A stretch of DNA of 64,000 bases. It comes from Terracoccus sp. 273MFTsu3.1 (lineage in GTDB: Bacteria; Actinomycetota; Actinomycetes; Actinomycetales; Dermatophilaceae). A program made the translations under genes and the position numbers. The stretch is taken from assembly GCF_000383675.1 (NCBI RefSeq), contig NZ_KB911821.1:186001-250000 (forward strand), given 5' to 3'. The notes below the pieces were generated by a model. That model saw only the letters and a program-made list of their open reading frames with translations, ran no database searches and was not told where the DNA came from. Positions 1 through 64,000 of this stretch are shown in pieces. Numbering within the stretch: position 1 is the first letter of the stretch; every line of letters begins with the position of its first letter.

Positions 1-75
1 TCCGCGGCGCCGCCGCCGCCCTCCGCGGCCACCGAGACGACTCCCGTCTCCGAGACCATCCGCCAGTCCAGCTGA
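1..75 (+). CDS. C-terminal tail of a truncated upstream gene (uncertain)
   Basis: A frame open from the window edge ends in TGA at 73-75. It encodes a Pro/Ala/Ser/Thr-rich tail (SAAPPPPSAATETTPVSE...). The composition suits a disordered C-terminus of a protein starting outside the window. With so few residues it could also be a chance open frame, and the function cannot be assigned. If real, it precedes the sugar-binding protein on the same strand and might belong to the same sugar-uptake locus; that is inference only. Confidence 0.3.
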   Translation, partial: SAAPPPPSAATETTPVSETIRQSS

Positions 76-202
76 GCCCCGGCTCGGCCCGACGAACACC
101 CCAAGACCCACCCAAGCAACACCAAAGACCCGGTCAGGGCGCCCGCCCGCGACCGAGAGGGATCCGCGCTCCGCCCGGACGCGATGAGAGGAAAGAGAGC
201 AC

Positions 203-1306
203 ATGCGTACCTTCACCAAGGTGCTGGGCGTCACGGCTGTGGCCGCCCTTGTTCTGACCGGTTGCGGTCGGAGCAGCGACACCGGCACGACGCCGGGCGC
301 ATCGAACGGCGGATCCGCTGCGGCGGGCTTCCCCGCCAACGCCGTCATCGGCGTCGCCCTGCCGCAGAAGACCTCCGAGAACTGGGTGCTCGCCGAGCAG
401 CTGTTCAAGGACGGCCTGTCCGCCGCCGGCTTCCAGGGCGACGTCCAGTTCGCCAACGGCGGCGTGTCGGAGCAGCAGAACCAGATCTCGGCCATGGTCA
501 CCAAGGGCGCCAAGGTCATCGTCGTCGGCGCCATCGACGGCTCGCAGCTGGGCACCCAGCTCAAGGCCGCCAAGGACGCCGGCGCCATGGTCATCGCGTA
601 CGACCGTCTCGTGAAGAACACGCCCGCGGTCGACTACTACGTGGCCTACGACAACTTCAAGGTCGGCGAGCTGCAGGGCCAGGCCCTGCTCGACGGCATG
701 GCCAAGAAGAAGCCGAACGGCCCGTACAACATCGAGCTCTTCGCCGGATCGCCCGACGACGCGAACGCCCAGGTCTTCTTCGACGGCGCCATGAAGGTGC
801 TCAAGCCGAAGATCGACGACGGCACGCTCAAGGTCACGTCCGGCCAGAAGGACTTCAACCAGGTCGTCACCCAGGGCTGGAAGGCCGAGAACGCCCAGAA
901 GCGCATGGACACGCTCCTCGCGGCCAACTACACGAGCGCTGCGCTCGACGGCGTCCTGTCGCCCAACGACACGCTGGCCCGCGCGATCATCACGTCGGTC
1001 AAGGCGGCCGGCAAGCCCGTGCCGATCGTGACCGGCCAGGACTCCGAGGTCGAGTCGGTCAAGTCGATCATGGCGGGTGAGCAGTACTCCACGATCAACA
1101 AGGACACCCGCAACCTCGTCAAGGAGACCATCGCCATGGTCTCCGCCCTCCAGAAGGGCCAGGCCCCGACGGTCAACGACACCAAGTCCTACAACAACGG
1201 TGTCAAGGTCGTCCCGGCCAACCTGCTCCCCCCGGTCATCGTGACCAAGGAGAACGCAGCCGAGGCCTACGCGAACGACCCGACGCTGGCCCCGCTCACC
1301 AAGTGA
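203..1306 (+). CDS. ChvE/XylF-like sugar ABC transporter substrate-binding lipoprotein
   Basis: A 367-residue extracytoplasmic sugar-binding protein of the periplasmic-binding-protein type I (Peripla_BP_4) family. It captures a monosaccharide (xylose, galactose or arabinose type) for an ABC importer. The N-terminus has a lipoprotein signal with lipobox LTGC (residues 18-21), so it is probably lipid-anchored. The segment AYDRLVKNTPAVDYYVAYDN matches the sugar-contacting region typical of ChvE and XylF. The ATG at 203 follows a GAGGAAAG ribosome site. No ATPase or permease gene follows; a strong hairpin ends the unit, so partner genes are upstream of the window or elsewhere. The exact sugar cannot be read from sequence. 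Confidence 0.88.
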   Translation: MRTFTKVLGVTAVAALVLTGCGRSSDTGTTPGASNGGSAAAGFPANAVIGVALPQKTSENWVLAEQLFKDGLSAAGFQGDVQFANGGVSEQQNQISAMVTKGAKVIVVGAIDGSQLGTQLKAAKDAGAMVIAYDRLVKNTPAVDYYVAYDNFKVGELQGQALLDGMAKKKPNGPYNIELFAGSPDDANAQVFFDGAMKVLKPKIDDGTLKVTSGQKDFNQVVTQGWKAENAQKRMDTLLAANYTSAALDGVLSPNDTLARAIITSVKAAGKPVPIVTGQDSEVESVKSIMAGEQYSTINKDTRNLVKETIAMVSALQKGQAPTVNDTKSYNNGVKVVPANLLPPVIVTKENAAEAYANDPTLAPLTK

Positions 1307-1337
1307 GCTGAGACCACCCGGTCACCGCACTCGGTGG

Positions 1338-1366
1338 AGGCCCGCCCCTTTCCAGGGGCGGGCCTT
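1338..1366 (+). terminator. Rho-independent-type terminator after the sugar-binding gene
   Basis: A perfect 11-bp stem, AGGCCCGCCCC (1338-1348) with GGGGCGGGCCT (1355-1365), and a 6-nt loop sit 32 bases after the stop codon. The following bases are T-containing but not a full T-run, as is common in high-GC actinobacteria. It separates the sugar-binding gene from the methyltransferase. Confidence 0.8.
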
Positions 1367-1420
1367 CGTCGTGCGTGGACGACCCCACCTCGCGCCGGGG
1401 ACGAGGCGTAGCGTCGCGCC

Positions 1421-2224
1421 ATGGCGGACGTCTACCTCCACGGTCACCACGCGAGCGTCCTCGCGTCGCACGGCGCGCGCACCGCCGCCGACTCGGCGGC
1501 CTACCTGCTCCCCCACCTGCACGACGGCCTGCAGGTCCTCGACGTCGGCTGCGGGCCCGGCACGATCACCCTCGACCTCGCCGGGGCCGTCGGCCCGTCG
1601 GGCGTGGTCGTCGGGATCGAGAACGTCGACGGTCCCCTCGAGCAGGCCCGCCGCCACGCGGCAGCGCGTGGCGACGAGCGCACCCGCTTCGAGCGCGCCG
1701 ACGTCATGGCCCTTCCGTATGCCGCCGCGTCCTTCGACGTCGTCCACGCGCACCAGGTGCTCCAGCACCTCACCGATCCCGTGGGAGCGCTGCGCGAGAT
1801 GGCTCGGGTCGCACGCCCCGGGGGCATCGTCGCGGTGCGCGACGTCGACTACGCCTCGATGGTGTGGCACCCGGCATCGCCGGGAATGACCCGCTGGCTC
1901 GACCTCTACCGCCACCTCGCACGACTCAACCACGCCGAGCCGGACGCCGGCCGCCACCTCGTCGCCTGGGCGCACGCCGCCGGCCTCACCCGGCTCACCC
2001 CGTCGGCGTCGCTGTGGACGTACGCGACGCCGGAGCAGTGCGCGTGGTGGGGCGGCACGTGGGCGCGTCGCACCCTCGAGTCGACGTTCGCGACCCAGGC
2101 GCTGGGGCGCGGGCTCACGACGGACGACGAGCTCGCGAGGATCAGCGCCGCCTGGCAGGCCTGGTCGACCCACCCCGACGCGTGGTTCGCGATGACCCAC
2201 GCCGAGGTCATCGCCCACGTCTGA
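1421..2224 (+). CDS. Class I SAM-dependent methyltransferase (UbiE/Methyltransf_11 type)
   Basis: A 267-residue cytosolic methyltransferase. Motif I, VLDVGCGPGT (residues 39-48), binds S-adenosylmethionine. The acidic residue of motif II is in GIENVDG, and the post-motif VVHAHQVLQHLTDP is typical of UbiE-like enzymes acting on small molecules. The substrate cannot be inferred: the neighbours are an unrelated transporter and an acetyltransferase. The ATG at 1421 starts the motif-bearing frame just after the terminator region. The product is alone in its transcription unit or co-transcribed with the next gene 63 bases away. Confidence 0.85.
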   Translation: MADVYLHGHHASVLASHGARTAADSAAYLLPHLHDGLQVLDVGCGPGTITLDLAGAVGPSGVVVGIENVDGPLEQARRHAAARGDERTRFERADVMALPYAAASFDVVHAHQVLQHLTDPVGALREMARVARPGGIVAVRDVDYASMVWHPASPGMTRWLDLYRHLARLNHAEPDAGRHLVAWAHAAGLTRLTPSASLWTYATPEQCAWWGGTWARRTLESTFATQALGRGLTTDDELARISAAWQAWSTHPDAWFAMTHAEVIAHV

Positions 2225-2287
2225 CGGCCCCGCACGCGGCACGGAAACGGGCTCGCGACGGGCCGTCTCCTGCGCGAGAGTTGCCGT

Positions 2288-3142
2288 ATGCCGCGCCCCA
2301 CCAGGACGTTCACGCTCGTCACCGACCCCGCCGAGGCACAGGCGTGGTTCGCCGACCTCGTGTCGCGCGAGCCCGAGGCGCTCAGCGTCGTCGCGAGTGT
2401 GACGGAGGGTCTCGTCGTCGACCGGAACCGCTACCGCGGGCCCCGCTGGTGGGCGACCACCGACGGGTCGGGTGAGGTCGTCGGAGCGTTCATGCACACG
2501 CCTCCCCATCCGCTGCACATCGCGCTCGCCAGCGCCGACGAGGCCCGCGACCTCGCAGCCCTGCTCGTGGCCCAGCGCGACGTGCTGCCCGGCGTCGGCG
2601 GCCAGCGTGGCCCGGCCGAGGCCTTCGCCACGGAGTGGGTCGCGCGCACGGGAGCGACGTCGCGGGTCGCCATGGAGGTGGGCCGCTTCGACCTGCCGAC
2701 CCGGCCGCACGTGCCCTTCCAGGTGAGCGGCTCCTTCCGGCTCGCGACGGAGGCCGACACCGCCCTCGTCGACGACTGGCACCAGCGGTTCGTCGAGGCG
2801 ATCGACGGCGTGGCACGGGTCGTCCCGTCGCTCGACCGGCACGTCGCCTCCGGACGGGTCGGGCTCTGGGAGGACGCCGGGCGCGCGGTGTCGATGGCGT
2901 ACGCCTCCACGGCCAACGGCGGAGTCACCCGGATCTCGGGGGTGTGGACCCCGCCGGACCTGCGCGGGCGCGGCTACGCGAGTGGAGTCGTCGCGGCGCT
3001 CAGCGCCGATCGCCTCGACGCGGGCGAGAGCTGCATGCTCTACACCGACCTCGCCAACCCGACGTCGAACGCCATCTACACGGCGATGGGGTATCGCCGC
3101 GTCGGTGACAGCATCAGCATCGCGTTCGGCGCGCGGGTCTGA
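2288..3142 (+). CDS. GNAT family N-acetyltransferase
   Basis: A 284-residue protein whose C-terminal half is a GNAT acetyl-CoA domain. The pyrophosphate-binding motif is in LRGRGYASGVVAALS (about residues 225-240), followed by the strand-helix DLANPTSNAIYTAMGYRRVG common in this family. The N-terminal half (to about residue 140) is a degenerate second domain, as in two-domain GNAT proteins. The acceptor is unknown. The start ATG lies inside a copy of the recurrent octamer GTATGCCG (2286-2293). Its stop is only four bases from the stop of the convergent DoxX-like gene. Confidence 0.82.
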   Translation: MPRPTRTFTLVTDPAEAQAWFADLVSREPEALSVVASVTEGLVVDRNRYRGPRWWATTDGSGEVVGAFMHTPPHPLHIALASADEARDLAALLVAQRDVLPGVGGQRGPAEAFATEWVARTGATSRVAMEVGRFDLPTRPHVPFQVSGSFRLATEADTALVDDWHQRFVEAIDGVARVVPSLDRHVASGRVGLWEDAGRAVSMAYASTANGGVTRISGVWTPPDLRGRGYASGVVAALSADRLDAGESCMLYTDLANPTSNAIYTAMGYRRVGDSISIAFGARV

Positions 3143-3146
3143 CGCC

Positions 3147-3557
3147 TCAGCGCATCACTCCCCCGGCGCGCAGCGCCGTGCGGATCATCGGCCACTGGAG
3201 CGGAAGCCGCGCGACGGTCGCGGCGAGGTAGCCCTGCCGCTTCGCGTCGTCCGGCTTCCGGTCGAGGCGACGCTTGGCCTGGCCCGTCATCGTGACGTTC
3301 GCCGGGAAGACCGCGACGAGAAGGGCCGCTGACGCGAGACCGGCCGCGCGACGCGTGCGAGGGATGAACAGCCCCACGGCACAAGCGATCTCGAGCGCGC
3401 CCGAGGCATACACGAGTGCGCGGCGTGACGGAAGCTGCCTCGGCACCATCGCCTCGAAGGGCTCGGGCTTGACGAAGTGCATCGTGCCCGAGGTGAGGAA
3501 GAGACCGGCGAGGGCGATGGCGTCCTTGCCGAGCGGGGCGTTCGTCGCGGTCTTCAT
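3147..3557 (-). CDS. DoxX-like small membrane protein
   Basis: A 136-residue membrane protein with about four hydrophobic segments (AIALAGLFLTSGTMHF, ALVYASGALEIACAVGLFI, LASAALLVAVFPANV). The MHFVKP...P-F motif near residue 27 is characteristic of the DoxX/YphA-like family. Family members are small inner-membrane proteins of poorly defined, possibly redox-linked role. I chose the ATG at 3557 because the family alignment begins there; the open frame extends further upstream but encodes Arg/Pro-rich antisense sequence. It is convergent with the acetyltransferase on its left. Confidence 0.78.
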   Translation of the reverse strand: MKTATNAPLGKDAIALAGLFLTSGTMHFVKPEPFEAMVPRQLPSRRALVYASGALEIACAVGLFIPRTRRAAGLASAALLVAVFPANVTMTGQAKRRLDRKPDDAKRQGYLAATVARLPLQWPMIRTALRAGGVMR

Positions 3558-3589
3558 GAGCCCCACCCTAGGCCGGGCTCTCGAGGACG

Positions 3590-4438
3590 CTAGAGCAGCA
3601 CCGTCGTGAACGACCCGACCTCGCGGAAACCGCAGCGTTCGTACGTCGCTCGGGCCGCGACGTTGAAGTCGTTGACGTAGAGCGACACCTCGTCGGCCAG
3701 GCCCGACAGCACCTGCTCGACGACGCTCGCCATGGCGGGCACCGAGAGACCCTGTCCGCGCAGTCGAGGGTGGAGCCAGACCCCCTGGACCTGGGCGCAG
3801 CCGAGGGCGAGCGAACCGACGTCGGCCTTGAAGACGACCTCGCCGTCCTCGATCTTGACGAAGGTGTGGCCGGCGCGGACCAACGCGGCGATGCTCGCCC
3901 GGTAGCCGCGGTCGGAGCCGAAGTAGGGCGGGTAGCCGATCTCCTCGGTGAACATGTGCGCCGCGGCGGGCAGGACGAGGTCGACCTCGTCCATCCGGGC
4001 CGGGCGCACTCCCGGATCGAGGCTCAGGCCGAGCGTCGAGGGACGCGTGCGCGTCGTCAGCAACGGCTGGTGGGTGCGGATCGCGCGAACGGGTCCCCAC
4101 GTGGGGCCGAGCCGGTCCCACAGGCCGACGACCTGCCCGCTCGGGCCGAAGATCGAGGCGCACTGACGACGCATCCTGCTGATCCGCGACGCGACGGCCG
4201 CGACGCCGTCGTCGTCGAGCTCCACCGGCACGACGTTGGCGCTGACCCAGGCGAGGCCGCGCAGCTCACCGTCACCCCAGTGCCCGAGGAGCGCGCCCGG
4301 GGACGTGCGCAGCGATCCCTCGACGATGCGGGCGGCGACGAAGGCGTTGGCCACCCGGTCACGCGCGCACACCTCGAGCGCGGCGTCGTGGTCGGCCACC
4401 GACAGCGGTCGCACAGGGAGGCGTTGGCGGAGCACCAC
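3590..4438 (-). CDS. GNAT acetyltransferase with N-terminal DUF4081 (Rv2867c-like)
   Basis: A 282-residue protein with an N-terminal DUF4081-type region (SVADHDAALEVCARDRVANAFVAARI...) and a C-terminal GNAT domain (VQGVWLHPRLRGQGLSVPAMASVVEQVL, then YVNDFNVAARATYERCGFREVG). Mycobacterium tuberculosis Rv2867c has this architecture and also lies beside ispG/rseP/dxr, so position supports orthology. The acetylated substrate is not known to me. It is the last gene of the leftmost minus-strand cluster. A uridine-kinase-like gene and a 111-bp gap separate it from ispG, so the cluster is slightly expanded here. Confidence 0.85.
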   Translation of the reverse strand: MVLRQRLPVRPLSVADHDAALEVCARDRVANAFVAARIVEGSLRTSPGALLGHWGDGELRGLAWVSANVVPVELDDDGVAAVASRISRMRRQCASIFGPSGQVVGLWDRLGPTWGPVRAIRTHQPLLTTRTRPSTLGLSLDPGVRPARMDEVDLVLPAAAHMFTEEIGYPPYFGSDRGYRASIAALVRAGHTFVKIEDGEVVFKADVGSLALGCAQVQGVWLHPRLRGQGLSVPAMASVVEQVLSGLADEVSLYVNDFNVAARATYERCGFREVGSFTTVLL

Positions 4439-4490
4439 CCAAGAGTGCCCGTCTGCGGCCCGGGTGTCACCCCGGCGCGCCTCACGAACG

Positions 4491-4509
4491 CGTCACGACC
4501 ACCGTGACG
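4491..4509. other. Small inverted repeat between the uridine-kinase-like gene and the GNAT gene
   Basis: CGTCAC (4491-4496) and GTGACG (4504-4509) flank a 7-nt spacer in the 111-bp gap 4439-4549. It could be a weak terminator of the kinase gene or an operator for the downstream GNAT gene. Nothing else stands out in the gap. Confidence 0.35.
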
Positions 4510-4549
4510 GGCGGCTCCCGGCAGCCCCTCAGCCGCTCAGGGCGAGGTC

Positions 4550-5227
4550 TCAGCGTGGCGAGACGAGGACGGGCCGCTCGAGGTCGGTGTTGTCCAGCAC
4601 CCACGTCGCACGGGCCCGGGGGTCGGCAGCCGCGAGGTAGAGGCGCTGGCCCTCGACGTAGCGGCGGTTCGACGCCGCCTCCGGGTCGGGGTCGTGTCCG
4701 TCCCCGAAGCGGGCGTTGCCGCGGGGCACCGAGACGGCGAAGGGCACCTCGACCCACACCGCGGCGTCCCAGACGTCGGCGAGCTCCGGCCGCTGGAGGA
4801 AGATCCCGTCGACGAGCAGCACCGTGGCGGGCCTGACTGCGACGGGGGCGGGCCGCACCGGCTCGTCGGCCTCGACGTCGTTGACGGCCGGGGTCACCGG
4901 TTCGCCGCCACGGAAGGGCTCGACGACGGCGCGCCGGAACGCGTCGTAGTCGTATGAGTCCTCGTAGAAGGTCTCCGGCCCGCGACCCCGCGCGATGCGC
5001 TCGGCCCGGGGGCGGTGGAATCCGTCGATGGAGACGCGCAGCACGTCGCGCGCGGCGTCGAGTCCGCCGATCACCTCAGCGAGCTGGTCGGCGAGGACCG
5101 TCTTGCCGGCACCGTCGAAACCGTCGACCGCCACGGCGACGCGCTCACCGGGGCGCAGCGCGACGACACGCTCGGCGAGGTCGCGCAGGACGGCATACCG
5201 CTCGGTCGAGCGGACGGGCCCGCGCAC
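4550..5227 (-). CDS. Uridine kinase-like P-loop NTPase
   Basis: A 225-residue P-loop kinase of the uridine kinase/PRK fold. Walker A is GFDGAGKT (residues 36-43), then VSIDGFHRPR (the substrate-site DGFH motif). ATVLLVDGIFLQRPEL is the Walker B-like segment. RRYVEGQRLY is a conserved C-terminal block seen in actinobacterial uridine-kinase-family proteins. It probably phosphorylates a nucleoside or related small molecule in the cytosol. The GTG start at 5227 sits one base beyond the ispG stop, so the two genes are very likely translationally coupled. This gene is not a usual member of the dxr-rseP-ispG cluster. Confidence 0.8.
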   Translation of the reverse strand: MRGPVRSTERYAVLRDLAERVVALRPGERVAVAVDGFDGAGKTVLADQLAEVIGGLDAARDVLRVSIDGFHRPRAERIARGRGPETFYEDSYDYDAFRRAVVEPFRGGEPVTPAVNDVEADEPVRPAPVAVRPATVLLVDGIFLQRPELADVWDAAVWVEVPFAVSVPRGNARFGDGHDPDPEAASNRRYVEGQRLYLAAADPRARATWVLDNTDLERPVLVSPR

Positions 5228-5228
5228 C

Positions 5229-6389
<1,161 letters not shown>

Positions 6390-6517
6390 GGCGCCATTAT
6401 GTCGCGCCACGCCGAGGCGGGAGCCGGGGAGGTGACGCGACCGGGCGCGCGGGGCCCGAGCAGACCGTCCCGTATGGCGTCCGGCGCACTCGCACGGGCC
6501 CGGCATCCGCGGCCGGC

Positions 6518-7864
6518 TCAGCCGAAGAGCTTGATCGGCTTGACGATGTCGGCGTAGATGAGCAGCACCGACATGGTGATGAGCACGAGGCTCATGCCGT
6601 AGGCGATGGGCAGCCCCTTGGCGACGTCGACGAAGCCGGGGTCGGGACGGTGGCGCAGTCGCGCCCAACCCCGCTTGATCGCCTCCCAGACGGCCCCGGC
6701 GACGTGACCTCCGTCAAGCGGCAGCAGCGGCACGAGGTTGAAGACGAAGAGCGCGAGGTTGAGCGAGGCGATGAGCAGGATCAGCTGGGCCAGCTTGACC
6801 CAGTTGCCGCCCTCGTCGGCCGGGATGTCGAGCGCCGCGACCTCGCCGCCGATGCGCCCAACGCCGACGACCGAGATGGGTCCGTTGGGATCGCGCTCCT
6901 GGGTGCCGAAGGCGGCCTGGACGACACCCGTCATCTTCTCGGGGATCTTGACGATGATCGAGGCGGTGTCGACGAGGCGGTCCCAGACGAAGCCCGGCGC
7001 CTGGGCGATCGGGGTGCGGACGAGCTCCTGGCCGGGCGTGATGCCCGCGAAGCCCATCGAGGCGAGGACGGGCTTGCCGTCCTTGGCGACGGGGTTGCCC
7101 TGGTCGTCGTAGGTGGCGCGCTCGAGGACGGCGGGCGTGATCGCGATCGTGACCTGCTGACCGCCGCGCTCGACGACCCACGCCATCGTGGCGCCCTTGC
7201 TGTCGCGGATGGCAGCGGTGACCTGGTCCCACGTGCTGACCTGCTTGCCGTCGACGGAGAGGATGCGGTCGCGCTCCTGCAGGCCCGCGGCCTTGGCCGG
7301 CGCGACGGGGTCGCCCGGCTTGCACGCCGGCTGCGGCACCTGCAGCGTCGGGGCCGTGGTCGGCACGCACGCCGAGAGCAGCCCGACCTTGGGGGCCACC
7401 TGCGGCAGGCCGTAGAGCGTGATGACGCCGGTGATGAGGACGAACGCGATGATGAGGTTCATGACCGGCCCGCCGAGCATGATGACGATCTTCTTGCCGG
7501 GGCTCAGCTTGTAGAAGACGCGATCCTCGTCGCCGGGCTTGACCTCCTCCATCGAGTCGGCCCGGGCCTGGTCGACCATCTGGCTGAACCGGCCGGTCGA
7601 GAGGGTGCGCAGCTCACCGGGCTTGTCGCCGGGGCGGGGCGGGAGCATGCCGATCATCCGGACGTAGCCGCCGAGCGGGATGGCCTTGATGCCGTACTCG
7701 GTCTCGCCGCGCTTGCGTGACCAGACCGTCGGGCCGAAACCGACCATGTACTGGGTCACCTTGACCCCGAACTTCTTGGCCGGCACGAGGTGGCCGATCT
7801 CGTGCAGCGCGATGCTGAGCGCCACGCCGACGACGACGACCAGGACCCCTAGGAAGAACAGCAC
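6518..7864 (-). CDS. rseP: Site-2 membrane zinc metalloprotease RseP/Rip1
   Basis: A 448-residue intramembrane protease that cleaves anti-sigma factors and other membrane substrates after site-1 processing. The zinc motif HEIGH is at residues 21-25 in the first membrane helix. A PDZ domain follows ([21 protein letters not shown]...). The second catalytic motif, [12 protein letters not shown], lies in the C-terminal membrane helices. The GTG start at 7864 places HEIGH at the usual distance from the N-terminus. Orthologous to M. tuberculosis Rip1 (Rv2869c) by position between dxr and ispG. An 18-bp palindrome lies just upstream. Confidence 0.95.
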
Positions 7865-7913
7865 CCATCCATTGTCACATCGACTCCCTGTGATTCATGC
7901 GTCGACGGGTTCA

Positions 7914-7931
7914 CCGGTCACCGGTGACCGG
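7914..7931. promoter_or_regulatory. Perfect 18-bp palindrome between dxr and rseP
   Basis: CCGGTCACCGGTGACCGG is self-complementary over its full 18 bases with no loop, 50 bases upstream of the rseP start and 20 bases beyond the dxr stop. The lack of a loop suits a protein-binding operator better than a terminator. No regulator can be named. Confidence 0.45.
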
Positions 7932-7951
7932 GACACCGCGGGACCCTTGGC

Positions 7952-9154
7952 CTACCCGGTGATGGAGCGGCGGGCGGCGGCGCGTGCCCAGGTGTCGGCG
8001 CCGAGGACGTCGTCGAGCGTGAGGTCGGTGACCCCGGAGGCCGGCTCGGCGGCATACTCGTCCACGACGTGCGCGACGGTGTCGACGATGTCGACGAAGC
8101 CGATGCGGCCCTCGTGGAAGGCGTCGACGGCGATCTCGTTGGCGGCGTTGTAGACGGCCGGCCACGTGCCCCCGGCCTCCCCCACGCGGCGGGCGAGGGC
8201 GACGGCCGGGAAGGCCTCGTCGTCGAGCGGCTCGAACTCCCACGACTGTGCCTGCGTCCAGTCGACGGGGACGTCGGCGTCGGCGATGCGCTCGGGCCAG
8301 GACATCCCGAGGGCGATCGGCACGAGCATCCGCGGCGGACCGGCCTGCGCGATCGTCGAGCCGTCGACGAACTCGACCATCGAGTGGATCATCTGCTGCG
8401 GGTGGACGACGACGTCGATGCGCTCGAAGGGGATGTCGAAGAGCAGGTGGGCCTCGATGACCTCGAGCCCCTTGTTGACGAGCGTGGCGGAGTTCGTCGT
8501 GATGACGCGACCCATCGAGAAGTTCGGGTGCGCGAGGGCCTGCTCCGGCGTGACGTCCGCGAGCTCGGCGCGCGAGCGGCCGCGGAACGGGCCACCGCTG
8601 GCGGTGACGACGAGCCGACGCACCTCGTCGGCGCCGCCGCCGCGCAGGCACTGGGCGATCGCCGAGTGCTCGCTGTCGACGGGCACGATCTGCCCCGGGG
8701 CCGCGAGCGCCTTGACGAGGGGGCCGCCGATGATGAGCGACTCCTTGTTGGCGAGCGCGAGCGTCGTGCCGGCGCGCAACGCGGCGAGGGTGGGCTCGAG
8801 GCCGATGGCCCCGGTGATGCCGTTGACGACGACGTCGGCCTCGCGCGCGGCGAGGGCTGTGCTCGCCTCAGGGCCGACGAGCAGCTCGGGGTCGTATGCC
8901 GTCACGCCGGCCGCGTCGCACGCGCGCGCGAGTGCTGTGGCGAGCTCGTCCTGCGTCCCGCTCGCCACGGCCACGACGGGCACCCGGAGCCCAACGGCCT
9001 GCTCGGCGAGCAGGTCGAGGTTGGAGCCCGCGGAGAGACCGACGACCTCGAAGCGGTCGCGGTTGCGCCGGACGAGGTCGATGGCCTGCGTGCCGATCGA
9101 GCCGGTCGAGCCGAGCAGGACGATGCGGCGGGGACGCGAGGGCGTGTCAGTCAC
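7952..9154 (-). CDS. dxr: 1-deoxy-D-xylulose 5-phosphate reductoisomerase
   Basis: Dxr (IspC), 400 residues, makes 2-C-methyl-D-erythritol 4-phosphate with NADPH, the committed step of the MEP pathway. The NADPH-binding loop GSTGSIG is at residues 15-21. Substrate and metal motifs are visible: [28 protein letters not shown] and [17 protein letters not shown]. Length is typical. The GTG start at 9154 is supported by alignment to the Rossmann strand that follows. rseP and ispG lie downstream, giving two MEP-pathway genes in one cluster. Confidence 0.97.
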
Positions 9155-9188
9155 CCCGGCATTCTCGCGCAGGCCCCGGTGTGGCGCG

Positions 9189-9710
9189 TCAGTCGGTCAC
9201 CCCCCTGGCCCGGAGCAGCTCGTCGCGCTTGAAGGCGTAGGCGACGGCCCACGTCATGCGCAGGCGGTACATCCGGATGTCGTCGCCCCACGACCACGGG
9301 CTGCTGCCGTAGTGCGAGGTCCAGTGGGCCTCGACCTCGTCGCGCTCCGGTCCGGGGGCCATGAGGTCGGCGTAGCCGTGGCTGAAGAGGGCGAGGTCCT
9401 CCCCGTCCACATGGGCGACGCTGACCGCCGGGCGCGTCTCGAGGTGTTTCGCCTTGGCCGACGAGCCGGCGGTGCTGAAGGTCCACGTGCCGTGGAGGAA
9501 ATGGCCGTCGAGGGCGCTGATGCGCGGCTCCCCCGCCGCCGTGACGGTGGCCACGGAGAGCACCTTCATGCCGGTCAGCAGCGCGACGAGCTGCTCGGCG
9601 GTGAGGGTGCGGTCGTCGTTGATGATGCTGCGCAGGTGACCCGTCGCCCCGGCGTGCGAGGCGTCGAGCAGGCCCTGGAGCGCGGCTGTCTCCTCAGGTG
9701 TCTCGAGCAT
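9189..9710 (-). CDS. Pyridoxamine 5'-phosphate oxidase-fold (PPOX) family protein
   Basis: A 173-residue protein with the split-barrel flavin/F420-binding fold. The segment [28 protein letters not shown] and the pattern [30 protein letters not shown] resemble PPOX-type or F420-dependent oxidoreductases. The cofactor (FMN or F420) cannot be decided from sequence alone. It is 34 bases upstream of the dxr start on the same strand and could be the first gene of that transcription unit. Confidence 0.75.
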
Positions 9711-9775
9711 CCTCCGACGCTAGCGCCGAGCACCGACGACGGACCTGACCGTCCTTGCTGTCCGGGAGCTCGACC

Positions 9776-11095
9776 TCACCACCACGTGGCCTCGCTCGCG
9801 GCGTAGAAGCCGTCGTCGGTCCACATCCGCCACGGCCCGACGTCGTAGCCGGCGGCGGGCGCCGCGACGTGGGGCGGCGGGAGCAGGACGCTCGACGGCA
9901 CCGACGTGCGGGCGGCCACGGCGGGCGAGGCGCCCGCCACGGCGCCCGGTGCCGACGCCCCGGGGTTCACGGGCGGCGGCGCGTGCCCCGTCGGCGCGCC
10001 CGACGGAGGCGGTAGGTCCGGCGCCTGTCCCGGCGGCAGGAAGCCGGTGCTCGGGTCACGCTGCGGGACGACGCCGGCCTCGGCGAGGTTCTTGACGACG
10101 GCGAGACGGGTGGCCATGAGCGCGGCGATCCCGGAGCCGTCGACGACGCGACCGGGCCCGGCGGGGAGCCAGCCCGTGAAGGTCTCGGTGAGACGGGCGC
10201 CGAGCTGGCACGGCTCGACCGTCGTGACGACATCGGCCTCGTGGGAGGAGGTGAGGTCCCGCTCGACGGTCCGGCCGGGCTCCGACGAACCGACGACGAG
10301 CGAGACCGAGCCGGCCCGACGCCCGTCGTCGTGGCGGTGGACCGCGAGCACGTGCTCGCGTCCGGGCTCGTCGGCGAGCTCGAGGCGAACGAGCTGCTCG
10401 AGCGAGGGCTTGAGCAGCTGCTCGGACGACGGCTGCTCGAGCAGCTCGCGAAGTCGGTCCGGGGCGACGGCGATCTCGATCGAGGCCGTCTCGTGCACGG
10501 GCATGACCCCCGGACCGCCGGCCGTGGCGACGCCGTGTCCGACGAAGCCGCTCGCCATCGCCTCCTCCACCGGCCCGTCGGACGTCGGGTCCGCCGTCCG
10601 GCCACGCGGCGTCCCGTCGACGTCCGCCTTGAGCCCGAGCAGCGCCCGCGCCATCCAGGCCCGGGCGAACTCCGCCACGGGGTCGGTGGGCGCGAGCCCG
10701 TCGAGCCGCTGGGCGACGACGCAGCCGCTGTCGAGCGGCTCGACCGTCGTCGTCAGGGTGAGCGCCGTCGCGCCGTCGGCCGACCGGGACACGACCTGGA
10801 CCCCGTGCTCGACGGCGACGACCGTGCTGAGCCCGACCCAGAGCCGGCCGTTGGACCGCCTCCACACCCCGGCGAACTCGGGCAGCCCGGCCGGGCCCGG
10901 GGCGCGGAGGGCGACGACCCGCACGCAGTCGACGCCGAGCTCGGCCCCCGGCCCGGGTGCGACGAGATGCGGCCAGACCTGCTCGGGCGGGCGCTCGATG
11001 AAGACCCGGTGGCCGACGTCGCGCGCGACCACCGCCGGTGGCGGCTCGTCACGGCGACCGCCCCGCTCACCGAAGAGGCCGCGCAGAAGGCTCAC
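9776..11095 (-). CDS. Protein with two SRPBCC/START-like segments, function unknown
   Basis: A 439-residue protein I cannot name. Two segments look like the start of SRPBCC-type ligand-binding folds: HRVFIERPPEQVWPHLVAPG near residue 25 and ASIEIAVAPDRLRELLEQPS near residue 200. Each is followed by alternating strands, suggesting an internal duplication. The C-terminal 100 residues are Pro/Ala/Gly-rich and end in a short conserved-looking GPWRMWTDDGFYAASEATWW, reminiscent of a binding tail. The GTG start at 11095 (VSLLRGLFGE...) was chosen because upstream residues are Arg-rich noise. No membrane segment. It is divergent from the RNase gene with a 74-bp gap. Confidence 0.55.
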   Translation of the reverse strand: MSLLRGLFGERGGRRDEPPPAVVARDVGHRVFIERPPEQVWPHLVAPGPGAELGVDCVRVVALRAPGPAGLPEFAGVWRRSNGRLWVGLSTVVAVEHGVQVVSRSADGATALTLTTTVEPLDSGCVVAQRLDGLAPTDPVAEFARAWMARALLGLKADVDGTPRGRTADPTSDGPVEEAMASGFVGHGVATAGGPGVMPVHETASIEIAVAPDRLRELLEQPSSEQLLKPSLEQLVRLELADEPGREHVLAVHRHDDGRRAGSVSLVVGSSEPGRTVERDLTSSHEADVVTTVEPCQLGARLTETFTGWLPAGPGRVVDGSGIAALMATRLAVVKNLAEAGVVPQRDPSTGFLPPGQAPDLPPPSGAPTGHAPPPVNPGASAPGAVAGASPAVAARTSVPSSVLLPPPHVAAPAAGYDVGPWRMWTDDGFYAASEATWW

Positions 11096-11169
11096 GAGCG
11101 GCAGTCTCCCGCAGCGGCGCGGCGCCGTCAGAGGATTGGTGCCTTTGCCTCCTCGGGCATGATGGCGAC

Positions 11170-11646
11170 GTGAAGACGCTCGGCTCGCGCCAGGTCCTCC
11201 TCGGCGTGCTCGCCGTGGCCCTCGTCGTGCTGGCGTGGGTCGTCGTGCGCGCCGCACAGGGGCCCGCCACACCCGCCGGACCCTCGGCGAGGGACACGAC
11301 GGCGAGCGGGCCCTCGGTGAGCGGCAGCGAGACGGCCGGCGACACCGACCCCGTGTCGGGGCTGCCCTGGGTCGACGAGTCCGCCCTGCCCCAGCAGGCC
11401 CGCGAGATCCTCGCCCTGATCCGCGCCGGCGGCCCCTTCCCCTACCCCCGCAGCGACAACAGGACCTTCTCCAACCGCGAGCGGATCCTGCCGCCGCGGG
11501 CGAGCGGCTACTACCGCGAATTCACGGTCATGACACCGGGATCCGCCGACCGCGGGGCCCGGCGCATCATCACCGGGAGCAGTGGCGAGCGATACTGGAC
11601 CGACGACCACTACGCGTCGTTCAGCCGGATCAGGGAGGGCACGTGA
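11170..11646 (+). CDS. Secreted or membrane-anchored guanyl-specific ribonuclease (barnase/RNase Sa-like)
   Basis: A 158-residue microbial RNase of the N1/T1/barnase superfamily. Residues about 7-27 (VLLGVLAVALVVLAWVVV) are a signal anchor. The catalytic domain spans about residues 60-158. Family active-site residues are visible: Glu in YYREFTV, Arg in GARRIITG and His in TDDHYASF. RNase Sa of Streptomyces uses Glu, Arg and His in the same order. The family endonucleolytically cleaves RNA after guanosine, probably outside the cell here. The GTG at 11170 is the only in-frame start before the hydrophobic segment. It overlaps the barstar gene by four bases, so enzyme and inhibitor are translationally coupled. 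Confidence 0.85.
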   Translation: MKTLGSRQVLLGVLAVALVVLAWVVVRAAQGPATPAGPSARDTTASGPSVSGSETAGDTDPVSGLPWVDESALPQQAREILALIRAGGPFPYPRSDNRTFSNRERILPPRASGYYREFTVMTPGSADRGARRIITGSSGERYWTDDHYASFSRIREGT

Positions 11647-11990
11647 CGACGTTCCTGGGTCGGCACTGCGAGGCCGACGACCACATCGCGCAGCTCGTCT
11701 GGCTCGGGCACGACGTGCGCGTCGTCTCGGGCGGGGACGACAGGGCCGGCGTGCTCGACGCCTTCGCGTCGGGGCTCGAGCTGCCCGACTGGTTCGGGCA
11801 CAACTGGGACGCCCTCCTCGACGCGCTGCGCGACCTCGACGGCGTCCGCGGCGTGCCGATCGAGCTCGTCTGGGACCACGCGGCCACCCTCCGCGAGCGT
11901 GACCGCGGGGCCTACGACACCGTCGTCGAGATCCTCGAGCAGGTCGCCGACGAGCGCGACGACCTCCACGTCACCGTCATCACCCGCTAG
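11643..11990 (+). CDS. Barstar family RNase inhibitor
   Basis: A 115-residue cytosolic barstar-like protein. The hallmark LPDWFGHNWDALLDALRDL (about residues 43-61) forms the helix that plugs the RNase active site in barstar. The acidic residues that mimic RNA are present. It starts at a GTG overlapping the RNase TGA (GTGA), so every round of RNase translation should be followed by inhibitor synthesis. By family knowledge it protects the producing cell from the RNase during synthesis and before export. A hairpin region follows before the convergent ATPase gene. Confidence 0.87.
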   Translation: MTTFLGRHCEADDHIAQLVWLGHDVRVVSGGDDRAGVLDAFASGLELPDWFGHNWDALLDALRDLDGVRGVPIELVWDHAATLRERDRGAYDTVVEILEQVADERDDLHVTVITR

Positions 11991-12012
11991 CCGACGGGCC
12001 GGCCGGGCTCCC

Positions 12013-12075
12013 GTATGCCGGCACGCCACCCCGCGCGCGACGGCGCGGGCGCGCGGACGCCACGGGACGGCATAC
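12013..12075. terminator. Candidate bidirectional terminator built from inverted GTATGCCG copies
   Basis: GTATGCCG (12013-12020) and its complement CGGCATAC (12068-12075) face each other in the 103-bp gap between the convergent barstar and ATPase genes. GC-rich sequence between them (GCGCGCGACGGCGCGGGCGCGC) can fold as an inner stem. This would end transcription from both sides, but there is no T-run. See the octamer repeat feature. Confidence 0.45.
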
Positions 12076-12093
12076 GCCATCGTGTGGGACGGC

Positions 12094-13110
12094 TCAGGAG
12101 ACGAAGACCCGGTCGTCGATGAGCCGCTCGGTGACCTCCTGGCCCTCCGTGTGGAAGCGGCCGTGCTCGAAGTCCTTGGCGAACTCGAGCTCGACGTGGG
12201 CCTTGCCGTGGCGGTTCTTCTCGACGCTGACGACCGACCAGCCACGGAAGCGCTGGATGTTGCCGAGGTTGTAGACGAGGTGCTCGCGCGAGACGACGTC
12301 GACCTTGTCGTTGACGATGAGGACGACGTCGGCCTCGAAGGCCAGCGCCGACGACCCACGCAGGTCGTGGGTGCGCATCCGGTGGCCGGAGGCGAGCGCC
12401 GCCTTGTCGGCCGCCGAGATGGCGACGACCGGCACCCTCGCGGACAAGGCGAGGTCCTTGAGCCCCTCGGCCACCGCGGTGATGCGCTCGTCCTCGTCGG
12501 CGCGGTCGGCAGGCACCTTCTGGATGTAGTCGAGCAGCACGAAGGGCGCCTGGCCGGTGGCCTCCGTGACGCGGTCGACCGTCTCGCCGACGGCGGCCAG
12601 CGTCGTCGTCGCGCCGGACGACTCGTGGATCTGGAGACGGTCACCGTAGCTGCCGAGCGCCGCGAGGGCCCGGTGGCCGCCGGGCAGGCTGCCGAGGACG
12701 GTGTCGAGCGAGCCGCCGTGGTCGGCCGTCTCGAGCGCGCGCCGCACGTCGATGACCCCGGCCACCTCGCCCGGGTCGCCCTCGGCGGCCTCCATCGAGA
12801 TGAGCCGTTCGAGCAGCGTGTGGCTCTCGTGCTCGTAGGACAGGACGAGAGCGCTGGCTCCGGCGGCGACGACGTTGCGGGCCAGCTGGAGGCCGATCGT
12901 CGTCTTGCCGTGGCCGGCCGGGCCCCCGAGCAGGACGAGCTCACCGGAGCGCAGGCCACCGGTCAGGACGGCGTCGAGCGCCGGGAAGCCGGTGGCCCAG
13001 ACGCGCGCACCGGCCGGCGACCCGCGTCGCAGGACGTCGTCGGTCTCGCTGAGCAGGGCGCCGAGCGGGCGCAGGGATCCCGCGTCGCGGGGGCCGGCTG
13101 GTGTCACCAT
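12094..13110 (-). CDS. DnaB/KaiC-like RecA-fold ATPase
   Basis: A 338-residue protein comprising one RecA-type ATPase domain. Walker A GPAGHGKTT is at residues 63-71. EHESHTLLERLI follows the first strand, and Walker B is PFVLLDYIQKVPA; the DYIQ form resembles the DYLQ motif of replicative DnaB helicases. There is no N-terminal DnaB primase-interaction domain, so it is a stand-alone C-terminal-like ATPase rather than the replicative helicase. The start is the ATG at 13110 (MVTPAGP...). The neighbouring aldehyde dehydrogenase is unrelated. A role in DNA or nucleotide-dependent regulation is possible but not shown. Confidence 0.75.
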   Translation of the reverse strand: MVTPAGPRDAGSLRPLGALLSETDDVLRRGSPAGARVWATGFPALDAVLTGGLRSGELVLLGGPAGHGKTTIGLQLARNVVAAGASALVLSYEHESHTLLERLISMEAAEGDPGEVAGVIDVRRALETADHGGSLDTVLGSLPGGHRALAALGSYGDRLQIHESSGATTTLAAVGETVDRVTEATGQAPFVLLDYIQKVPADRADEDERITAVAEGLKDLALSARVPVVAISAADKAALASGHRMRTHDLRGSSALAFEADVVLIVNDKVDVVSREHLVYNLGNIQRFRGWSVVSVEKNRHGKAHVELEFAKDFEHGRFHTEGQEVTERLIDDRVFVS

Positions 13111-13195
13111 GCGCAGATTGCACCACAGGGCGACCGCGCGCCGGGCCGGTTCGGTGAATGTCCCGGGGCGCGAGGGCCGCTGGCCGAGCGGTCTG

Positions 13196-14665
13196 TCAGA
13201 GGGCGATGCCGACGTACTTCGTCTCGAGGTACTCGTCGATGCCCTCGAAGCCGCCCTCACGCCCGACGCCGGACGCCTTGACGCCGCCGAAGGGGGCCGC
13301 CGGGTTGGAGACGATGCCCTGGTTGACGCCGACCATGCCGTACTCGAGCGCCTCGCTCATCGTGATGGCTCGCGAGAGGTCCTGGGTGAAGAGGTAGGCG
13401 ACGAGGCCGTACTCGGTGTCGTTGGCGAGGCGGATGGCCTCGGCGTCGGTGCGGAAGGTCGTGACCGGCGCGACCGGTCCGAAGATCTCCTCGCGGGCCA
13501 TGTCGGCGTCGGTCGGCACGTCGGCGAGGACGGTCGGGCTGTAGAACCAGCCGGCGCCCTTCGGTGCCGAGCCGCCCACGAGGACCTTCGCGCCCTTGGC
13601 GACGGCGTCGTCGACGAGCGCCGACACCTTGTCGCGGGCCTTCTCGTCGACGAGGGGGCCGACGTCGACGCCCTTCTTCGTGCCCTTGCCGAGCGTCAGC
13701 GCGCCCATCCGGCGGGCCAGCCTGGCGCTGAACTCGTCGGCGAGCGACTCGTGGACGTAGAAGCGGTTGGCCGCGGTGCACGCCTCGCCCATGTTGCGCA
13801 TCTTGGCGAGCATCGCGCCGTCGACGGCTCGGTCGAGGTCGGCGTCCTCGAAGACGAGGAACGGGGCGTTGCCGCCGAGCTCCATCGAGACCCGCAGGAT
13901 GCCTTGCGACGCCTGCTCCATGAGCGAACGCCCCACGGGCGTCGAGCCCGTGAAGGTCAGCTTGCGCAGGCGCGGGTCGCGGATGAGCGGCTCCATGACG
14001 TCGCCCGTCGTCGCGTGCGTCGTCATGACGACGTTGAGGACGCCGTCGGGCAGCCCGCACTCGCGGAGCAGCTCGGCCAGGGCGAGCATCGTCAGCGGTG
14101 TCTGGCTGGCCGGCTTGACGACCATGGTGCAGCCGGCCGCGATGGCCGGGCCGATCTTGCGGGTGCCCATCGCCAGCGGGAAGTTCCACGGCGTGATCAT
14201 CAGGGTCGGGCCGACGGGCTGCTTCATCGTCATGAGCCGGGTCGCGCCGTTGGGGGCCGTCGACCAGCGACCCGAGATGCGCACGGCCTCCTCGGAGAAC
14301 CAGCGGAAGAACTCGGCGCCGTAGGCGACCTCACCACGGCTCTCGGCGAGCGTCTTGCCCATCTCGAGGGTCATGAGCATCGCGAACTCCTCCGCGCGCT
14401 CGGTGATTTTCTCGTATGCCGCCCGCAGCAGCTCGCCGCGGTCGCGCGGCGCCGTGCGGGCCCAGTCGGCCTGCGCCGCCACGGCGGCGTCGAGGGCGGC
14501 CCGGCCGTCGGCGACCGAGGCCGCCGCGACGTGGGTCAGCACCCGGCCGCTCGACGGGTCGTCGACCGCGATGGTCTGGCCGTCGCTGCCGTCGCGCCAC
14601 TGCCCGCCGATGAGCAGGCCCTTGGGCACCGCGTCGATCACTGACTTCTGCGTCACCGCTGCCAT
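13196..14665 (-). CDS. gabD: NAD(P)-dependent succinate-semialdehyde dehydrogenase
   Basis: A 489-residue aldehyde dehydrogenase of the GabD type. The catalytic glutamate is in ELGGNAPFLVF and the nucleophilic cysteine in GEACTAANRFYVHE. The cofactor-binding stretch is TPWNFPLAMGTRKIGPA. GabD oxidises succinate semialdehyde to succinate, the last step in putrescine/GABA breakdown. Its position at the downstream end of the minus-strand pot/puu genes supports that role. The annotation rests on overall similarity; other short-chain semialdehydes cannot be excluded. It is separated by 63 bases from the saccharopine-dehydrogenase-like gene. Confidence 0.87.
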   Translation of the reverse strand: MAAVTQKSVIDAVPKGLLIGGQWRDGSDGQTIAVDDPSSGRVLTHVAAASVADGRAALDAAVAAQADWARTAPRDRGELLRAAYEKITERAEEFAMLMTLEMGKTLAESRGEVAYGAEFFRWFSEEAVRISGRWSTAPNGATRLMTMKQPVGPTLMITPWNFPLAMGTRKIGPAIAAGCTMVVKPASQTPLTMLALAELLRECGLPDGVLNVVMTTHATTGDVMEPLIRDPRLRKLTFTGSTPVGRSLMEQASQGILRVSMELGGNAPFLVFEDADLDRAVDGAMLAKMRNMGEACTAANRFYVHESLADEFSARLARRMGALTLGKGTKKGVDVGPLVDEKARDKVSALVDDAVAKGAKVLVGGSAPKGAGWFYSPTVLADVPTDADMAREEIFGPVAPVTTFRTDAEAIRLANDTEYGLVAYLFTQDLSRAITMSEALEYGMVGVNQGIVSNPAAPFGGVKASGVGREGGFEGIDEYLETKYVGIAL

Positions 14666-14728
14666 GCCTGAACCCTAGTCCTCGTTGGTGATTCGTCATG
14701 TGTCGGGCGCCCGCCCCGGGTCCAGCCG

Positions 14729-15976
14729 TCAGCGGTCGTCGAGACCCCACGGGGATCCGTAGCCCTCGGGCTTGGGTGCCGCGAGCAGGTCGAGGAACGG
14801 GACGGCGTCGAACGCCTCGGGACCGAGCACGCCCGCCCCCTTCCAGGTGCCCCGAGCCAGCAGCTCGAGGGCGACGACGGGGTTGACCGCCGTCTGCCAG
14901 ACGACGCACTGCGCGCCGTAGGCCGCCATCGTCTCGGCGTTGTCGACGACGTGGTAGAGGTACGTGCGCCTGGGCTGACCGTCCTTGCCGGTGCCGGTCA
15001 CAAAGAGGCCGGCACACGTCTTGCCCGTCATCCGGGGTCCGATCGTGGCGGGGTCCGGCAGCGCCGCCGCGACGACGTCACGGGGCGAGACCTGCACGCC
15101 CTTGACGGTGATCGGTTCGGTCCGGTCGAGGCCGAGCGTGTGGAGCACCTTGAGGATGCCGATGAACTCGTCGCCGAGGCCGTACTTGAAGGTGACCCGC
15201 TTGGCGTCGACCCAGCGCGGCATGAGGAGCACCTCCTCGTGCTCGACGTTGACGCACTCGACCGGCCCGATGCCCTCCGGGAAGTCGAAGACCTCGGGTT
15301 CGCTGAAGGGCGCGGTGGTGAACCAGCCGCGGTCCTTCTCCCACACGACGGGAGGGTTGAGGCACTCCTCGATCGTCGTCCACATCGAGAAGCTCGGTGC
15401 GAAGATCTCGTGGCCGTCGTCGTCGTGCACGACGAGGTTGGCACCGTCGCGCGTGCCGAGCTCGTCGATCTCGTCGAAGAGGTGGTCGGCCGCACACCGC
15501 GCGAAGACGTCGGAGAGCCCTGGCTCGACGCCGATCCCGACGAGCGCGAGGCGGCCGTCGGCCTCCCACTCCCCCGCCACGGCGAACTGCTCGTCGCCGA
15601 GCATGACGCCGACCTTCTCGTAGGGCTGCTCGGGGTGACGCTGCGACAGGCTCATCGCCATGTCGAGGTAGTCGGCCCCGGCGGCCTTGGCGCCGTGGAA
15701 GATCGGCATGTTGAACTTCGGGTCGACGGCGTTGAAGACGTGCGTCGCCGCGTGCTCCCGGGCCAGCGCCGTCACGGCCTCGGCCGACGAGGCGTCGACC
15801 TGGGCGGCGACGAAGCGCGACTCGCCCGGGTGCTGCCCGGCCACGGCCGCCACGGTGCGCTCGGCACGCGTCACGTCGTAGTCGGCGACGACCCAGCGCT
15901 CGAAGAAGCCACGCTCGGCGGCGATGCGCGCGGCGGCGTCACCGACCCCGCCGGAGCCGATCATGAGGACACGCAT
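14729..15976 (-). CDS. Saccharopine dehydrogenase-like oxidoreductase
   Basis: A 415-residue protein with an N-terminal Rossmann domain (MRVLMIGSGGVGDAAARIAAERGFF; GxGGVG loop at residues 7-12) and a C-terminal catalytic domain. This is the layout of the saccharopine dehydrogenase / carboxynorspermidine dehydrogenase / homospermidine synthase superfamily. Members join or split amino acids or polyamines with amino-aldehydes. It sits six bases downstream of potC and upstream of gabD, so it is almost certainly co-transcribed with polyamine uptake genes. A polyamine- or lysine-derived substrate is likely; the exact reaction is not known to me. Start ATG at 15976 opens directly on the nucleotide-binding strand. 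Confidence 0.78.
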   Translation of the reverse strand: MRVLMIGSGGVGDAAARIAAERGFFERWVVADYDVTRAERTVAAVAGQHPGESRFVAAQVDASSAEAVTALAREHAATHVFNAVDPKFNMPIFHGAKAAGADYLDMAMSLSQRHPEQPYEKVGVMLGDEQFAVAGEWEADGRLALVGIGVEPGLSDVFARCAADHLFDEIDELGTRDGANLVVHDDDGHEIFAPSFSMWTTIEECLNPPVVWEKDRGWFTTAPFSEPEVFDFPEGIGPVECVNVEHEEVLLMPRWVDAKRVTFKYGLGDEFIGILKVLHTLGLDRTEPITVKGVQVSPRDVVAAALPDPATIGPRMTGKTCAGLFVTGTGKDGQPRRTYLYHVVDNAETMAAYGAQCVVWQTAVNPVVALELLARGTWKGAGVLGPEAFDAVPFLDLLAAPKPEGYGSPWGLDDR

Positions 15977-15982
15977 GGGCGT

Positions 15983-16777
15983 TCAGGCCACCTGACGGTT
16001 GCGCCGCTTGCCGATGACCTGGCCGGTCACGACGAACAGCAGGGCGAGGAGGAACATGACGGTGCCGATGACGTACACCTGCACGGGGACGCCGCGAGCC
16101 GTCGCGCCCCAGACGAACATCGGGAACGTGATCGAGCTCGGGCTCGCGTTGAAGTTGGTGATGATGTAGTCGTCGAAGCTGAGCGAGAACGCCAGCAGCG
16201 TGCCTGCGGCGATGCCCGGGGCCGCGAGCGGCAGGGTGACGCGGAGGAACGTCTGGGTCGGGTTGGCACCGAGGTCGGCCGCCGCCTCCTCGAGCTTCGG
16301 GTCGAGCGTGGCGACGCGGGCCTTGACGGCCACGACGACGAACGACACGCAGAACATGATGTGCGCGATGAGGATCGCGCCCTCGCCGGAGGGCACTCCC
16401 AGGGCGAGGAAGAGCGTCAGCAGGCTCGAGCCCATGACGACCTCGGGCGTGGCCATCGGCATGAAGATGAGCAGGTTGGTCGCCGAGCGGCCCCGGAACC
16501 GGTAGCGCCCGAGCGCGAACGCGATCATGGAGCCGAGGATCGCCGCCGTGATCGACGCGATGAGCCCGATCTGCAGGCTCAGCCCGAGCGACTCGCAGAT
16601 GCCCTGCGTGCCACACGGGTTGGTCCACGCCGCGGTCGAGAACTCGTTGAAGCTGTAGTTGAACTTGCCCTTCGGCTCGTTGAAGGAGAAGACCGCCACG
16701 ACGATGTTGGGCACGAGCATGTAGACGAGGACCGCGAGCGCGGCGAAGGCGATGAGGTGCCTCTTGATCCAGGCCAT
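15983..16777 (-). CDS. potC: Spermidine/putrescine ABC transporter permease PotC-like
   Basis: A 264-residue membrane protein with about six helices and the binding-protein-dependent permease signature EEAAADLGANPTQTFLRVTLPLAAPGI (EAA loop), which docks onto the ATPase. It pairs with PotB to form the transmembrane channel. Its ATG overlaps the potB stop by one base (TGATG), showing translational coupling. The saccharopine-dehydrogenase-like gene follows within six bases. Confidence 0.92.
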   Translation of the reverse strand: MAWIKRHLIAFAALAVLVYMLVPNIVVAVFSFNEPKGKFNYSFNEFSTAAWTNPCGTQGICESLGLSLQIGLIASITAAILGSMIAFALGRYRFRGRSATNLLIFMPMATPEVVMGSSLLTLFLALGVPSGEGAILIAHIMFCVSFVVVAVKARVATLDPKLEEAAADLGANPTQTFLRVTLPLAAPGIAAGTLLAFSLSFDDYIITNFNASPSSITFPMFVWGATARGVPVQVYVIGTVMFLLALLFVVTGQVIGKRRNRQVA

Positions 16778-17715
16778 CAGAGCAGTTCCTCCGTTCCGGC
16801 CTTGCGGACGTAGATGGTCACCATCGTCACGATGGTCAGGAGCATGATGAACGACAGGGCCGCGGCCAGCGGGTAGTCGAGCACCCGGAGGAACTGGGCG
16901 TCGATGACCGACCCGAGCATCGTCGTCTGCGTGTTGCCGAGCAGGCGAGCGTTGATGAAGTCACCGGCCGCCGGGATGAAGGTCAGCAGCGTGCCGGCGA
17001 CGACGCCGGGAAGGGACAGCGGCCAGGTGACCTTGCGGAACGTCTGCCACGGCGACGCGTAGAGGTCGCCGGCCGCCTCGAGCAGCCGTGGGTCGAGGCG
17101 CTCGAGCGAGGTGTAGAGCGGCAGGATCATGAACGGCAGGAAGTTGTACGTCAGTCCCATGATCACCGCGAACTGCGAGAACAGCAGCGAGTCGTTGCTC
17201 GTCAGGCCCACGGCCTGCAGCAGGTCGGTGATGTGCAGCTTGCGCGCCCACTGGGTGATGAACCAGTCGTCGGACAGGATGGTGCGCCAGGCCAGCGTGC
17301 GGATGAGGAAGCTCGTGAAGAACGGGGCGACGACGAGCACGAGGACGACGTTCTTCCAGCGTCCGGCCTTCTGCGCGATGAAGTACGCCAACGGGTAGCC
17401 GAGCAGCAGCGCGAGGACCGTCGCGGTCCCCGCGTAGAGCAGCGACCGGACCATCTGCGGCCAGTACTGCTGGAAGGCGTCGACGTAGATGCCGACGTTG
17501 CCCGTGAACACGTAGCCGTCGTCGACGTTCCCCTCCTGCAGGGACTGCGACCCGAGCGTGATCATCGGCAGGACGAAGAACACGACGAGCCACAGCATCC
17601 CGGGCAGGAGCAGGGCGTAGGGCACCCAGTTGCGCCGCTTCCGCGGCTCGGCCAGGGGTCTGGCCGCCGGTGGCGCGCTCGTGGGCGGGGCCGGAAGGAC
17701 CCCGGACTCAGCCAT
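16777..17715 (-). CDS. potB: Spermidine/putrescine ABC transporter permease PotB-like
   Basis: A 312-residue permease with about six membrane helices after a short Pro/Ala-rich cytoplasmic leader. The EAA-loop motif is LEAAGDLYASPWQTFRKVTW followed by PLSLPGVVAG. The ATG at 17715 (MAESGVLPAPP...) overlaps the end of potA by eight bases and was preferred over one slightly upstream. Forms the translocation pore with PotC, energised by PotA and supplied by PotD. Confidence 0.92.
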   Translation of the reverse strand: MAESGVLPAPPTSAPPAARPLAEPRKRRNWVPYALLLPGMLWLVVFFVLPMITLGSQSLQEGNVDDGYVFTGNVGIYVDAFQQYWPQMVRSLLYAGTATVLALLLGYPLAYFIAQKAGRWKNVVLVLVVAPFFTSFLIRTLAWRTILSDDWFITQWARKLHITDLLQAVGLTSNDSLLFSQFAVIMGLTYNFLPFMILPLYTSLERLDPRLLEAAGDLYASPWQTFRKVTWPLSLPGVVAGTLLTFIPAAGDFINARLLGNTQTTMLGSVIDAQFLRVLDYPLAAALSFIMLLTIVTMVTIYVRKAGTEELL

Positions 17716-18829
17716 GCTCGTCCACCAGCTCCGCACCGGCCTCGGCGTCCTGCGACGCGTCGAGGGCGAACCCGTGCGTCGCGGCCCACGAGACGGTGAC
17801 GGTCTCCCCGAGCGTGGCCCGCGCCGTGCCGTCGTTCTGCTGGACGACCGTCAGCTCCTGGCGCCACGGCATCTCGACGATGTACTGCGTGGCCACGCCG
17901 GTGAAGGAGACGTCCCGCACGATGCCGCGCAGCCGGTTGGGACCACCGGCCTCGCCGAGACGCAGCTTCTCCGGGCGCACGCCGAGCCACACGTCGGTCA
18001 CGCCGTCGGGCAGGTGCTCACGGGACACCTCGAGGTCGGTGTCGTGGCTGCGCACGCGGACCACGCCGTCGTCGGACGGCCCACCGAGCACCTGGGCCCT
18101 CAGCAGGTTGGACTGGCCGAGGAAGTTCGCGACGAAGGTCGACCGCGGCATCTCGTAGAGCGTCGCGGGGTCGCCGAGCTGCTCGAGCCTCCCGGCGTTC
18201 ATCACGGCGATCCGGTCGGCCATCGTCATGGCCTCCTCCTGGTCGTGCGTGACGTGGATGAACGTCAGCCCGACCTCCTGCTGGATCCGCTTGAGCTCGA
18301 TCTGCATCTGGCGTCGCAGCTTGAGATCGAGGGCTCCGAGCGGCTCGTCGAGCAGGAGCACGTCCGGACGGTTGACGAGGGCACGGGCGAGCGCGACGCG
18401 CTGCTGCATGCCACCGGAGAGCTGCGTCGGGCGCTTGTCGCCGACCTGGGCCAGCTGCACCAGCTCGAGCGTCTCCTGCGCCTTGCGCTTGGCGTCCTTG
18501 TCGCCCCGACGCTTCAGGCCGAACATGACGTTGTCCAGGACCGTCATGTGCGGGAAGAGCGCGTAGGACTGGAAGACGGTGTTGACGTTGCGCTGGTAGG
18601 CCTTGGTGTCGGTGATGTCCTTCTCGCCGATCCGGATCCGGCCGCTCGTCGGGGCGTCGAGACCGGCGATCATCCGCAGCGTCGTCGTCTTGCCGCAGCC
18701 CGACGGCCCGAGCAGCGCGAAGAACGAGCCGGCCTCGATGGTGAGGTCGAGCGGCTGCACCGCCGTGAACGACCCGTACGACTTCGTCAGCGCGACCAGC
18801 GAGAGGTCGCCCTTGCCCGTGTCCACCAT
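17708..18829 (-). CDS. potA: Spermidine/putrescine ABC transporter ATP-binding protein PotA
   Basis: A 373-residue ABC ATPase with C-terminal TOBE domain. Walker A GPSGCGKTT is near residue 40, the signature LSGGMQQRVALARAL near 140 and Walker B LLLDEPLGALD near 165. The H-loop THDQEEAM follows. The last 130 residues form the regulatory TOBE/OB region typical of polyamine, maltose and Fe3+ importers. Its ATG overlaps the potD stop by one base. With potB and potC the gene order is D-A-B-C. Confidence 0.95.
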   Translation of the reverse strand: MVDTGKGDLSLVALTKSYGSFTAVQPLDLTIEAGSFFALLGPSGCGKTTTLRMIAGLDAPTSGRIRIGEKDITDTKAYQRNVNTVFQSYALFPHMTVLDNVMFGLKRRGDKDAKRKAQETLELVQLAQVGDKRPTQLSGGMQQRVALARALVNRPDVLLLDEPLGALDLKLRRQMQIELKRIQQEVGLTFIHVTHDQEEAMTMADRIAVMNAGRLEQLGDPATLYEMPRSTFVANFLGQSNLLRAQVLGGPSDDGVVRVRSHDTDLEVSREHLPDGVTDVWLGVRPEKLRLGEAGGPNRLRGIVRDVSFTGVATQYIVEMPWRQELTVVQQNDGTARATLGETVTVSWAATHGFALDASQDAEAGAELVDEHG

Positions 18830-20073
18830 CAGCCGGCGGTGATCGACGCGTACATCTTGGAGTACTTCGTCTCCTCGGCCGGGCTGAGGCCACGGAACAC
18901 CTGGGCCCGGGCCAGCACGTCGGCGGGCGGGACGATGAGCGGGTTGGAGGCGAGCGACTTGTCGATCTTCACCAGCTCCTCCTTCGTCCCCGCGACCGGC
19001 GCGATGTAGTTGACGTAGGCCTCGACCTGGGCCATGACGGCCGGGTCGTAGTAGTAGTCGATGAGCTTCTCGGCGTTCTTCTTGTGCTTGGCCAGCGCCG
19101 GGATGACGAAGTTGTCGGACCAGAGCGTGAAGCCCTTCTGGGGCAGCGTGTACTGGATGTTGGGGTCGGCGAACTGGAGCTGGACGACGTCGCCGGTCCA
19201 GGCCACGCAGGCCGCGATGTCGCCCTTGGCGAGGCCGTCGGTGTACTCGTTGCCGGTGAACCCCTTGATCTGACCCGCGTCCTTGGCCTGCTGGATCACG
19301 TCGATCGCGGCCTGGAAGTCGGCATCGGTGAACTTCGAGATGTCCTTGCCCTGCTCCATCATCACGAGGCCGACGGTGTCGCGCATCTCGGTCAGCAGGG
19401 TCACCTTGCCCTTGAGCTCCGGGTCGGTGAGCAGCTGCGTGATCGTCTCGATCTTCTTGCCGCCGGTCGCCTTGAGGTTGTAGCCGATCCCGGCGAAGCC
19501 GCTCTGCCAGGGCAGCGAGTACTGCCGACCGGGGTCGAACTCGACCTCCTGGAGGGAGGGATCGAGGTTCTTGGCGTTCGGGATGTTGGCGAGGTCGAGC
19601 TTCTGGACGTAGCCCTGGCGGATGAGACGCGCGACCATCCAGTCGGTGCTGCACCACACGTCGCGGCCGGTGTCCTTGCCGCCGTCGAGGAGCGGACGGA
19701 CCTTGGCGTAGAACTCGTCGTTGTCGAGGTAGTCCTCGGAGTAGTTGACCTTGATGCCGGTCTGCTTCGTGAACGCCTCGAGGGTCGGCCGTGACTTGGT
19801 CTTGTCGTTGACGTCGATGTACTCGGTCCAGTTCGACCAGTTGATGATCTTCTCGCTGTCGGACAGGTCGGTCGCGGCCGCCGCGGTCTTCTTCGCCGCG
19901 CCCGTCCCGGCAGCACCCGATGACGGGTTCTTCCCCGCCGAGCCGCAGGCTGCGAGGAAGGCCGCCGCGCTGACGCCGGCCGCCCCCATCATGGCCGATC
20001 GCCGGCTGACGAGACCGCGCATGAGGGCGGCACGCAGGATCGGGTTGTCCTTGTCGAAGGAGCTCTCGTTCAT
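18829..20073 (-). CDS. potD: Polyamine ABC transporter substrate-binding lipoprotein PotD-like
   Basis: A 414-residue extracellular solute-binding protein (SBP_bac_8/PotD type). The N-terminus carries a twin-arginine (SRRSAMMGAAG) followed by lipobox LAAC, predicting Tat export and lipid anchoring. The polyamine-binding fold is recognisable from INWSNWTEYID, WMVARLIRQGYVQKLDLANIPN and SLPWQSGFAGIGYN. The start at 20073 was chosen because GGAG ends nine bases before it; another in-frame ATG three codons upstream lacks a usable site. It leads the minus-strand potDABC unit, 102 bases after the hairpin that follows puuC. Confidence 0.92.
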   Translation of the reverse strand: MNESSFDKDNPILRAALMRGLVSRRSAMMGAAGVSAAAFLAACGSAGKNPSSGAAGTGAAKKTAAAATDLSDSEKIINWSNWTEYIDVNDKTKSRPTLEAFTKQTGIKVNYSEDYLDNDEFYAKVRPLLDGGKDTGRDVWCSTDWMVARLIRQGYVQKLDLANIPNAKNLDPSLQEVEFDPGRQYSLPWQSGFAGIGYNLKATGGKKIETITQLLTDPELKGKVTLLTEMRDTVGLVMMEQGKDISKFTDADFQAAIDVIQQAKDAGQIKGFTGNEYTDGLAKGDIAACVAWTGDVVQLQFADPNIQYTLPQKGFTLWSDNFVIPALAKHKKNAEKLIDYYYDPAVMAQVEAYVNYIAPVAGTKEELVKIDKSLASNPLIVPPADVLARAQVFRGLSPAEETKYSKMYASITAG

Positions 20074-20174
20074 GGGGTTCATCTCCAGGGGTTTCGTGGG
20101 GGTCGGGTGGTGGAGGGGATCAACGCTGACCCGCGACAGTGCTGCTGTTGGATGCCATGTGCGACAGACGAGTT

Positions 20175-20199
20175 CGCGCCGTCTGGTGCGGACGGCGCG
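20175..20199 (-). terminator. Terminator hairpin after the aminobutyraldehyde dehydrogenase gene
   Basis: CGCGCCGTC (20175-20183) pairs perfectly with GACGGCGCG (20191-20199) around a 7-nt loop, five bases after the dehydrogenase stop. It suggests that potDABC is transcribed from its own promoter within 20074-20174. No clear -10/-35 pair is visible there. Confidence 0.65.
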
Positions 20200-20204
20200 G
20201 GTGC

Positions 20205-21653
20205 TCATGAGTCGATGTTGGCCATGACGTGCTTGATGCGGGTGTAGTCCTCCAGCCCGTACATGGACAGGTCCTTGCCGTAGCCGCTGTGCTTGAAACC
20301 CCCGTGCGGCATCTCGGCGACGACCGGGATGTGGGTGTTGATCCAGACGCACCCGAAGTCGAGCCGCTTGCTCATGCGCATGGCCTTGCCGAAGTCACGC
20401 GTCCACACCGACGACGCGAGGCCGTACTGCACGCCGTTGGCCCACGCGAGCGCCTCGGCCTCGTCGCTGAACTGCTGCACCGTGATGACGGGTCCGAAGA
20501 TCTCGTTCTGGATCTGCTCGTCGTCCTGGCGCAGGCCGGCGAGCACGGTGGGCTCGAAGAAGTAGCCCTCGCCGAGGCCCTCGGCACGGCGACCGCCGGC
20601 CTCGATGCGCGCGTGGTCGGGCAGGCGGTCGATCATGCCGCCGACGTGCGCGACCTGGTTCGGGTTGTTGACCGGGCCGAAGAGGGCGTCGGGGTCGTCG
20701 GGCATGCCGACCTTGGCCGAGCCCTTGGCGTACTCGGCGAGTGCGGCGACGAAGTCGTCGTGGATGCGCGGGCCGGCGAGGACACGCGTCGCGGCGGTGC
20801 AGTCCTGCCCGGCGTTGAAGTAGCCACCGATGGCGATGCCCTCGACGGCCGCCTGGATGTCGGCGTCGTCGAAGACGATGACCGGCGCCTTGCCGCCGAG
20901 CTCGAGGTGGACGCGCTTGAGGTCGTGCGACGCGCTCTCGGCGACCTGCATGCCCGCGCGCACCGAGCCGGTGATGGCGACGAGGGCGGGCGTGCGGTGC
21001 TCGACGAGCATGCGGCCGGTCTCGCGGTCACCGGTGATGACGTTGAAGGTGCCCTCGGGCAGGAACTCCGAGGCGAGCTCGGCGAGGAGCAGGGTCGTCT
21101 CGGGGGTCGTGTCGGAGGGCTTGAGGACGATGGTGTTGCCCGCGGCGAGCGCCGGGGCGATCTTCCACATCGCCATCATCATCGGGTAGTTCCACGGCGT
21201 CACCTGGCCGACGACGCCGATCGGCTCGCGCCGGACGAAGGACGTGTGGCCCTTCATGTACTCCCCCGCCGACTTGCCCTCGAGGACCCGGGCGGCGCCG
21301 GCGAAGAAGCGCAGCTGGTCGAGCATCGGAGGGATCTCCTCGCTCTGCGTCAGCGCGTGCGGCTTGCCGGTGTTCTCGCCCTCGAGGCGGATGAAGTCGT
21401 CGGCGCGGGCCTCGATGGCGTCGGCGAACTTCAGAAGGGCGGCCTGCCGCTCGGCGGGGGTCGTGTCGCCCCACGTCTCGAACGCGGTGGCCGCGGCGGC
21501 ATACGCCCGGTCGACGTCAGCCTGGGAGCTGACGGGGGCCGTGGCCACCACCTGTGCGGTGGACGGGTCGACGACGTCGGTCGTCGCGTCGCCCTCGGGG
21601 TCGACGTACTGGCCACCGATGAAGTTGCGGAGCTGGCGCGGCTGCGAAGTCAT
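20205..21653 (-). CDS. 4-aminobutyraldehyde (gamma-aminobutyraldehyde) dehydrogenase
   Basis: A 482-residue aldehyde dehydrogenase of the PuuC/PatD group. The catalytic glutamate is in VHLELGGKAPVIVF and the cysteine in NAGQDCTAATRVLAG. NAD-binding VTPWNYPMMMAMWKIAPA is present. The GQDCTAATR form is common in aminobutyraldehyde/betaine-aldehyde dehydrogenases. Context decides the role: it is divergent from an Lrp regulator and aminotransferase and precedes polyamine transport genes. It would oxidise the aldehyde formed by putrescine transamination to GABA. Alternative amino-aldehydes cannot be ruled out. Confidence 0.87.
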   Translation of the reverse strand: MTSQPRQLRNFIGGQYVDPEGDATTDVVDPSTAQVVATAPVSSQADVDRAYAAAATAFETWGDTTPAERQAALLKFADAIEARADDFIRLEGENTGKPHALTQSEEIPPMLDQLRFFAGAARVLEGKSAGEYMKGHTSFVRREPIGVVGQVTPWNYPMMMAMWKIAPALAAGNTIVLKPSDTTPETTLLLAELASEFLPEGTFNVITGDRETGRMLVEHRTPALVAITGSVRAGMQVAESASHDLKRVHLELGGKAPVIVFDDADIQAAVEGIAIGGYFNAGQDCTAATRVLAGPRIHDDFVAALAEYAKGSAKVGMPDDPDALFGPVNNPNQVAHVGGMIDRLPDHARIEAGGRRAEGLGEGYFFEPTVLAGLRQDDEQIQNEIFGPVITVQQFSDEAEALAWANGVQYGLASSVWTRDFGKAMRMSKRLDFGCVWINTHIPVVAEMPHGGFKHSGYGKDLSMYGLEDYTRIKHVMANIDS

Positions 21654-21766
21654 GCCGGAATGCTAAACACATACCTTCGCAATCGTGAAGACTTGTCGAG
21701 ATAAATCTTCGGAATCAGTTGTGCAGGGACTTGCCAACAGCGTGTTCCACAGGTCAGTATCGCCCC
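21654..21766. promoter_or_regulatory. Divergent promoter region with direct repeats, candidate Lrp-type sites
   Basis: This 113-bp gap between the aldehyde dehydrogenase (left) and the Lrp gene (right) is visibly more AT-rich than its surroundings. CTTCGCAATC (21675-21684) and CTTCGGAATC (21707-21716) are direct repeats 32 bases apart, about three helical turns. GAAGA...TCTTC forms an inverted pair between them. Spaced, degenerate AT-rich repeats suit Lrp/AsnC octamers; autoregulation and control of the divergent gene are inferred. Confidence 0.5.
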
Positions 21767-22270
21767 ATGACGACGATCCGAGGTGTGGCCAACACCGGGG
21801 GAAACGGGGCCAAGAAACCCTCGGTCAATCTCGACGACGTGAGCAAGACCATCATCGAGCTCCTCCAGCACGACGGCCGCAAGTCCTACGCATCCATCGC
21901 CCAGGAGGTCGGGCTCTCCGAGGCCGCGGTGCGCCAACGCGTGCAGCGACTCCTCGACGCCGACGTCATGCAGATCGTGGCCGTGACGGACCCGCTGCAG
22001 GTCGGCTTCCAGCGCCAGGCGATGGTCGGCCTGCGGGTGTCGGGAGACATGACGTCGGTCGCCGACGCGCTCACCGACATGGAAGAGGTCTCCTACGTCG
22101 TGACGACGGCGGGGAGCTTCGACGTCCTCGCCGAGGTCGTCTGCGAGAACGACACCCACCTGCTCGAGCTGCTCACGACCCGCATCCGCCCGCTCCCGGG
22201 CGTCACGGCCACCGAGACGTTCGTCTACCTGAAACTCAACAAACAGCTCTACAACTGGGGTACACGATGA
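21767..22270 (+). CDS. Lrp/AsnC family transcriptional regulator
   Basis: A 167-residue regulator. Residues about 20-70 form an AsnC-type winged helix-turn-helix (LDDVSKTIIELLQHDGRKSYASIAQEVGLSEAAVRQRVQRLL). The rest is a RAM/ligand-binding domain ending TATETFVYLKLNKQLYNWG. Such regulators sense amino acids or related amines. The start at 21767 (MTTIRG) was chosen over an earlier in-frame ATG lacking family similarity. Its stop overlaps the ATG of the aminotransferase gene (ATGA), so the two are co-translated. It probably controls putrescine catabolism here. Confidence 0.92.
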   Translation: MTTIRGVANTGGNGAKKPSVNLDDVSKTIIELLQHDGRKSYASIAQEVGLSEAAVRQRVQRLLDADVMQIVAVTDPLQVGFQRQAMVGLRVSGDMTSVADALTDMEEVSYVVTTAGSFDVLAEVVCENDTHLLELLTTRIRPLPGVTATETFVYLKLNKQLYNWGTR

Positions 22271-23706
22271 GCATCAACCCGAACGAGGTCTGGGAACCCA
22301 CCTCGGACCACCGCACGCCCATGGGCACCCTCCACTCCGAGGCCGCCCGCGACCACCTGTGGATGCACTTCACGCGCCACTCGGTGTTCGAGGACCGCAC
22401 CGAGGGCGGTCTCGGCCACACCGTGCCGATCATCACCAAGGGCCAGGGCTGGAAGATCTGGGACGACCGCGGCAACGAGTACATCGACGGACTCGCCGGC
22501 CTCTTCGTCGTCCAGGCCGGCCACGGCCGTGAGGAGCTCGCCGAGGCGGCCGCCAAGCAGGCCAAGGAGCTCGCGTTCTTCCCGCTGTGGAGCTACGCGC
22601 ACCCCAAGGCCATCGAGCTCGCCGAGCGCCTCGCGAGCCACGCACCCGGCGACCTCAACCGGGTCTTCTTCACGACGGGTGGTGGCGAGGCCGTCGAGAC
22701 CGCGTGGAAGCTCGCGAAGCAGTACTTCAAGCTGACCGGCAAGCCGACGAAGCACAAGGTCATCTCGCGCGCCGTCGCCTACCACGGCACACCCCAGGGC
22801 GCCCTGTCGATCACCGGCATCCCGGCGGCCAAGGAGATGTTCGAGCCGCTCGTGCCCGGTGCGCACAAGGTCCCGAACACCAACCTCTACCGCGCCCCCG
22901 AGCACCTGCGCGACGACGAGAAGGCCTTCGGCCGCTGGGCCGCCGACCGCATCGCCGAGGCCATCGAGTTCGAGGGTCCCGACACCGTGGCCGCCGTCTT
23001 CCTCGAGCCGGTCCAGAACTCCGGTGGCTGCTTCCCGCCGCCCGCCGGCTACTTCGAGCGGGTCCGCGAGATCTGCGACGAGTACGACGTGCTGCTCGTG
23101 TCCGACGAGGTCATCTGCTCTTTCGGCCGCATCGGCTCGATGTTCGCGTGCGACGACTTCGGCTACGTGCCCGACATCATCACCTGCGCCAAGGGCATGA
23201 CGAGCGGCTACTCCCCCATCGGCGCGATGATCGCGAGCGACCGCCTCTTCGAGCCGTTCAAGCACGGCACGACGTACTTCCCGCACGGCTACACCTTCGG
23301 TGGCCACCCCGTCTCGGCCGCGGTGGCGATGGCCAACCTCGACATCTTCGAGCGCGAGGGCCTCAACGACCGGGTCAAGCAGAACGCCCCGATCTTCAAG
23401 GCGACGCTCGACAAGCTGCTCGACCTGCCCCTCGTCGGTGACGTCCGCGGCGCCGGCTACTTCTACGGCATCGAGCTCGTCAAGGACAAGGCCACCCGCG
23501 AGACGTTCAACGACGCCGAGTCCGAGCGGCTGCTGCGCGGCTTCCTCTCCAAGGCGCTCTTCGACGCCGGCCTCTACTGCCGTGCCGACGACCGTGGCGA
23601 CCCCGTCATCCAGCTCGCGCCGCCGCTCATCATGGGCCCGGAGCAGTTCGACGACATCGAGTCGCGGCTGCGCTCGGTGCTGACGGAGGCCGAGAACCAC
23701 CTCTGA
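22267..23706 (+). CDS. Class III aminotransferase, probably putrescine aminotransferase (SpuC-like)
   Basis: A 479-residue PLP-dependent omega-aminotransferase. The Schiff-base lysine is in TCAKGMTSGYSPIG. The PLP-phosphate region TTGGGEAVETAWKLA and the aspartate of LLVSDEVICSFGR are in place. Length and motifs match putrescine/diamine:pyruvate aminotransferases. Coupled to the Lrp gene and facing an aminobutyraldehyde dehydrogenase, it most likely converts putrescine to 4-aminobutyraldehyde. A beta-alanine or other omega-amino-acid specificity is the main alternative. A 13-bp hairpin follows the gene. Confidence 0.87.
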   Translation: MSINPNEVWEPTSDHRTPMGTLHSEAARDHLWMHFTRHSVFEDRTEGGLGHTVPIITKGQGWKIWDDRGNEYIDGLAGLFVVQAGHGREELAEAAAKQAKELAFFPLWSYAHPKAIELAERLASHAPGDLNRVFFTTGGGEAVETAWKLAKQYFKLTGKPTKHKVISRAVAYHGTPQGALSITGIPAAKEMFEPLVPGAHKVPNTNLYRAPEHLRDDEKAFGRWAADRIAEAIEFEGPDTVAAVFLEPVQNSGGCFPPPAGYFERVREICDEYDVLLVSDEVICSFGRIGSMFACDDFGYVPDIITCAKGMTSGYSPIGAMIASDRLFEPFKHGTTYFPHGYTFGGHPVSAAVAMANLDIFEREGLNDRVKQNAPIFKATLDKLLDLPLVGDVRGAGYFYGIELVKDKATRETFNDAESERLLRGFLSKALFDAGLYCRADDRGDPVIQLAPPLIMGPEQFDDIESRLRSVLTEAENHL

Positions 23707-23754
23707 CCCCAGCCTTCACCACTCCGTGCGTATGCCGTGGGGGTGTCGCCGGCC

Positions 23755-23784
23755 ACGAAGCCACCCGTTCGCGGGTGGCTTCGT
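23755..23784 (+). terminator. Strong hairpin terminator with TTCG tetraloop
   Basis: ACGAAGCCACCCG (23755-23767) and CGGGTGGCTTCGT (23772-23784) form a perfect 13-bp stem capped by the very stable TTCG loop, 48 bases after the aminotransferase stop. There is no T-run. Confidence 0.8.
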
Positions 23785-23886
23785 GCGTCGGTGGGCTCCC
23801 ACGGGCCGGAACGCTGGCCAGTGCCGTTCGTTGGGGTAGGTATCCGACGAGTGCGACGCCGACGCACCGCCGACGAAGGAGAAGAC

Positions 23887-24576
23887 ATGGGATTCCTCGA
23901 CAAGCTCCTGGGCCGTGAGCCCCTCCAGCAGCAGCAGCGGGCCCAGCAGCCGCCCACGGGGGCGCCGTATGCCGTCCCGCCGCCGCGCGGAGGCGCGTCG
24001 TCCGAGGACGAGCGGGCCATCGCCCGCTACAAGTACCTCCTGCGCACCGCGCCGCCGGAGGACATCGAGAAGGTGCACACCGAGGCCTTCGCGAAGCTCT
24101 CCCCCGAGCAGCGCCAGATGGTCCTCCAGCGCCTCAACGAGGACCTCCCCGAGGGTGAGCGCCCGCGCAGCGACCAGCCGGCTGACCTCGCCCGCAGTGC
24201 GACCCGCGCCGAGATGAGCCGTCCCGGCTACCTCCAGGGCGCCTTCGGCGGGGGTCGAGGCGGCATGGGCGGCGGCATGGGCATGGGTGGCATGATCGCG
24301 GGCTCGATGCTCGGCACGATCGCCGGCGTCGTCGTCGGATCGGCGCTCGCCGACATGATGCTCGGGGGCTACGACTCCTCACCCGAGGCCCAGGAGGCCG
24401 GCGACGCGAACGCCGACGCCGGTGACACGGGCGATGCCGGTGGCGATGCGGGCGACGGTGGCGACACGGGCGATGCCGGTGGCGACGCAGGGGGCTCGGA
24501 CTTCGGCGACTTCGGTGGCGGGGGCGACTTCGGGGGTGGCGACTTCGGCGGCGGTGGGGACTTCGGGGGTTTCTGA
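23887..24576 (+). CDS. Hypothetical protein with Gly/Asp-rich C-terminal tail
   Basis: A 229-residue protein of unknown function. It opens MGFLDKLLGREP followed by a Gln/Pro stretch, then a charged helical region (residues about 40-100). Next comes a Met/Gly-rich hydrophobic segment GMIAGSMLGTIAGVVVGSALADMMLGG (about 138-164) that could enter a membrane. The last 60 residues are a repetitive Gly/Asp/Ala tail (GDTGDAGGDAGDGG...) ending in GDFGG repeats. Similar Gly/Phe tails occur in some bacterial membrane-associated proteins. GAAGGAGAAG is a strong ribosome site before the ATG at 23887. It has its own terminator. Confidence 0.72.
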   Translation: MGFLDKLLGREPLQQQQRAQQPPTGAPYAVPPPRGGASSEDERAIARYKYLLRTAPPEDIEKVHTEAFAKLSPEQRQMVLQRLNEDLPEGERPRSDQPADLARSATRAEMSRPGYLQGAFGGGRGGMGGGMGMGGMIAGSMLGTIAGVVVGSALADMMLGGYDSSPEAQEAGDANADAGDTGDAGGDAGDGGDTGDAGGDAGGSDFGDFGGGGDFGGGDFGGGGDFGGF

Positions 24577-24608
24577 CCACTCCGTAGCCGGGATCGCCAC
24601 GCGGCATT

Positions 24609-24649
24609 CGGTTCCCGTGGTCCACGACGCGTTCGTGGCCACGGAACCG
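24609..24649 (+). terminator. Long compound hairpin terminator
   Basis: CGGTTCCcGTGG (24609-24620) pairs with CCACGGAACCG (24639-24649) with one bulged base. An inner stem CCACGA/TCGTGG encloses a 5-nt loop, giving about 17 pairs in total. It lies 33 bases after the Gly/Asp-rich gene. A second 7-bp hairpin, CACCGGC/GCCGGTG, follows at 24669-24687. Confidence 0.75.
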
Positions 24650-24762
24650 GTCGCCCCGAGCAGCTGCGCACCGGCCCTCCGCCGGTGTCGGTTTCGTCCA
24701 AGACGGGGGCGGTCGGCACGAGCGATGCTGGCCGCTCACCGTCACCGACGAAAGGGACCACG

Positions 24763-25134
24763 ATGGCCATCGCCGCCCTCAAGATGCTCACCCTCGACAG
24801 CTCGGACGCGCGCCGCGACGCCGCGTTCTGGTCGGCCGTGCTCGGCTGGGAGGTCGCGCACGCGCAGGACGAGTACGCGATGCTCGCCGGCCCCGGTGGC
24901 CTGGCCCTGGGCCTCGGCCTCGTCGAGGACCACGAGCCGCCGGCGTGGCCGAACGATCGCGGCACCAAGCAGTTCCATCTCGACCTCGCGGTCGACGACC
25001 TCGACGCGGCGGCCGCGGAGTGCGTGACGGCCGGCGCGACGCTGCCCGACGAGCAGCCCGGCGAGACGTGGCGGGTGCTGCTCGACCCGAGCGGTCACCC
25101 CTTCTGTCTCACGCAAGCCGCCAACTGGGCCTGA
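24763..25134 (+). CDS. VOC (glyoxalase/bleomycin-resistance fold) family protein
   Basis: A 123-residue protein with two beta-alpha-beta-beta-beta modules of the vicinal-oxygen-chelate fold. Markers are KMLTLDSSDARRDAAFWSAVLGWEV at the start and KQFHLDLAVDDLDAAAAECVTAGA plus LLDPSGHPFCL at the end. This glyoxalase-like group is usually of unknown substrate. AAAGGGA precedes the ATG at 24763 as a ribosome site. Nine bases after its stop begins the first array of 22-bp repeats. Confidence 0.85.
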   Translation: MAIAALKMLTLDSSDARRDAAFWSAVLGWEVAHAQDEYAMLAGPGGLALGLGLVEDHEPPAWPNDRGTKQFHLDLAVDDLDAAAAECVTAGATLPDEQPGETWRVLLDPSGHPFCLTQAANWA

Positions 25135-25142
25135 CCCCCACC

Positions 25143-25333
25143 CACTCGAGTGAGCGCGTAACCACACTCGAGTGAGCGCCCAAGCACACTCGAGTGAGCG
25201 CGTACTCCCACTCGAGTGAGCGCGTACTCCCACTCGAGTGAGCGCGTACTCCCACTCGAGTGAGCGCGTACTCCCACTCGAGTGAGCGCGTGCTCCCACT
25301 CGAGTGAGCGCGTGCTCCCAATCAAGGAGCACG
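25143..25333 (+). repeat. Array A: tandem 22-bp repeats, motif CACTCGAGTGAGCGC + 7 variable bases
   Basis: Eight intact units have their ACTCGAGT core at 25144, 25166, 25188, 25210, 25232, 25254, 25276 and 25298, exactly 22 bases apart. A decayed ninth is at 25320. The invariant 15 bases contain the perfect 10-bp palindrome CACTCGAGTG. The 7-base linkers vary: GTAACCA, CCAAGCA, GTACTCC (four times), GTGCTCC (twice). It starts nine bases after the VOC stop and reads in that gene's sense direction. Since 22 is not a multiple of 3, the TGA in each unit falls in a different frame in successive units. Function unknown. Confidence 0.93.
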
Positions 25334-25356
25334 AGACCCGCCAGCGTGTGACGGGG

Positions 25357-25393
25357 CGCTCACTCGACTGGGACGGGGCGATCACTCGAGTGG
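25357..25393 (-). repeat. Array A, inverted part: two 22-bp units after the AEC gene
   Basis: Two units on the opposite strand (cores at 25362, variant CACTCGACTG, and 25384) are 22 bases apart. They lie 12 bases beyond the stop of the minus-strand AEC transporter gene and read in that gene's sense direction. Arrays from the two convergent genes therefore face each other across about 24 bases of unrelated sequence. Confidence 0.85.
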
Positions 25394-25404
25394 GCCGCCG
25401 GGCG

Positions 25405-26343
25405 TCAGACGCCGACGAGCCAGTGGAAGAGGGCGGCGATCCCGAGGATCACAGGGACCGACGCGAAGGTGCTGACGAAGATGACGTCGCGGGCGAGGTT
25501 CACCTCGCGCCGGTAGCGGACGGCATACGTGAAGATGTTCTGCGCCGTCGGCAGGGCCGCGGTCACGACCACGGCGAAGAGCGCCTCGCCCCGCAGCCCG
25601 AGCGCCAGGCCGACGCCGAGCGCGATGGCCGGCATGAGCAGGGTCTTGAGGACGACGATCGTCCACACGTGCTCGGCGGTCCGGTCCGTCGCCGGGCGCG
25701 GTCCGCGCCGCAGCGAGATGCCGAACGCGACGAGCATCGACGGCACGGCCATGGCGCCGAGCAGGTCGATGGGCGCCGCGATGACGCGTGGGAGGTGGAT
25801 GTCGAAGACGGCGATGAGCAGGCCGGCCACCGCCCCGAGGGTGATCGGGTTGCTGAACATCCGGCGCAGGCTGCGGCCGAGCGTCGGCGGCTCGCCACGG
25901 GCGTCGCTGTCGAAAAGCGCCATGTAGACCGGCGTGATGATGAGCAGCTGCATGAGCAGCGTCGGCGCGACCCACGCGACGTCGCCGAGGACGTAGAGCG
26001 CGATCGGGATGCCGAGGTTGCCCGCATTGACGTATGCCGCCGAGAGGCTGCCGATGAGCCGAGACCCGAGCGTGCCTCCCGCCCAACGGAACCGGGCGAT
26101 GAGCAGGTAGAGGCCGACCACGATCGCAAAGCTGATGAGCGACGTGACGAGGTTGGCCGACAGGACGGCGTCGAGCGAGGTGCGCTGCATGACGGTGAGG
26201 AGCAGCGCCGGCGAGGCGACGTGGAAGGCGAGGCGCGAGAGGTTGACCTGGGCGGAGTCGTCGAGCACGCGGCGGTCGGCCAGGAGCCAGCCGACCGCGA
26301 CGATGATCGCGATCGTCGCGAATCCCTCGAGCACGCCGACCAT
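25405..26343 (-). CDS. AEC (auxin efflux carrier) family transporter
   Basis: A 312-residue membrane protein with about ten helices in two five-helix halves. It starts MVGVLEGFATIAIIVAVGWLLA and ends VILGIAALFHWLVGV. SAAYVNAGNLGIPIALYVLG is the conserved Asn/Gly helix break of the first half in the AEC/malate-permease family. Members export or import small organic anions; the substrate here is unknown. The start at 26343 follows the family N-terminus; the frame upstream is Arg/Ser-rich noise. It is divergent from the LOG-family gene and convergent with the VOC gene across array A. Confidence 0.85.
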   Translation of the reverse strand: MVGVLEGFATIAIIVAVGWLLADRRVLDDSAQVNLSRLAFHVASPALLLTVMQRTSLDAVLSANLVTSLISFAIVVGLYLLIARFRWAGGTLGSRLIGSLSAAYVNAGNLGIPIALYVLGDVAWVAPTLLMQLLIITPVYMALFDSDARGEPPTLGRSLRRMFSNPITLGAVAGLLIAVFDIHLPRVIAAPIDLLGAMAVPSMLVAFGISLRRGPRPATDRTAEHVWTIVVLKTLLMPAIALGVGLALGLRGEALFAVVVTAALPTAQNIFTYAVRYRREVNLARDVIFVSTFASVPVILGIAALFHWLVGV

Positions 26344-26425
26344 GCCGCCGATCCTGTCAGCCACGGACCACGCGACGTCGCCCGGGTCCGTTCCTCGGCC
26401 ACCCGGCCGGGGCAGGATGGGGCGC

Positions 26426-27538
26426 ATGGAGATCGAGACGCTCGACGAGCTGGACGACCACCTCGCCTCCGACGGACCGCTGCGCGGCCTGCGGCTCCAG
26501 GACCTCGACCTCACCGGCTACGGCGACCGCCTCGCGGCCCACGGCGACCTGACCGGCCTGGTCGTGCTCGGGGGCACGGTGCCGGTCCCGGTGGCCGAGG
26601 TGCTGCTGACCCGGGGCGCCATCCTCTTCCCGGGCGTCGCCGACGCCCCGGTCGACCCGTGGCGCGGCCTCTACTTCGCGGCCGACCTCTACGCCGGTCT
26701 CGAGCACGGCTACGCGGCGACGCCCGACGCGAGGGCCTACGCGTGGTTCGTCGACGCGCGGCTGCGCACCGACGCGTACGCCACCCTCGTCCGCGCGATC
26801 CACGACGACTCGGTGACGGACGAGCTCGACGAGTTCGTCCAGGGCCGATCGGTCGTCGGGATCATGGGCGGCCATGCGCTGCAACGGGACTCGGCGGCGT
26901 ACGCCGGTGCGGCAGGATTGGGGCACGCGCTCGCCGAGGAGGGACACCTCGTCGCGACCGGCGGCGGGCCGGGGGCGATGGAGGCGGCCAACCTCGGCGC
27001 GCTGTGCCGGAGCGCAGCCGCCGTCGAGGAGACCGTCGGTCGCATCGCGCACGTGCCCGGCTTCCGACCCGACGTGACGGCCTGGGCCACGACGGCCCTC
27101 GCCGCACGGCACGTCGTCGTCGGGGACGAGCCCCAGGCGCCGTCCGAGACGCTGGGCCCGTCAGCCCGGTCGCTCGGCATCCCGACGTGGTTCTACGGCC
27201 ACGAGCCGCCCAACGTCTTCTGCGACGTCATCGCGAAGTACTTCTCCAACGCGATCCGCGAGGAGGGCCTGCTCGCCCGGTCGAACGGCGGCATCGTCGT
27301 GCTCGACGGTGCGGCCGGCACGGTGCAGGAGATCTTCCAGGCCGTGACGCCGCTCTACTACGCGCCCGAGGGGGCGCCGCTGCCACCGCTCGTCCTCGTC
27401 GGACGCGAGCACTGGACCGAGCGCGTGCCGGTCTGGCCGGCACTGCGCGCCATCGCCGCCGGTCGCCCGATGGAGGAGGCCGTCCACCTCGTCGACTCGA
27501 TCGACGAGGTCCTCCCCCTGCTCCCCCCGATCCCCTGA
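26426..27538 (+). CDS. LOG-family (lysine decarboxylase-like) Rossmann protein
   Basis: A 370-residue protein whose middle holds a LOG-type Rossmann fold: VVGIMGGHALQRDS, then TGGGPGAMEAANLGA, resembling the GGGxxGxM nucleotide-binding motif. GGIVVLDGAAGTVQEIFQ corresponds to the catalytic PGGxGTxxE motif in diverged form, with DGAAGTVQE. True LOG enzymes release cytokinin-like bases from nucleotides. The divergence and an extra N-terminal 150 residues make the substrate uncertain. It is preceded by a short divergent gap and followed by a 23-bp imperfect hairpin. Confidence 0.75.
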   Translation: MEIETLDELDDHLASDGPLRGLRLQDLDLTGYGDRLAAHGDLTGLVVLGGTVPVPVAEVLLTRGAILFPGVADAPVDPWRGLYFAADLYAGLEHGYAATPDARAYAWFVDARLRTDAYATLVRAIHDDSVTDELDEFVQGRSVVGIMGGHALQRDSAAYAGAAGLGHALAEEGHLVATGGGPGAMEAANLGALCRSAAAVEETVGRIAHVPGFRPDVTAWATTALAARHVVVGDEPQAPSETLGPSARSLGIPTWFYGHEPPNVFCDVIAKYFSNAIREEGLLARSNGGIVVLDGAAGTVQEIFQAVTPLYYAPEGAPLPPLVLVGREHWTERVPVWPALRAIAAGRPMEEAVHLVDSIDEVLPLLPPIP

Positions 27539-27539
27539 C

Positions 27540-27605
27540 CGAACACCGCGTTCGGCGTCGAAAGCACCGGCAGAACCGTGAGTTCGACACCGAGCGCGGC
27601 GTTCG
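27540..27605. terminator. Long imperfect hairpin between convergent genes
   Basis: A 23-base left arm (27540-27562, CGAACACCGCGTTCGG...) is complementary at 20 of 23 positions, plus one wobble, to the right arm (27583-27605), with a 20-nt loop. It fills the 80-bp gap between the LOG-family gene and prpE and should terminate transcription from both sides. Confidence 0.75.
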
Positions 27606-27618
27606 GTGCGGCGGGGCG

Positions 27619-29532
27619 CTAGGAGGACGGGCCCCGAAGCACCGGGGTCAGGGTCTCGAGGACCGATGCGTCCTCGATCGTCGCGGGCACGGCCGGCGCC
27701 TTGCCGTCGGCGAGCTCACGCATCGTCTTGCGCAGGATCTTGCCCGACCGCGTCTTGGGCAGGCCGGCCACGATGTCGACCTGGTGCAGGGCTGCCACGG
27801 CCCCGACCTCGGCCCGCACGCGGGCGACGAGCTCGCGCTTGATCCGGTCGCCGTCGGCCTCGGCGTCGACTCCTGACTTCAGGACGACGAGCGCGCGCGG
27901 CACCTGCCCCTTGAGGTCGTCGTGGACCCCGATGACCGCGCACTCGGCGACCGCCTCGTGGCCCGCGAGGGCGGCCTCGAGCGAACCCGTCGAGAGGCGG
28001 TGGCCGGCGACGTTGAGGACGTCGTCGGTGCGACCCATGACGTAGAGGTAGCCGTCCTCGTCGAGGTAGCCCCCGTCGCCGGTGAGGTAGTAGCCGGGAT
28101 AGGCCGACAGGTAGGAGCTGACGTAGCGGTCGTCGTCGCCCCACAGCGTCGGCAGCGTGCCGGGCGGCATCGGCAGCTTGATGCAGATCGCCCCCTCCGT
28201 GCCCGGCTCGACCTGCTCGCCCATGGCGTCGAGCACCCGCACGTCGTAGCCCGGCACGGCGACGGTCGGCGAGCCGGCCTTCGTCGGCAGCAGCCCGATC
28301 CCCACGGGGTTGCTGGCGATCGGCCACCCCGTCTCGGTCTGCCACCAGTTGTCGATGACCGGTTTGCCGAGCGCGGCGGACGCCCACTCGTACGTGTCGG
28401 GGTCGAGCCGTTCGCCCGCGAGGAAGAGCGCGCGGAAGCGGGAGAGGTCGTGCTCGGCGACCTTGGACGCCGTCGAGTCGTCCTTCTTGATGGCCCGGAA
28501 GGCGGTCGGCGCGGTGAACATGCAGACGGCGCCGTACTCGGCGATGACCCGCCAGAACGCACCGGCGTCCGGGGTGCCGACCGGCTTGCCCTCGTAGAGC
28601 ACCGTCGTCGCGCCCGTCAGCAGGGGCGCGTAGACGATGTAGGAGTGCCCGACGACCCAGCCCACGTCGCTCGCCGTGAACATCGTCTCGCCCGGGGCGA
28701 CGTCGTAGATGTTGGCCATCGACCACCGGAGCGCCACGGCGTAGCCACCGCTGTCGCGGTAGATGCCCTTCGGCTTCCCGGTCGTCCCGGACGTGTAGAG
28801 GATGTAGAGCGGGTCGGTGGCCGCGACCGTGACGCACTCGCTCCCCTCGCGGGCCGCGTCGCCGGACTCGAAGTCGGTCCAGTCGATGTCCCGCTCTCCG
28901 AGCTCGGCGACGAGCTGCTCGCGCTGGAGCACGACGCAGTGCTCGGGCTGGTGCGCTGAGCGCCGGATGGCCTCGTCGAGGAAGGGCTTGTAGGGCACGA
29001 CACGGGTCGGCTCGACGCCGCACGACGCCGACAGCACGACCTTCGGTGCGGCGTCGTCGATGCGCGCGGCGAGCTCCTGCGGGGCGAAGCCGCCGAAGAC
29101 GACGGAGTGGATGGCACCGATGCGGGCGCACGCGAGCATTGCGATGGCGGCCTCGGGGACCATCGGCATGTAGATGACGACCCGGTCGCCCTTGCCGACG
29201 CCGAGCCCACGGAGCCCACCGGCCACCGCGCGCACCCGCTCGAGCAGGACGGCATACGTCAGCGTGCTCTTCGTGCCCGTCACCGGCGAGTCGTAGTGGA
29301 TCGCGGGCTGCTCACCGCGACCGGCGGCCACGTGGCGGTCGACGGCGTTGAAGCAGACGTTGAGCTCGGCGTCGGGATACCACCGGTAGAACGGCGGGCG
29401 CGAGTTGTCGAGGATGCGCGTCGGCGGCGTCACCCAGTCGATGCCCTCGGCGGCCGCGCGCCAGAACCCCTCGGGGTCGCGCAGGCTCTCGCCGTGGATG
29501 CGTTCGTATGCCGTCGAAGCGCCGTCGCTCAT
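27619..29532 (-). CDS. prpE: Propionyl-CoA synthetase (propionate--CoA ligase)
   Basis: A 637-residue acyl-CoA synthetase of the PrpE/Acs class that activates propionate with ATP and CoA. The adenylation motif YTSGTTGKPKG (A3) is near residue 260. WWQTETGWPI is the A5 region that distinguishes acetyl/propionyl-CoA ligases. The acyl-adenylate lysine is in TRSGKILRKTMRELA near the C-terminus. The start is the ATG at 29532, five bases from the stop of the upstream MFS gene, so the pair is one transcription unit. No other methylcitrate genes are in the window. Confidence 0.9.
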   Translation of the reverse strand: MSDGASTAYERIHGESLRDPEGFWRAAAEGIDWVTPPTRILDNSRPPFYRWYPDAELNVCFNAVDRHVAAGRGEQPAIHYDSPVTGTKSTLTYAVLLERVRAVAGGLRGLGVGKGDRVVIYMPMVPEAAIAMLACARIGAIHSVVFGGFAPQELAARIDDAAPKVVLSASCGVEPTRVVPYKPFLDEAIRRSAHQPEHCVVLQREQLVAELGERDIDWTDFESGDAAREGSECVTVAATDPLYILYTSGTTGKPKGIYRDSGGYAVALRWSMANIYDVAPGETMFTASDVGWVVGHSYIVYAPLLTGATTVLYEGKPVGTPDAGAFWRVIAEYGAVCMFTAPTAFRAIKKDDSTASKVAEHDLSRFRALFLAGERLDPDTYEWASAALGKPVIDNWWQTETGWPIASNPVGIGLLPTKAGSPTVAVPGYDVRVLDAMGEQVEPGTEGAICIKLPMPPGTLPTLWGDDDRYVSSYLSAYPGYYLTGDGGYLDEDGYLYVMGRTDDVLNVAGHRLSTGSLEAALAGHEAVAECAVIGVHDDLKGQVPRALVVLKSGVDAEADGDRIKRELVARVRAEVGAVAALHQVDIVAGLPKTRSGKILRKTMRELADGKAPAVPATIEDASVLETLTPVLRGPSS

Positions 29533-29536
29533 GGGC

Positions 29537-30910
29537 TCACTGTGCCGCCGGTGGAGCCTCCGCGCCAGAGTCGGTGCGCCGAGGTGACGCATCTGACAGA
29601 CGAGCGGTCGTGATCGCGACGCACATCACGGCGGCGACGAGGCACAGCGCGCCTGCGACGTACCAGGCGAGGTCGTAGGTGCCGAGCTGGTCGCGGACGA
29701 GCCCCGCGCCGAGGGCCGCGGCGGCGGCCCCGATCTGGTGCGAGGCGAAGACCCAGCCGAAGACGATCGGCGCGCGCTCGCCGTACGCGCTGCGGCACAG
29801 GGCGATGGTCGGGGGCACCGTCGCGACCCAGTCGAGGCCGTAGAAGAGCACGAACGCAAGCATGTTGACGTGCATCGAGTCGCTGAAGAGCGCCGGCAAC
29901 AGGAAGAGCGAGCCACCGCGCAGCGTGTAGTAGGCCGCGAGGAGGATCCGCGGGTCGACCCGGTCGGTGAGCCAGCCGGAGAAGACGGTGCCGACGATGT
30001 CGAAGACGCCGACGAGGGCCAGGAGCCCGGCGGCGGTCGTCGTCGCCATGCCGTGGTCGTGGGCCGCCGGGATGAAGTGCGTGCCGACGAGGCCGTTCGT
30101 CGAGGCGCCGCACACGGCGAAGCTGCCGGCGAGCAGCCAGAACACCCTGGTGCGGGCGGCGTCCCGCAGCGTCGCCAGGGCCAGGTGCGCCGGATGGCCC
30201 GTCGGGCGGGGCGGGCGTCCGACCGGGGTGCCGGCCGGGGCCCCGTAGGCCGTGATGCCGAGGACGCTCGGGTGGTCGTGCAGCTTCCACAGCACGAGCG
30301 GGACGACGGTCAGGGCAGCGGCCGAGGTGGCGATCGCCGCGGTGCGCCATCCGTGGTTCTCGGCGAGCCACGCGAGGACGGGCAGGAAGACGAGCTGGCC
30401 CGTGGCACCCGCGGCCGTGAGCACGCCGGTGACGAGGCCGCGCCGCTCGACGAACCACCGCCCCGTGACGGTCGCGACGAGGCTCATCGCCATGGCACCG
30501 GTGCCGAGGCCGACGACGATGCCCCAGCACAGGACGAGCTGCCACGAGGCCGTCATCCAGATGGGCAGCAGGGAGCCGACGCTGACGAGGACGAGGGCGA
30601 CGGCGACGACCCTTTGGATCCCGAGGCGCTCCATGAGGGCCGCCGAGAAGGGTGCAGCGAGCCCGAAGAGGACGAGGTTGACCGAGACGGCGCCGCCGAT
30701 GACCCCCATCGGCCAGCCGAACTCCTCGTGGAGCGGCGTCATGAGCACGCCGGGCGTGGAACGGAAGCCGGCCGCGCCGATGATCGTCAGGAAGGTGACG
30801 ACGGCGACCCACCAGGCCGGGTGGATCCGGTGACGGGAGCGGCTCGGGGTGCTCGCGGGGTCCGGCGTGGCGTCGTCGGGGACGTCAGGGCGGCGGTCGG
30901 TCAGGCTCAC
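29537..30910 (-). CDS. MFS transporter
   Basis: A 457-residue major-facilitator protein with about 12 membrane helices. After a Pro/Asp-rich cytoplasmic start, helix 1 begins PAWWVAVVTFLTIIGAAGF. The loop 2-3 motif is degenerate (AALMERLGIQRV). The TGRWFVERRGLVTGVLTAAGATGQ helix resembles monocarboxylate/oxalate-formate-type MFS carriers. Co-transcription with prpE suggests uptake of a carboxylate, perhaps propionate; this is inference. The GTG start at 30910 (VSLTDRRPD...) was chosen because upstream residues lack transporter character. Confidence 0.8.
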   Translation of the reverse strand: MSLTDRRPDVPDDATPDPASTPSRSRHRIHPAWWVAVVTFLTIIGAAGFRSTPGVLMTPLHEEFGWPMGVIGGAVSVNLVLFGLAAPFSAALMERLGIQRVVAVALVLVSVGSLLPIWMTASWQLVLCWGIVVGLGTGAMAMSLVATVTGRWFVERRGLVTGVLTAAGATGQLVFLPVLAWLAENHGWRTAAIATSAAALTVVPLVLWKLHDHPSVLGITAYGAPAGTPVGRPPRPTGHPAHLALATLRDAARTRVFWLLAGSFAVCGASTNGLVGTHFIPAAHDHGMATTTAAGLLALVGVFDIVGTVFSGWLTDRVDPRILLAAYYTLRGGSLFLLPALFSDSMHVNMLAFVLFYGLDWVATVPPTIALCRSAYGERAPIVFGWVFASHQIGAAAAALGAGLVRDQLGTYDLAWYVAGALCLVAAVMCVAITTARLSDASPRRTDSGAEAPPAAQ

Positions 30911-30964
30911 GGATCCCACTGTGCAGCGTCGAAGCCCGCCACGACGAGTGGCCGGAAGGACACG

Positions 30965-31990
30965 ATGTGCAAAGATCTGGCCATGACCGCTGCGCTCGCG
31001 CGACCGCACCGCGTCGCCGTCCTCGCCCTCGACGGCGTCGTGGCCTTCGAGCTCGGGCTGCCGCACCGCTTCTTCAGCGCGAGCGCCCTCGACCCCGGCT
31101 GGCCCGGTCGACTCACCGGCGCTCCCCCGCTCTACGAGGTGTCGATGTGCACGCTCGACGACGGACCCGTCATGACGTCGGCCGGCTATGCCGCGCTGCC
31201 GACGCACCCGAACTCCGTTGTCGCGCAGGCTGACACAGTCGTCATTCCCGGCATCACGAACTCCGCCATCGTCACGCGGGGCGAGCTGCCCGCCGACCTC
31301 GTCGCGCTCGCCGGCACGGCTCGCCCCGACGCGCGGTGGCTCTCGATCTGCACGGGGGCCTTCGTCCTCGCGGGCCTCGGCAAGCTCGACGGGCGCGAGG
31401 CGACGACCCACTGGGTCTACGAGGACCTCTTCCGCCGTCACTTCCCCGACGTCCACCTCGACCCCGACGTGCTCTACGTCGACCACGGCGACGTCCTCAC
31501 CTCCGCCGGCAACGCCGCCGGCATCGACCTGCTGTTGCACGTGCTGCGCGCCGACCTCGGCACCGAGGCGGCGAACCGGGTCGCCCGTGGCGCCGTCGTC
31601 GCGCCGTGGCGGGCGGGCGGGCAGGCCCAGTTCATCGAGCGGCCCGTCCCCGACGCGTCCGACGGCGGCACGGGGGCGACGCGGTCGTGGGCCCTCGAGC
31701 ACCTCGACGAGCCGATCGGCCTGACCGACCTGGCCCGGCACGCCGGGACGAGCGTGCGCACCTTCACCCGGCGCTTCCGCGAGGAGACGGGCGAGACGGC
31801 GGGGACCTGGCTCGCGAGGGCTCGCGTCGACCGCGCTCGGCACCTGCTCGAGACGACCGACCTGCCCGTGGACAGGGTGGCCGCCGCGGCCGGCTTCGGC
31901 ACGAGCGCCTCGCTGCGCCAGCACCTCGCGGCCGCCGTGGGGCTCTCGCCCCTCGCCTACCGTCGCACCTACCGGGCAGAGCCCGCCTGA
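30965..31990 (+). CDS. GlxA-type transcriptional regulator (DJ-1/PfpI + AraC HTH)
   Basis: A 341-residue regulator. Residues about 10-190 form a DJ-1/PfpI-like glutamine-amidotransferase-type domain with ARWLSICTGAFVLAGLGKLDGREATTHW, carrying the Cys and the downstream His. The C-terminal 100 residues are an AraC-type double helix-turn-helix (TDLARHAGTSVRTFTRRFREETGETAGTWLARARV...). GGAAGGA four bases before the ATG at 30965 supports that start; another in-frame ATG lies six codons downstream. It is divergent from the MFS-prpE pair (54-bp gap) and is a plausible regulator of it. Confidence 0.87.
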   Translation: MCKDLAMTAALARPHRVAVLALDGVVAFELGLPHRFFSASALDPGWPGRLTGAPPLYEVSMCTLDDGPVMTSAGYAALPTHPNSVVAQADTVVIPGITNSAIVTRGELPADLVALAGTARPDARWLSICTGAFVLAGLGKLDGREATTHWVYEDLFRRHFPDVHLDPDVLYVDHGDVLTSAGNAAGIDLLLHVLRADLGTEAANRVARGAVVAPWRAGGQAQFIERPVPDASDGGTGATRSWALEHLDEPIGLTDLARHAGTSVRTFTRRFREETGETAGTWLARARVDRARHLLETTDLPVDRVAAAAGFGTSASLRQHLAAAVGLSPLAYRRTYRAEPA

Positions 31991-32061
31991 CCGTCCGCGC
32001 CGGCCGGGCCGGAGGCCCCGGCAACGACCGCGCCAGCCGCGCCGGCGACCTCGGCCACGCC

Positions 32062-32106
32062 CACGCCGGCAGGGCCCACGCCGGCTGGGCCCACGCCGGC
32101 CGGGCC
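32062..32106. repeat. Three tandem 15-bp repeats
   Basis: CACGCCGGCNGGGCC occurs three times in a row (32062, 32077, 32092), differing only at one base (A, T, C). It lies in the 151-bp gap between the convergent GlxA-type regulator and the carboxyethylornithine-synthase-like gene. A CGGCATAC octamer follows at 32125. Possibly part of a terminator region; otherwise unexplained. Confidence 0.7.
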
Positions 32107-32141
32107 CGACCGGGCCGCAGCACGCGGCATACGGCCCCTCG

Positions 32142-33290
32142 TCACGTGGCGAGCGGCAGGTGCGGATGCTTCGGCGAGCGGCCCTGGAACGACAGGATCG
32201 CCGGGTTCTGGATCTCGCCGTCCCGGATCTCGATCGCCCGCCGGACCGTCGGGTCCGCGTCCCACGCGTCGGGTCCACCCATGACGGTCGGCAGGAAGGG
32301 CAGCAGCGCCTCGCTGATCTCCCACGTGGCAGCGTCCCAGAGGTAGGACGGGCTGTGGTCGACGGCGTAGTAGAGCACGTGGTCGCCGACGACGAAGGTC
32401 GGCTCGGTGAAGGTCGTCGGCCTGGCCCAGCTGAAACCCATGCCCTCGTCGCACGACACGTCGATGACGATGCTGCCCGGCGTCATCCGCTTGAGGTCGT
32501 CGTCCGTCATGAAGGTGATCGGGGCGTCGGTGTCCTGGAGCACGCAGTTGACGACGATGTCGTGCTCGGCGAGGAACTCCCCGAGGGCCACCGGGCCGTC
32601 CTCGGTGACGGCGTGGCTGACGCGCGCCGTCGTGTCGTCGGTGTCGAAGTGCACGATCCGGGCCGAGTGGATGGGCGAGGCCACGGCCGCCTTCTGGCGG
32701 TGGGTCAGCACGTCGACGTCGCCGATACCCAGCGCGTTGAGTGCGGTGACGGCGCCGCGGGCGGTGGCTCCGAAGCCGATGACGACCGCGCGGCGCTGGG
32801 GGCCGTAGTCACCGGTGATCCCGGCGATCTGGAGGGCGTGGAGCACCGAGCAGTAGCCGGCGAGCTCGTTGTTCTTGTGGAAGACGTGGAGGCTGAACGA
32901 GCCGTCCTTGTTCCAGTGGTTCATCGCCTCGAAGGCGATGAGCGTCAGCTCCCGGTCGATGGCGACCTGGGTGAGCTCGGCGTCCTGCACGCAGTGCGGC
33001 CAGCCCCAGAGCACCTGGCCGACCCGCAGGGCCGCGATGTCGCTGAGGAGAGGCTTCGGCGCGAGGATGACGTCGCACTGCGCGACGAGCTCCTCGCGGC
33101 TGAGGAAGCCGCCGACGTAGCGCTCGAGCTGGTCGTCGGAGACGCCGTGGCGCTCGCCGTAGCCGGTCTCGAGGAAGATCCGTCCGCGCAGCTCCTCGGG
33201 GATGCGGTCGACGTGCTTGGGGTGCAGCGGCAGCCGGTGCTCGTTCTCCTTGAGGGACCGGGCCATGACGCCGAGGCTGAGCTGGACCAT
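32142..33290 (-). CDS. N5-(carboxyethyl)ornithine synthase-like / alanine dehydrogenase-family protein
   Basis: A 382-residue NAD(P)-dependent enzyme of the alanine dehydrogenase/transhydrogenase fold. The N-terminus ARSLKENEHRLPLHPKHVDRIPEEL carries the conserved Arg/Lys/His substrate block. RAVVIGFGATARGAV is the Rossmann loop and DVSCDEGMGFSWARPTTF the C-terminal signature. These fit carboxyethylornithine synthase, which condenses ornithine with pyruvate, though actinobacterial versions are untested to my knowledge. A strong AGGAGG lies seven bases before the ATG at 33290 and directly abuts a stable hairpin. It is 91 bases downstream of rlmN. Confidence 0.75.
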   Translation of the reverse strand: MVQLSLGVMARSLKENEHRLPLHPKHVDRIPEELRGRIFLETGYGERHGVSDDQLERYVGGFLSREELVAQCDVILAPKPLLSDIAALRVGQVLWGWPHCVQDAELTQVAIDRELTLIAFEAMNHWNKDGSFSLHVFHKNNELAGYCSVLHALQIAGITGDYGPQRRAVVIGFGATARGAVTALNALGIGDVDVLTHRQKAAVASPIHSARIVHFDTDDTTARVSHAVTEDGPVALGEFLAEHDIVVNCVLQDTDAPITFMTDDDLKRMTPGSIVIDVSCDEGMGFSWARPTTFTEPTFVVGDHVLYYAVDHSPSYLWDAATWEISEALLPFLPTVMGGPDAWDADPTVRRAIEIRDGEIQNPAILSFQGRSPKHPHLPLAT

Positions 33291-33301
33291 GCGAGGACCT
33301 C

Positions 33302-33343
33302 CTGGTGGGTCGCCCCGCGCTCGACCGGGCGACTCGTCACCAG
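33302..33343 (-). promoter_or_regulatory. Hairpin abutting the ribosome site of the carboxyethylornithine synthase-like gene
   Basis: On the minus strand an outer stem CTGGTG/CACCAG and an inner stem GTCGCCC/GGGCGAC form one long hairpin. Its 3' arm shares the AG of the AGGAGG ribosome site. It could be the rlmN terminator, or could control translation of the downstream gene by masking the site. Sequence alone does not decide. Confidence 0.5.
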
Positions 33344-33381
33344 TCCCCGAGCGAGGGCACGACCCCGCCAGCGTACGCGTG

Positions 33382-34605
33382 TCAGGCGGTCGAGGCAGCG
33401 AGCTGGCCGCAGGCCCCGTCGATGTCCTGGCCCCGCGTGTCGCGGATCGTCGTCGGTATGCCGTGGGCGCGCAGGCGCTCGACGAAGTTCTGCTCGACGC
33501 CGGGTCGGCTCGCCGTCCACTTCGAGCCGGGCGTCGGGTTGAGCGGGATCGGGTTGACGTGCACCCACCCGCGGCCACGCCGATTGAGCTTCTCGCCGAG
33601 CAGGTCGGCACGCCAGCCCTGGTCGTTGATGTCGCGGATGAGGGCGTACTCGATGGACACGCGACGACCGGTCGCCTCGAAGTAGCGGTAGGCGGCGTCG
33701 AGCGCCTCGTCGACGGACCACCGGGTGTTGATCGGCACGAGCTCGTTGCGCAGCTCGTCGTCGGGGGCGTGCAGGGAGAGGGCGAGGGTCACCGGAATGC
33801 CCTCGGCCGTCAGCTTGTCGATGCCGGGGACGAGGCCGACCGTCGACATCGTGATACCGCGGGCCGACATGCCGAGACCGTCGGGCGCCGGGTCGGTGAG
33901 CCGGCGGATCGCGCCGATGGACGCCTTGTAGTTGGCGAGGGCCTCGCCCATGCCCATGAAGACGACGTTGCTGACGCGCAGCGGCGTCTCACGGTCCTCC
34001 TCGCCGCCGCCGGCGAGCTCGCCGCGCCGCAGCGCCCGGGCCGCCCAGACGACCTGCTCGACGATCTCGCCGGCCGACATGTTGCGGGTCAGGCCGGCCT
34101 GGCCGGTCGCGCAGAACGGGCAGTTCATGCCGCACCCGGCCTGGCTCGAGATGCAGATCGTGACGCGCTTGGGGTAGCGCATGAGCACGGACTCGACGAT
34201 CGCGCCGTCGTGCAGCCGCCACGCGTACTTCATCGTCTGGCCGTCGTCGGCGACACGCTGGACGATCGGCGTCAGCAGCGTCGGGAGCAGGCCGGCGACG
34301 AGCTCGGACCGCACGGCCTTCGGCAGGTCGGTCATCTGCTCGGGGTCGACCTCGAGCCGCTCGAAGTAGTGGGTCGAGAGCTGCTTGGCGCGGAAACCCT
34401 TGTGCCCCAGCGACTCGACGGCCTCCTTGCGCTCGGCCGGCGTGAAGTCGGCGAGGTGCCGCGGCGGCTTGCCGCGACGGGGCGCCTGGAAGGTCAGCTG
34501 CCCCGGCACGGGGCGGGCGGTCGTCGGCTCGGGCAGCACGACGGGCGCCGGCACGGAAGCGGGCTCGGGGGCGGACTCGGACGCGGGGGCTGGGGTGTCG
34601 GTCAT
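33382..34605 (-). CDS. rlmN: 23S rRNA (adenine-2503-C2)-methyltransferase / tRNA m2A37 methyltransferase
   Basis: RlmN, 407 residues, a radical-SAM enzyme that methylates C2 of A2503 in 23S rRNA and A37 of some tRNAs. The [4Fe-4S] motif is in [17 protein letters not shown] (CxxxCxxC). The two catalytic Cys regions are [30 protein letters not shown] at the C-terminus and within the core. The first 40 residues are a Pro/Ala/Glu-rich extension not needed for the fold. It is downstream of cdsA as in many actinobacteria, here with an SDR gene between them. A small hairpin upstream separates it from the SDR gene. Confidence 0.95.
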
Positions 34606-34665
34606 CTCCCGTCCAGTCTCTCAGGTGGAGTCAAAACGGGTCGCCCCGGCGCCGTGGCCGCCACC

Positions 34666-34684
34666 GAGGGCGTATGCCGCCCTC
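34666..34684 (-). terminator. Short hairpin containing the GTATGCCG octamer
   Basis: GAGGGCG (34666-34672) and CGCCCTC (34678-34684) form a perfect 7-bp stem with loop TATGC. The octamer GTATGCCG (34672-34679) spans the loop. It lies between the SDR gene and rlmN, 25 bases beyond the SDR stop. Confidence 0.6.
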
Positions 34685-34708
34685 CCGCAGCAGGTGCCCG
34701 CGTCAGGG

Positions 34709-35524
34709 TCACGCCTGCGCGCGCTGCTCGCTGACCGCGTTGCCGCCGTCGACGACGAGGACCTGGCCGGTGACGTAGGACGCCTCACGGCTGGCGAGGA
34801 AGGCGATGGCCGCGGCCACCTCGTCGGCGCTGCCGGAGCGGCCGAGCGGAGTGGCCCGCCCCTCTCCGGCCTCCTCGTCGGTCTGCGAGCCGGTGGCGAC
34901 CCACCCCGGCGCGACGGCGTTGACCGTGGTGCCGTGCGGACCCTCGTCGACCGCGAGGGCCCGTGCGAGCCCGACGAGCGCAGCCTTGGCCGTGGCATAG
35001 GCGACCTCGCCACGCATCGCCATGACGCCGCCGGTGACGCTGCTGACGAGCACGAGCCTGCCTGCCCCGGACGCCCGAAGGTGCGGCAGGGCGGCCCGGC
35101 TCACGAGATAGGCGGTGTCGAGGTTGCGGGCGAGCGAGCCGCGCCAGCGCGACGGGTCGGTGGACCCCAGGTCTCCGCCGAGCGGGTCGGGGTGGGCGGC
35201 GCTCGTCATCCCGGCGTTGTTGACGACGACGTCGAGACGACCGTGCTCAGCGATGCAGGCGGCCACGAGCGCTCCGGCCTCGGGCTCGCGGGTCAGGTCG
35301 CCGACGTGGCCGCTGGCCGTCACGCCGTCACGCCGGAGCTCGGTGACGCGTTCGTGCACCCGGTCGGTCGTGGCCGCGACGACGACGGCGGCACCGAGCC
35401 GGCCGAGCATCCGTGCGGTGGCGAAGCCGATGCCGCTCGCGCTGCCGGCCCCGGTCACGAGCACGACCCGGCCGGTCTGGTCGAAGGGCGCGGCTTCGGA
35501 GCCGGACGCCCGGTCCGCGGCCAC
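34709..35524 (-). CDS. Short-chain dehydrogenase/reductase (SDR)
   Basis: A 271-residue SDR of the classical type. The cofactor loop is VTGAGSASGIG (about residues 23-33), followed by NNAG. The catalytic Ser-Tyr-Lys are in LVSSVTGG and YATAKAAL, and VAPGWVATG follows. The GTG start at 35524 lies four bases from the cdsA stop. FabG-like sequence, but substrate unknown; it is not usual in the cdsA-rlmN interval, so it is probably a later insertion. Confidence 0.87.
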   Translation of the reverse strand: MAADRASGSEAAPFDQTGRVVLVTGAGSASGIGFATARMLGRLGAAVVVAATTDRVHERVTELRRDGVTASGHVGDLTREPEAGALVAACIAEHGRLDVVVNNAGMTSAAHPDPLGGDLGSTDPSRWRGSLARNLDTAYLVSRAALPHLRASGAGRLVLVSSVTGGVMAMRGEVAYATAKAALVGLARALAVDEGPHGTTVNAVAPGWVATGSQTDEEAGEGRATPLGRSGSADEVAAAIAFLASREASYVTGQVLVVDGGNAVSEQRAQA

Positions 35525-35528
35525 CCGG

Positions 35529-36497
35529 TCAGCCCGGCTTGGCGGCGAGGAGCGTCAGCACGGCCCAGACGATGGGGGCCACGACGACGAGCGAGTCGAG
35601 CCGATCCATGACCCCGCCGTGCCCGGGGAGGATGTTGGACATGTCCTTGATGCCGAGGTCGCGCTTGATGAGCGACTCCATGAGGTCACCGACCGTTGCA
35701 GCGACTGCCACCCCGACACCGAGGGCGATCCCGATGACCCACGAGTGGTCGAGCAGGAAGTGGACGGTCAGCGAGCCACCGACGATGCACAGCAGCACCG
35801 AGCCCGCGAAGCCCTCCCACGACTTCTTGGGACTGATGGTGGGAGCCATCGGGTGCTTGCCGAAGAGGACGCCCGCGGCATACCCGCCGACGTCACTGCA
35901 CACCGTCGTGATGAGGAAGACGAAGACGCGGCCGACGCCGTCCTCGGGTGCGAGCAGCAGGATGGCGAAGCCGACGAGGAAGGTCGGGTAGGTGGCGATG
36001 AAGATGCCGCCGAGGACGTCGCGGCCGGCTCCGTCGAGGCGTCCGGTGCCCCGCCAGAGCACAACGGCCAGGCACGTCAGCGCCCAGGCGACGACGAGAC
36101 CGGCAGGACCGTGGACGAACGCCGCCCACAGGATCGCTACCATGCCGACGACGGGTGGCACGAGCGGAGCCCGGACGGCGGCGTGCCGCAGGGCCGCACG
36201 CAGCTCCCAGATGCCCACGGCCACGGCGAGCGCGACGAGGACGATGAACGACTCCTTGCGGATGAGCAGGGTCGCGACGATGAGCACTCCGAGGCCGACG
36301 CCCACCCCGATGGCCGCGGGCAGGTTGCGTCCCGCCCGGCTCTGCTTGTGCTCGATGACCTCCTCGGCGGGGAGGCCGGCGAGCTCGTCGAGAGCGGGGT
36401 TGTAGGGGACGGGCTCGAGCGGCCCGGCCCCGCCGTCGCCGGCCTGGGCCGCGGGTGCGGGGTCCACGGGGTCCGACGGGGAGTCAGTCGTCATCAT
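35529..36497 (-). CDS. cdsA: Phosphatidate cytidylyltransferase (CDP-diacylglycerol synthase)
   Basis: CdsA, 322 residues, makes CDP-diacylglycerol for phospholipid synthesis. The first 70 residues are a cytoplasmic Pro/Ala/Gly-rich leader, followed by about seven to eight membrane helices. The family signature is at the C-terminus, LGIKDMSNILPGHGGVMDRLDSL, holding the catalytic Asp residues. SPKKSWEGFAGS is the conserved cytoplasmic loop. Position directly downstream of frr matches the universal frr-cdsA order. Confidence 0.96.
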   Translation of the reverse strand: MMTTDSPSDPVDPAPAAQAGDGGAGPLEPVPYNPALDELAGLPAEEVIEHKQSRAGRNLPAAIGVGVGLGVLIVATLLIRKESFIVLVALAVAVGIWELRAALRHAAVRAPLVPPVVGMVAILWAAFVHGPAGLVVAWALTCLAVVLWRGTGRLDGAGRDVLGGIFIATYPTFLVGFAILLLAPEDGVGRVFVFLITTVCSDVGGYAAGVLFGKHPMAPTISPKKSWEGFAGSVLLCIVGGSLTVHFLLDHSWVIGIALGVGVAVAATVGDLMESLIKRDLGIKDMSNILPGHGGVMDRLDSLVVVAPIVWAVLTLLAAKPG

Positions 36498-36513
36498 CGG
36501 TCGAGCATCGAGG

Positions 36514-37071
36514 TCACACCTCGAGCAGCTCGGCCTCCTTGGCCTTGACGAGTCCCTCGACGAGGTCGGTGTGCTTCTTGGTCAGGCCGTCGAGCTCCTT
36601 CTCGGCACGCGACCCGTCGTCCTCCCCCACCTCGCCGTCCTTGACGAGCTTGTCGAGGTCGGTCTTGGCCTTGCGACGGATGTTGCGCACCGAGACGCGC
36701 GCCTCCTCGGCCTTGTGGTTGGCGAGCTTGATGTACTCGCGGCGGCGCTCCTCGGTCAGCTCCGGCATGACGCAGCGGATCTGGTTGCCGTCGCTGCTCG
36801 GGTTGACGCCGAGGTCGGAGTCACGGATGGCGCGCTCGATCTCGTGCATCGCCGCCTTGTCGAACGGGATGACGAGGATCGTGCGGGGCTCGGGGTTCTG
36901 GAACGAGGCGAGCTGCTGCAGCGGCGTCGGCGCGCCGTAGTACTCGACCGTGAGCTTGTTGAACAGGCCCGGGTTGGCGCGACCGGTGCGGATGCCCGCG
37001 AAGTCCTCCTTGAGGACCTCGACGGCCTTGTCCATCTTCTCCTCGGCCTCGAACATCGTCTCTTCGATCAT
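36514..37071 (-). CDS. frr: Ribosome recycling factor
   Basis: Frr (RRF), 185 residues, splits post-termination ribosomes with EF-G. The three-helix bundle sequence is complete: [49 protein letters not shown] and [29 protein letters not shown]. Length matches the family. It lies between pyrH (122 bp upstream) and cdsA. Confidence 0.98.
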
Positions 37072-37193
37072 GGCTCTGGCTTCCTCGTCCCTCGTTCGTG
37101 GGTGCTGCGGGGTGCTGCGGCGTGGTGCAGGGGTGACAGGTGGTTCGGGTGCTTCGCGGCGGTCGGGCTCGCGCGCGGCCGCAGCCGCGGCGC

Positions 37194-37922
37194 TCAGGCG
37201 TTGGTGACCAGCGTGCCGATCTTCTCACCGAGCAGGGCGCGCGTGATGTTACCCGCGCCCTCCATGCCGAAGACGACCATGGGCAGCTTGTTCTCCATGC
37301 AGAGGCTGAAGGCCGCCGCGTCGACGACCTTGAGCCCCTCGACGATGGCGTCCTGGAACGTGACCGTCTCGAGCTTCTTGGCGTCGGGGTTGGTGCGCGG
37401 GTCGGAGTCGTAGACACCGTCGACGCCGTTCTTGGCGATGAGCACGGCGTCGCACTTGATCTCGAGGGCGCGCTGGGCGCTGACCGTGTCGGTGGAGAAG
37501 AACGGCATGCCGGCGCCGGCGCCGAAGATGACGACGCGGTGCTTCTCGAGGTGGCGGATGGCCCGACGCGGGATGTACGGCTCGGCGACCTGCTGCATGG
37601 CGATCGCGGACTGCACGCGCGTCTCGATGCCCTCCTTCTCGAGGAAGTCCTGCAGGGCGAGGCAGTTCATGACCGTGCCGAGCATGCCCATGTAGTCGGC
37701 ACGCGTGCGGTCCATGCCGCGCTGCTGGAGCTCGGCGCCACGGAAGAAGTTGCCGCCGCCGATGACGACGGCGACCTCGACGCCCCCGCGCACGGCGTCG
37801 GCGATCTGCTTGGCGATCCCGGAGACGACGGCCGGGTCGAGGCCGATGCTCCCGCCCCCGAACACCTCACCGGAGAGCTTGAGAAGGACCCGGTGGAAGG
37901 GGGTTGTCTGGGCGTCGGTCAT
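37194..37922 (-). CDS. pyrH: UMP kinase
   Basis: PyrH, 242 residues, hexameric UMP kinase of the amino-acid-kinase fold that makes UDP for pyrimidine nucleotides. Phosphate-binding segments [13 protein letters not shown] and [11 protein letters not shown] are at the N-terminus. [13 protein letters not shown]-like and [14 protein letters not shown] segments are the UMP and ATP loops. The start at 37922 ([12 protein letters not shown]) is a clean family start. pyrH normally follows tsf directly; here about 7.8 kb of other genes lie between. Confidence 0.97.
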
Positions 37923-38001
37923 GGCGCAGGGCCTCCTCGTGGGCAGCGTTCCGGCGGTCGGTCGATCTTTCCACATCCCGCGGACTTCGGCCGCATCGGG
38001 T

Positions 38002-39141
38002 TCAGGCGGTACGGACCTCGGACAGCAGGCCCGGGAGCACGGCCGCGAGGCGGACGTAGTCGTCCTCGTCGTTGTACGGCGCGGCGGCGAGCCGCACGTA
38101 GCCACGACCGCCGAAGGCCACGGGGGGCACGACGATCCCGGCGGCATACAGCCGCTGCCACAGGGCCTCCGCGTCCTCGGTCGTCGTCGCCACCCCGACG
38201 GGCAGCGCGACGAGGCGCAGGCACGGGGCGGAGGGTATGCCGCCGTGCGGGCCGTCCGTGCCCAGGGCGTCCCGGACGAGCTCGGACCCACGCAGGAGCA
38301 GGTCGGCGTTGCGGTCGACCTGCTGCCAGCCACCGAGGGCCTCCCAGGCGGCCAGACCGTCGGGCACGGCCACCCACGACGAGTGGTCGACGGTGCCCTG
38401 GAGGTCGAACCGCTCGGGGAAGGGCAGCCCGTGGCTCCACGAGGTGACGAGCGGACGCATCGCGTCGCGGTGCTCGGGAGCCACCCAGAGCGTGGCCGCG
38501 GCGCGCGGCGTGTAGGCCCACTTGTGCAGGTTGCCCGCCCAGAACGCCACGCCGAGCGCCTCGACGTCGAGGTCCGGCAGGGCACCGGGCACGTGAGCGG
38601 CGTCGACGAGCACCGGGACGGGTGCGACGGCGGCTGCCACCTCGGCGACCGGGAGGACGAGGGCCGTCGGGGACGTGATCTGGTCGATGACGACGAGGCG
38701 GGTGCGGTCGGTCACGGCGGCCGCGAACGCGGCCACGACGTCGTCCGGGTCGCTGTCGACGTCGAAGACCGCCGTGCGCAACGTCGCACCGCGTGCCTCG
38801 GCGGACCAACCGGCCGTGAGGTAGCCGTGGTTGCCGACGACGACGTCGTCACCGGGGCCGACGCGCAGACCCTGGAGCACGACCCCGACCGCCTCAGTGA
38901 CGTTGCGCACGAGGGCGGTCGACCCCGCCGCAACGCCGACGAAGGTCGCGGCGGCCTCGCGGGCACCTGCGAGCGTCGCCGGGAGCTCGTCGCGGAAGGC
39001 CCGCATCGGCGCTCCCTCGATGCGGGCCCGGGCGCGGTCCTGCGCCTCGCGGACCGACCGGGGCACGGCCCCGAACGCACCGTGGTTGAGGTGGGTCAGG
39101 GTCGGGTCGAGCTCGAACAGGTCGGCGATGTCGCGGCGCAC
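38002..39141 (-). CDS. Class V aminotransferase (isopenicillin-N-epimerase / cysteine-desulfurase-like)
   Basis: A 379-residue PLP enzyme of the class V group. It begins [23 protein letters not shown], a typical isopenicillin-N-epimerase-like N-terminus. The PLP-binding aspartate-histidine is in [13 protein letters not shown] and the Schiff-base lysine in [33 protein letters not shown] follows. The reaction is unknown; a cysteine desulfurase, epimerase or lyase activity is possible, and there is no IscU partner. The GTG at 39141 is the only start opening into the domain. It lies 15 bases downstream of the histidine kinase gene. Confidence 0.82.
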
Positions 39142-39155
39142 CCGGACATCCTGCC

Positions 39156-41870
39156 TCAGGGGTTGAGACCGCCGGACATCAGACCCGGGCACCGGGCCGC
39201 CTCGGTGGGGGTCATCGGCGCGACGTCGACCGAGGCCTCCCGGGAGCGGCCGAGGTTCCACGACAGGGCGTCCTCGCGGGAGGCGCGCGCCGAGATCGTC
39301 GACGGGAGCACGATGCAGGCCGAGACGTCGCGCGGGAGGCCGGCGACGATCGCCGGGGTGGCGTCGGCCCCCAGCGTCCGGAGGTAGGCCGCATCGAGCT
39401 TGCCCGTCGCCTGGTAGCGGTCGATGTTGCGCTGTGCGACCCACGCCTCGGGGTTGGCCAGCCCCCCGACGAGCAGGATGGCCACGGCAGAGACGAGCGC
39501 CGCCCGCGGCAGCCACCAGCCCGAGAGACGGATCCCTGCGACGAGGACCAGCACGACGAGGAGGCCGAGCCAGAGCTCGAACCCGTCGACGAGCACCCGG
39601 AGCAGCGTGAAGCCGTAGGCCTGCTGGTAGAGGTCCATCCGGTGCAGGGCCGAGCCGACGACGACGAGCGTCAGGGCGCACAGCGCTCCGAGCGAGACCC
39701 GCAGCACGAGACGCTCGCGGGACGTGGAGCGGGGCGCCTTGCGGACCGCGAGCGCCACGGTCGCGAGGGTGAGCACCGTGGCGGCCGTGAGCTGGCCGAA
39801 GCCCTGGTGGACGTACTCGGCGTACGTCAGCCCGGTCGTGCGCTGGACGTAGTCGTGACCGCCGAACAGGGCCGCGGCCTGGGCGACGACGAACGCGGCG
39901 AAGAGGGCGACGACGAGACCGACGGGCACGACCCACTCCCAGAGCCGGGCCACAGGTCGTCCCGCCGGCAGGACGACGCGGTCGACGCGCGGTGGGTTGA
40001 GGGCGACGTAGCCGGCGGCGAGCAGGGCGCCGCCCATGACGAAGCCGACGAAGAAGCGGAAGGTCAGCCCGTCCCACGCGAAGTTCGGCACGATCGCCTG
40101 CGCCCACGACCCGAAGACCGCGTCGCCGGAGGCGAAGAGACCGCCGAAGACGACGAGCGCGACGAGCGAGATGGCGGCGGTGCGCACGACCGGCCAGACG
40201 ACGTTGATGCGGCTCGTCGCGGCGACGGTCCGCCCGAGGAGCGGCAGTCCGCGCACGGCGGCGAGGGGCCAGGAGGCGAGGCCGGCAACGACGGAGAGGA
40301 CTCCCCTGGCGTCGGTGAGGGCCGTGGTCAGCACGACGACCCCGAGCATGATCGAGAGGACCGTGAGCCACTCGGCGGCTCGCAGCACCGAGAAGGACGC
40401 GAGGCCGACGCAGAGCACGCTGCTGACCGTGGTCCAGCGGCTGGCCCGGTGGCGCGTCGTGCGCCAGAGCACGACGCCGCCGAGCAGGAGCACCCCGAAG
40501 AGGGCCACCCCGATGTCGCGGTAGGGCAGCACGACGGCGGACAGGACGCCGACCCCGAGGCAGAGCAGCAGCAGGCGCACCTGCGGCCCGAGGCCGGCCT
40601 CGGGCCAGAGGTCGCCGAAGAGCGAGTCGACGACGGGCTTGGGCTCCCCCACCGGAACGCGGGCGTATGCCGCCGGGCGGGCCTCGGAGCCCGGGGCGCC
40701 GGGCCCTCCGGCCGGGGTGGGTCCCGCCGCAGCGGGGACGGGTGCGGGCACGGTGGGCTCCTCGGTGTCGGGCGCCGCGGCGGGCGCGGTCGCGTCGGTG
40801 GTGACGGTGGGGCTCGCGGGACGGGAGGGCACGTCCTCGAGGCCCTCGGTGGCATACGGCGCGGTGCGGGCGGGGGTGCGGGGCAGGACGGCCCGGAGGC
40901 GGGCGCCGCGCTCTCCCTCGGGAGGCGCGACTGCCGAGATGGAGCCGCCGTGCAGCTCGCACACCCAGCTCGCGATGGCGAGCCCGATGCCCGTGCCTCC
41001 CCCGGAGTCGTCGCCCGACCCGAAGCGGTCGAAGATCCGGTGCACGTGCTCGGGCGGGATGCCCGGCCCCTCGTCGGCGACCATGAGCCACCAGCGGTCC
41101 GGGCCGTCGGGGCCCGCGCTCACGGTGACACGGCCACCGGCCGGGCTGTGCCGGTCGGCGTTGTCGAGCAGGTTGGCGAGCAGCTGGGCGAGGCGGGCCG
41201 CGTCCCCGGTGACGCGCAGGTCGGCGGGGACGTCGACGACGTGGACGGTGCCGCGCCGGGAGACGCCTGCCTCGGCCACGGCGCCCTCGACGAGCTCGCG
41301 GACGTCGACGTCCGCGAGCGCGAGCGGGGCGCGGCCGCCGTCGACGCGGCTGAGGTCGAGCAGGTCGCCGACGAGCGTGCCGAGTCGCTCGGCCTGGGCC
41401 AGCGCGGTGCGCAGGACGGCGTCGTCGGGGCGCACGACACCGTCGACGAGGTTCTCGAGCAGGGCCTGCTGGGCGGCGAGCGGCGTGCGCAGCTCGTGGG
41501 AGACGGTGGCGACGAGCTGGCGTCGCTGCTGGTCGGCGCCGGCGAGGTCGGCCGCCATGGTGTTGAAGGCGTCGGCGAGCACTCCCACCTCGTCGGCGGA
41601 CGTCGCCGTGACGCGCTGCGAGTAGTCCCCCGTCGCCATCCGCGATGCCGCCGTCGTCATCTCGCGCAGCGGTGAGGTCATCCCGCGAGCCAGCCACTGG
41701 GTGACCCCGAGAGCGGCCGCGACGGTCACCGGGAGGGTGAGCCAGCCGGGCACCCCGGCCCGGTCGCCGATGACGGAGACGAGCGACGCGGCCACGATGC
41801 TGGCCGCGACGAGCAGACCGAGCTTGGCCTTGATCGAGCGGATGCCGTCGAGCGGCCGGTCGGCGTTCAC
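39156..41870 (-). CDS. Sensor histidine kinase fused to a DUF4173-like membrane domain
   Basis: A 904-residue hybrid. Two membrane helices (about 17-35 and 42-60) with only a tiny loop between are followed by HAMP (to about 115), HisKA with ATVSHELRTPLAA (His125), and the HATPase (NLLDNADRHSPAGG, VADEGPGIP, GGGTGIGLAIAS). After a Pro/Ala/Thr-rich linker (about 335-420), roughly 450 residues hold about ten more helices, resembling the DUF4153/DUF4173 family (EYVHQGFGQLTAATVLTL). The C-terminus is predicted extracytoplasmic. With almost no sensor loop in the usual place, the C-terminal membrane domain may be the sensor. It overlaps its response-regulator gene by four bases. Confidence 0.85.
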   Translation of the reverse strand: MNADRPLDGIRSIKAKLGLLVAASIVAASLVSVIGDRAGVPGWLTLPVTVAAALGVTQWLARGMTSPLREMTTAASRMATGDYSQRVTATSADEVGVLADAFNTMAADLAGADQQRRQLVATVSHELRTPLAAQQALLENLVDGVVRPDDAVLRTALAQAERLGTLVGDLLDLSRVDGGRAPLALADVDVRELVEGAVAEAGVSRRGTVHVVDVPADLRVTGDAARLAQLLANLLDNADRHSPAGGRVTVSAGPDGPDRWWLMVADEGPGIPPEHVHRIFDRFGSGDDSGGGTGIGLAIASWVCELHGGSISAVAPPEGERGARLRAVLPRTPARTAPYATEGLEDVPSRPASPTVTTDATAPAAAPDTEEPTVPAPVPAAAGPTPAGGPGAPGSEARPAAYARVPVGEPKPVVDSLFGDLWPEAGLGPQVRLLLLCLGVGVLSAVVLPYRDIGVALFGVLLLGGVVLWRTTRHRASRWTTVSSVLCVGLASFSVLRAAEWLTVLSIMLGVVVLTTALTDARGVLSVVAGLASWPLAAVRGLPLLGRTVAATSRINVVWPVVRTAAISLVALVVFGGLFASGDAVFGSWAQAIVPNFAWDGLTFRFFVGFVMGGALLAAGYVALNPPRVDRVVLPAGRPVARLWEWVVPVGLVVALFAAFVVAQAAALFGGHDYVQRTTGLTYAEYVHQGFGQLTAATVLTLATVALAVRKAPRSTSRERLVLRVSLGALCALTLVVVGSALHRMDLYQQAYGFTLLRVLVDGFELWLGLLVVLVLVAGIRLSGWWLPRAALVSAVAILLVGGLANPEAWVAQRNIDRYQATGKLDAAYLRTLGADATPAIVAGLPRDVSACIVLPSTISARASREDALSWNLGRSREASVDVAPMTPTEAARCPGLMSGGLNP

Positions 41871-42634
41871 GACCCCGCCTCGCCGGACGCCTCGGGGGCC
41901 TCGACGTGGTCGGCGGCGGCACCGGCCTCGAGCGCGTAGCCGACGCCGTGGACGGTGCGGACGCGGTCGGCCCCGATCTTGGCGCGGAGCGACTTGACGT
42001 GGCTGTCGAGGGTCCGGGTGCCGCCGGCGTCCGCCCAGCCCCAGACCTCGCGCATCAGCTCGTCGCGCTCGCGCACCGCGCCCGGCTCGGCGGCGAGGGC
42101 CAGCAGCAGGTCGAACTCGAGCGGCGTCAGGTGCACCTCACTGCCCCGGGCCGACACCCGTCGCGACCCCCGGTCGACGGTCAGGTCGCCGACCGTGAGC
42201 ACGGGGGGCTGCTCGGCGGCCAGCTCGCGCGCCCGCTCGACGCGACGCAGCAGGGCACGGATGCGGGCGACGACCTCACGCATCCGGAACGGCTTGGTCA
42301 CGTAGTCGTCGGCGCCGACGCCGAGACCGACGAGCAGGTCGGTCTCGTCCGCGCGCGCCGTCAGCATGAGGACCGGCACCGGGCGCTCGCCCTGGATGCG
42401 TCGGCACACCTCGAGCCCGTCGAAGCCGGGCAACATGAGGTCGAGGACGACGAGGTCGGGGGCGTGCTCCCCGTGGGCAGTGACCGCGCCGGGCCCGTCG
42501 AAGGCCTGGACCACCCGGAAACCCTCTGCCACAAGTCGATCCGTGACGGCCTGGTTGATCGTCGGGTCGTCCTCGACGACGAGCAGCACGGGAGCGCTGG
42601 CGCTCGAGGACGGTGCGGCATACCCCTGGTTCAT
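41867..42634 (-). CDS. OmpR/PhoB-family response regulator
   Basis: A 255-residue response regulator. The receiver domain has acidic pocket EDD (residues 21-23), phospho-acceptor Asp65 in LVVLDLMLPG, and the switch lysine in YVTKPF (about 117). The winged-helix DNA-binding domain (about 150-240) ends RTLDSHVKSLRAKIGADRVRTVHGVGYALE. It is translationally coupled (ATGA overlap) to the kinase and is its evident partner. Targets are unknown; the flanking sulfur operon and aminotransferase are candidates. The ATG at 42634 was chosen as the nearest start to the receiver strand. Confidence 0.93.
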   Translation of the reverse strand: MNQGYAAPSSSASAPVLLVVEDDPTINQAVTDRLVAEGFRVVQAFDGPGAVTAHGEHAPDLVVLDLMLPGFDGLEVCRRIQGERPVPVLMLTARADETDLLVGLGVGADDYVTKPFRMREVVARIRALLRRVERARELAAEQPPVLTVGDLTVDRGSRRVSARGSEVHLTPLEFDLLLALAAEPGAVRERDELMREVWGWADAGGTRTLDSHVKSLRAKIGADRVRTVHGVGYALEAGAAADHVEAPEASGEAGS

Positions 42635-42696
42635 GCCCCTGAGCCTAGGAGCGGGCGCGCGGGTGGCGAGGGTGCGACGTGTGGAGATCGTGTGAA

Positions 42697-42728
42697 GGCC
42701 GGCCGGGCCCACACCGGCCCGACCGGCC
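42697..42728 (-). terminator. Terminator hairpin after the DsrE-like gene
   Basis: GGCCGG + CGGGCC pair with GGCCCG + CCGGCC around one mismatch and a 6-nt loop, about 12 pairs, 21 bases beyond the DsrE-like stop on the minus strand. It separates the sulfur operon from the response regulator gene. Confidence 0.65.
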
Positions 42729-42748
42729 GCACCACTCACCACGGTGGC

Positions 42749-43267
42749 TCAGATGAAGAGCAGCTGCGCGCCCTCCGTCAGCTCGATGAAGTCCGAGGCC
42801 GAGATGATCCCCTCGACGTCGTCGCGGAGGTCGCCCTCGGTCAGGTGCTGCATGTCGGCCGACATCCGGCAGGCCCAGAGGTGCCCACCCGAGCCGACGA
42901 TCTGGTCGAGGAACTCCGGGACCTCGGGCACGTCGAGCTCGGCGATGGCCTTCTTCATCTGCGACGTGGCGAGGTGCGTCATGCCGGGGATGCCGCCGAG
43001 GCCCTGCGGCAGGTGGGTCGCGGTGTTGCCGAGCATCGTGAACTTCAGGTCACCCGAGGTCTTCTTGTTGATCATGTCGAAGCCCCAGAAGGTGAAGAAC
43101 AGGTGGGTCTCGACGCCCTCACCGAGCGCCGCGTTGGCGAGGATGAGGCCCGGGTAGGCCATGTCGAGGTTGCCCTTGCTGCAGATGATCGCCAGCTTGC
43201 GGCCCTGCGACTCGGGCGCGTCGAACCTCGGCACGAACGGCGTGGTCTGGTCGGCGTGCGTGGTCAT
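42749..43267 (-). CDS. DsrE-family sulfur-carrier-like protein
   Basis: A 172-residue protein of the DsrE/DsrF/DrsE2 group: KLAIICSKGNLDMAYPGLILANAALGEGVETHLFFTFWG opens the fold, with Cys at CSKG. A second Cys in HLWACRMSADMQH is near the position of the persulfide-carrying residue in this group. Such proteins relay sulfane sulfur. Its ATG overlaps the stop of the DsrC/TusE-like gene by one base (TGATG), so the two are coupled. It is the third gene of the SQR operon. Confidence 0.87.
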   Translation of the reverse strand: MTTHADQTTPFVPRFDAPESQGRKLAIICSKGNLDMAYPGLILANAALGEGVETHLFFTFWGFDMINKKTSGDLKFTMLGNTATHLPQGLGGIPGMTHLATSQMKKAIAELDVPEVPEFLDQIVGSGGHLWACRMSADMQHLTEGDLRDDVEGIISASDFIELTEGAQLLFI

Positions 43268-43581
43268 CACACACATCCCTTCGGCTTGGGCAGCCCCGCG
43301 ACGTAGGCCATCTTCTTGGCCGGCTTGCCGGGGAAGAGGTCGAAGAGGGACTTGATCGGGGTGCCGGTCTGCGTGCTGACGCGGCGGAGGGTCGCGGTCT
43401 CGCCCTGGTGGGCGAAGTCGTCGCGGAGGAAGTGGACGAGCTTCCAGTGGTCGGCCGTCAGCTCGATCCCGATGAGCCGGGCGAGCTCGGTGCCGAGGTC
43501 GTCGGACCACTGGTCGGGACGGGTGAGGAAGCCCTCGTCGTTGACCTCGACGGCGTGGCCGGCGATCGTCGTGGTGGGCAT
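43267..43581 (-). CDS. DsrC/TusE-family sulfur carrier
   Basis: A 104-residue protein of the DsrC/TusE family. Family marks are EGFLTRPDQWSDDLGTELARLIGIELTADHW and the C-terminal arm GLPKPKGCV ending with the penultimate Cys103. In DsrC/TusE this Cys carries the persulfide; the second DsrC cysteine ten residues earlier is absent, so it matches the TusE/RspA-like single-Cys form. It is likely a persulfide acceptor from sulfide oxidation. It lies 32 bases downstream of the SQR-like gene. Confidence 0.9.
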   Translation of the reverse strand: MPTTTIAGHAVEVNDEGFLTRPDQWSDDLGTELARLIGIELTADHWKLVHFLRDDFAHQGETATLRRVSTQTGTPIKSLFDLFPGKPAKKMAYVAGLPKPKGCV

Positions 43582-43613
43582 GGTTGACGCTCCTTGTCTG
43601 TGTCTGGTCGAGC

Positions 43614-44861
43614 TCAGGCGGCGGGGACCTTCCCCGCCATCGACATCTGTGCGGGCAGGCCGAGAGGTCGTCCGGGGAGCAGGAGGTTCCAGTAGAGGTG
43701 GCGGAACGCGAGCTTGCCGAGGTGGTTGGCGCGCGACTGCTTGAGCAGGGTCATCGGACCGAGGAGGGGTAGCGGGAAGGTGCCGGTCAGCGGCTCGGTG
43801 TCGTAGTTGAAGTCGAGGAGCATGGCCTTGCCGCCACCGGACTCGACGAAGCAGTTGGCGTGGCCGTCGAAGGAGTGCGTCATGGCCTGCCCGCGAGCGT
43901 GCTCGACGAAGTTGTCGACGAAGACCTCGACGGAGAAGTGCGCGACGGAGCCGGCCTTCGACGTCGGGATCGTGCTCGCGTCGCCGAGGACCCAGATCTC
44001 CGGGTGCGCGGTGGAGCGCATCGTGTGCCTGTCGACCGGGACGTAGTTCAGCTCGTCGCCGAGTCCCGACCGGGCGACGAAGTCGGCGCCCATGTTGACC
44101 GGGACCGTCACGAGCTGGTCGTAGGCGATCTCGCGCTCGTCGTAGGACACGAGGACGCGCCGCTCCTGGTCCACGTGCTCGACCATGAAGTCCGCCTCGA
44201 GGGTGATCCCCTTGTCGGTGAGCAGGTGGCCGAGCTCGCGGCTCGCGACCGGCTTGGTGAAGGCACCGTCGAGCGGTGTCACGTAGACGATCTCGGAGTG
44301 GTCGCGCAGGCCCCGGCGCCGCAGGAAGTCGTCGGCGAGGAAGGCGAACTCGAGGGGTGCCACCGGGCACTTGATGGGCATCTCGGTGACGTGCACGACG
44401 AGCCGGCCGCCCGAGAAGGCGGCGAGCGACTCGCGCAGGGACAGGGCGCCCTCATAGGTGTAGAACTCGCCGACGCTGCGGTGCCACTCGGCCCCGAGCA
44501 TCCCGGGCGTCTGGTCGGGTCGCGGGCTCGTGCCGGAGGCGACGACGAGCTCGTCGTAGGTGAGCGTGCGTCCGTCGACGAGTGAGACCTCCCGGCCCTG
44601 CGGGTCGACGCGGTCGACGTCGCCGAGCACGAGCTCGACCCCGTCGGTGATGAGGCCGTGCCGGCTGCGCCTGACCTGCTCCGGCTCGATGAGCCCGAAG
44701 GGAAGGAAGAGGTAGCCCGGCTGGTAGTCGTGGACGTCGTCCCTGTCGACGACGACGATGCGCCACTCGCTGGTGGGGAGGCGGTGCCTCAGCTTGTTCA
44801 CGACCATGGTGCCGGCCGTGCCCGCTCCCAGGACCACGAGCGTTCTCATGGTGGTGGTCAT
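43614..44861 (-). CDS. Sulfide:quinone reductase-like FAD oxidoreductase
   Basis: A 415-residue two-dinucleotide-binding flavoprotein of the SQR family. FAD binding is VVLGAGTAGTMVVNKLRHRL; the isoalloxazine contact is VLGDAST, and VTEMPIKCPVAPLEFAF has the conserved catalytic Cys. A second Cys is in GHANCFVESGG. It oxidises sulfide to sulfane sulfur and passes electrons to quinone at the membrane. The C-terminus has amphipathic segments for membrane association. Just upstream is a GTACCCCCGTGGGTAT operator-like palindrome. DsrC- and DsrE-like genes follow, giving a sulfide oxidation/relay operon. Confidence 0.88.
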   Translation of the reverse strand: MTTTMRTLVVLGAGTAGTMVVNKLRHRLPTSEWRIVVVDRDDVHDYQPGYLFLPFGLIEPEQVRRSRHGLITDGVELVLGDVDRVDPQGREVSLVDGRTLTYDELVVASGTSPRPDQTPGMLGAEWHRSVGEFYTYEGALSLRESLAAFSGGRLVVHVTEMPIKCPVAPLEFAFLADDFLRRRGLRDHSEIVYVTPLDGAFTKPVASRELGHLLTDKGITLEADFMVEHVDQERRVLVSYDEREIAYDQLVTVPVNMGADFVARSGLGDELNYVPVDRHTMRSTAHPEIWVLGDASTIPTSKAGSVAHFSVEVFVDNFVEHARGQAMTHSFDGHANCFVESGGGKAMLLDFNYDTEPLTGTFPLPLLGPMTLLKQSRANHLGKLAFRHLYWNLLLPGRPLGLPAQMSMAGKVPAA

Positions 44862-44870
44862 GCTCCGAAA

Positions 44871-44886
44871 GTACCCCCGTGGGTAT
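44871..44886. promoter_or_regulatory. CsoR/CstR-type operator upstream of the SQR operon
   Basis: GTACCCCCGTGGGTAT is an imperfect palindrome with opposing C- and G-tracts, ten bases from the SQR start codon. CsoR-family repressors, including the persulfide-sensing CstR, bind sites of the form ATACCCCxxxxGGGGTAT. The resemblance is seen in sequence; the regulator and regulation are inferred, and no CsoR gene is in the window. Confidence 0.6.
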
Positions 44887-44893
44887 CAGGAGC

Positions 44894-44935
44894 GCTGTGA
44901 GCCACGAGACAACGCGGCTGTGAGGTGTGAGACAA
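44894..44935. promoter_or_regulatory. Two 19-bp direct repeats in the SQR promoter region
   Basis: GCTGTGAGCCACGAGACAA (44894-44912) and GCTGTGAGGTGTGAGACAA (44917-44935) match at 15 of 19 positions, 23 bases apart. On the minus strand TGTGAG...CTCACA inverted pairs are also present just upstream (about 44928-44951). Probable binding sites of an unidentified activator or repressor for the SQR operon promoter. Confidence 0.5.
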
Positions 44936-44982
44936 AGGCTTGCCTCACAAGCGATTTCGCCGACGTTGCCACGGGGCGGACG

Positions 44983-45576
44983 TCAGTCGGCCGTGAGCCA
45001 CCGACCGAAGAGCCGGGTCACGAACGGGAGGAGGACGTAGGTCATCCAGGGCGTCGCGAGCAGGGTCGTCACGAGGACGCGCAGGACGACCGGCCAGTCG
45101 CCACTGAACGGCGACAGAAGGTAGGACAGCGCGAGGCTGGTCGGGAAGAAGGCGATCCAGATGACGCTCGCCTGCTTCCAGCGCGGCGGCGGTCCGGTCG
45201 GTCCGTCGGCCCCGGCCTCGTGCACCGAGGACGACGCCGGCTCGTCGAACCAGCCCTCGATGCCGGTGCGGTACTCCGTGCGGCGGTGCTCGACGAGGTC
45301 CGCCGCCGAGCGCAGCCACCGCAGCCGCTCGGGCGACCGCTCCCACGTGTCGAGGTGGGCGCGCGAGTCGAAGCGGTAGAGCATGTGCCAGTCCTCGGTG
45401 CCGGACCGCACCCACCCGGCGCCGAGGAAGCCCTCGAAGCGCTCGGCCATCGACGTTCCGGCGTGGACCCAGGCCTGCATGAGCATCTCGTCCTCGGGGG
45501 CCACGCGACGGGTGATCGAGACGGTCAGCGGACCGTCGACCGCGGCGCCGGCCGGCGAGTCGGTGGTGGTGCTCAT
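44983..45576 (-). CDS. Antibiotic-biosynthesis-monooxygenase (ABM)-fold membrane protein
   Basis: A 197-residue protein. Residues about 15-110 look like a dimeric alpha/beta-barrel of the ABM type (LTVSITRRVAPEDEMLMQAWVHAGTSMAERFEGFLGAGWVRSG...), with WHMLYRFDSRAHLDTWERSPER. The last 65 residues hold two membrane helices (VIWIAFFPTSLALSYLLSPF and VLRVLVTTLLATPWMTYVLL). Proteins of this layout are widespread and of unknown function. AGGAGG six bases upstream of the ATG at 45576 supports the start. It may be co-transcribed with tsf genes or have its own promoter. Confidence 0.75.
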   Translation of the reverse strand: MSTTTDSPAGAAVDGPLTVSITRRVAPEDEMLMQAWVHAGTSMAERFEGFLGAGWVRSGTEDWHMLYRFDSRAHLDTWERSPERLRWLRSAADLVEHRRTEYRTGIEGWFDEPASSSVHEAGADGPTGPPPRWKQASVIWIAFFPTSLALSYLLSPFSGDWPVVLRVLVTTLLATPWMTYVLLPFVTRLFGRWLTAD

Positions 45577-45632
45577 GGGCTGTCCTCCTGGGGCTGGGTC
45601 CGATCGGCCGGTGTCGGCCCCGGAACGCGACG

Positions 45633-45664
45633 ATGCCGGCCGCCCCGGAGGGGGCGACCGGCAT
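45633..45664 (-). terminator. Terminator hairpin after tsf
   Basis: ATGCCGG-C-CGCCCC (45633-45646) pairs with GGGGCG-A-CCGGCAT (45651-45664) around GGAG, about 13 pairs with one mismatch. It lies 64 bases beyond the tsf stop. Its right arm contains a CGGCATAC octamer (45659-45666). Confidence 0.75.
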
Positions 45665-45728
45665 ACGTCGTCGTGATGCGCGGGTTCTGCGCTACGCGTG
45701 GTGCGACGGCACGAGGGAGGTCAGGACC

Positions 45729-46559
45729 TCACTGGCCGACGCGGAAGCGCGCGAAGGACTTCGCCGTGGCGCCGCCCTCCTCGAGCACCTTGCCGACGGT
45801 CTTCTTGGCGTCCTTGGCGAACGCCTGCTCGAGCAGGACGTTCTCCTTGAAGAAGCCGTTGACGCGACCCTCGATGATGCGGGGAAGAGCAGCCTCGGGC
45901 TTGCCCTCCTCCTTGGCCGTGGCCTCGGCGACGCGACGCTCGTTCTCGACCGTCTCGGCCGGGACCTCCTCGCGCGTCAGCACCGTGGGGCTGAACGCGG
46001 CGATGTGCATCGCGACGTCGCGACCGACGGTCTCGTCGCCGCCCTCGAGCGCGACGAGGACACCGATCTGCGCGGGCAGGTCGGGGCTCGTCTTGTGGAG
46101 GTAGGAGACGACCTTGTCGCCCTCGAGACGCGCCACGCGGCGGACCTCGATCTTCTCGCCGATGGTGGCGTTGGCCTCGTCGAGCAGCTCCTTGACGGTC
46201 TTGCCGTCCTCGAGCGTGCTCGCGAGGAGCGAGTCGGCGTCGGTGGCACCGGCGGCGACGGCCTGGGTGAGGACCTGGTCGGCCAGGGCGATGAACTTCT
46301 CGCCCTTCGCGACGAAGTCGGTCTCGCAGTTGACCTCGACCAGGGTGCCGACGCCGTCGGTGGCCGAGGCCGCCACGAGGCCGTTGGAGGCCGAGCGGCC
46401 CTCACGCTTCGTGACGCCCTTGAGGCCCTTGACGCGCAGGATCTCGATGGCCTTGGCGCGGTCGCCCTCGGCCTCGTCGAGCGCCTTCTTGACGTCCATC
46501 ATGCCGGCGCCCGTCTGCTCGCGCAGCGCCTTGATGTCAGCGGCGGTGTAGTTCGCCAT
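45729..46559 (-). CDS. tsf: Translation elongation factor Ts
   Basis: EF-Ts, 276 residues, the guanine-nucleotide exchange factor for EF-Tu. It has the N-terminal UBA-like region MANYTAADIKALREQTGAGMMDVKKALDEAEGD and the EF-Tu contact loop CETDFVAKGEKF. The start at 46559 is a clean family start. It is 64 bases downstream of rpsB, the near-universal pairing. A hairpin follows. Confidence 0.98.
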   Translation of the reverse strand: MANYTAADIKALREQTGAGMMDVKKALDEAEGDRAKAIEILRVKGLKGVTKREGRSASNGLVAASATDGVGTLVEVNCETDFVAKGEKFIALADQVLTQAVAAGATDADSLLASTLEDGKTVKELLDEANATIGEKIEVRRVARLEGDKVVSYLHKTSPDLPAQIGVLVALEGGDETVGRDVAMHIAAFSPTVLTREEVPAETVENERRVAEATAKEEGKPEAALPRIIEGRVNGFFKENVLLEQAFAKDAKKTVGKVLEEGGATAKSFARFRVGQ

Positions 46560-46623
46560 GCTCTGTATCGCTCTTTTCGTCAGTGGAGATTGACTCGTGT
46601 GATGCGGCTGGTGCGGAAGGCCT

Positions 46624-47577
46624 TCAGGCCTTCTCGGCACCGGCCGTCGCCTCGGCGGGAGCCTCGGTGGCCTCGGTGGCCGGAGCCTCGGTGGCATCGG
46701 TGGCCGGAGCCAGAGCAGCCGGAGCCTCAGCGGCCGGCGCCTCCGTGGCGTCAGCGGCCGGAGCCTCGGTCGCCTCGGCGGCGGGGGCCTCGGTGGTCTC
46801 CGTCGTGGCAGCAGCGTCGGCGTAGAGCTCGCGCTCCCACTCGGCCAGCGGCTCCTCGGCCTGCGCGTCGCCACCGGACTTGCCCGACGAGCGCTGGACG
46901 AGGCCGTCGGCGACGGCGTCGGCGATGACCCGGGTCAGCAGCGTGACGGAGCGGATCGCGTCGTCGTTGCCGGGGATCTTGTAGTCGACCTCGTCGGGGT
47001 CGCAGTTCGTGTCGAGGATCGCGATGACCGGGAGGCCGAGCTTGCGCGCCTCGTCGACGGCGAGGTGCTCCTTCTTGGTGTCGACGATCCACACGGCCGA
47101 GGGGACCTTGGCCATGGTGCGGATGCCGCCCAGGGTGCGCTCGAGCTTGATCATCTCGCGCTTGAGGATGAGCAGCTCCTTCTTCGTGTAGCCCGAGCCG
47201 GCCACGTCGTCGAAGTTCAGCTCCTCGAGCTCCTTGAGGCGCGTGAGGCGCTTGGAGATCGTCTGGAAGTTGGTGAGCATGCCACCGAGCCAGCGGTGGT
47301 TGACGTACGGCATGCCGACGCGCGTCGCCTGCTCGGCGATGGGCTCCTGGGCCTGCTTCTTCGTGCCGACGAAGAGGATGGTGCCACCGTGGGCGACCGT
47401 CTCCTTGACGAAGTCGTACGCGTTGTTGATGTACGTCAGCGACTGCTGCAGGTCGATGATGTAGATGCCATTGCGCTCGGTCATGATGAAGCGCTTCATC
47501 TTGGGGTTCCAGCGACGGGTCTGGTGCCCGAAGTGGACGCCGCTCTCGAGGAGCTGGCGCATGGTGACGACGGCCAT
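46624..47577 (-). CDS. rpsB: 30S ribosomal protein S2 with long Ala/Glu/Thr-rich C-terminal tail
   Basis: RpsB, 317 residues. The core is complete ([27 protein letters not shown] at the start; [26 protein letters not shown] later). Usual bacterial S2 is about 230-290 residues; here roughly the last 70 residues are a low-complexity run of A/E/P/T ([14 protein letters not shown]...). Such tails are frequent in actinobacterial S2 and are probably disordered. It leads the rpsB-tsf unit; the 285-bp upstream gap must hold its promoter. Confidence 0.97.
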
Positions 47578-47862
47578 GCCGTGTTCTCCCTAGTGTCGTT
47601 GTTGTCAGTTGTGCGTGGGCGCGGACGCCGGACGGTCACGTGGAGCACGTGGCCCGACCTGCGGCATACGACCTCACTCCTGGCGCCTGACACACCCCGC
47701 CCCGCCGCGAACGGTGGGGACTGCCGTGGTGTGACCCGGTCCGGCGGACCGGCAGAAGACGCGCGAATTGCGGTCCGTGCGACGAGCACACGGGACCGCC
47801 GACCATCGTACGTCCTGACCCGGGTGGTGGAGAAATCGTGGCGACCCGACAGAATGGCCCGC
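47578..47862. other. 285-bp divergent intergenic region between rpsB and a membrane-protein gene
   Basis: It must hold the rpsB promoter (minus strand) and that of the gene at 47863 (plus strand). Visible elements are a CGGCATAC octamer at 47662-47669 and an interrupted palindrome CCGGTCCG-G-CGGACCGG at 47736-47752. I see no convincing -10/-35 pair and no other gene. Confidence 0.5.
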
Positions 47863-49779
47863 ATGGCGCACTGGGTGGAGACGATCCCGGCCTTCGTCGT
47901 CCTCACGGTGGTGCTCTTCCTGCCCGGCTGGCTCGTCGTGCGCGCTCTGGGCGCACGCGGGCTCGAGGCGCTGGCCGTCTCCCCCGCGGTCTCCGTCGGC
48001 ATCATCGCCGTCTGCGCCACGCTCGCGCAGCGGGTCGGGGTGCGCTGGGGGCTGCTGCCGCTCGTCGTCGTCACGGCGCTCGCCGTGGCCGTCGCCTGGC
48101 TCGGGATGCGGCTCTTCGGCCGCCACGACCCGGAGCTCGGCGCGACCCGCCGTCTCCTCGGCCGGCCCCGGCCCGACGCGGTCGTCGCCATCGCCATCGG
48201 TGCCGTCCTCGCGCTCGCCACGATCCTCCCGGCGATCGGTCGACCCGACGAGCTCGTCGACTCCCCCGACGCCGTCTACCACCTCGGGCGCATCAAGACC
48301 TTCCTCGAGACCGGCAACTTCTCGATCGCCAACCCGACCTTCTACCCCAACGGCTTCCACTCGTGGATCGCGACCAGCCTCCTGCCCGGTGTCGCCGACG
48401 TGCTGCCCGGCACCAACGTCGCGACGATCGTGCTCGCGGCTCTCGTCTGGCCGATCGGCTGCGTGGCCCTCGTGCGCCACGCGCTCGGCACCTCCCGCCT
48501 CGTGACGTATGCCGCCGGGTTCGCCTCCGCCGCCTTCATCGCCTTCCCGACGATCCTCCTCGGCTGGGGCGTCCTGTGGCCCAACCTCATGGCGACGGCG
48601 CTGACCCCCGGCGCGCTCGCCCTCATGCTCCAGGCGGCGCGGTCCGGGCGCATCGGGCAGTGGCTCGCCTTCGTCGCCGCGATGCCGGGCCTCGCCATGA
48701 TCCAGCCCAACGCGCTCGTGGCCCTCGTGCTCTTCGCGCTCGTCTGGTTCGTCACCGCGAGGGTGCGGGCGGGGCTGCTGCACCACGTCTCGTGGTGGGT
48801 CGTCGCGCGCGACCTCGCGATCGTCGCCGTCGTCGGTGTGGCCGGGCTCGTGGCCGCCCCCGTCGTGTCGGCCCAGCTGGCCTCGACCCAGTCCTACGAG
48901 TGGAAGGACCGCGTCTCGGTCTGGACCGCCCTCGTCGAGGTCGTCGGCGGCCGGCTGCAGATCCCCGACCTGCTCTGGGGCGTCGTCGTGCTCATCGCGC
49001 TCGGGATCGGCTGGATCGCGCTGCGCGCCAGGGCAGCCCTGCCGGTCGTGGCCATGTGGGGCGCCGTCGTCGTCCTCTACGTCATGGCGGCGTCGTCGAC
49101 GACGTCGTGGACCTCCCTCGTCACGGGCTACTGGTACAACGACAAGGTCCGGCTCGCCTCGCTCGCCGCCGTCCCCGGCGTCGTCCTCGTCGCCGCGGCC
49201 GCCCCCGCCCTGCGTGAGCTGCTGCGCAAGGTGCCCGGCCTCGGGTCGCGTCCCGCCGTCGTCGGTCTCACCGCGGTGCTCGTCATCCCGCTCCTCACCC
49301 TCGGGCTCAACGGGGCCACCCGCGAGCGGATGCTCACCGGCTTCTTCCAGCCCGACGAGCCGAAGAAGGTCATCCTGTCGTTCGAGGCCCAGGACTCCCT
49401 GCGCCGGCTCGACGCCCTCATCCCGCCCGGCCAGGGTGTCGTCGGCCGCCCCGAGAACGGCTCACCGCTCATGTGGCCGCTCTTCGGCACCAACACGCTC
49501 TATCGCTCCATCCCCATCCCGACGACCGGCGACGAGATCGTCATCGGCACCGGCTTCGACGACATGGCGAACCGGCCGGACGTCTGCGCGGCCATGGCGC
49601 GCCACGACATCCGCTGGGCCATCGACTCGACGCACGTCTACTGGCTCGACCGCCCGGAGCGCTCGTCCGGACTCAAGGACCTCGCCGACGTCGACGGCGT
49701 CGAGCCCGTCCGGACCGACGGGGACTACACGCTCTACCGCGTCACCGGGTGCGGGCTGGGTGCCGCGGCGGCCTCCTGA
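47863..49779 (+). CDS. DUF6541-type polytopic membrane protein
   Basis: A 638-residue membrane protein with about 12-14 helices in the first 480 residues and a soluble C-terminal domain of about 150 residues. The start is PAFVVLTVVLFLPGWLVVRALGARGLEALAVSPAVSVG. The loop VDSPDAVYHLGRIKTFLETGNFS after helix 4 has the Asp/His/Arg pattern of GT-C-type glycosyltransferase-like proteins (DUF6541). The C-terminal sequence includes PGQGVVGRPENGSPLMWPLFG. A role in cell-envelope polysaccharide synthesis is plausible, not shown. Another in-frame ATG lies three codons upstream at 47854. Confidence 0.8.
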   Translation: MAHWVETIPAFVVLTVVLFLPGWLVVRALGARGLEALAVSPAVSVGIIAVCATLAQRVGVRWGLLPLVVVTALAVAVAWLGMRLFGRHDPELGATRRLLGRPRPDAVVAIAIGAVLALATILPAIGRPDELVDSPDAVYHLGRIKTFLETGNFSIANPTFYPNGFHSWIATSLLPGVADVLPGTNVATIVLAALVWPIGCVALVRHALGTSRLVTYAAGFASAAFIAFPTILLGWGVLWPNLMATALTPGALALMLQAARSGRIGQWLAFVAAMPGLAMIQPNALVALVLFALVWFVTARVRAGLLHHVSWWVVARDLAIVAVVGVAGLVAAPVVSAQLASTQSYEWKDRVSVWTALVEVVGGRLQIPDLLWGVVVLIALGIGWIALRARAALPVVAMWGAVVVLYVMAASSTTSWTSLVTGYWYNDKVRLASLAAVPGVVLVAAAAPALRELLRKVPGLGSRPAVVGLTAVLVIPLLTLGLNGATRERMLTGFFQPDEPKKVILSFEAQDSLRRLDALIPPGQGVVGRPENGSPLMWPLFGTNTLYRSIPIPTTGDEIVIGTGFDDMANRPDVCAAMARHDIRWAIDSTHVYWLDRPERSSGLKDLADVDGVEPVRTDGDYTLYRVTGCGLGAAAAS

Positions 49780-49865
49780 ACCGGCCGGACGGCATACGCC
49801 CTCGGGTCTGCCGATCCGACTCGTGGACGGCGCGTAACGCTCTCGGCCCGCGCGCGATGGTGGGG

Positions 49866-49908
49866 GTGGAGATCCCACCAGGACCCCCTGACCGGGTGGG
49901 ATCTCCAC
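49866..49908. repeat. Perfect 14-bp inverted repeat
   Basis: GTGGAGATCCCACC (49866-49879) and GGTGGGATCTCCAC (49895-49908) are exact reverse complements with a 15-nt spacer, 87 bases beyond the membrane-protein stop. It could be an operator or a hairpin; it precedes a clearer terminator. Confidence 0.7.
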
Positions 49909-49952
49909 TCACGTCCGCGGCACGGACCCCTCCACAGCCGCCGCAGGGCGCA

Positions 49953-49983
49953 GAGCCCCCGCCACGTGCCCCGGCGGGGGCTC
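49953..49983 (+). terminator. 11-bp hairpin terminator upstream of the aminotransferase gene
   Basis: GAGCCCCCGCC (49953-49963) pairs perfectly with GGCGGGGGCTC (49973-49983) around a 9-nt loop. It lies between the membrane-protein gene and the aminotransferase gene, 39 bases before the latter's ATG. Confidence 0.75.
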
Positions 49984-50021
49984 TCCCGTGTCGGCACGTC
50001 CGTCGTGGCTACGCTCGGTCC

Positions 50022-51242
50022 ATGAGCTCGCCGCTGATCTCGCGCATGCAGCCCTTCGGGACGACGATCTTCGCCGAGATGTCGGCGCTCGCGACCCGGA
50101 CCGGTGCGATCAACCTCGGACAGGGCTTCCCCGACACGGACGGACCCCGGGAGATGCTCGAGGCGGCGAAGGCCGCGATCGACGGCGGTCGCAACCAGTA
50201 CCCGCCGGGGCCCGGGGTCCCGGAGCTGCTCGAGGCGGTCGCCGCGCACCAGGAGCGCTTCTACGGGATCTCGCTCGACCCCGCGTCGCAGGTGCTCGTC
50301 ACCGCCGGTGCGACCGAGGCGATCGCGTCGGTCGTCCTCGCGCTCTGCGACCCGGGCGACGAGGTCGTCACCTTCGAGCCCTACTACGACTCGTATGCCG
50401 CCACGATCGCCCTCGCGGGAGCGACCCGCCGCACGTCCGTGCTCCGCTTCCCCGACTTCGCGGTCGACGAGGCGTCGCTGCGGGCGGCCTTCTCGTCGCG
50501 GACCCGTCTCGTGCTGCTCAACACGCCGCACAACCCGACGGGGAAGGTCTTCACGCGGCCCGAGCTCGACCTCATCGCGTCGCTCGCGCGCGAGCACGAC
50601 GCCTGGGTCGTCACCGACGAGGTCTACGAGCACCTCGTCTTCGACGACGCCGAGCACGTGCCGATGGCGACCCTGCCGGGCATGGCCGACCGCACCCTCA
50701 CGATCAGCTCCGGCGGCAAGACGTTCTCGGCCACGGGCTGGAAGGTCGGCTGGCTCTCGGGTCCCGCCGAGGCGGTCGCGGCGGCGCGCACCGTCAAGCA
50801 GTTCCTCACCTACGTCGCGTCCGGGCCGTTCCAGCCGGCCGTCGCTCTCGCCCTCGGGCTCGGCGACGAGGTGTACGCCGGCCTGCGGGACTCGCTCCAG
50901 GCCAAGCGAGACCTGCTGTGCTCGGCGCTCGAGGCGTCCGGGCTCCGGGTCGCCCGCCCGTCCGGCACGTACTTCGTCATCGCGGACGCGGCACCGCTCG
51001 GCGCCGTCGACGGGCTGGAGTTCGCCCGGCGGCTGCCGGACCTGGCCGGGGTGGTCGGGGTGCCGGTGTCCGTCTTCCACGACGACCAGGAGGCGGCGCG
51101 CACGTTGGTGCGGTTCGCCTTCTGCAAGAAGGACGAGGTCCTGCTCGAGGCCAGCCGCCGCCTCGCCGCCGCCGGCATCCCGACCTCCCCGACCTCCCCG
51201 ACCTCCCCGACCTCCCCGACCGCACCCTCCACCACCCCCTGA
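50022..51242 (+). CDS. Class I aminotransferase, probably N-succinyldiaminopimelate/kynurenine type (DapC-like)
   Basis: A 406-residue PLP enzyme of fold type I. TGAINLGQGFPDTDGPREML opens the domain as in DapC/kynurenine aminotransferases. The PLP-contact is VTAGATEAIASVV, Asn is in TPHNPTGKVF, the Asp-Glu in VTDEVYEHLVFDD, and the Schiff-base lysine is in SSGGKTFSATGWKVGW. Mycobacterial Rv0858c (DapC) is of this type; lysine/DAP synthesis is the best guess but other keto-acid partners are possible. The last 18 residues are a (SPT)n run encoded by a 9-bp tandem repeat, and array B follows the stop directly. Confidence 0.87.
   Translation: MSSPLISRMQPFGTTIFAEMSALATRTGAINLGQGFPDTDGPREMLEAAKAAIDGGRNQYPPGPGVPELLEAVAAHQERFYGISLDPASQVLVTAGATEAIASVVLALCDPGDEVVTFEPYYDSYAATIALAGATRRTSVLRFPDFAVDEASLRAAFSSRTRLVLLNTPHNPTGKVFTRPELDLIASLAREHDAWVVTDEVYEHLVFDDAEHVPMATLPGMADRTLTISSGGKTFSATGWKVGWLSGPAEAVAAARTVKQFLTYVASGPFQPAVALALGLGDEVYAGLRDSLQAKRDLLCSALEASGLRVARPSGTYFVIADAAPLGAVDGLEFARRLPDLAGVVGVPVSVFHDDQEAARTLVRFAFCKKDEVLLEASRRLAAAGIPTSPTSPTSPTSPTAPSTTP
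51181..51216 (+). repeat. Four tandem 9-bp repeats in the 3' end of the aminotransferase gene
   Basis: CGACCTCCC is repeated four times exactly (51181, 51190, 51199, 51208), encoding Ser-Pro-Thr triplets at the protein C-terminus. Being a multiple of three, copy-number changes would keep the frame. It lies 25 bases before array B. Confidence 0.9.
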
Positions 51243-51243
51243 C

Positions 51244-51310
51244 CCATCGAGTGAGCGCGCAATCACACTCGAGTGAGCGCTCCGTCCCACTCGAGTGAGC
51301 GCTCGGTCCC
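51244..51310 (+). repeat. Array B: three 22-bp units of the CACTCGAGTGAGCGC motif
   Basis: Units have their TCGAG at 51247 (first unit has lost a base: CCATCGAGTGAGCGC), 51269 and 51291, exactly 22 apart. Linkers are GCAATCA, TCCGTCC and TCGGTCC. A decayed fourth may start at 51311. The array begins immediately after the aminotransferase TGA (51240-51242) and reads in its sense direction, as in array A. Confidence 0.9.
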
Positions 51311-51421
51311 ACATCCACACGGCCCGTTCGCCGTCCACATGTCTTCGGGAGACGCGCCCCTTCATCCACAGGTGCGCTGACACACGTGCTGTCCCGGCCG
51401 AACCCGGACGACGATGAGGCC

Positions 51422-51961
51422 ATGTCGATCGGTTCAGCCCTGCTCAGCGCCGTCCTCGCGGCGGCATCCCTGACGAGTGCGAGCTCGGTGTCCGTCACGT
51501 CCGGGACACCGGGCTCCGCTCGCGGACCCTTCTCCTCACCGGCGACGTCGGCCCACTGGGCATGGCCGCTCGACCCACGCCCGGAGGTGGTGCGGCGGTT
51601 CGACCCTCCGGACCAGCCGTGGCTACCCGGCCATCGCGGTGTCGACCTGGCCGCCACTGTGGGCCAGTCCGTCAGGGCCCCGACAGCGGGTCGGATCGCC
51701 TGGACCGGCGTCATCGCCGGGCGTGCGGTCGTCGTCGTGGCGCACGACGGAGGACTGCGGAGCACCTTCGAGCCGGCGGCCGCGGCCGCACCAGCCGGCA
51801 CGACGGTCGCTCGCGGAGACAGGGTCGGCATCGTGACGTCGACCCCGGGACACTGTGCGCCGCGCACTTGCCTGCACTGGGGCGTGCTGAGGGGTGAGTC
51901 CTACCTCGATCCGCTGTCGTTCGTGGGTCGAGCGCCGGTCGTCCTGCTCCCGCTCTCGTAG
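51422..51961 (+). CDS. M23-family (LytM-type) secreted peptidase
   Basis: A 179-residue protein. An Ala/Ser-rich hydrophobic N-terminus (about residues 5-25) is a probable signal peptide. The LytM/M23 domain starts about residue 60. Zinc ligands are seen in PGHRGVDLAA (HxxxD) and, later, CLHWGVLRG (HxG form of the usual HxH motif is replaced by HWG, with a single His). AHDGGLRSTFEP corresponds to the HNGxxSxY region. It cuts or binds peptidoglycan cross-bridges, or is inactive if the metal site is incomplete. It is convergent with xerC; in actinobacteria an M23 gene often lies near rpsB. Confidence 0.83.
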   Translation: MSIGSALLSAVLAAASLTSASSVSVTSGTPGSARGPFSSPATSAHWAWPLDPRPEVVRRFDPPDQPWLPGHRGVDLAATVGQSVRAPTAGRIAWTGVIAGRAVVVVAHDGGLRSTFEPAAAAAPAGTTVARGDRVGIVTSTPGHCAPRTCLHWGVLRGESYLDPLSFVGRAPVVLLPLS

Positions 51962-51978
51962 CGCCGCCGACCCGCCGG

Positions 51979-52917
51979 TCACGCCCGCGGGTGGGCCTGC
52001 TCGTAGCTGCGCCGCAGCCGGTCGACGGAGACGTGCGTGTAGATCTGCGTCGTTGCGAGACTCGCGTGGCCGAGGATCTCCTGCACCATGCGGAGGTCCG
52101 CGCCACCCTCCAGCAGGTGCGTGGCGGCGCTGTGTCGCAGCCCGTGCGGACCCAGGTCCGGCGCGTCAGGCAGATGCGAGAGCAGCTCGTGCACGGCAGA
52201 CCGGACCTGCCGGGCATCCACCCGGCGACCGCGTCGCCCCAGGAAGAGCGCAGGTCCGGAGTGCTCACCGACGAGCCGGGACCGGACCGCCAGCCACGCC
52301 TCGATGGCGCGGCCCGCCGGCGCGCCGAACGGCACGATCCGCTCCTTGGCACCCTTGCCCATGACGCGCACGACACCTTGCGCCAGATCGAGGTCGTCGA
52401 TGTCGAGCGCGGCGAGCTCCCCCACCCGGATGCCGCTCGCGTACAACAGCTCGAGCATGGCGCGGTCGCGCACGTGGATCGGGTCCTCGTCGTCGGCTCG
52501 GGTGGCGGCGAGGTCGAGCATCTCGCTGGCCTCGTCCTGACGAAGGACGCCCGGAAGCGTGGCATGCCGCTTGGGTGCGACGAGGCGTAGGGACGGATCG
52601 GTGGGGATGCGACCGGTGTGCTCGGCCCACCGGAGGAAGGTGCGTGCGGAGGCGGCGCGGCGCGCGATCGTCGCCCGGGCGGCGCCCGCGTCGGCCTGGA
52701 CCCCGAGCCACGCCCGGAGGTCACCGATGCGCAGGTCGCCGATCTCGTCGATCCCGCGGGCAGCGGCGAAGGTCAGCAGGTGTCGGACGTCCCCGAGGTA
52801 GGCCCGTCGGGTGTGGACCGAACGCCCTCGCTCGGCGCCGAGGTGACGGGAGTACGCGTGGAGCAGCTCCGAGTGCCGCTCGAGCACGTCTGGTACCGCC
52901 TTGACCACATCCGTCAC
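51979..52917 (-). CDS. xerC: Tyrosine recombinase XerC
   Basis: A 312-residue tyrosine recombinase. The N-terminal SAM-like core-binding domain spans about 1-100 ([34 protein letters not shown]). Catalytic residues: Arg in [11 protein letters not shown], His-x-x-Arg in [15 protein letters not shown], His in [14 protein letters not shown] with the Tyr nucleophile in that last motif. Length fits chromosome-dimer-resolving XerC. GTG start at 52917. It lies downstream of dprA as usual, but the gap is occupied by array C. No dif site was recognised here. Confidence 0.93.
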
Positions 52918-53061
52918 TCCCGCACCATCGCAAAGCGCGGAGGGTTAGGCAAGTACTGCTCCGACACCAGCCATGACGCCGACACGACGAAGACGGCTCC
53001 CAGCTCGGGTGGCCGCGGGGGCTCGCCCGTCTCCGACTCAAGTGGGACGCGAGTGACGGCG

Positions 53062-53312
53062 AGGCCACTCGAGTAGGACGGAGCGCTTGTTCGACTGGGA
53101 CCGAGCGCTCACTCGAGTGGGACCGCGCGCTCACTCGAGTGGGGCGGGGCGTTCACTCGAGTGGGACCGCGCGCTCACTCGAGTGGGACCGCGCGCTCGT
53201 TCGAGTGGGACGGGGCGCTCACTCGAGTGGGGCGGGGCGCTCACTCGAGTGGGGCGGGGCGCTCACTCGAGTGGGCGGAGCGCTCACTCGAGTGGGCGGA
53301 GCGCTTGCTCGG
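53062..53312 (-). repeat. Array C: about twelve 22-bp units overlapping the dprA 3' end
   Basis: The plus strand shows GCGCTCACTCGAGTG, i.e. CACTCGAGTGAGCGC on dprA's strand. The motif's TCGAG T falls at 53069, 53091, 53113, 53135, 53157, 53179, 53201, 53223, 53245 and 53267 (22 apart), then 53288 and a decayed 53309 (21 apart). Linkers vary (GGACCGC, GGGCGGG, GGACGGG, GGCGGA). A decayed copy is also at about 53036. The last two units lie in dprA; the TGA of one unit (53284-53286) is its stop codon. The array fills the gap to xerC. Confidence 0.93.
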
Positions 53313-54450
53313 GCTTGGCTCGGCGGGGCTGGGGGCGTTTGCGCCAGGTGCCGGCGGACTCGGTCACGAGGCCCATCCGCTCGAGTCGTCCGAGCGCCGC
53401 CCGCACCATGAGCGGCGCGAGGGCGACCTGGCGGACGATGGCGTCGAGGGTCAGTCCGGATCGGAAGGGCACGACCTCGAGGACGGACGCATCGAGGGGC
53501 GGCAGGTCGTCTTCGGGCCGGACGGGCCCACGGGCCGGCCCGCACGCGTCGTCGCCGAGGTCGCCCACGAGGTCGATGACCTCGTCGGCACTCGTGACGA
53601 GGACCGCCCGGCCGTCGCGGATCTCCTGGTGACAGCCGGCCGACGTCATCGACGTCGTCGGACCGGGCACGGCGCCGACGTGGCGGCCGGCCTCGATCGC
53701 GTGCTTGACGGTGTTGCGCGAGCCGGAGCGCAGGTCGGCCTCGACCACGACCGTGCCGCGCGTCATCCCGGCGATGAGCCGGTTGCGGGCGAGGAACCGT
53801 GACTTCATCGGCGCCGACCCGGGGGCCACCTCCGACACGACGAGTCCGTCGCGGGCGATCCGCGAGATGAGGGTGGCATGCGCCGAGGGGTAGGGCCGCT
53901 CCACCCCTCCGGCGAGGACGGCGACCGTGGCACCGTCGACGGCGAGCGCACCGCGGTGGGCGCTGCCGTCGATGCCGAACGCGGCGCCGGACACGACGGT
54001 CCATCCCCTCCGTGCGACGCCGGCCGCGAGGTCGGCGGCGACCTGCTCGCCGTAGCCGGTGGCGGCCCGTGAGCCGACGATCGCGACGGACCGCTCCACC
54101 GTCTCGGCGAGATCGAGCGGTCCGCGGACCCAGAGGCAGTAGGGCGGTACGGGGATCTGCCCGAGCCGTTCCGGCCACTCGTCGTCGCCGGGCACGACGA
54201 CCCGCGCGCCGACTTTCGCCGCGATGTCGAGGTCGCGCTCGGTGTCGAGGCTGGCGAGCCGGGCCCGGAACCGGGTCAACGTGCCCCGACCAGCCCGGAT
54301 GCGCTCGAACGTCTCGACGGCGCCGAGCTCGTCGATGAGGCCGGGCACCTCCTTGTCGCACGGCTCCGCGAGACGCGACAGCGCGGCTCGGGCGAACCGG
54401 TCAGCGTCCACGACGGACCCCCGCCATCGAGCCCATCCGACCGTGAGCAT
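53284..54450 (-). CDS. dprA: DNA-processing protein DprA
   Basis: DprA (Smf), 388 residues, binds incoming single-stranded DNA and loads RecA during natural transformation. The Rossmann-like domain is recognisable by SVAIVGSRAATGYGEQVAADLAAG (about 123-146), VVSGAAFGIDGSAHRGAL, then VVEADLRSGSRNTVKHAIEAGR. A winged-helix-like C-terminal region follows (LTLDAIVRQVALAPLMVRAALGRLERMG). The final residues PEQALRPLE come from repeat array C, whose TGA terminates the gene. comM lies just upstream. DprA is present in many non-competent bacteria too. Confidence 0.95.
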   Translation of the reverse strand: MLTVGWARWRGSVVDADRFARAALSRLAEPCDKEVPGLIDELGAVETFERIRAGRGTLTRFRARLASLDTERDLDIAAKVGARVVVPGDDEWPERLGQIPVPPYCLWVRGPLDLAETVERSVAIVGSRAATGYGEQVAADLAAGVARRGWTVVSGAAFGIDGSAHRGALAVDGATVAVLAGGVERPYPSAHATLISRIARDGLVVSEVAPGSAPMKSRFLARNRLIAGMTRGTVVVEADLRSGSRNTVKHAIEAGRHVGAVPGPTTSMTSAGCHQEIRDGRAVLVTSADEVIDLVGDLGDDACGPARGPVRPEDDLPPLDASVLEVVPFRSGLTLDAIVRQVALAPLMVRAALGRLERMGLVTESAGTWRKRPQPRRAKPEQALRPLE

Positions 54451-54474
54451 GCCGACGATGCCGTCCTCGCGCGT

Positions 54475-56037
54475 TCACGCGGCCACCCCCGCCCGGTGGC
54501 GCAGCGACAGAGCGAGGTCGACCTCCTCACGCCCGGGGCGTTGGAGCCCCATGACGTCGGCGATGGTCCACGCACAGCGCAGGGTGCGGTCATAGCCGCG
54601 CAGGCTGAGCGACCCGCTCTCGAGGGCGCGGTCGAGAGTGGTCGTCGCCGAGCTCGGGAGCCGCCACGGCCGACCGCGCAGGACCGAGCCCGGGACGTCG
54701 GCGTTGACCCCGCGACGGCGCTCGAGCACCTCGCGCCAGCGCTCGCCCTGGGCATCGCGGGCCCCGGCCACGCGCGCGGCGACCGACGTCGTGGACTCGC
54801 CCGCGGGTGCACCCGCCATCGACAGTCCCGGCGGCTGGACGTGGACCTGCAGGTCGACCCGGTCGAGGAGCGGACCGCTCAGCTTGCCGAAGTAGGAGCG
54901 GCGCATGAGGGGCGTGCACGTGCAGTCGAGACCCTTGCCCCACCCGTTGCCGCACGGGCACGGGTTCGCGGCGAGGACGAGCTGGAAGCGGGACGGGAAC
55001 GTCACAGTCTCCTGGGCGCGGGCGATGGAGACGGACCCGCGCTCGAGCGGCGTGCGCAGCGACTGCAGGACCCCCTTGTCGAACTCGGGGGTCTCGTCGA
55101 GGAACAGCACGCCCCGGTGGGCCTGGGTGATGGCTCCGGGCCGGATGTGCCCGCTGCCACCACCGATGACGGCGGCCTGTGACGCACCGTGGTGCGGCGC
55201 GACGAACGGCGGTCTCGTGATGAGGCGCACGTCCTCACCGGCGCCGAGCGCACCCAGGACGGAGTGGATCGCCGTGACCTCCATCGACTCGGCCTCGTCG
55301 AGGGCCGGCAGCAGACCCGGCAGCCGTTCGGCGAGCATCGTCTTGCCCGCACCGGGTGGACCGGCGAGCAGCAGGTGGTGACCGCCGGCCGCCGCGATCT
55401 CGAGGGCGAGCTTGGCGTCGGCCTGGCCGACGACCTCGCTGAGGTCCCGCACCGGCTCGGGAGCCGGCGGCACGACGAGCGGCACCGGGACCTCCTCGAC
55501 GGCCCGGCCCCTCCCCAGCGCGTCGTAGCGCCGGACGAGCTCGGTCACGTCGGCCACGGGGTGGACTCGGACGTCCGAGACGAGACGGGCCTCGCCGGCG
55601 TTGGCGACGGGGACGACGACGTGACGCACCCCGGTCATCGCGGCCGCCCGGACCAGGGGCAGCACGCCGGGGACGGGCCGCACCGTGCCGTCGAGACCCA
55701 CCTCGCCGATGTGCACGAGGTCGCGCACGACCGCGGGTGGCACCAGTCGCATCGCGGCGGCGACCGCGACGAAGATGGCCAGGTCGAAGCCGGTGCCGAT
55801 CTTGCGCTCACCAGCGGGCGAGAGGTTGACGGTGACGCGACGCTGGCTGACGGGCATGTCGTCGATGAGGGCGGCAGCGGCCTTGATTCGGTCGGACGAC
55901 TGCTTGACCGCCGAGTCCCCGAGCCCGCTGATCGCGAAGCCGGGCAGGCCGGGCGTCACGTGCGCCTCGACGTCGACGACGAACCCGTGCACCCCACGCA
56001 GCCCGACCGACCGCGTGCGACCGAGGCCGGTGCCCAT
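54475..56037 (-). CDS. comM: Mg-chelatase-like AAA+ ATPase ComM/YifB
   Basis: ComM (YifB), 520 residues, a hexameric AAA+ helicase that promotes branch migration during transformation. The N-terminal Lon-like fold is RSVGLRGVHGFVVDVEAHVTPGLPGFAISGLGDSAVKQS. Walker A is GPPGAGKT (about 212), Walker B LFLDETPEF. PCPCGNGWGKGLDCTC is a conserved Cys cluster. Start ATG at 56037 overlaps the yraN stop by one base, and dprA follows within 25 bases: yraN-comM-dprA is one operon. Confidence 0.95.
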   Translation of the reverse strand: MGTGLGRTRSVGLRGVHGFVVDVEAHVTPGLPGFAISGLGDSAVKQSSDRIKAAAALIDDMPVSQRRVTVNLSPAGERKIGTGFDLAIFVAVAAAMRLVPPAVVRDLVHIGEVGLDGTVRPVPGVLPLVRAAAMTGVRHVVVPVANAGEARLVSDVRVHPVADVTELVRRYDALGRGRAVEEVPVPLVVPPAPEPVRDLSEVVGQADAKLALEIAAAGGHHLLLAGPPGAGKTMLAERLPGLLPALDEAESMEVTAIHSVLGALGAGEDVRLITRPPFVAPHHGASQAAVIGGGSGHIRPGAITQAHRGVLFLDETPEFDKGVLQSLRTPLERGSVSIARAQETVTFPSRFQLVLAANPCPCGNGWGKGLDCTCTPLMRRSYFGKLSGPLLDRVDLQVHVQPPGLSMAGAPAGESTTSVAARVAGARDAQGERWREVLERRRGVNADVPGSVLRGRPWRLPSSATTTLDRALESGSLSLRGYDRTLRCAWTIADVMGLQRPGREEVDLALSLRHRAGVAA

Positions 56038-56402
56038 CAGCACACCCCGCGCAGGTGCTCGAGGCTGGCCCGTCCCGTGCGCGGACGCAGGATCGAGATG
56101 ACGTCGATGCGTAGCGCGAGCCCGCGCGCGAGCTCGTCGTGCTCGTCGCGCCAGAGCCCGGCCAGTCGCCGCAGCCGGCGCTGCTTGCGCCACGTCACGG
56201 CCTCGAACGGCGCCCCGAAGGCCTCGCTCGTCCGGGTCTTGACCTCGCAGACGACGAGCTCGAGGCCGTCGACGGCGACGACGTCGATCTCGCCGCGCGC
56301 GCAGCGCCAGTTGCGGTCGATGATCGTCAGGCCCTGAGCGAGCAGGTAGCGGCAGGCGAGCCGTTCGCCGTAGTCGCCGAGGTCGCGGGTGGAGAGGTCC
56401 AT
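56037..56402 (-). CDS. yraN: YraN/UPF0102 family endonuclease-like protein
   Basis: A 121-residue UPF0102 protein with a PD-(D/E)xK-like nuclease core: GDYGERLACRYLLAQGLTIIDRNWRCARGEIDVVAVDG then LVVCEVKTRTS holds the E-x-K pair. Function is unproved. The ATG at 56402 follows GGGAGG at a proper distance; a GTG three codons upstream lacks one. It is upstream of comM and dprA. Confidence 0.92.
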   Translation of the reverse strand: MDLSTRDLGDYGERLACRYLLAQGLTIIDRNWRCARGEIDVVAVDGLELVVCEVKTRTSEAFGAPFEAVTWRKQRRLRRLAGLWRDEHDELARGLALRIDVISILRPRTGRASLEHLRGVC

Positions 56403-56504
56403 GACGACCACCCTCCCGGCGCCGACCCGGCGAGGACACCGGTCAGCGTGAGGCTGTGGACGGCATACGCGATCGGCGAGGGGGTGTGGACGGAGCCCGG
56501 CGGC

Positions 56505-56825
56505 TCAGCTGAAGTCGCCGTTCTCCGGGAGCTTGATGTCGGGCTTGGGCAGCTCCTCGACGTTGACGTCCTTGAACGTCACGACCCGCACGTTCTTGAC
56601 GAACCGTGCCGGCCGGTAGATGTCCCAGACCCACGCGTCGGCCATGGTGACGTCGAAGAAGACCTCACCACCGTCGCTGCGCACCTTCACGTCGACCGAG
56701 TTGGCGAGGTAGAAGCGGCGCTCGGTCTCGACGACGTGGGTGAAGAGGCCGACGACGTCGCGGTACTCCTTGTAGAGCTGGAGCTCCATCTCGGTCTCGT
56801 ACTTCTCGAGATCTTCCGAACTCAC
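56505..56825 (-). CDS. DUF2469 family protein
   Basis: A 106-residue actinobacteria-specific protein with the full DUF2469 sequence ([38 protein letters not shown] at the N-terminus; [28 protein letters not shown] at the C-terminus). Function unknown. It overlaps rnhB by four bases, as in other actinobacteria. The gap 56403-56504 holds one CGGCATAC octamer (56461). Confidence 0.95.
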
Positions 56826-57592
56826 CTGATTGCCGTCCCTGTCTGCTCTGCCGTGATGGGCGCCGGAGCGAACGACTCCGTCCCCTCATTCAACACCTCG
56901 ACCGGCCCGTCGGAGTACACGCCGGGCAGGCGCCACGAGCGGCGGTGCAGCTCGCACGGGCCCAGACGGGCCAGCGCGTCCATGTGCTCGGGTGCGGAGT
57001 AGCCCTTGTTGAGCGACCAGCCGTATGCCGGGTGGTCGGCCGAGAGGGCCACCATCATGTCGTCGCGCTCGACCTTGGCCAGCACGCTCGCGGCCGCGAC
57101 CGACGAACACTTCATGTCAGCCTTGATCATCGTCGTCACCGGCGGCGTCGTCGGTGCGGAGTCGTCGGCGAAGGCGAAGAGTCCCACCTCGGTCGGGGCC
57201 GTCAGCCAGTCGTGGTTGCCGTCGAGGATGACGAGGTCCGGCACGACGCCGAGTCCCGCGAGGGCTCGCGTCCCGGCCAGGCGCAGGGCACCCATGATGC
57301 CGATCTCGTCGATCTCGTCAGGACTCGCGTGCCCGACGGCGTGGGCCACGGCCCAGCGCTGGATGCGCGGCACGAGGACCGTGCGCGCGCGCTCGGTCAG
57401 CAGCTTGGAGTCCTTGACGCCGATGGGCGCCGAGCGCACCGTCTCGTCGATGACGACGATGCCGACGCTGACCGGCCCGGCGAGCGCGCCACGGCCCACC
57501 TCGTCCATGCCGGCGAGGAGTCGGTGACCGGATCGCTGCAGCGCGCGCTCGACGCGCAGCGAGGGCTTCTTGGAGGGGGCGGGGCGTGCCAT
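56822..57592 (-). CDS. rnhB: Ribonuclease HII
   Basis: RNase HII, 256 residues, removes ribonucleotides from DNA hybrids. The catalytic motif is [17 protein letters not shown] with Asp and Glu, followed by DSKLL and [13 protein letters not shown], with [26 protein letters not shown]. The last 30 residues ([22 protein letters not shown]) extend beyond the fold. The ATG at 57592 was chosen at the family start. Preceded by two signal peptidase genes. Confidence 0.96.
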
Positions 57593-57609
57593 CGTGCTGC
57601 TCGAGCGGC

Positions 57610-58506
57610 TCAGCCCGCCGCGGCCTTCGTCGTCGTGGCGCTCGGCTTGCCGCTCTGGCTGGGGTTGACCGTGGCCTTCTTCGTCGGGGTCGTCGACGGC
57701 GTCGTGGGCGTCGGGACCTGCGAGAAGGTGCGCTCGGGGACCCCGAGCCACGTCACGTGGTCGATCGGCCAGACGACGAAGAGGGCGCGACCCACGATCT
57801 TGTCCATCGGCACGGAGCCCGTGGCCCCGGTGCCGTCGTCGTGCCAGCGGCTGTCGGAGGAGTCGCTCCGGTGGTCGCCCATGACCCACACGCGCCCGGC
57901 GGGGACCGTGATGTCGAACTTCTTGCCCTCGCTGGGGTAGTCGCCGGGCTTGACGTAGGGCTCGGTGATCTCGACCCCGTTGACCTTGAGCTTGCCGGTG
58001 TCGCCGTCGGCCTGGACGTGGTCGCCCGGGAGGCCGATGACGCGCTTGATGAGGTGGTTCTCGGAGTCCTCGGGCAGCAGGCCGACGAAGACGAGGGCGT
58101 CGTGGAAGGGGCCACCGACGGTGCTGTGCTGCTCACCGAGGTCGCCGAGCCACGGGCTGGGCACGCCCGGGTCCTCGAAGACGACGACGTCGCCGCGCTT
58201 GAGGTCGAGCGGCCCGGGTGTCAGCTTGCTGACGATGACGCGGTCGTCCTTGACGAGGGTGTTCTCCATCGACCCGGACGGGATGTAGAAGGCCTGGAAG
58301 AGCCACGTCTTGACGACGAAGCTGAGCGCCATCGCGAGGACGACGACGATGACGAGCTCCTTGATGCCGGCGAAGAGAGTCGCGCCGAAACCGCGGGGCT
58401 CGTCGTCGTAGTCGTCGTCGAGGGTGTCGTCGTCGAGGTCGCCGTCGGTGTCGTCAGCACTGCGCCCGCGCGTCGGGTCCTCGGGGCGTCCGGTGTACTG
58501 CGACAT
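57610..58506 (-). CDS. lepB: Signal peptidase I (second of two tandem copies)
   Basis: A 298-residue type I signal peptidase. An acidic cytoplasmic N-terminus ([21 protein letters not shown]) precedes one membrane helix ([24 protein letters not shown]). Catalytic Ser is in [14 protein letters not shown] and Lys in [30 protein letters not shown] is box E. A Thr/Pro/Lys-rich C-terminal tail of about 45 residues is unusual. Its ATG overlaps the stop of the other lepB copy by one base. It removes signal peptides of exported proteins at the outer face of the membrane. Confidence 0.93.
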
Positions 58507-59294
58507 CACTCACCATTTCGTGGGACGGAGGCAATTTGTCCTTGGTCGACCGATCCGAGCCGACCGAGCGGCCAGTATCGCACCCAAACCTTGCCGATGA
58601 TGTCGTCCCCCGGCACCATGCCGCCACCCGGATCGCCGAGGTGCGCACGCGAGTCGGAGGACGAGCCACGGTTGTCGCCCATGACCCAGAACCGGTCCGC
58701 GGGCACCGTCACGTCGAAGGTCAGGGCACTCGGTTTCTGGCCCGGTGCGACGTAGGGCTCGCTGACGGCGACGCCGTTGACCTCGAGCCGTCCGTCGGTC
58801 GCACAGCACCGGACCCGGTCGCCCGGCAGGCCGATGATCCGCTTGACGTAGTCGGTCGGCTGGCCCTTGCCGGCGAGGCTCTCGACGGCCTCGACGAGGG
58901 TCTGCACGATGCCGCGCTCGGGCACCCGCAGGTTGAACGCCTGGGAGGCGTCGAAGACGATGATGTCGCCACGCTGGAGGTCAGCCGGCGCCGTGGTCCG
59001 GCTGACGAGGATCCGGTCGCCGATGAGCAACGTGTCCTGCATCGACTCGCTCGGGATGCCGAAGGGCGTCACGAGGAAGGCCCGGACGACGACGATCGCG
59101 AGCAGGAGCAGAGCGGGGCCGAGCAGCCACCGGTGACGTCGCGCGGCGGCATACGCCGCGTGGGGGGGCCGGCGATCGCCGCTCCCTGACGTCGGCGCCG
59201 ACGTCGCGAGGCTGCCCGGACGCGACGAAGGCGCGGCGGACCCCGTCTCTGGGGACGTACCGGATCGTTCCGGAACGGCCCGCTCGGGGTCCAC
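58506..59294 (-). CDS. lepB: Signal peptidase I (first of two tandem copies)
   Basis: A 262-residue type I signal peptidase with a Ser/Pro/Gly-rich N-terminus of about 50 residues, one helix (WLLGPALLLLAIVVVRAFLV) and catalytic boxes IPSESMQDTLLIGDRI (Ser), YVKRIIGLPGDRVR (Lys) and FWVMGDNRGSSSDSRAH. GTG start at 59294. It is diverged from the second copy and coupled to it (TGATG). Actinobacteria often keep one or several lepB between rplS and rnhB. Confidence 0.93.
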   Translation of the reverse strand: MDPERAVPERSGTSPETGSAAPSSRPGSLATSAPTSGSGDRRPPHAAYAAARRHRWLLGPALLLLAIVVVRAFLVTPFGIPSESMQDTLLIGDRILVSRTTAPADLQRGDIIVFDASQAFNLRVPERGIVQTLVEAVESLAGKGQPTDYVKRIIGLPGDRVRCCATDGRLEVNGVAVSEPYVAPGQKPSALTFDVTVPADRFWVMGDNRGSSSDSRAHLGDPGGGMVPGDDIIGKVWVRYWPLGRLGSVDQGQIASVPRNGE

Positions 59295-59336
59295 CGCGCC
59301 TCGCGTTACTCGACGGACGTCTGCGTCAGCAGGTCG

Positions 59337-59711
59337 TCAGCTCTTGGCGCCGGTCTTGGCCGGGATGCTGTCGCGCTTCTCGCGGATCTTGGCAGCCTTG
59401 CCGCGCAGACCGCGCAGGTAGTAGAGCTTCGCGCGGCGGACGTCACCGCGGGTCACGACCTCGATCTTGTCGATGACGGGGGTGTGCACCGGGAAGGTGC
59501 GCTCGACGCCGACACCGAAGGAGATCTTGCGGACCGTGAAGGTCTCGCCGATGCCGCCGCCGTGGCGACGGATGACGATGCCCTGGAACACCTGGACACG
59601 CGAGCGCGTGCCCTCGATGACCTTGACGTGGACCTTGAGGGTGTCGCCGGCGCGGAAGTCGGGAACGTCCGAGCGCAGCGATGCCGCGTTGATGTCGTCA
59701 AACGTGTGCAT
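59337..59711 (-). CDS. rplS: 50S ribosomal protein L19
   Basis: RplS, 124 residues, complete with the family signature [41 protein letters not shown] and a basic C-terminal part. It sits at the 30S-50S interface. The upstream 229 bp contain a small hairpin and octamer copy; it is separated from trmD by the divergent fetB-like gene. Confidence 0.98.
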
Positions 59712-59940
59712 GATGCTTCGCTTTCCTGGGTGCCACAGGCCACCTCGTCACAAAGGTGTGGGTCGCGTCCGTCGGGCCGCGTCGAGTCACCGGTGGATCT
59801 GGTCGAACAGGTGGTGACCCGACTCCCCCTGTGGCAGGGGCCGTCGTGTGCCGGACGCAAGGAGCAAGTCTGCCAGAGCACACGGCATACCAGAAATCGG
59901 CAGAGGTCGGCCCCGCCCGTCGGTGCCCTAGCGTGGCCCC
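59712..59940. other. Divergent intergenic region between rplS and the fetB-like gene
   Basis: It must hold the rplS promoter and leader. Visible elements: a hairpin CCCCTG/CAGGGG (59826-59840), an octamer CGGCATAC at 59883-59890, and GGTGGATC/GGTGGTGACC-like pairs near 59800. No gene seen and no convincing promoter consensus. Confidence 0.5.
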
Positions 59941-60699
59941 GTGGACGTCTCCCCCGGCTGGCCCGTGTACCTCTGTCTCGTCGTCCTGCTCGTCGTGACG
60001 CTGCTCGCCAACCGGCTGAGCGGCGTGGGTCTCGGACGCCAGTCGGCGATCGCCGGCGCCCGGGCGGTCGTCCAGCTCTCCCTCGTGGCCCTCGTCATCA
60101 CCGCCGTGGTCGGGTCGCTGTGGCTGTCGTTCCTCGCCGTGGGCGCCATGTTCGCGACGGCGGTGGCGACGACGTCCAAGCGGGTCGGTGCGCCACGCAC
60201 GTGGCCGTGGGCCGCGGCGGCGATGGCCTGTGGCGTCGTGCCCGTCGTCGCCATCGTGCTCGCCACCGGCGCGGTCCCGCTGACGGGGATCGCCGTGATC
60301 CCGGTCGCGGGCATCGTCATCGGCAACACGATGACGGTCCACACGCTCGTCGGGCGGCGGACCTTCGCCGCCCTGCGCGAGGAGCACGGGCAGTACGAGG
60401 CGTCGCTGTCGCTCGGGCTCACCTCGAGCCAGGCGATCGACGAGATCATCGCCCGACGGGTGCCCGAGGGCATCGTCCCGAGCCTCGACCAGGTGCGCAC
60501 GTCGGGCATCGTCACGCTGCCCGGCGCCTTCATCGGCGTCATGCTCGGTGGCGGCAGCGCCGTCCAGGCCGCCACGGCCCAGGTGCTCGTCCTCTTCGCC
60601 ATCATGGCGACGCAGTCGATCACGGCCGGGGTGCAGGCGGCGCTGATCCGCCGGCGCCTCCTGCTGCCCGCCGACCTCGGCGTGGCCCTCGTCTCCTGA
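59941..60699 (+). CDS. FetB/YbbM-family (UPF0014) ABC permease
   Basis: A 252-residue membrane protein with about seven helices. Family marks are GRQSAIAGARAVVQLSLV, VIPVAGIVIGNTMTVHTL and DQVRTSGIVTLPGAFIGVMLGGGSAVQAA. FetB works with the ATPase FetA in iron export in E. coli; no fetA-like gene is adjacent here. GTG start at 59941. It is on the opposite strand, inserted between trmD and rplS. Confidence 0.9.
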   Translation: MDVSPGWPVYLCLVVLLVVTLLANRLSGVGLGRQSAIAGARAVVQLSLVALVITAVVGSLWLSFLAVGAMFATAVATTSKRVGAPRTWPWAAAAMACGVVPVVAIVLATGAVPLTGIAVIPVAGIVIGNTMTVHTLVGRRTFAALREEHGQYEASLSLGLTSSQAIDEIIARRVPEGIVPSLDQVRTSGIVTLPGAFIGVMLGGGSAVQAATAQVLVLFAIMATQSITAGVQAALIRRRLLLPADLGVALVS

Positions 60700-60712
60700 C
60701 GCGGCCCCGCCG

Positions 60713-61927
60713 TCAGCGGCGGCGCTTGACGAGGGTGACCGCGCCCGGGATCGGCGCGGCCGTGTCGACGAGGCGGTAGCCGGCCTTCTTGTACATCCGT
60801 AGGTTGTCGGTGCTCCGCGCGCCCGTGTGCAGCGTCAACGTGCGTATGCCGTCCGGCGCCGTCGACTCGGCGTGCTCGAGGAGGCGTCGGCCGAGTCCAC
60901 GACCCTGCAGGTCGGGAACGACGCAGAGGCGCCCGACGAACCAGTCGTCCTCGGACGCGCCCGCGCTCGTGCGGACGGCTCCGACGAGGCGGCCGCCGCC
61001 GCGTGCGACCCACGTCTGCGTCGTGTCGAGGCTCGCCCGGACGTCGTCGAGGCTCTCGTGCAGGGCCGGGATGTCGAGCGTGTCGTTGGCGACGGCCTCC
61101 TGGACCCAGCAGGCGCGCATGAGCACGGCGAGCTCCGGCACGTCGCCCGGCGTCGCGGCACTGATGACGACGTCACCGCCGTCGGGGGCGGCGTGCGAGG
61201 CGTGGAGCAGGTCGGGCCGACGCGCCGCGGTGCGGGCGAGCCGCTGCTCGTGGCGCCAGGCGGCGATGGCGCCGTGGTTGCCCGAGAGGAGGACCGGCGG
61301 GACGTCGCGGCCGTTCCACGAGGCGGGCTTGGTGTAGATGGGGTACTCGAGCAGCCCGTCCTCGTGCGACTCCTCGACGAGCGACTCGGCGTTGCCGATG
61401 ACGCCGGGGACGAGGCGACCGACGGCCTCGACCATGGCGAGGACGGCCACCTCGCCGCCGTTGAGGACGTAGTCGCCGAGGCTCACGACCGACACCTCGA
61501 GCCCGAGGTCCTCGCGGGCGTGGTCGTAGACGCGCTCGTCGATGCCCTCGTAGCGTCCACACGCGAACGCGAGCCACGGCTCGTCGGCGAGCTCGCGGGC
61601 GAGCGCCTGCGTGAACGGCTGGCCGCCGGGCCCGGGGACGATCAGCCGGGGCTTCGCCTGCGACGGGTTGTCCTGTGCGAGAACGTGGTCGAGCGCCTCG
61701 GACCAGGGTTGGGCCTTCATGACCATGCCGGCTCCCCCGCCGTACGGGGTGTCGTCGACGCTGCGGTGCCGGTCGTGCGTGAAGTCGCGCAGGTCGTGGA
61801 CGCGGACGTCGAGGAGGCCGTCCTCACGCGCCTTGCCGATGAGCGACAGGTCGAGCGGGGCGAGGTAGTCGGGGAAGATCGAGACGACGTCGACGCGCAG
61901 GGCCGGACGCGGGTCGGGCACGGTCAC
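60713..61927 (-). CDS. trmD: tRNA (guanine37-N1)-methyltransferase TrmD fused to a C-terminal GNAT domain
   Basis: A 404-residue fusion. Residues 1 to about 240 are TrmD, which makes m1G37 in t[44 protein letters not shown] and the knot-forming [31 protein letters not shown]. From about 250 a complete GNAT domain follows: [40 protein letters not shown] (acetyl-CoA loop) and [19 protein letters not shown]. Both parts are in one frame with no stop between. Whether the GNAT part acts on the same tRNA or the protein is unknown. It overlaps rimM by four bases. Confidence 0.93.
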
Positions 61928-62451
61928 TCGGTGCCCTCGCGGTAGAGGTCGAAGAGACCCGGCGGCGGGTCGACGACGACGTGGTCCTCGGCGACGACGG
62001 GCACGATGCGCTTGACGAACGGGACGTAGGCCGTGACGCCGTCGGTGAGGGTGAGCACGAGCCGGTCCTGCGCGGGACCGATCTCGAGGCCGCTCACGGT
62101 TCCGACCTTCTCGCCGCTCAGGTCGCGGGCCTCGAGCCCGACGAGGTCCTCCTCGTAGAAGGCCTCGTCCTCGACCTGGGGGTTCGACTCGGGCAGCACG
62201 AGCCGCGCGCCGCGCAGGCTCTCGGCGCCGCTGCGGTCGGGGATCTCCTCGAAGGTGATGAGCCAGATGCCGCGGTGCACGCGCGTCGACGCGATGGTCA
62301 GCGCGGTGGGCACACCGGATCCCGGTTCGGCCTCGGTCTCGATGACGGTGCCGACCGCGAAGCGGGTCTCGGGGTCGTCCGTGTGCAGCTGGACGGTCAC
62401 CTCTCCACGCAGACCGTGGGGCTTGCCGATGCGGGCGAGGACGACGTTCAT
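61924..62451 (-). CDS. rimM: Ribosome maturation factor RimM
   Basis: RimM, 175 residues, helps mature the 30S head by binding S19. The N-terminal barrel begins [25 protein letters not shown]; the PRC-barrel half is [54 protein letters not shown] is the conserved C-terminus. ATG at 62451. It overlaps trmD by four bases and is downstream of khpA with a hairpin between. Confidence 0.97.
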
Positions 62452-62517
62452 GGGCCGAATCCTCTCAGGTTTGGGGGCGGTCGGAGACCGGTGCGCGAAG
62501 GTCGGGCGCGGGGACGC

Positions 62518-62553
62518 GAGAGGGGCGCCCCGGTGGTCCGGGACGCCCCTCTC
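62518..62553 (-). other. Strong hairpin inside the rpsP-khpA-rimM-trmD unit
   Basis: GAGAGGGGCG (62518-62527) pairs perfectly with CGCCCCTCTC (62544-62553), with an inner CCCGG/CCGGG extending the stem. It lies 23 bases beyond the khpA stop, before rimM. It may be an attenuator, a partial terminator or a processing site that sets different levels of rpsP/khpA and rimM/trmD. Confidence 0.6.
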
Positions 62554-62576
62554 GGTGACTCTGTCAGAGTCGGCGC

Positions 62577-62819
62577 TCAGCGCACGCGGTCGGTGTCGAC
62601 GATGTCGACGCGCACGTTGTTGTTGCCCGCGAGGGCGCCGACGACGGTGCGCAGCGCGCTCGCCGTGCGGCCGGAGCGGCCGATGACGCGGCCGAGGTCG
62701 TCGGGGTGGACCCGGACCTCGAGCAGCTCACCGCGGCGCAGCTCCTTGCGGACCACGACGACGTCCTCGTCGTGGTCGACGATGCCCTTGACGAGGTGCT
62801 CGAGCGCCTCCTCGAGCAT
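62577..62819 (-). CDS. khpA: KH-domain RNA-binding protein KhpA
   Basis: An 80-residue KH-domain protein; VRVHPDDLGRVIGRSGRTASALRTVV carries the GxxG loop (GRSG). Such small KH proteins bind RNA and affect ribosome assembly or cell-size control in Gram-positives. It is two bases from the rpsP stop, so the two are coupled. Confidence 0.93.
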   Translation of the reverse strand: MLEEALEHLVKGIVDHDEDVVVVRKELRRGELLEVRVHPDDLGRVIGRSGRTASALRTVVGALAGNNNVRVDIVDTDRVR

Positions 62820-62821
62820 GC

Positions 62822-63307
62822 TCAGGCCTCGGCCTTCGCGGCGTCGTCGCCGGCAGCCTCGGCCGGAGCCTCGGTCGCCTCGTCGGCCTTGGGCTCCTCG
62901 GCCTTGGGCTCGTCGGCCTTGGCCTCAGCCTTGGGCTCGGTCTTCTTGGCGGCCTTCTTGCGCGGCGTCGGGCCGTCGGTGCCGGCGTCGTTCTTGCCGC
63001 CGGCAGCGGCGATCGCGGCCTCGTAGAGGTCCTTCTTCGGGGTCTTCGGCTGCTTGGTCTGGAGCTTGCCCTCGTCGACGATCTTGATGAGCGCCGCGAC
63101 GGCCTCGGTCGGCTGCGCGCCCTGGCCGAGCCAGTAGTGCGCGCGCTCGATGTCGATGTCGATGAGCGACGGCTGCTCGGTGGGGTGGTACTTGCCGATC
63201 TCCTCGATGGCACGGCCGTCGCGCTTGGTGCGCGAGTCCATGACGACGACGCGGTAGAACGGAGCACGGATCTTGCCCATGCGCTTCAGACGGATCTTGA
63301 CTGCCAT
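62822..63307 (-). CDS. rpsP: 30S ribosomal protein S16 with Lys/Ala/Glu-rich C-terminal extension
   Basis: RpsP, 161 residues. The S16 core is complete ([39 protein letters not shown]...; [23 protein letters not shown]). Usual S16 is about 80-100 residues; the last 60 residues are a low-complexity A/E/K/P tail. First gene of the rpsP-khpA-rimM-trmD unit; its promoter lies in the 215-bp gap upstream. Confidence 0.96.
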
Positions 63308-63522
63308 GGTGGCGGTCTCCTCAACCAGTAGTGAGCGCGGCGAGACCGGCTGGGTTCAGCCGGGGTGCCGACGCTCGGTGTGTAGGCGTCCGGTCCAGCC
63401 AGGAGCGGCCGGACGGGTACAGCCCTCCATTCTGCCAGACCCCGAGGGGTGCTCCGGACACGCACCCCCGCGGTGAGCGAGCGAGCGAGCCGTCCACCCC
63501 AGGGCGTATGCCGTCCGCGCCC
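63308..63522. other. Intergenic region upstream of rpsP with a hairpin after the GNAT gene
   Basis: AGGGCG (63501-63506) and CGCCCT (63518-63523) form a 6-bp stem whose left arm starts the octamer GTATGCCG (63506-63513), touching the stop codon of the neighbouring GNAT gene. GGGGGTGCGTGTCC and GAGCGAGCGAGC repeats are near 63450-63480. This must hold the rpsP promoter; none is clear. Confidence 0.5.
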
Positions 63523-64000
63523 TCAGGCGTGGGCCGCGCGGACCGCGAGGGCGTGACGCACGACCTCGCGACGGGACACGTCGGTGGCGCCCTCGAGGAC
63601 CGGCACCCGGGAGGGCTCGAAGCCCGCGCGGGCCAGGCCCATCCGCAGCTCCGGCCCGCCGAGCCGGCACTCGACGACCCCGCCGACGGGCGAGACGCGG
63701 AGCAGCTCGAAGAGGGTCGCCGCGCTCTCGACCATGGACGAGGAGAAGAGCGGGATGCCGAGCTCGGCTGCCAGGGCCGAGGCGAGGCTCGTGCCGCCGT
63801 AGGCGCCGAAGGCCGTGGACCCCGAACCGCTCACCACGCAGGCGATGCGGCGGTGGCCGTGCGGGCGGTAGGGCACGGCCGGCCAGTCGGTCGACAGCAG
63901 GGTGAACCGGTCGTGGTCGCGCCAGTCCCGGCGCCCGTCGATGCCGGGAAGGTGCAGGAAGTCGCGCGCGAAGCCCTCGTGGACGAAGCCGAGCGACCGC
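63523..64000 (-). CDS. Partial GNAT acetyltransferase (RimJ/RimL-like) with C-terminal extension, 5' end beyond window
   Basis: The frame stays open to the window edge. The first part reads RSLGFVHEGFARDFLHLPGIDGRRDWRDHDRFTLL, the typical end of a RimJ/RimL-type GNAT domain (GF..EG, IDG, WRDH, LL..DW). About 110 further residues follow (VVSGSGSTAFGAYGGTSLASALAAELGIPLFSSS...) that I cannot assign; they look like an alpha/beta domain. The N-terminus is missing. It is divergent or upstream relative to rpsP on the same strand. Confidence 0.7.
   Translation of the reverse strand, partial: RSLGFVHEGFARDFLHLPGIDGRRDWRDHDRFTLLSTDWPAVPYRPHGHRRIACVVSGSGSTAFGAYGGTSLASALAAELGIPLFSSSMVESAATLFELLRVSPVGGVVECRLGGPELRMGLARAGFEPSRVPVLEGATDVSRREVVRHALAVRAAHA

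What the first reader, a model, noticed from the sequence alone, without database searches (positions are those of the whole stretch)
25143..25333. Stop-codon-linked 22-bp repeat array after the VOC gene
Eight perfect units of CACTCGAGTGAGCGC plus a variable 7-base linker start nine bases after a stop codon and point with the gene. The core CACTCGAGTG is a perfect palindrome, repeated at two helical turns, so a dimeric protein could bind every unit on one face. I know of no named element with this form. It may be a 3'-end RNA/termination element, a nucleoid or segregation binding array, or an expanding satellite. That each unit carries TGA in a shifting frame is also seen directly.
Basis: partly seen in the sequence, partly recalled or inferred. 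Interest (0 to 1): 0.78.

Follow-up and report, generated by a model that had tools for sequence, protein, structure and literature searches.

The report
Gene-end hairpin repeats with multiplied arms
The array is one of dozens of copies of a small two-armed hairpin repeat that sits where bacterial genes end; in this bacterium the arms of the hairpin have been multiplied into neat 22-base arrays, which makes it an unusual cousin, in kind, of the REP/BIME repeats known from other bacteria.

Summary
Eight perfect 22-bp units (25143-25311) follow the VOC stop; two inverted units (25356-25392) face them beside the stop of the converging gene. It belongs to a dispersed family: 107 exact 15-mers in the own genome. 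I examined 75 arrays, 33 own and 42 from congeners, picked by exact or near-exact units; 44 have both arms, 42 of these as (+)n-spacer-(-)m. They sit at gene 3' ends: 31 convergent, 40 tandem, 1 divergent, 3 unresolved. One-armed arrays between tandem genes are 12 sense, 8 antisense, so direction is not gene-bound. The perfect palindrome is not kept (third base C 212, G 104 of 318). Single-hairpin forms with other inner stems occur in 5 of 53 genera of the family, Terrabacter included. Distances between facing arms cluster about 10 bp apart, by helical constraint or shared founders. Closest kind: REP/BIME repeats; but no Y1 (RAYT) transposase domain in 18 genomes, and head-to-tail arms are unusual. 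Best guess: a two-way gene-end hairpin (terminator or insulator). Function untested.

The parts
25143..25318 (+). plus arm: eight exact 22-bp units (15-mer core plus 7-base linker), starting on the ninth base after the VOC stop
25312..25355 (.). 44-base stretch between the cores of the two arms (includes the last linker of each arm)
25356..25392 (-). minus arm: two inverted units, one mismatch each, 12 bases before the stop of the converging gene
24763..25134 (+). VOC/glyoxalase-like gene upstream (PF18029)
25405..26427 (-). converging membrane transport protein gene (PF03547)
51244..51302 (+). second array of the family: three units in one arm, one base after the stop of the gene ending at 51242
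50022..51242 (+). aminotransferase class I/II gene (PF00155) before the second array
53105..53294 (-). third array of the family: nine units in one arm; degenerate units go on to about 53055
53284..54411 (-). dprA (PF02481); its stop codon at 53284-53286 is the TGA of the first unit of the third array

Best explanation
A dispersed gene-end hairpin repeat of the REP/BIME kind, found in several genera of one actinobacterial family. Its ground form is one inverted pair of about 22-bp arms (TCGAGTGAGCGC plus an inner stem that differs between genera) around a short centre, lying mostly just after stop codons. Shown here by sequence: dispersal, gene-end position, two-armed anatomy, presence or absence at the same site in sister species, multiplied arms, classes of arm distance. 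Inferred: (a) the 22-bp arrays grew by tandem duplication of one arm unit (slippage or unequal exchange); (b) in the cell the element works in both directions at transcript ends, as a hairpin terminator or 3'-end stabiliser without a U-tract, and so insulates converging or following genes; (c) a DNA-level action may add to it; (d) the unit's TGA serves as stop codon where a gene runs into it.
For: 107 exact 15-mers in the own genome, 0 for the reversed pattern. Of 75 arrays 31 convergent, 40 tandem, 1 divergent, 3 unresolved, against 66, 276 and 65 of 407 gaps in a 464-kb sample (binomial 7e-8 for convergent, 5e-5 for divergent, but orthologous arrays of sister species are counted apart). Distance to flanking gene 3' ends: median 14 bp, 75 of 99 within 30 bp; to 5' ends: median 61, 7 of 39 within 30 bp (69 of 75 arrays used). 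42 of 44 two-armed arrays run + then -. Same site in sister species: at the VOC site ten units in G000, one inverted pair (left arm degenerate) in G004, three units in G003, none marked in G008, G002 and G006. Inverted pairs with other inner stems in other genera. RNA of 25135-25404 folds at -159.9 kcal/mol, z -10.25. REPs lie at gene ends and can supply a stop codon (PMC3733652, sections 14 and 15 read).
Against: No T-run terminator in the two stretches scanned. Innermost linkers of facing arms match no better within an element than between elements (3.21 of 7 mismatches against 3.09, permutation p 0.81, 42 elements), so long pairing is not kept by compensating change inside the genus. One-armed arrays exist (31 of 75) and 8 of 20 between tandem genes run antisense. 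Only 2 of 57 convergent gaps of the 464-kb sample carry the core, so it is not the general terminator. In other genera 3 of 22 clusters lie in gaps called divergent and 3 overlap a called gene. No RNA data were available.
Confidence: 0.5

Rival explanations
1. Helically phased DNA-binding array: a protein (or gyrase, as at BIME-2) binds the units on one face of the DNA at 22-bp steps and in phase across facing arms, and blocks RNA polymerase or drains supercoils between genes. RNA hairpins would then be a by-product.
For: Unit step 22 bp in 135 of 137 (G000) and 55 of 58 (congeners) neighbouring pairs. Centre distances of facing arms: 44-46, 53-54 and 62-66 only, n = 27, best period 9.6, 0 of 2000 random sets as regular, 0 of 20000 at 10.5 bp. 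Second arm type, n = 29, weaker: 15 of 20000 at 10.5 bp. Linkers keep length but not sequence. BIME-2 binds gyrase (PMC2817692, passages seen).
Against: Central parts of elements of one distance class are more alike than shuffles in three of four classes (pairs above the 95% null: 9 of 36, 32 of 105, 2 of 15, 25 of 28), so a few founders could give the classes. The fit is best at 9.2-9.7, not 10.5. The random sets take lengths as independent. In other genera centre distances are near 55-56 (60-bp elements), 54, 63 and 65. No candidate protein was found or looked for.
Confidence: 0.2
2. Selfish or neutral repeat: a small hairpin element that spreads to gene ends because insertion elsewhere is harmful, with arrays grown by slippage; no gain for the cell.
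For: Copy number varies from 0 to 107 exact 15-mers among nine congeners; sites are occupied in some species and not in others; sequence types turn over between species. In T. tumescens (G008) whole hairpins, not arms, are tandemly repeated (213354-213619).
Against: Gene-end position is strong; arms stay inverted in 42 of 44; inner stems change on both sides between genera. No transposase was found, but only the Y1 family was searched. Purifying selection against insertion in genes and promoters could also give the position.
Confidence: 0.23
3. Stop-codon back-up array: each unit brings TGA, and the 22-bp step puts it in all three frames to catch read-through ribosomes.
For: TGA in every exact unit; 22 = 1 mod 3; a unit's TGA is the stop of the flanking gene, as called, in 10 of 103 gene 3' ends.
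Against: Antisense one-armed arrays (8 of 20) give the flanking gene no TGA from the core; other genera have single hairpins; does not explain the inverted arm.
Confidence: 0.03

Closest known systems
REP / BIME repeats (PMC3733652: outline with abstract, passages, sections 6, 14 and 15 read; PMC2817692: start of abstract and passages seen)
   Same: Short, GC-rich, dispersed, extragenic; next to gene 3' ends in convergent and tandem gaps; inverted pairs; paired copies often of two variants (heterodimers); can supply the stop codon; fast turnover between species.
   Different: No Y1 (RAYT-type) transposase domain in 18 genomes tested; head-to-tail 22-bp arms dominate, while the paper calls head-to-tail dimers negligible for CGTC repeats; distances between arms fall in classes; a single unit is not itself a 20-40 bp palindrome; actinobacterial, a group not mentioned in the text of either paper by that name (word search).
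CGTC-tagged REPs (PMC3733652, section 6 read)
   Same: No dedicated transposase known; CGTC and CCA occur at the linker end of many units (positions 18-22 of the unit profile).
   Different: Stem of 8-9 bp with A/T at its foot, loop 4-5, tag unpaired: not seen here; the paper's consensus is in a figure I could not read.
Factor-independent transcription terminators between convergent genes (general knowledge)
   Same: GC-rich hairpin between two stop codons, two-way.
   Different: No T-run in the stretches scanned; one sequence shared by dozens of loci; multiplied arms.

Membership tests
REP/BIME repeats | many dispersed extragenic copies per genome | tested here: met
   107 exact 15-mers, about 36 places; 37 of 38 copies of the 10-mer core outside called genes in 464 kb
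REP/BIME repeats | next to gene 3' ends, rare between divergent genes | tested here: met
   31 convergent, 40 tandem, 1 divergent, 3 unresolved of 75
REP/BIME repeats | copies in inverted pairs | tested here: met
   44 of 75 arrays two-armed, 42 of 44 as + then -
REP/BIME repeats | the single unit is a 20-40 bp imperfect palindrome that folds by itself | tested here: not met
   only the 10-base core can be palindromic and its third base breaks it in 104 of 318 units; the hairpin is formed by two facing units
REP/BIME repeats | head-to-tail dimers negligible (stated for CGTC families) | tested here: not met
   190 neighbouring same-strand pairs at 22 bp (135 + 55) in 75 arrays
RAYT-mobilised (GTAG) REPs | RAYT transposase (Y1_Tnp, PF01797) in the genome | tested here: not met
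   0 of 9 congeners and 0 of 9 genomes of other genera at E 0.001; the 14-genome control rings in 5
CGTC-tagged REPs | unpaired CGTC tag at the foot of an 8-9 bp stem, CCA tail | tested here: inconclusive
   CGTC is the commonest linker end but paired in many elements; the consensus figure was not readable
U-tract terminator | hairpin followed by a T-run | tested here: not met
   0 found in 24400-26500 and in 50000-54500; other loci not scanned
Rfam families | match at gathering score | tested here: not met
   0 in the 64-kb window
Gyrase-binding BIME-2 | binds and is cut by DNA gyrase | not testable with these tools
   none

The most novel reading that the evidence does not exclude
A gene-end array bound in helical phase by a dedicated protein: units every two turns, facing arms kept whole turns apart, acting as a two-way barrier to RNA polymerase or to supercoils between genes, with arms lengthened or shortened by tandem duplication to tune its strength.
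Probability: 0.17. Interest if true: 0.75.

Novelty: new variant of a known kind. Interest (0 to 1): 0.47.

Why it matters
It would extend REP/BIME-like gene-end repeats to an actinobacterial family without the Y1-type transposase domain tied to the classic ones, and it offers a natural series at one site (no element, one hairpin, multiplied arms in sister species) in which termination, read-through and DNA topology can be measured. The distance classes make the question 'RNA hairpin or DNA-bound array' directly testable with insertions of 5 and 10 bp.

Tried and rejected
Segregation, uptake or origin array: not favoured, because copies are few (107 exact 15-mers in 4.9 Mb), clustered and bound to gene ends; no direct test made. 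A long hairpin kept by compensating change inside the genus: not supported. Orientation bound to the gene: not supported (12 sense, 8 antisense, counted by me from the rows). RAYT transposition: no PF01797; other transposases were not searched. L075, called divergent, proved to have a missed hisI gene (PF01502) and was counted as tandem; L086 stays divergent and unclear.

Controls that were not clean: the reversed-pattern control is 0, but not (G000 36 and 61; G000 7, G008 5; G000 1, G001 2, G004 1). I think this is because the unit is near-palindromic and tandem, so the reversed pattern fits arrays too; I did not check it.

Rows dropped: one search used 69 of 75 arrays for distances (left out L075, L086, L087, L147, L149, L152); one search has 3 unresolved; the third-base comparison counted 29 of 44 two-armed arrays (18 own, 11 others), the other 15 being ties. 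For distances I kept 33 of the 43 forward matches, leaving out outer pairs and those with a recognisable further unit (two with a degenerate unit, at G000 C6:251927 and G003 C1:1822978, stayed in), then 27 after removing orthologues and tandem copies. Of 30 forward matches I used 29, not freed of relatives. Arrays were found through exact or near-exact units, so diverged ones are missed; listings are capped, so places beyond the cap were not seen. All gene borders come from my own codon-usage caller, which misses at least one gene.

In print: searched (0 papers); only listings seen, apart from the two papers named. No paper on this repeat was seen. The string search gave 152 papers; 10 were listed and none of their titles concerns actinobacteria; 142 were not looked at. 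The family name Dermatophilaceae (Intrasporangiaceae) is recalled, not from a call.

Full report
What is there. The array at 25143-25311 is as described: eight perfect 15-mers at a 22-bp step, starting on the ninth base after the stop of a VOC-like gene. Two further units lie inverted at 25356-25392, 12 bases before the stop of a converging membrane transport gene. The real object is therefore two-armed: (+)8, 44 bases between the cores, (-)2. Two one-armed relatives are in the window, 51244-51302 after an aminotransferase gene and 53105-53294 after dprA.

Genome and relatives. The own genome has 50 forward and 57 reverse exact 15-mers and none of the reversed control. In nine genomes of the genus (G000-G008) the exact counts are 107, 0, 2, 7, 43, 0, 0, 1 and 9. 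Contig lengths of G004, G003 and G008 equal those of Terrabacter sp. Root85, Terrabacter sp. Root181 and T. tumescens JCM 1365, so I infer that the genus is Terrabacter. In the named-genome scan for two cores at 21-23 bp, 20 of 30 stretches are Terrabacter, one Humibacillus, one Intrasporangium, and eight come from unrelated organisms.

Anatomy. I examined 75 clusters, 33 in G000 and 42 in congeners, found through exact or near-exact units. Forty-four have both arms, 42 of them as + then -. Neighbouring same-strand units step by 22 bp in 135 of 137 (G000) and 55 of 58 (others) cases. In 195 G000 units positions 4 to 15 are near-invariant, the third base is C in 130 and G in 64, and the linker keeps its length but little of its sequence. 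In two-armed arrays that are not tied (29 of 44) the third base tends to differ between the arms (Fisher 0.036 in G000, 0.015 in others; small numbers, some orthologues), which recalls the heterodimers of REPs (PMC3733652, section 14).

Position. 31 arrays lie between convergent genes, 40 between tandem genes, 1 in a gap called divergent and 3 are unresolved; the sampled background is 66, 276 and 65 of 407 gaps. Gene 3' ends are near (median 14 bp, 75 of 99 within 30 bp), gene 5' ends further (median 61 bp, 7 of 39 within 30 bp); of 39 arrays between tandem genes 31 are closer to the 3' end and 8 to the 5' end. A unit's TGA is the stop codon, as called, in 10 of 103 3' ends, dprA among them. 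One-armed arrays between tandem genes are 12 sense and 8 antisense (rows). So the element is bound to gene ends, not to the gene's direction.

Turnover. At the VOC site G004 has one inverted pair (left arm degenerate), G003 three units, and G008, G002 and G006 have none marked; G007 and G001 have other sequence downstream and G005 could not be read. At the dprA site units range from none marked (G001, G006) to nine (G000), and G005 has TCGAGAGAAC hairpins. A second arm type, TCGAGTGGCC, has 12 of 12 copies outside called genes in 200 kb of G008. TCGAGAGGCC has 5 of 5 outside called genes in 200 kb of G001. At the mrp gene end several species show other hairpin or tandem repeats to the eye.

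Family-wide form. Pairs TCGAGTGAGC...GCTCACTCGA occur in 11 of 186 genomes and 5 of 53 genera, own genus included, with 0 for the control in all listed rows. In G096 ten of the eleven read are 60 bp long, with 22-base arms alike at 20 to 22 positions and very different 16-base centres; in G109 six are 59-60 bp with another inner stem and arms alike at 17 to 21. Between genera the inner stem has changed on both sides while staying complementary. This favours the inverted pair as the working or mobile unit and the 22-bp arrays as a later growth of its arms. In these genera 3 of 22 clusters lie in gaps called divergent and 3 overlap a called gene, so the gene-end rule is looser there.

DNA or RNA. 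For RNA: strong fold (-159.9 kcal/mol, z -10.25), and paired change of inner stems between genera. Against strict pairing in the arrays: innermost linkers of facing arms match no better within than between elements (3.21 against 3.09 mismatches of 7, p 0.81). For DNA: centre distances of facing arms fall only at 44-46, 53-54 and 62-66 (n = 27 after removing relatives, search range 40-70, best period 9.6, 0 of 2000 random sets as regular, 0 of 20000 at 10.5 bp); the second arm type shows it more weakly (n = 29, relatives not removed, 15 of 20000 at 10.5 bp). Against reading this as helical constraint: the centres of three of four classes are more alike than shuffles, so a few founders may lie behind the classes, and a wider list holds loops of 63, 86, 99 and 106. 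I leave this open.

Verdict. In place and build it resembles REP/BIME repeats, but it fails two of their features as tested (self-folding single unit; head-to-tail copies negligible) and the Y1 transposase domain is absent from 18 of 18 genomes tested. I therefore call it a new variant of that kind, not a member of the RAYT-REP family. The likeliest action is a two-way gene-end hairpin; it is not the general terminator (2 of 57 convergent gaps in the sample), has no T-run and matches no Rfam family. Function is inference throughout.

Noticed in passing
own genome, 464-kb sample (window C2:186001-250000 plus 400 kb after it); samples of G006, G008, G001: The 9-mer CGGCATACG is very frequent: 142 copies in 464 kb of G000, 80 in 400 kb of G006, 75 in 200 kb of G008, 60 in 200 kb of G001. 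Inside called genes it is antisense about twice as often as sense in all four (59:25, 40:19, 34:13, 26:11). Meaning unknown.
   Followed up: partly
window 31995-32107: GC-rich tandem repeats of 33 and 15 bp fill the convergent gap between called genes ending at 31990 (+) and 32142 (-): another repeat at a gene end, unlike the 22-bp unit in its consensus.
   Followed up: no
L233-L247, gap after the mrp gene: The same gene end carries different repeats in different species: CGAACGCnGCGTTCG in G000, G004 and G008, TCGAGAGGCC hairpins in G036 and G058, a tandem repeat in G006, a 60-bp element in G096 (by eye). CGAACGCnGCGTTCG has 6 of 6 copies outside called genes in 464 kb of G000: perhaps a second family there.
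   Followed up: partly
window 53284-53320, end of dprA: The dprA reading frame ends in the first unit of its array, and the bases before it (CGAGCAAGCGC) look like a further, changed unit inside the coding tail; sister species end the gene at other units or before them.
   Followed up: partly
L087 (G000 C12:1-227) and G008 C4:213354-213619: Other ways of growing: units at the end of contig C12 repeat at 53-78 bp with part of the spacer, and in G008 whole hairpins repeat in tandem about 100 bp apart. The contig end in a repeat may be an assembly break.
   Followed up: no
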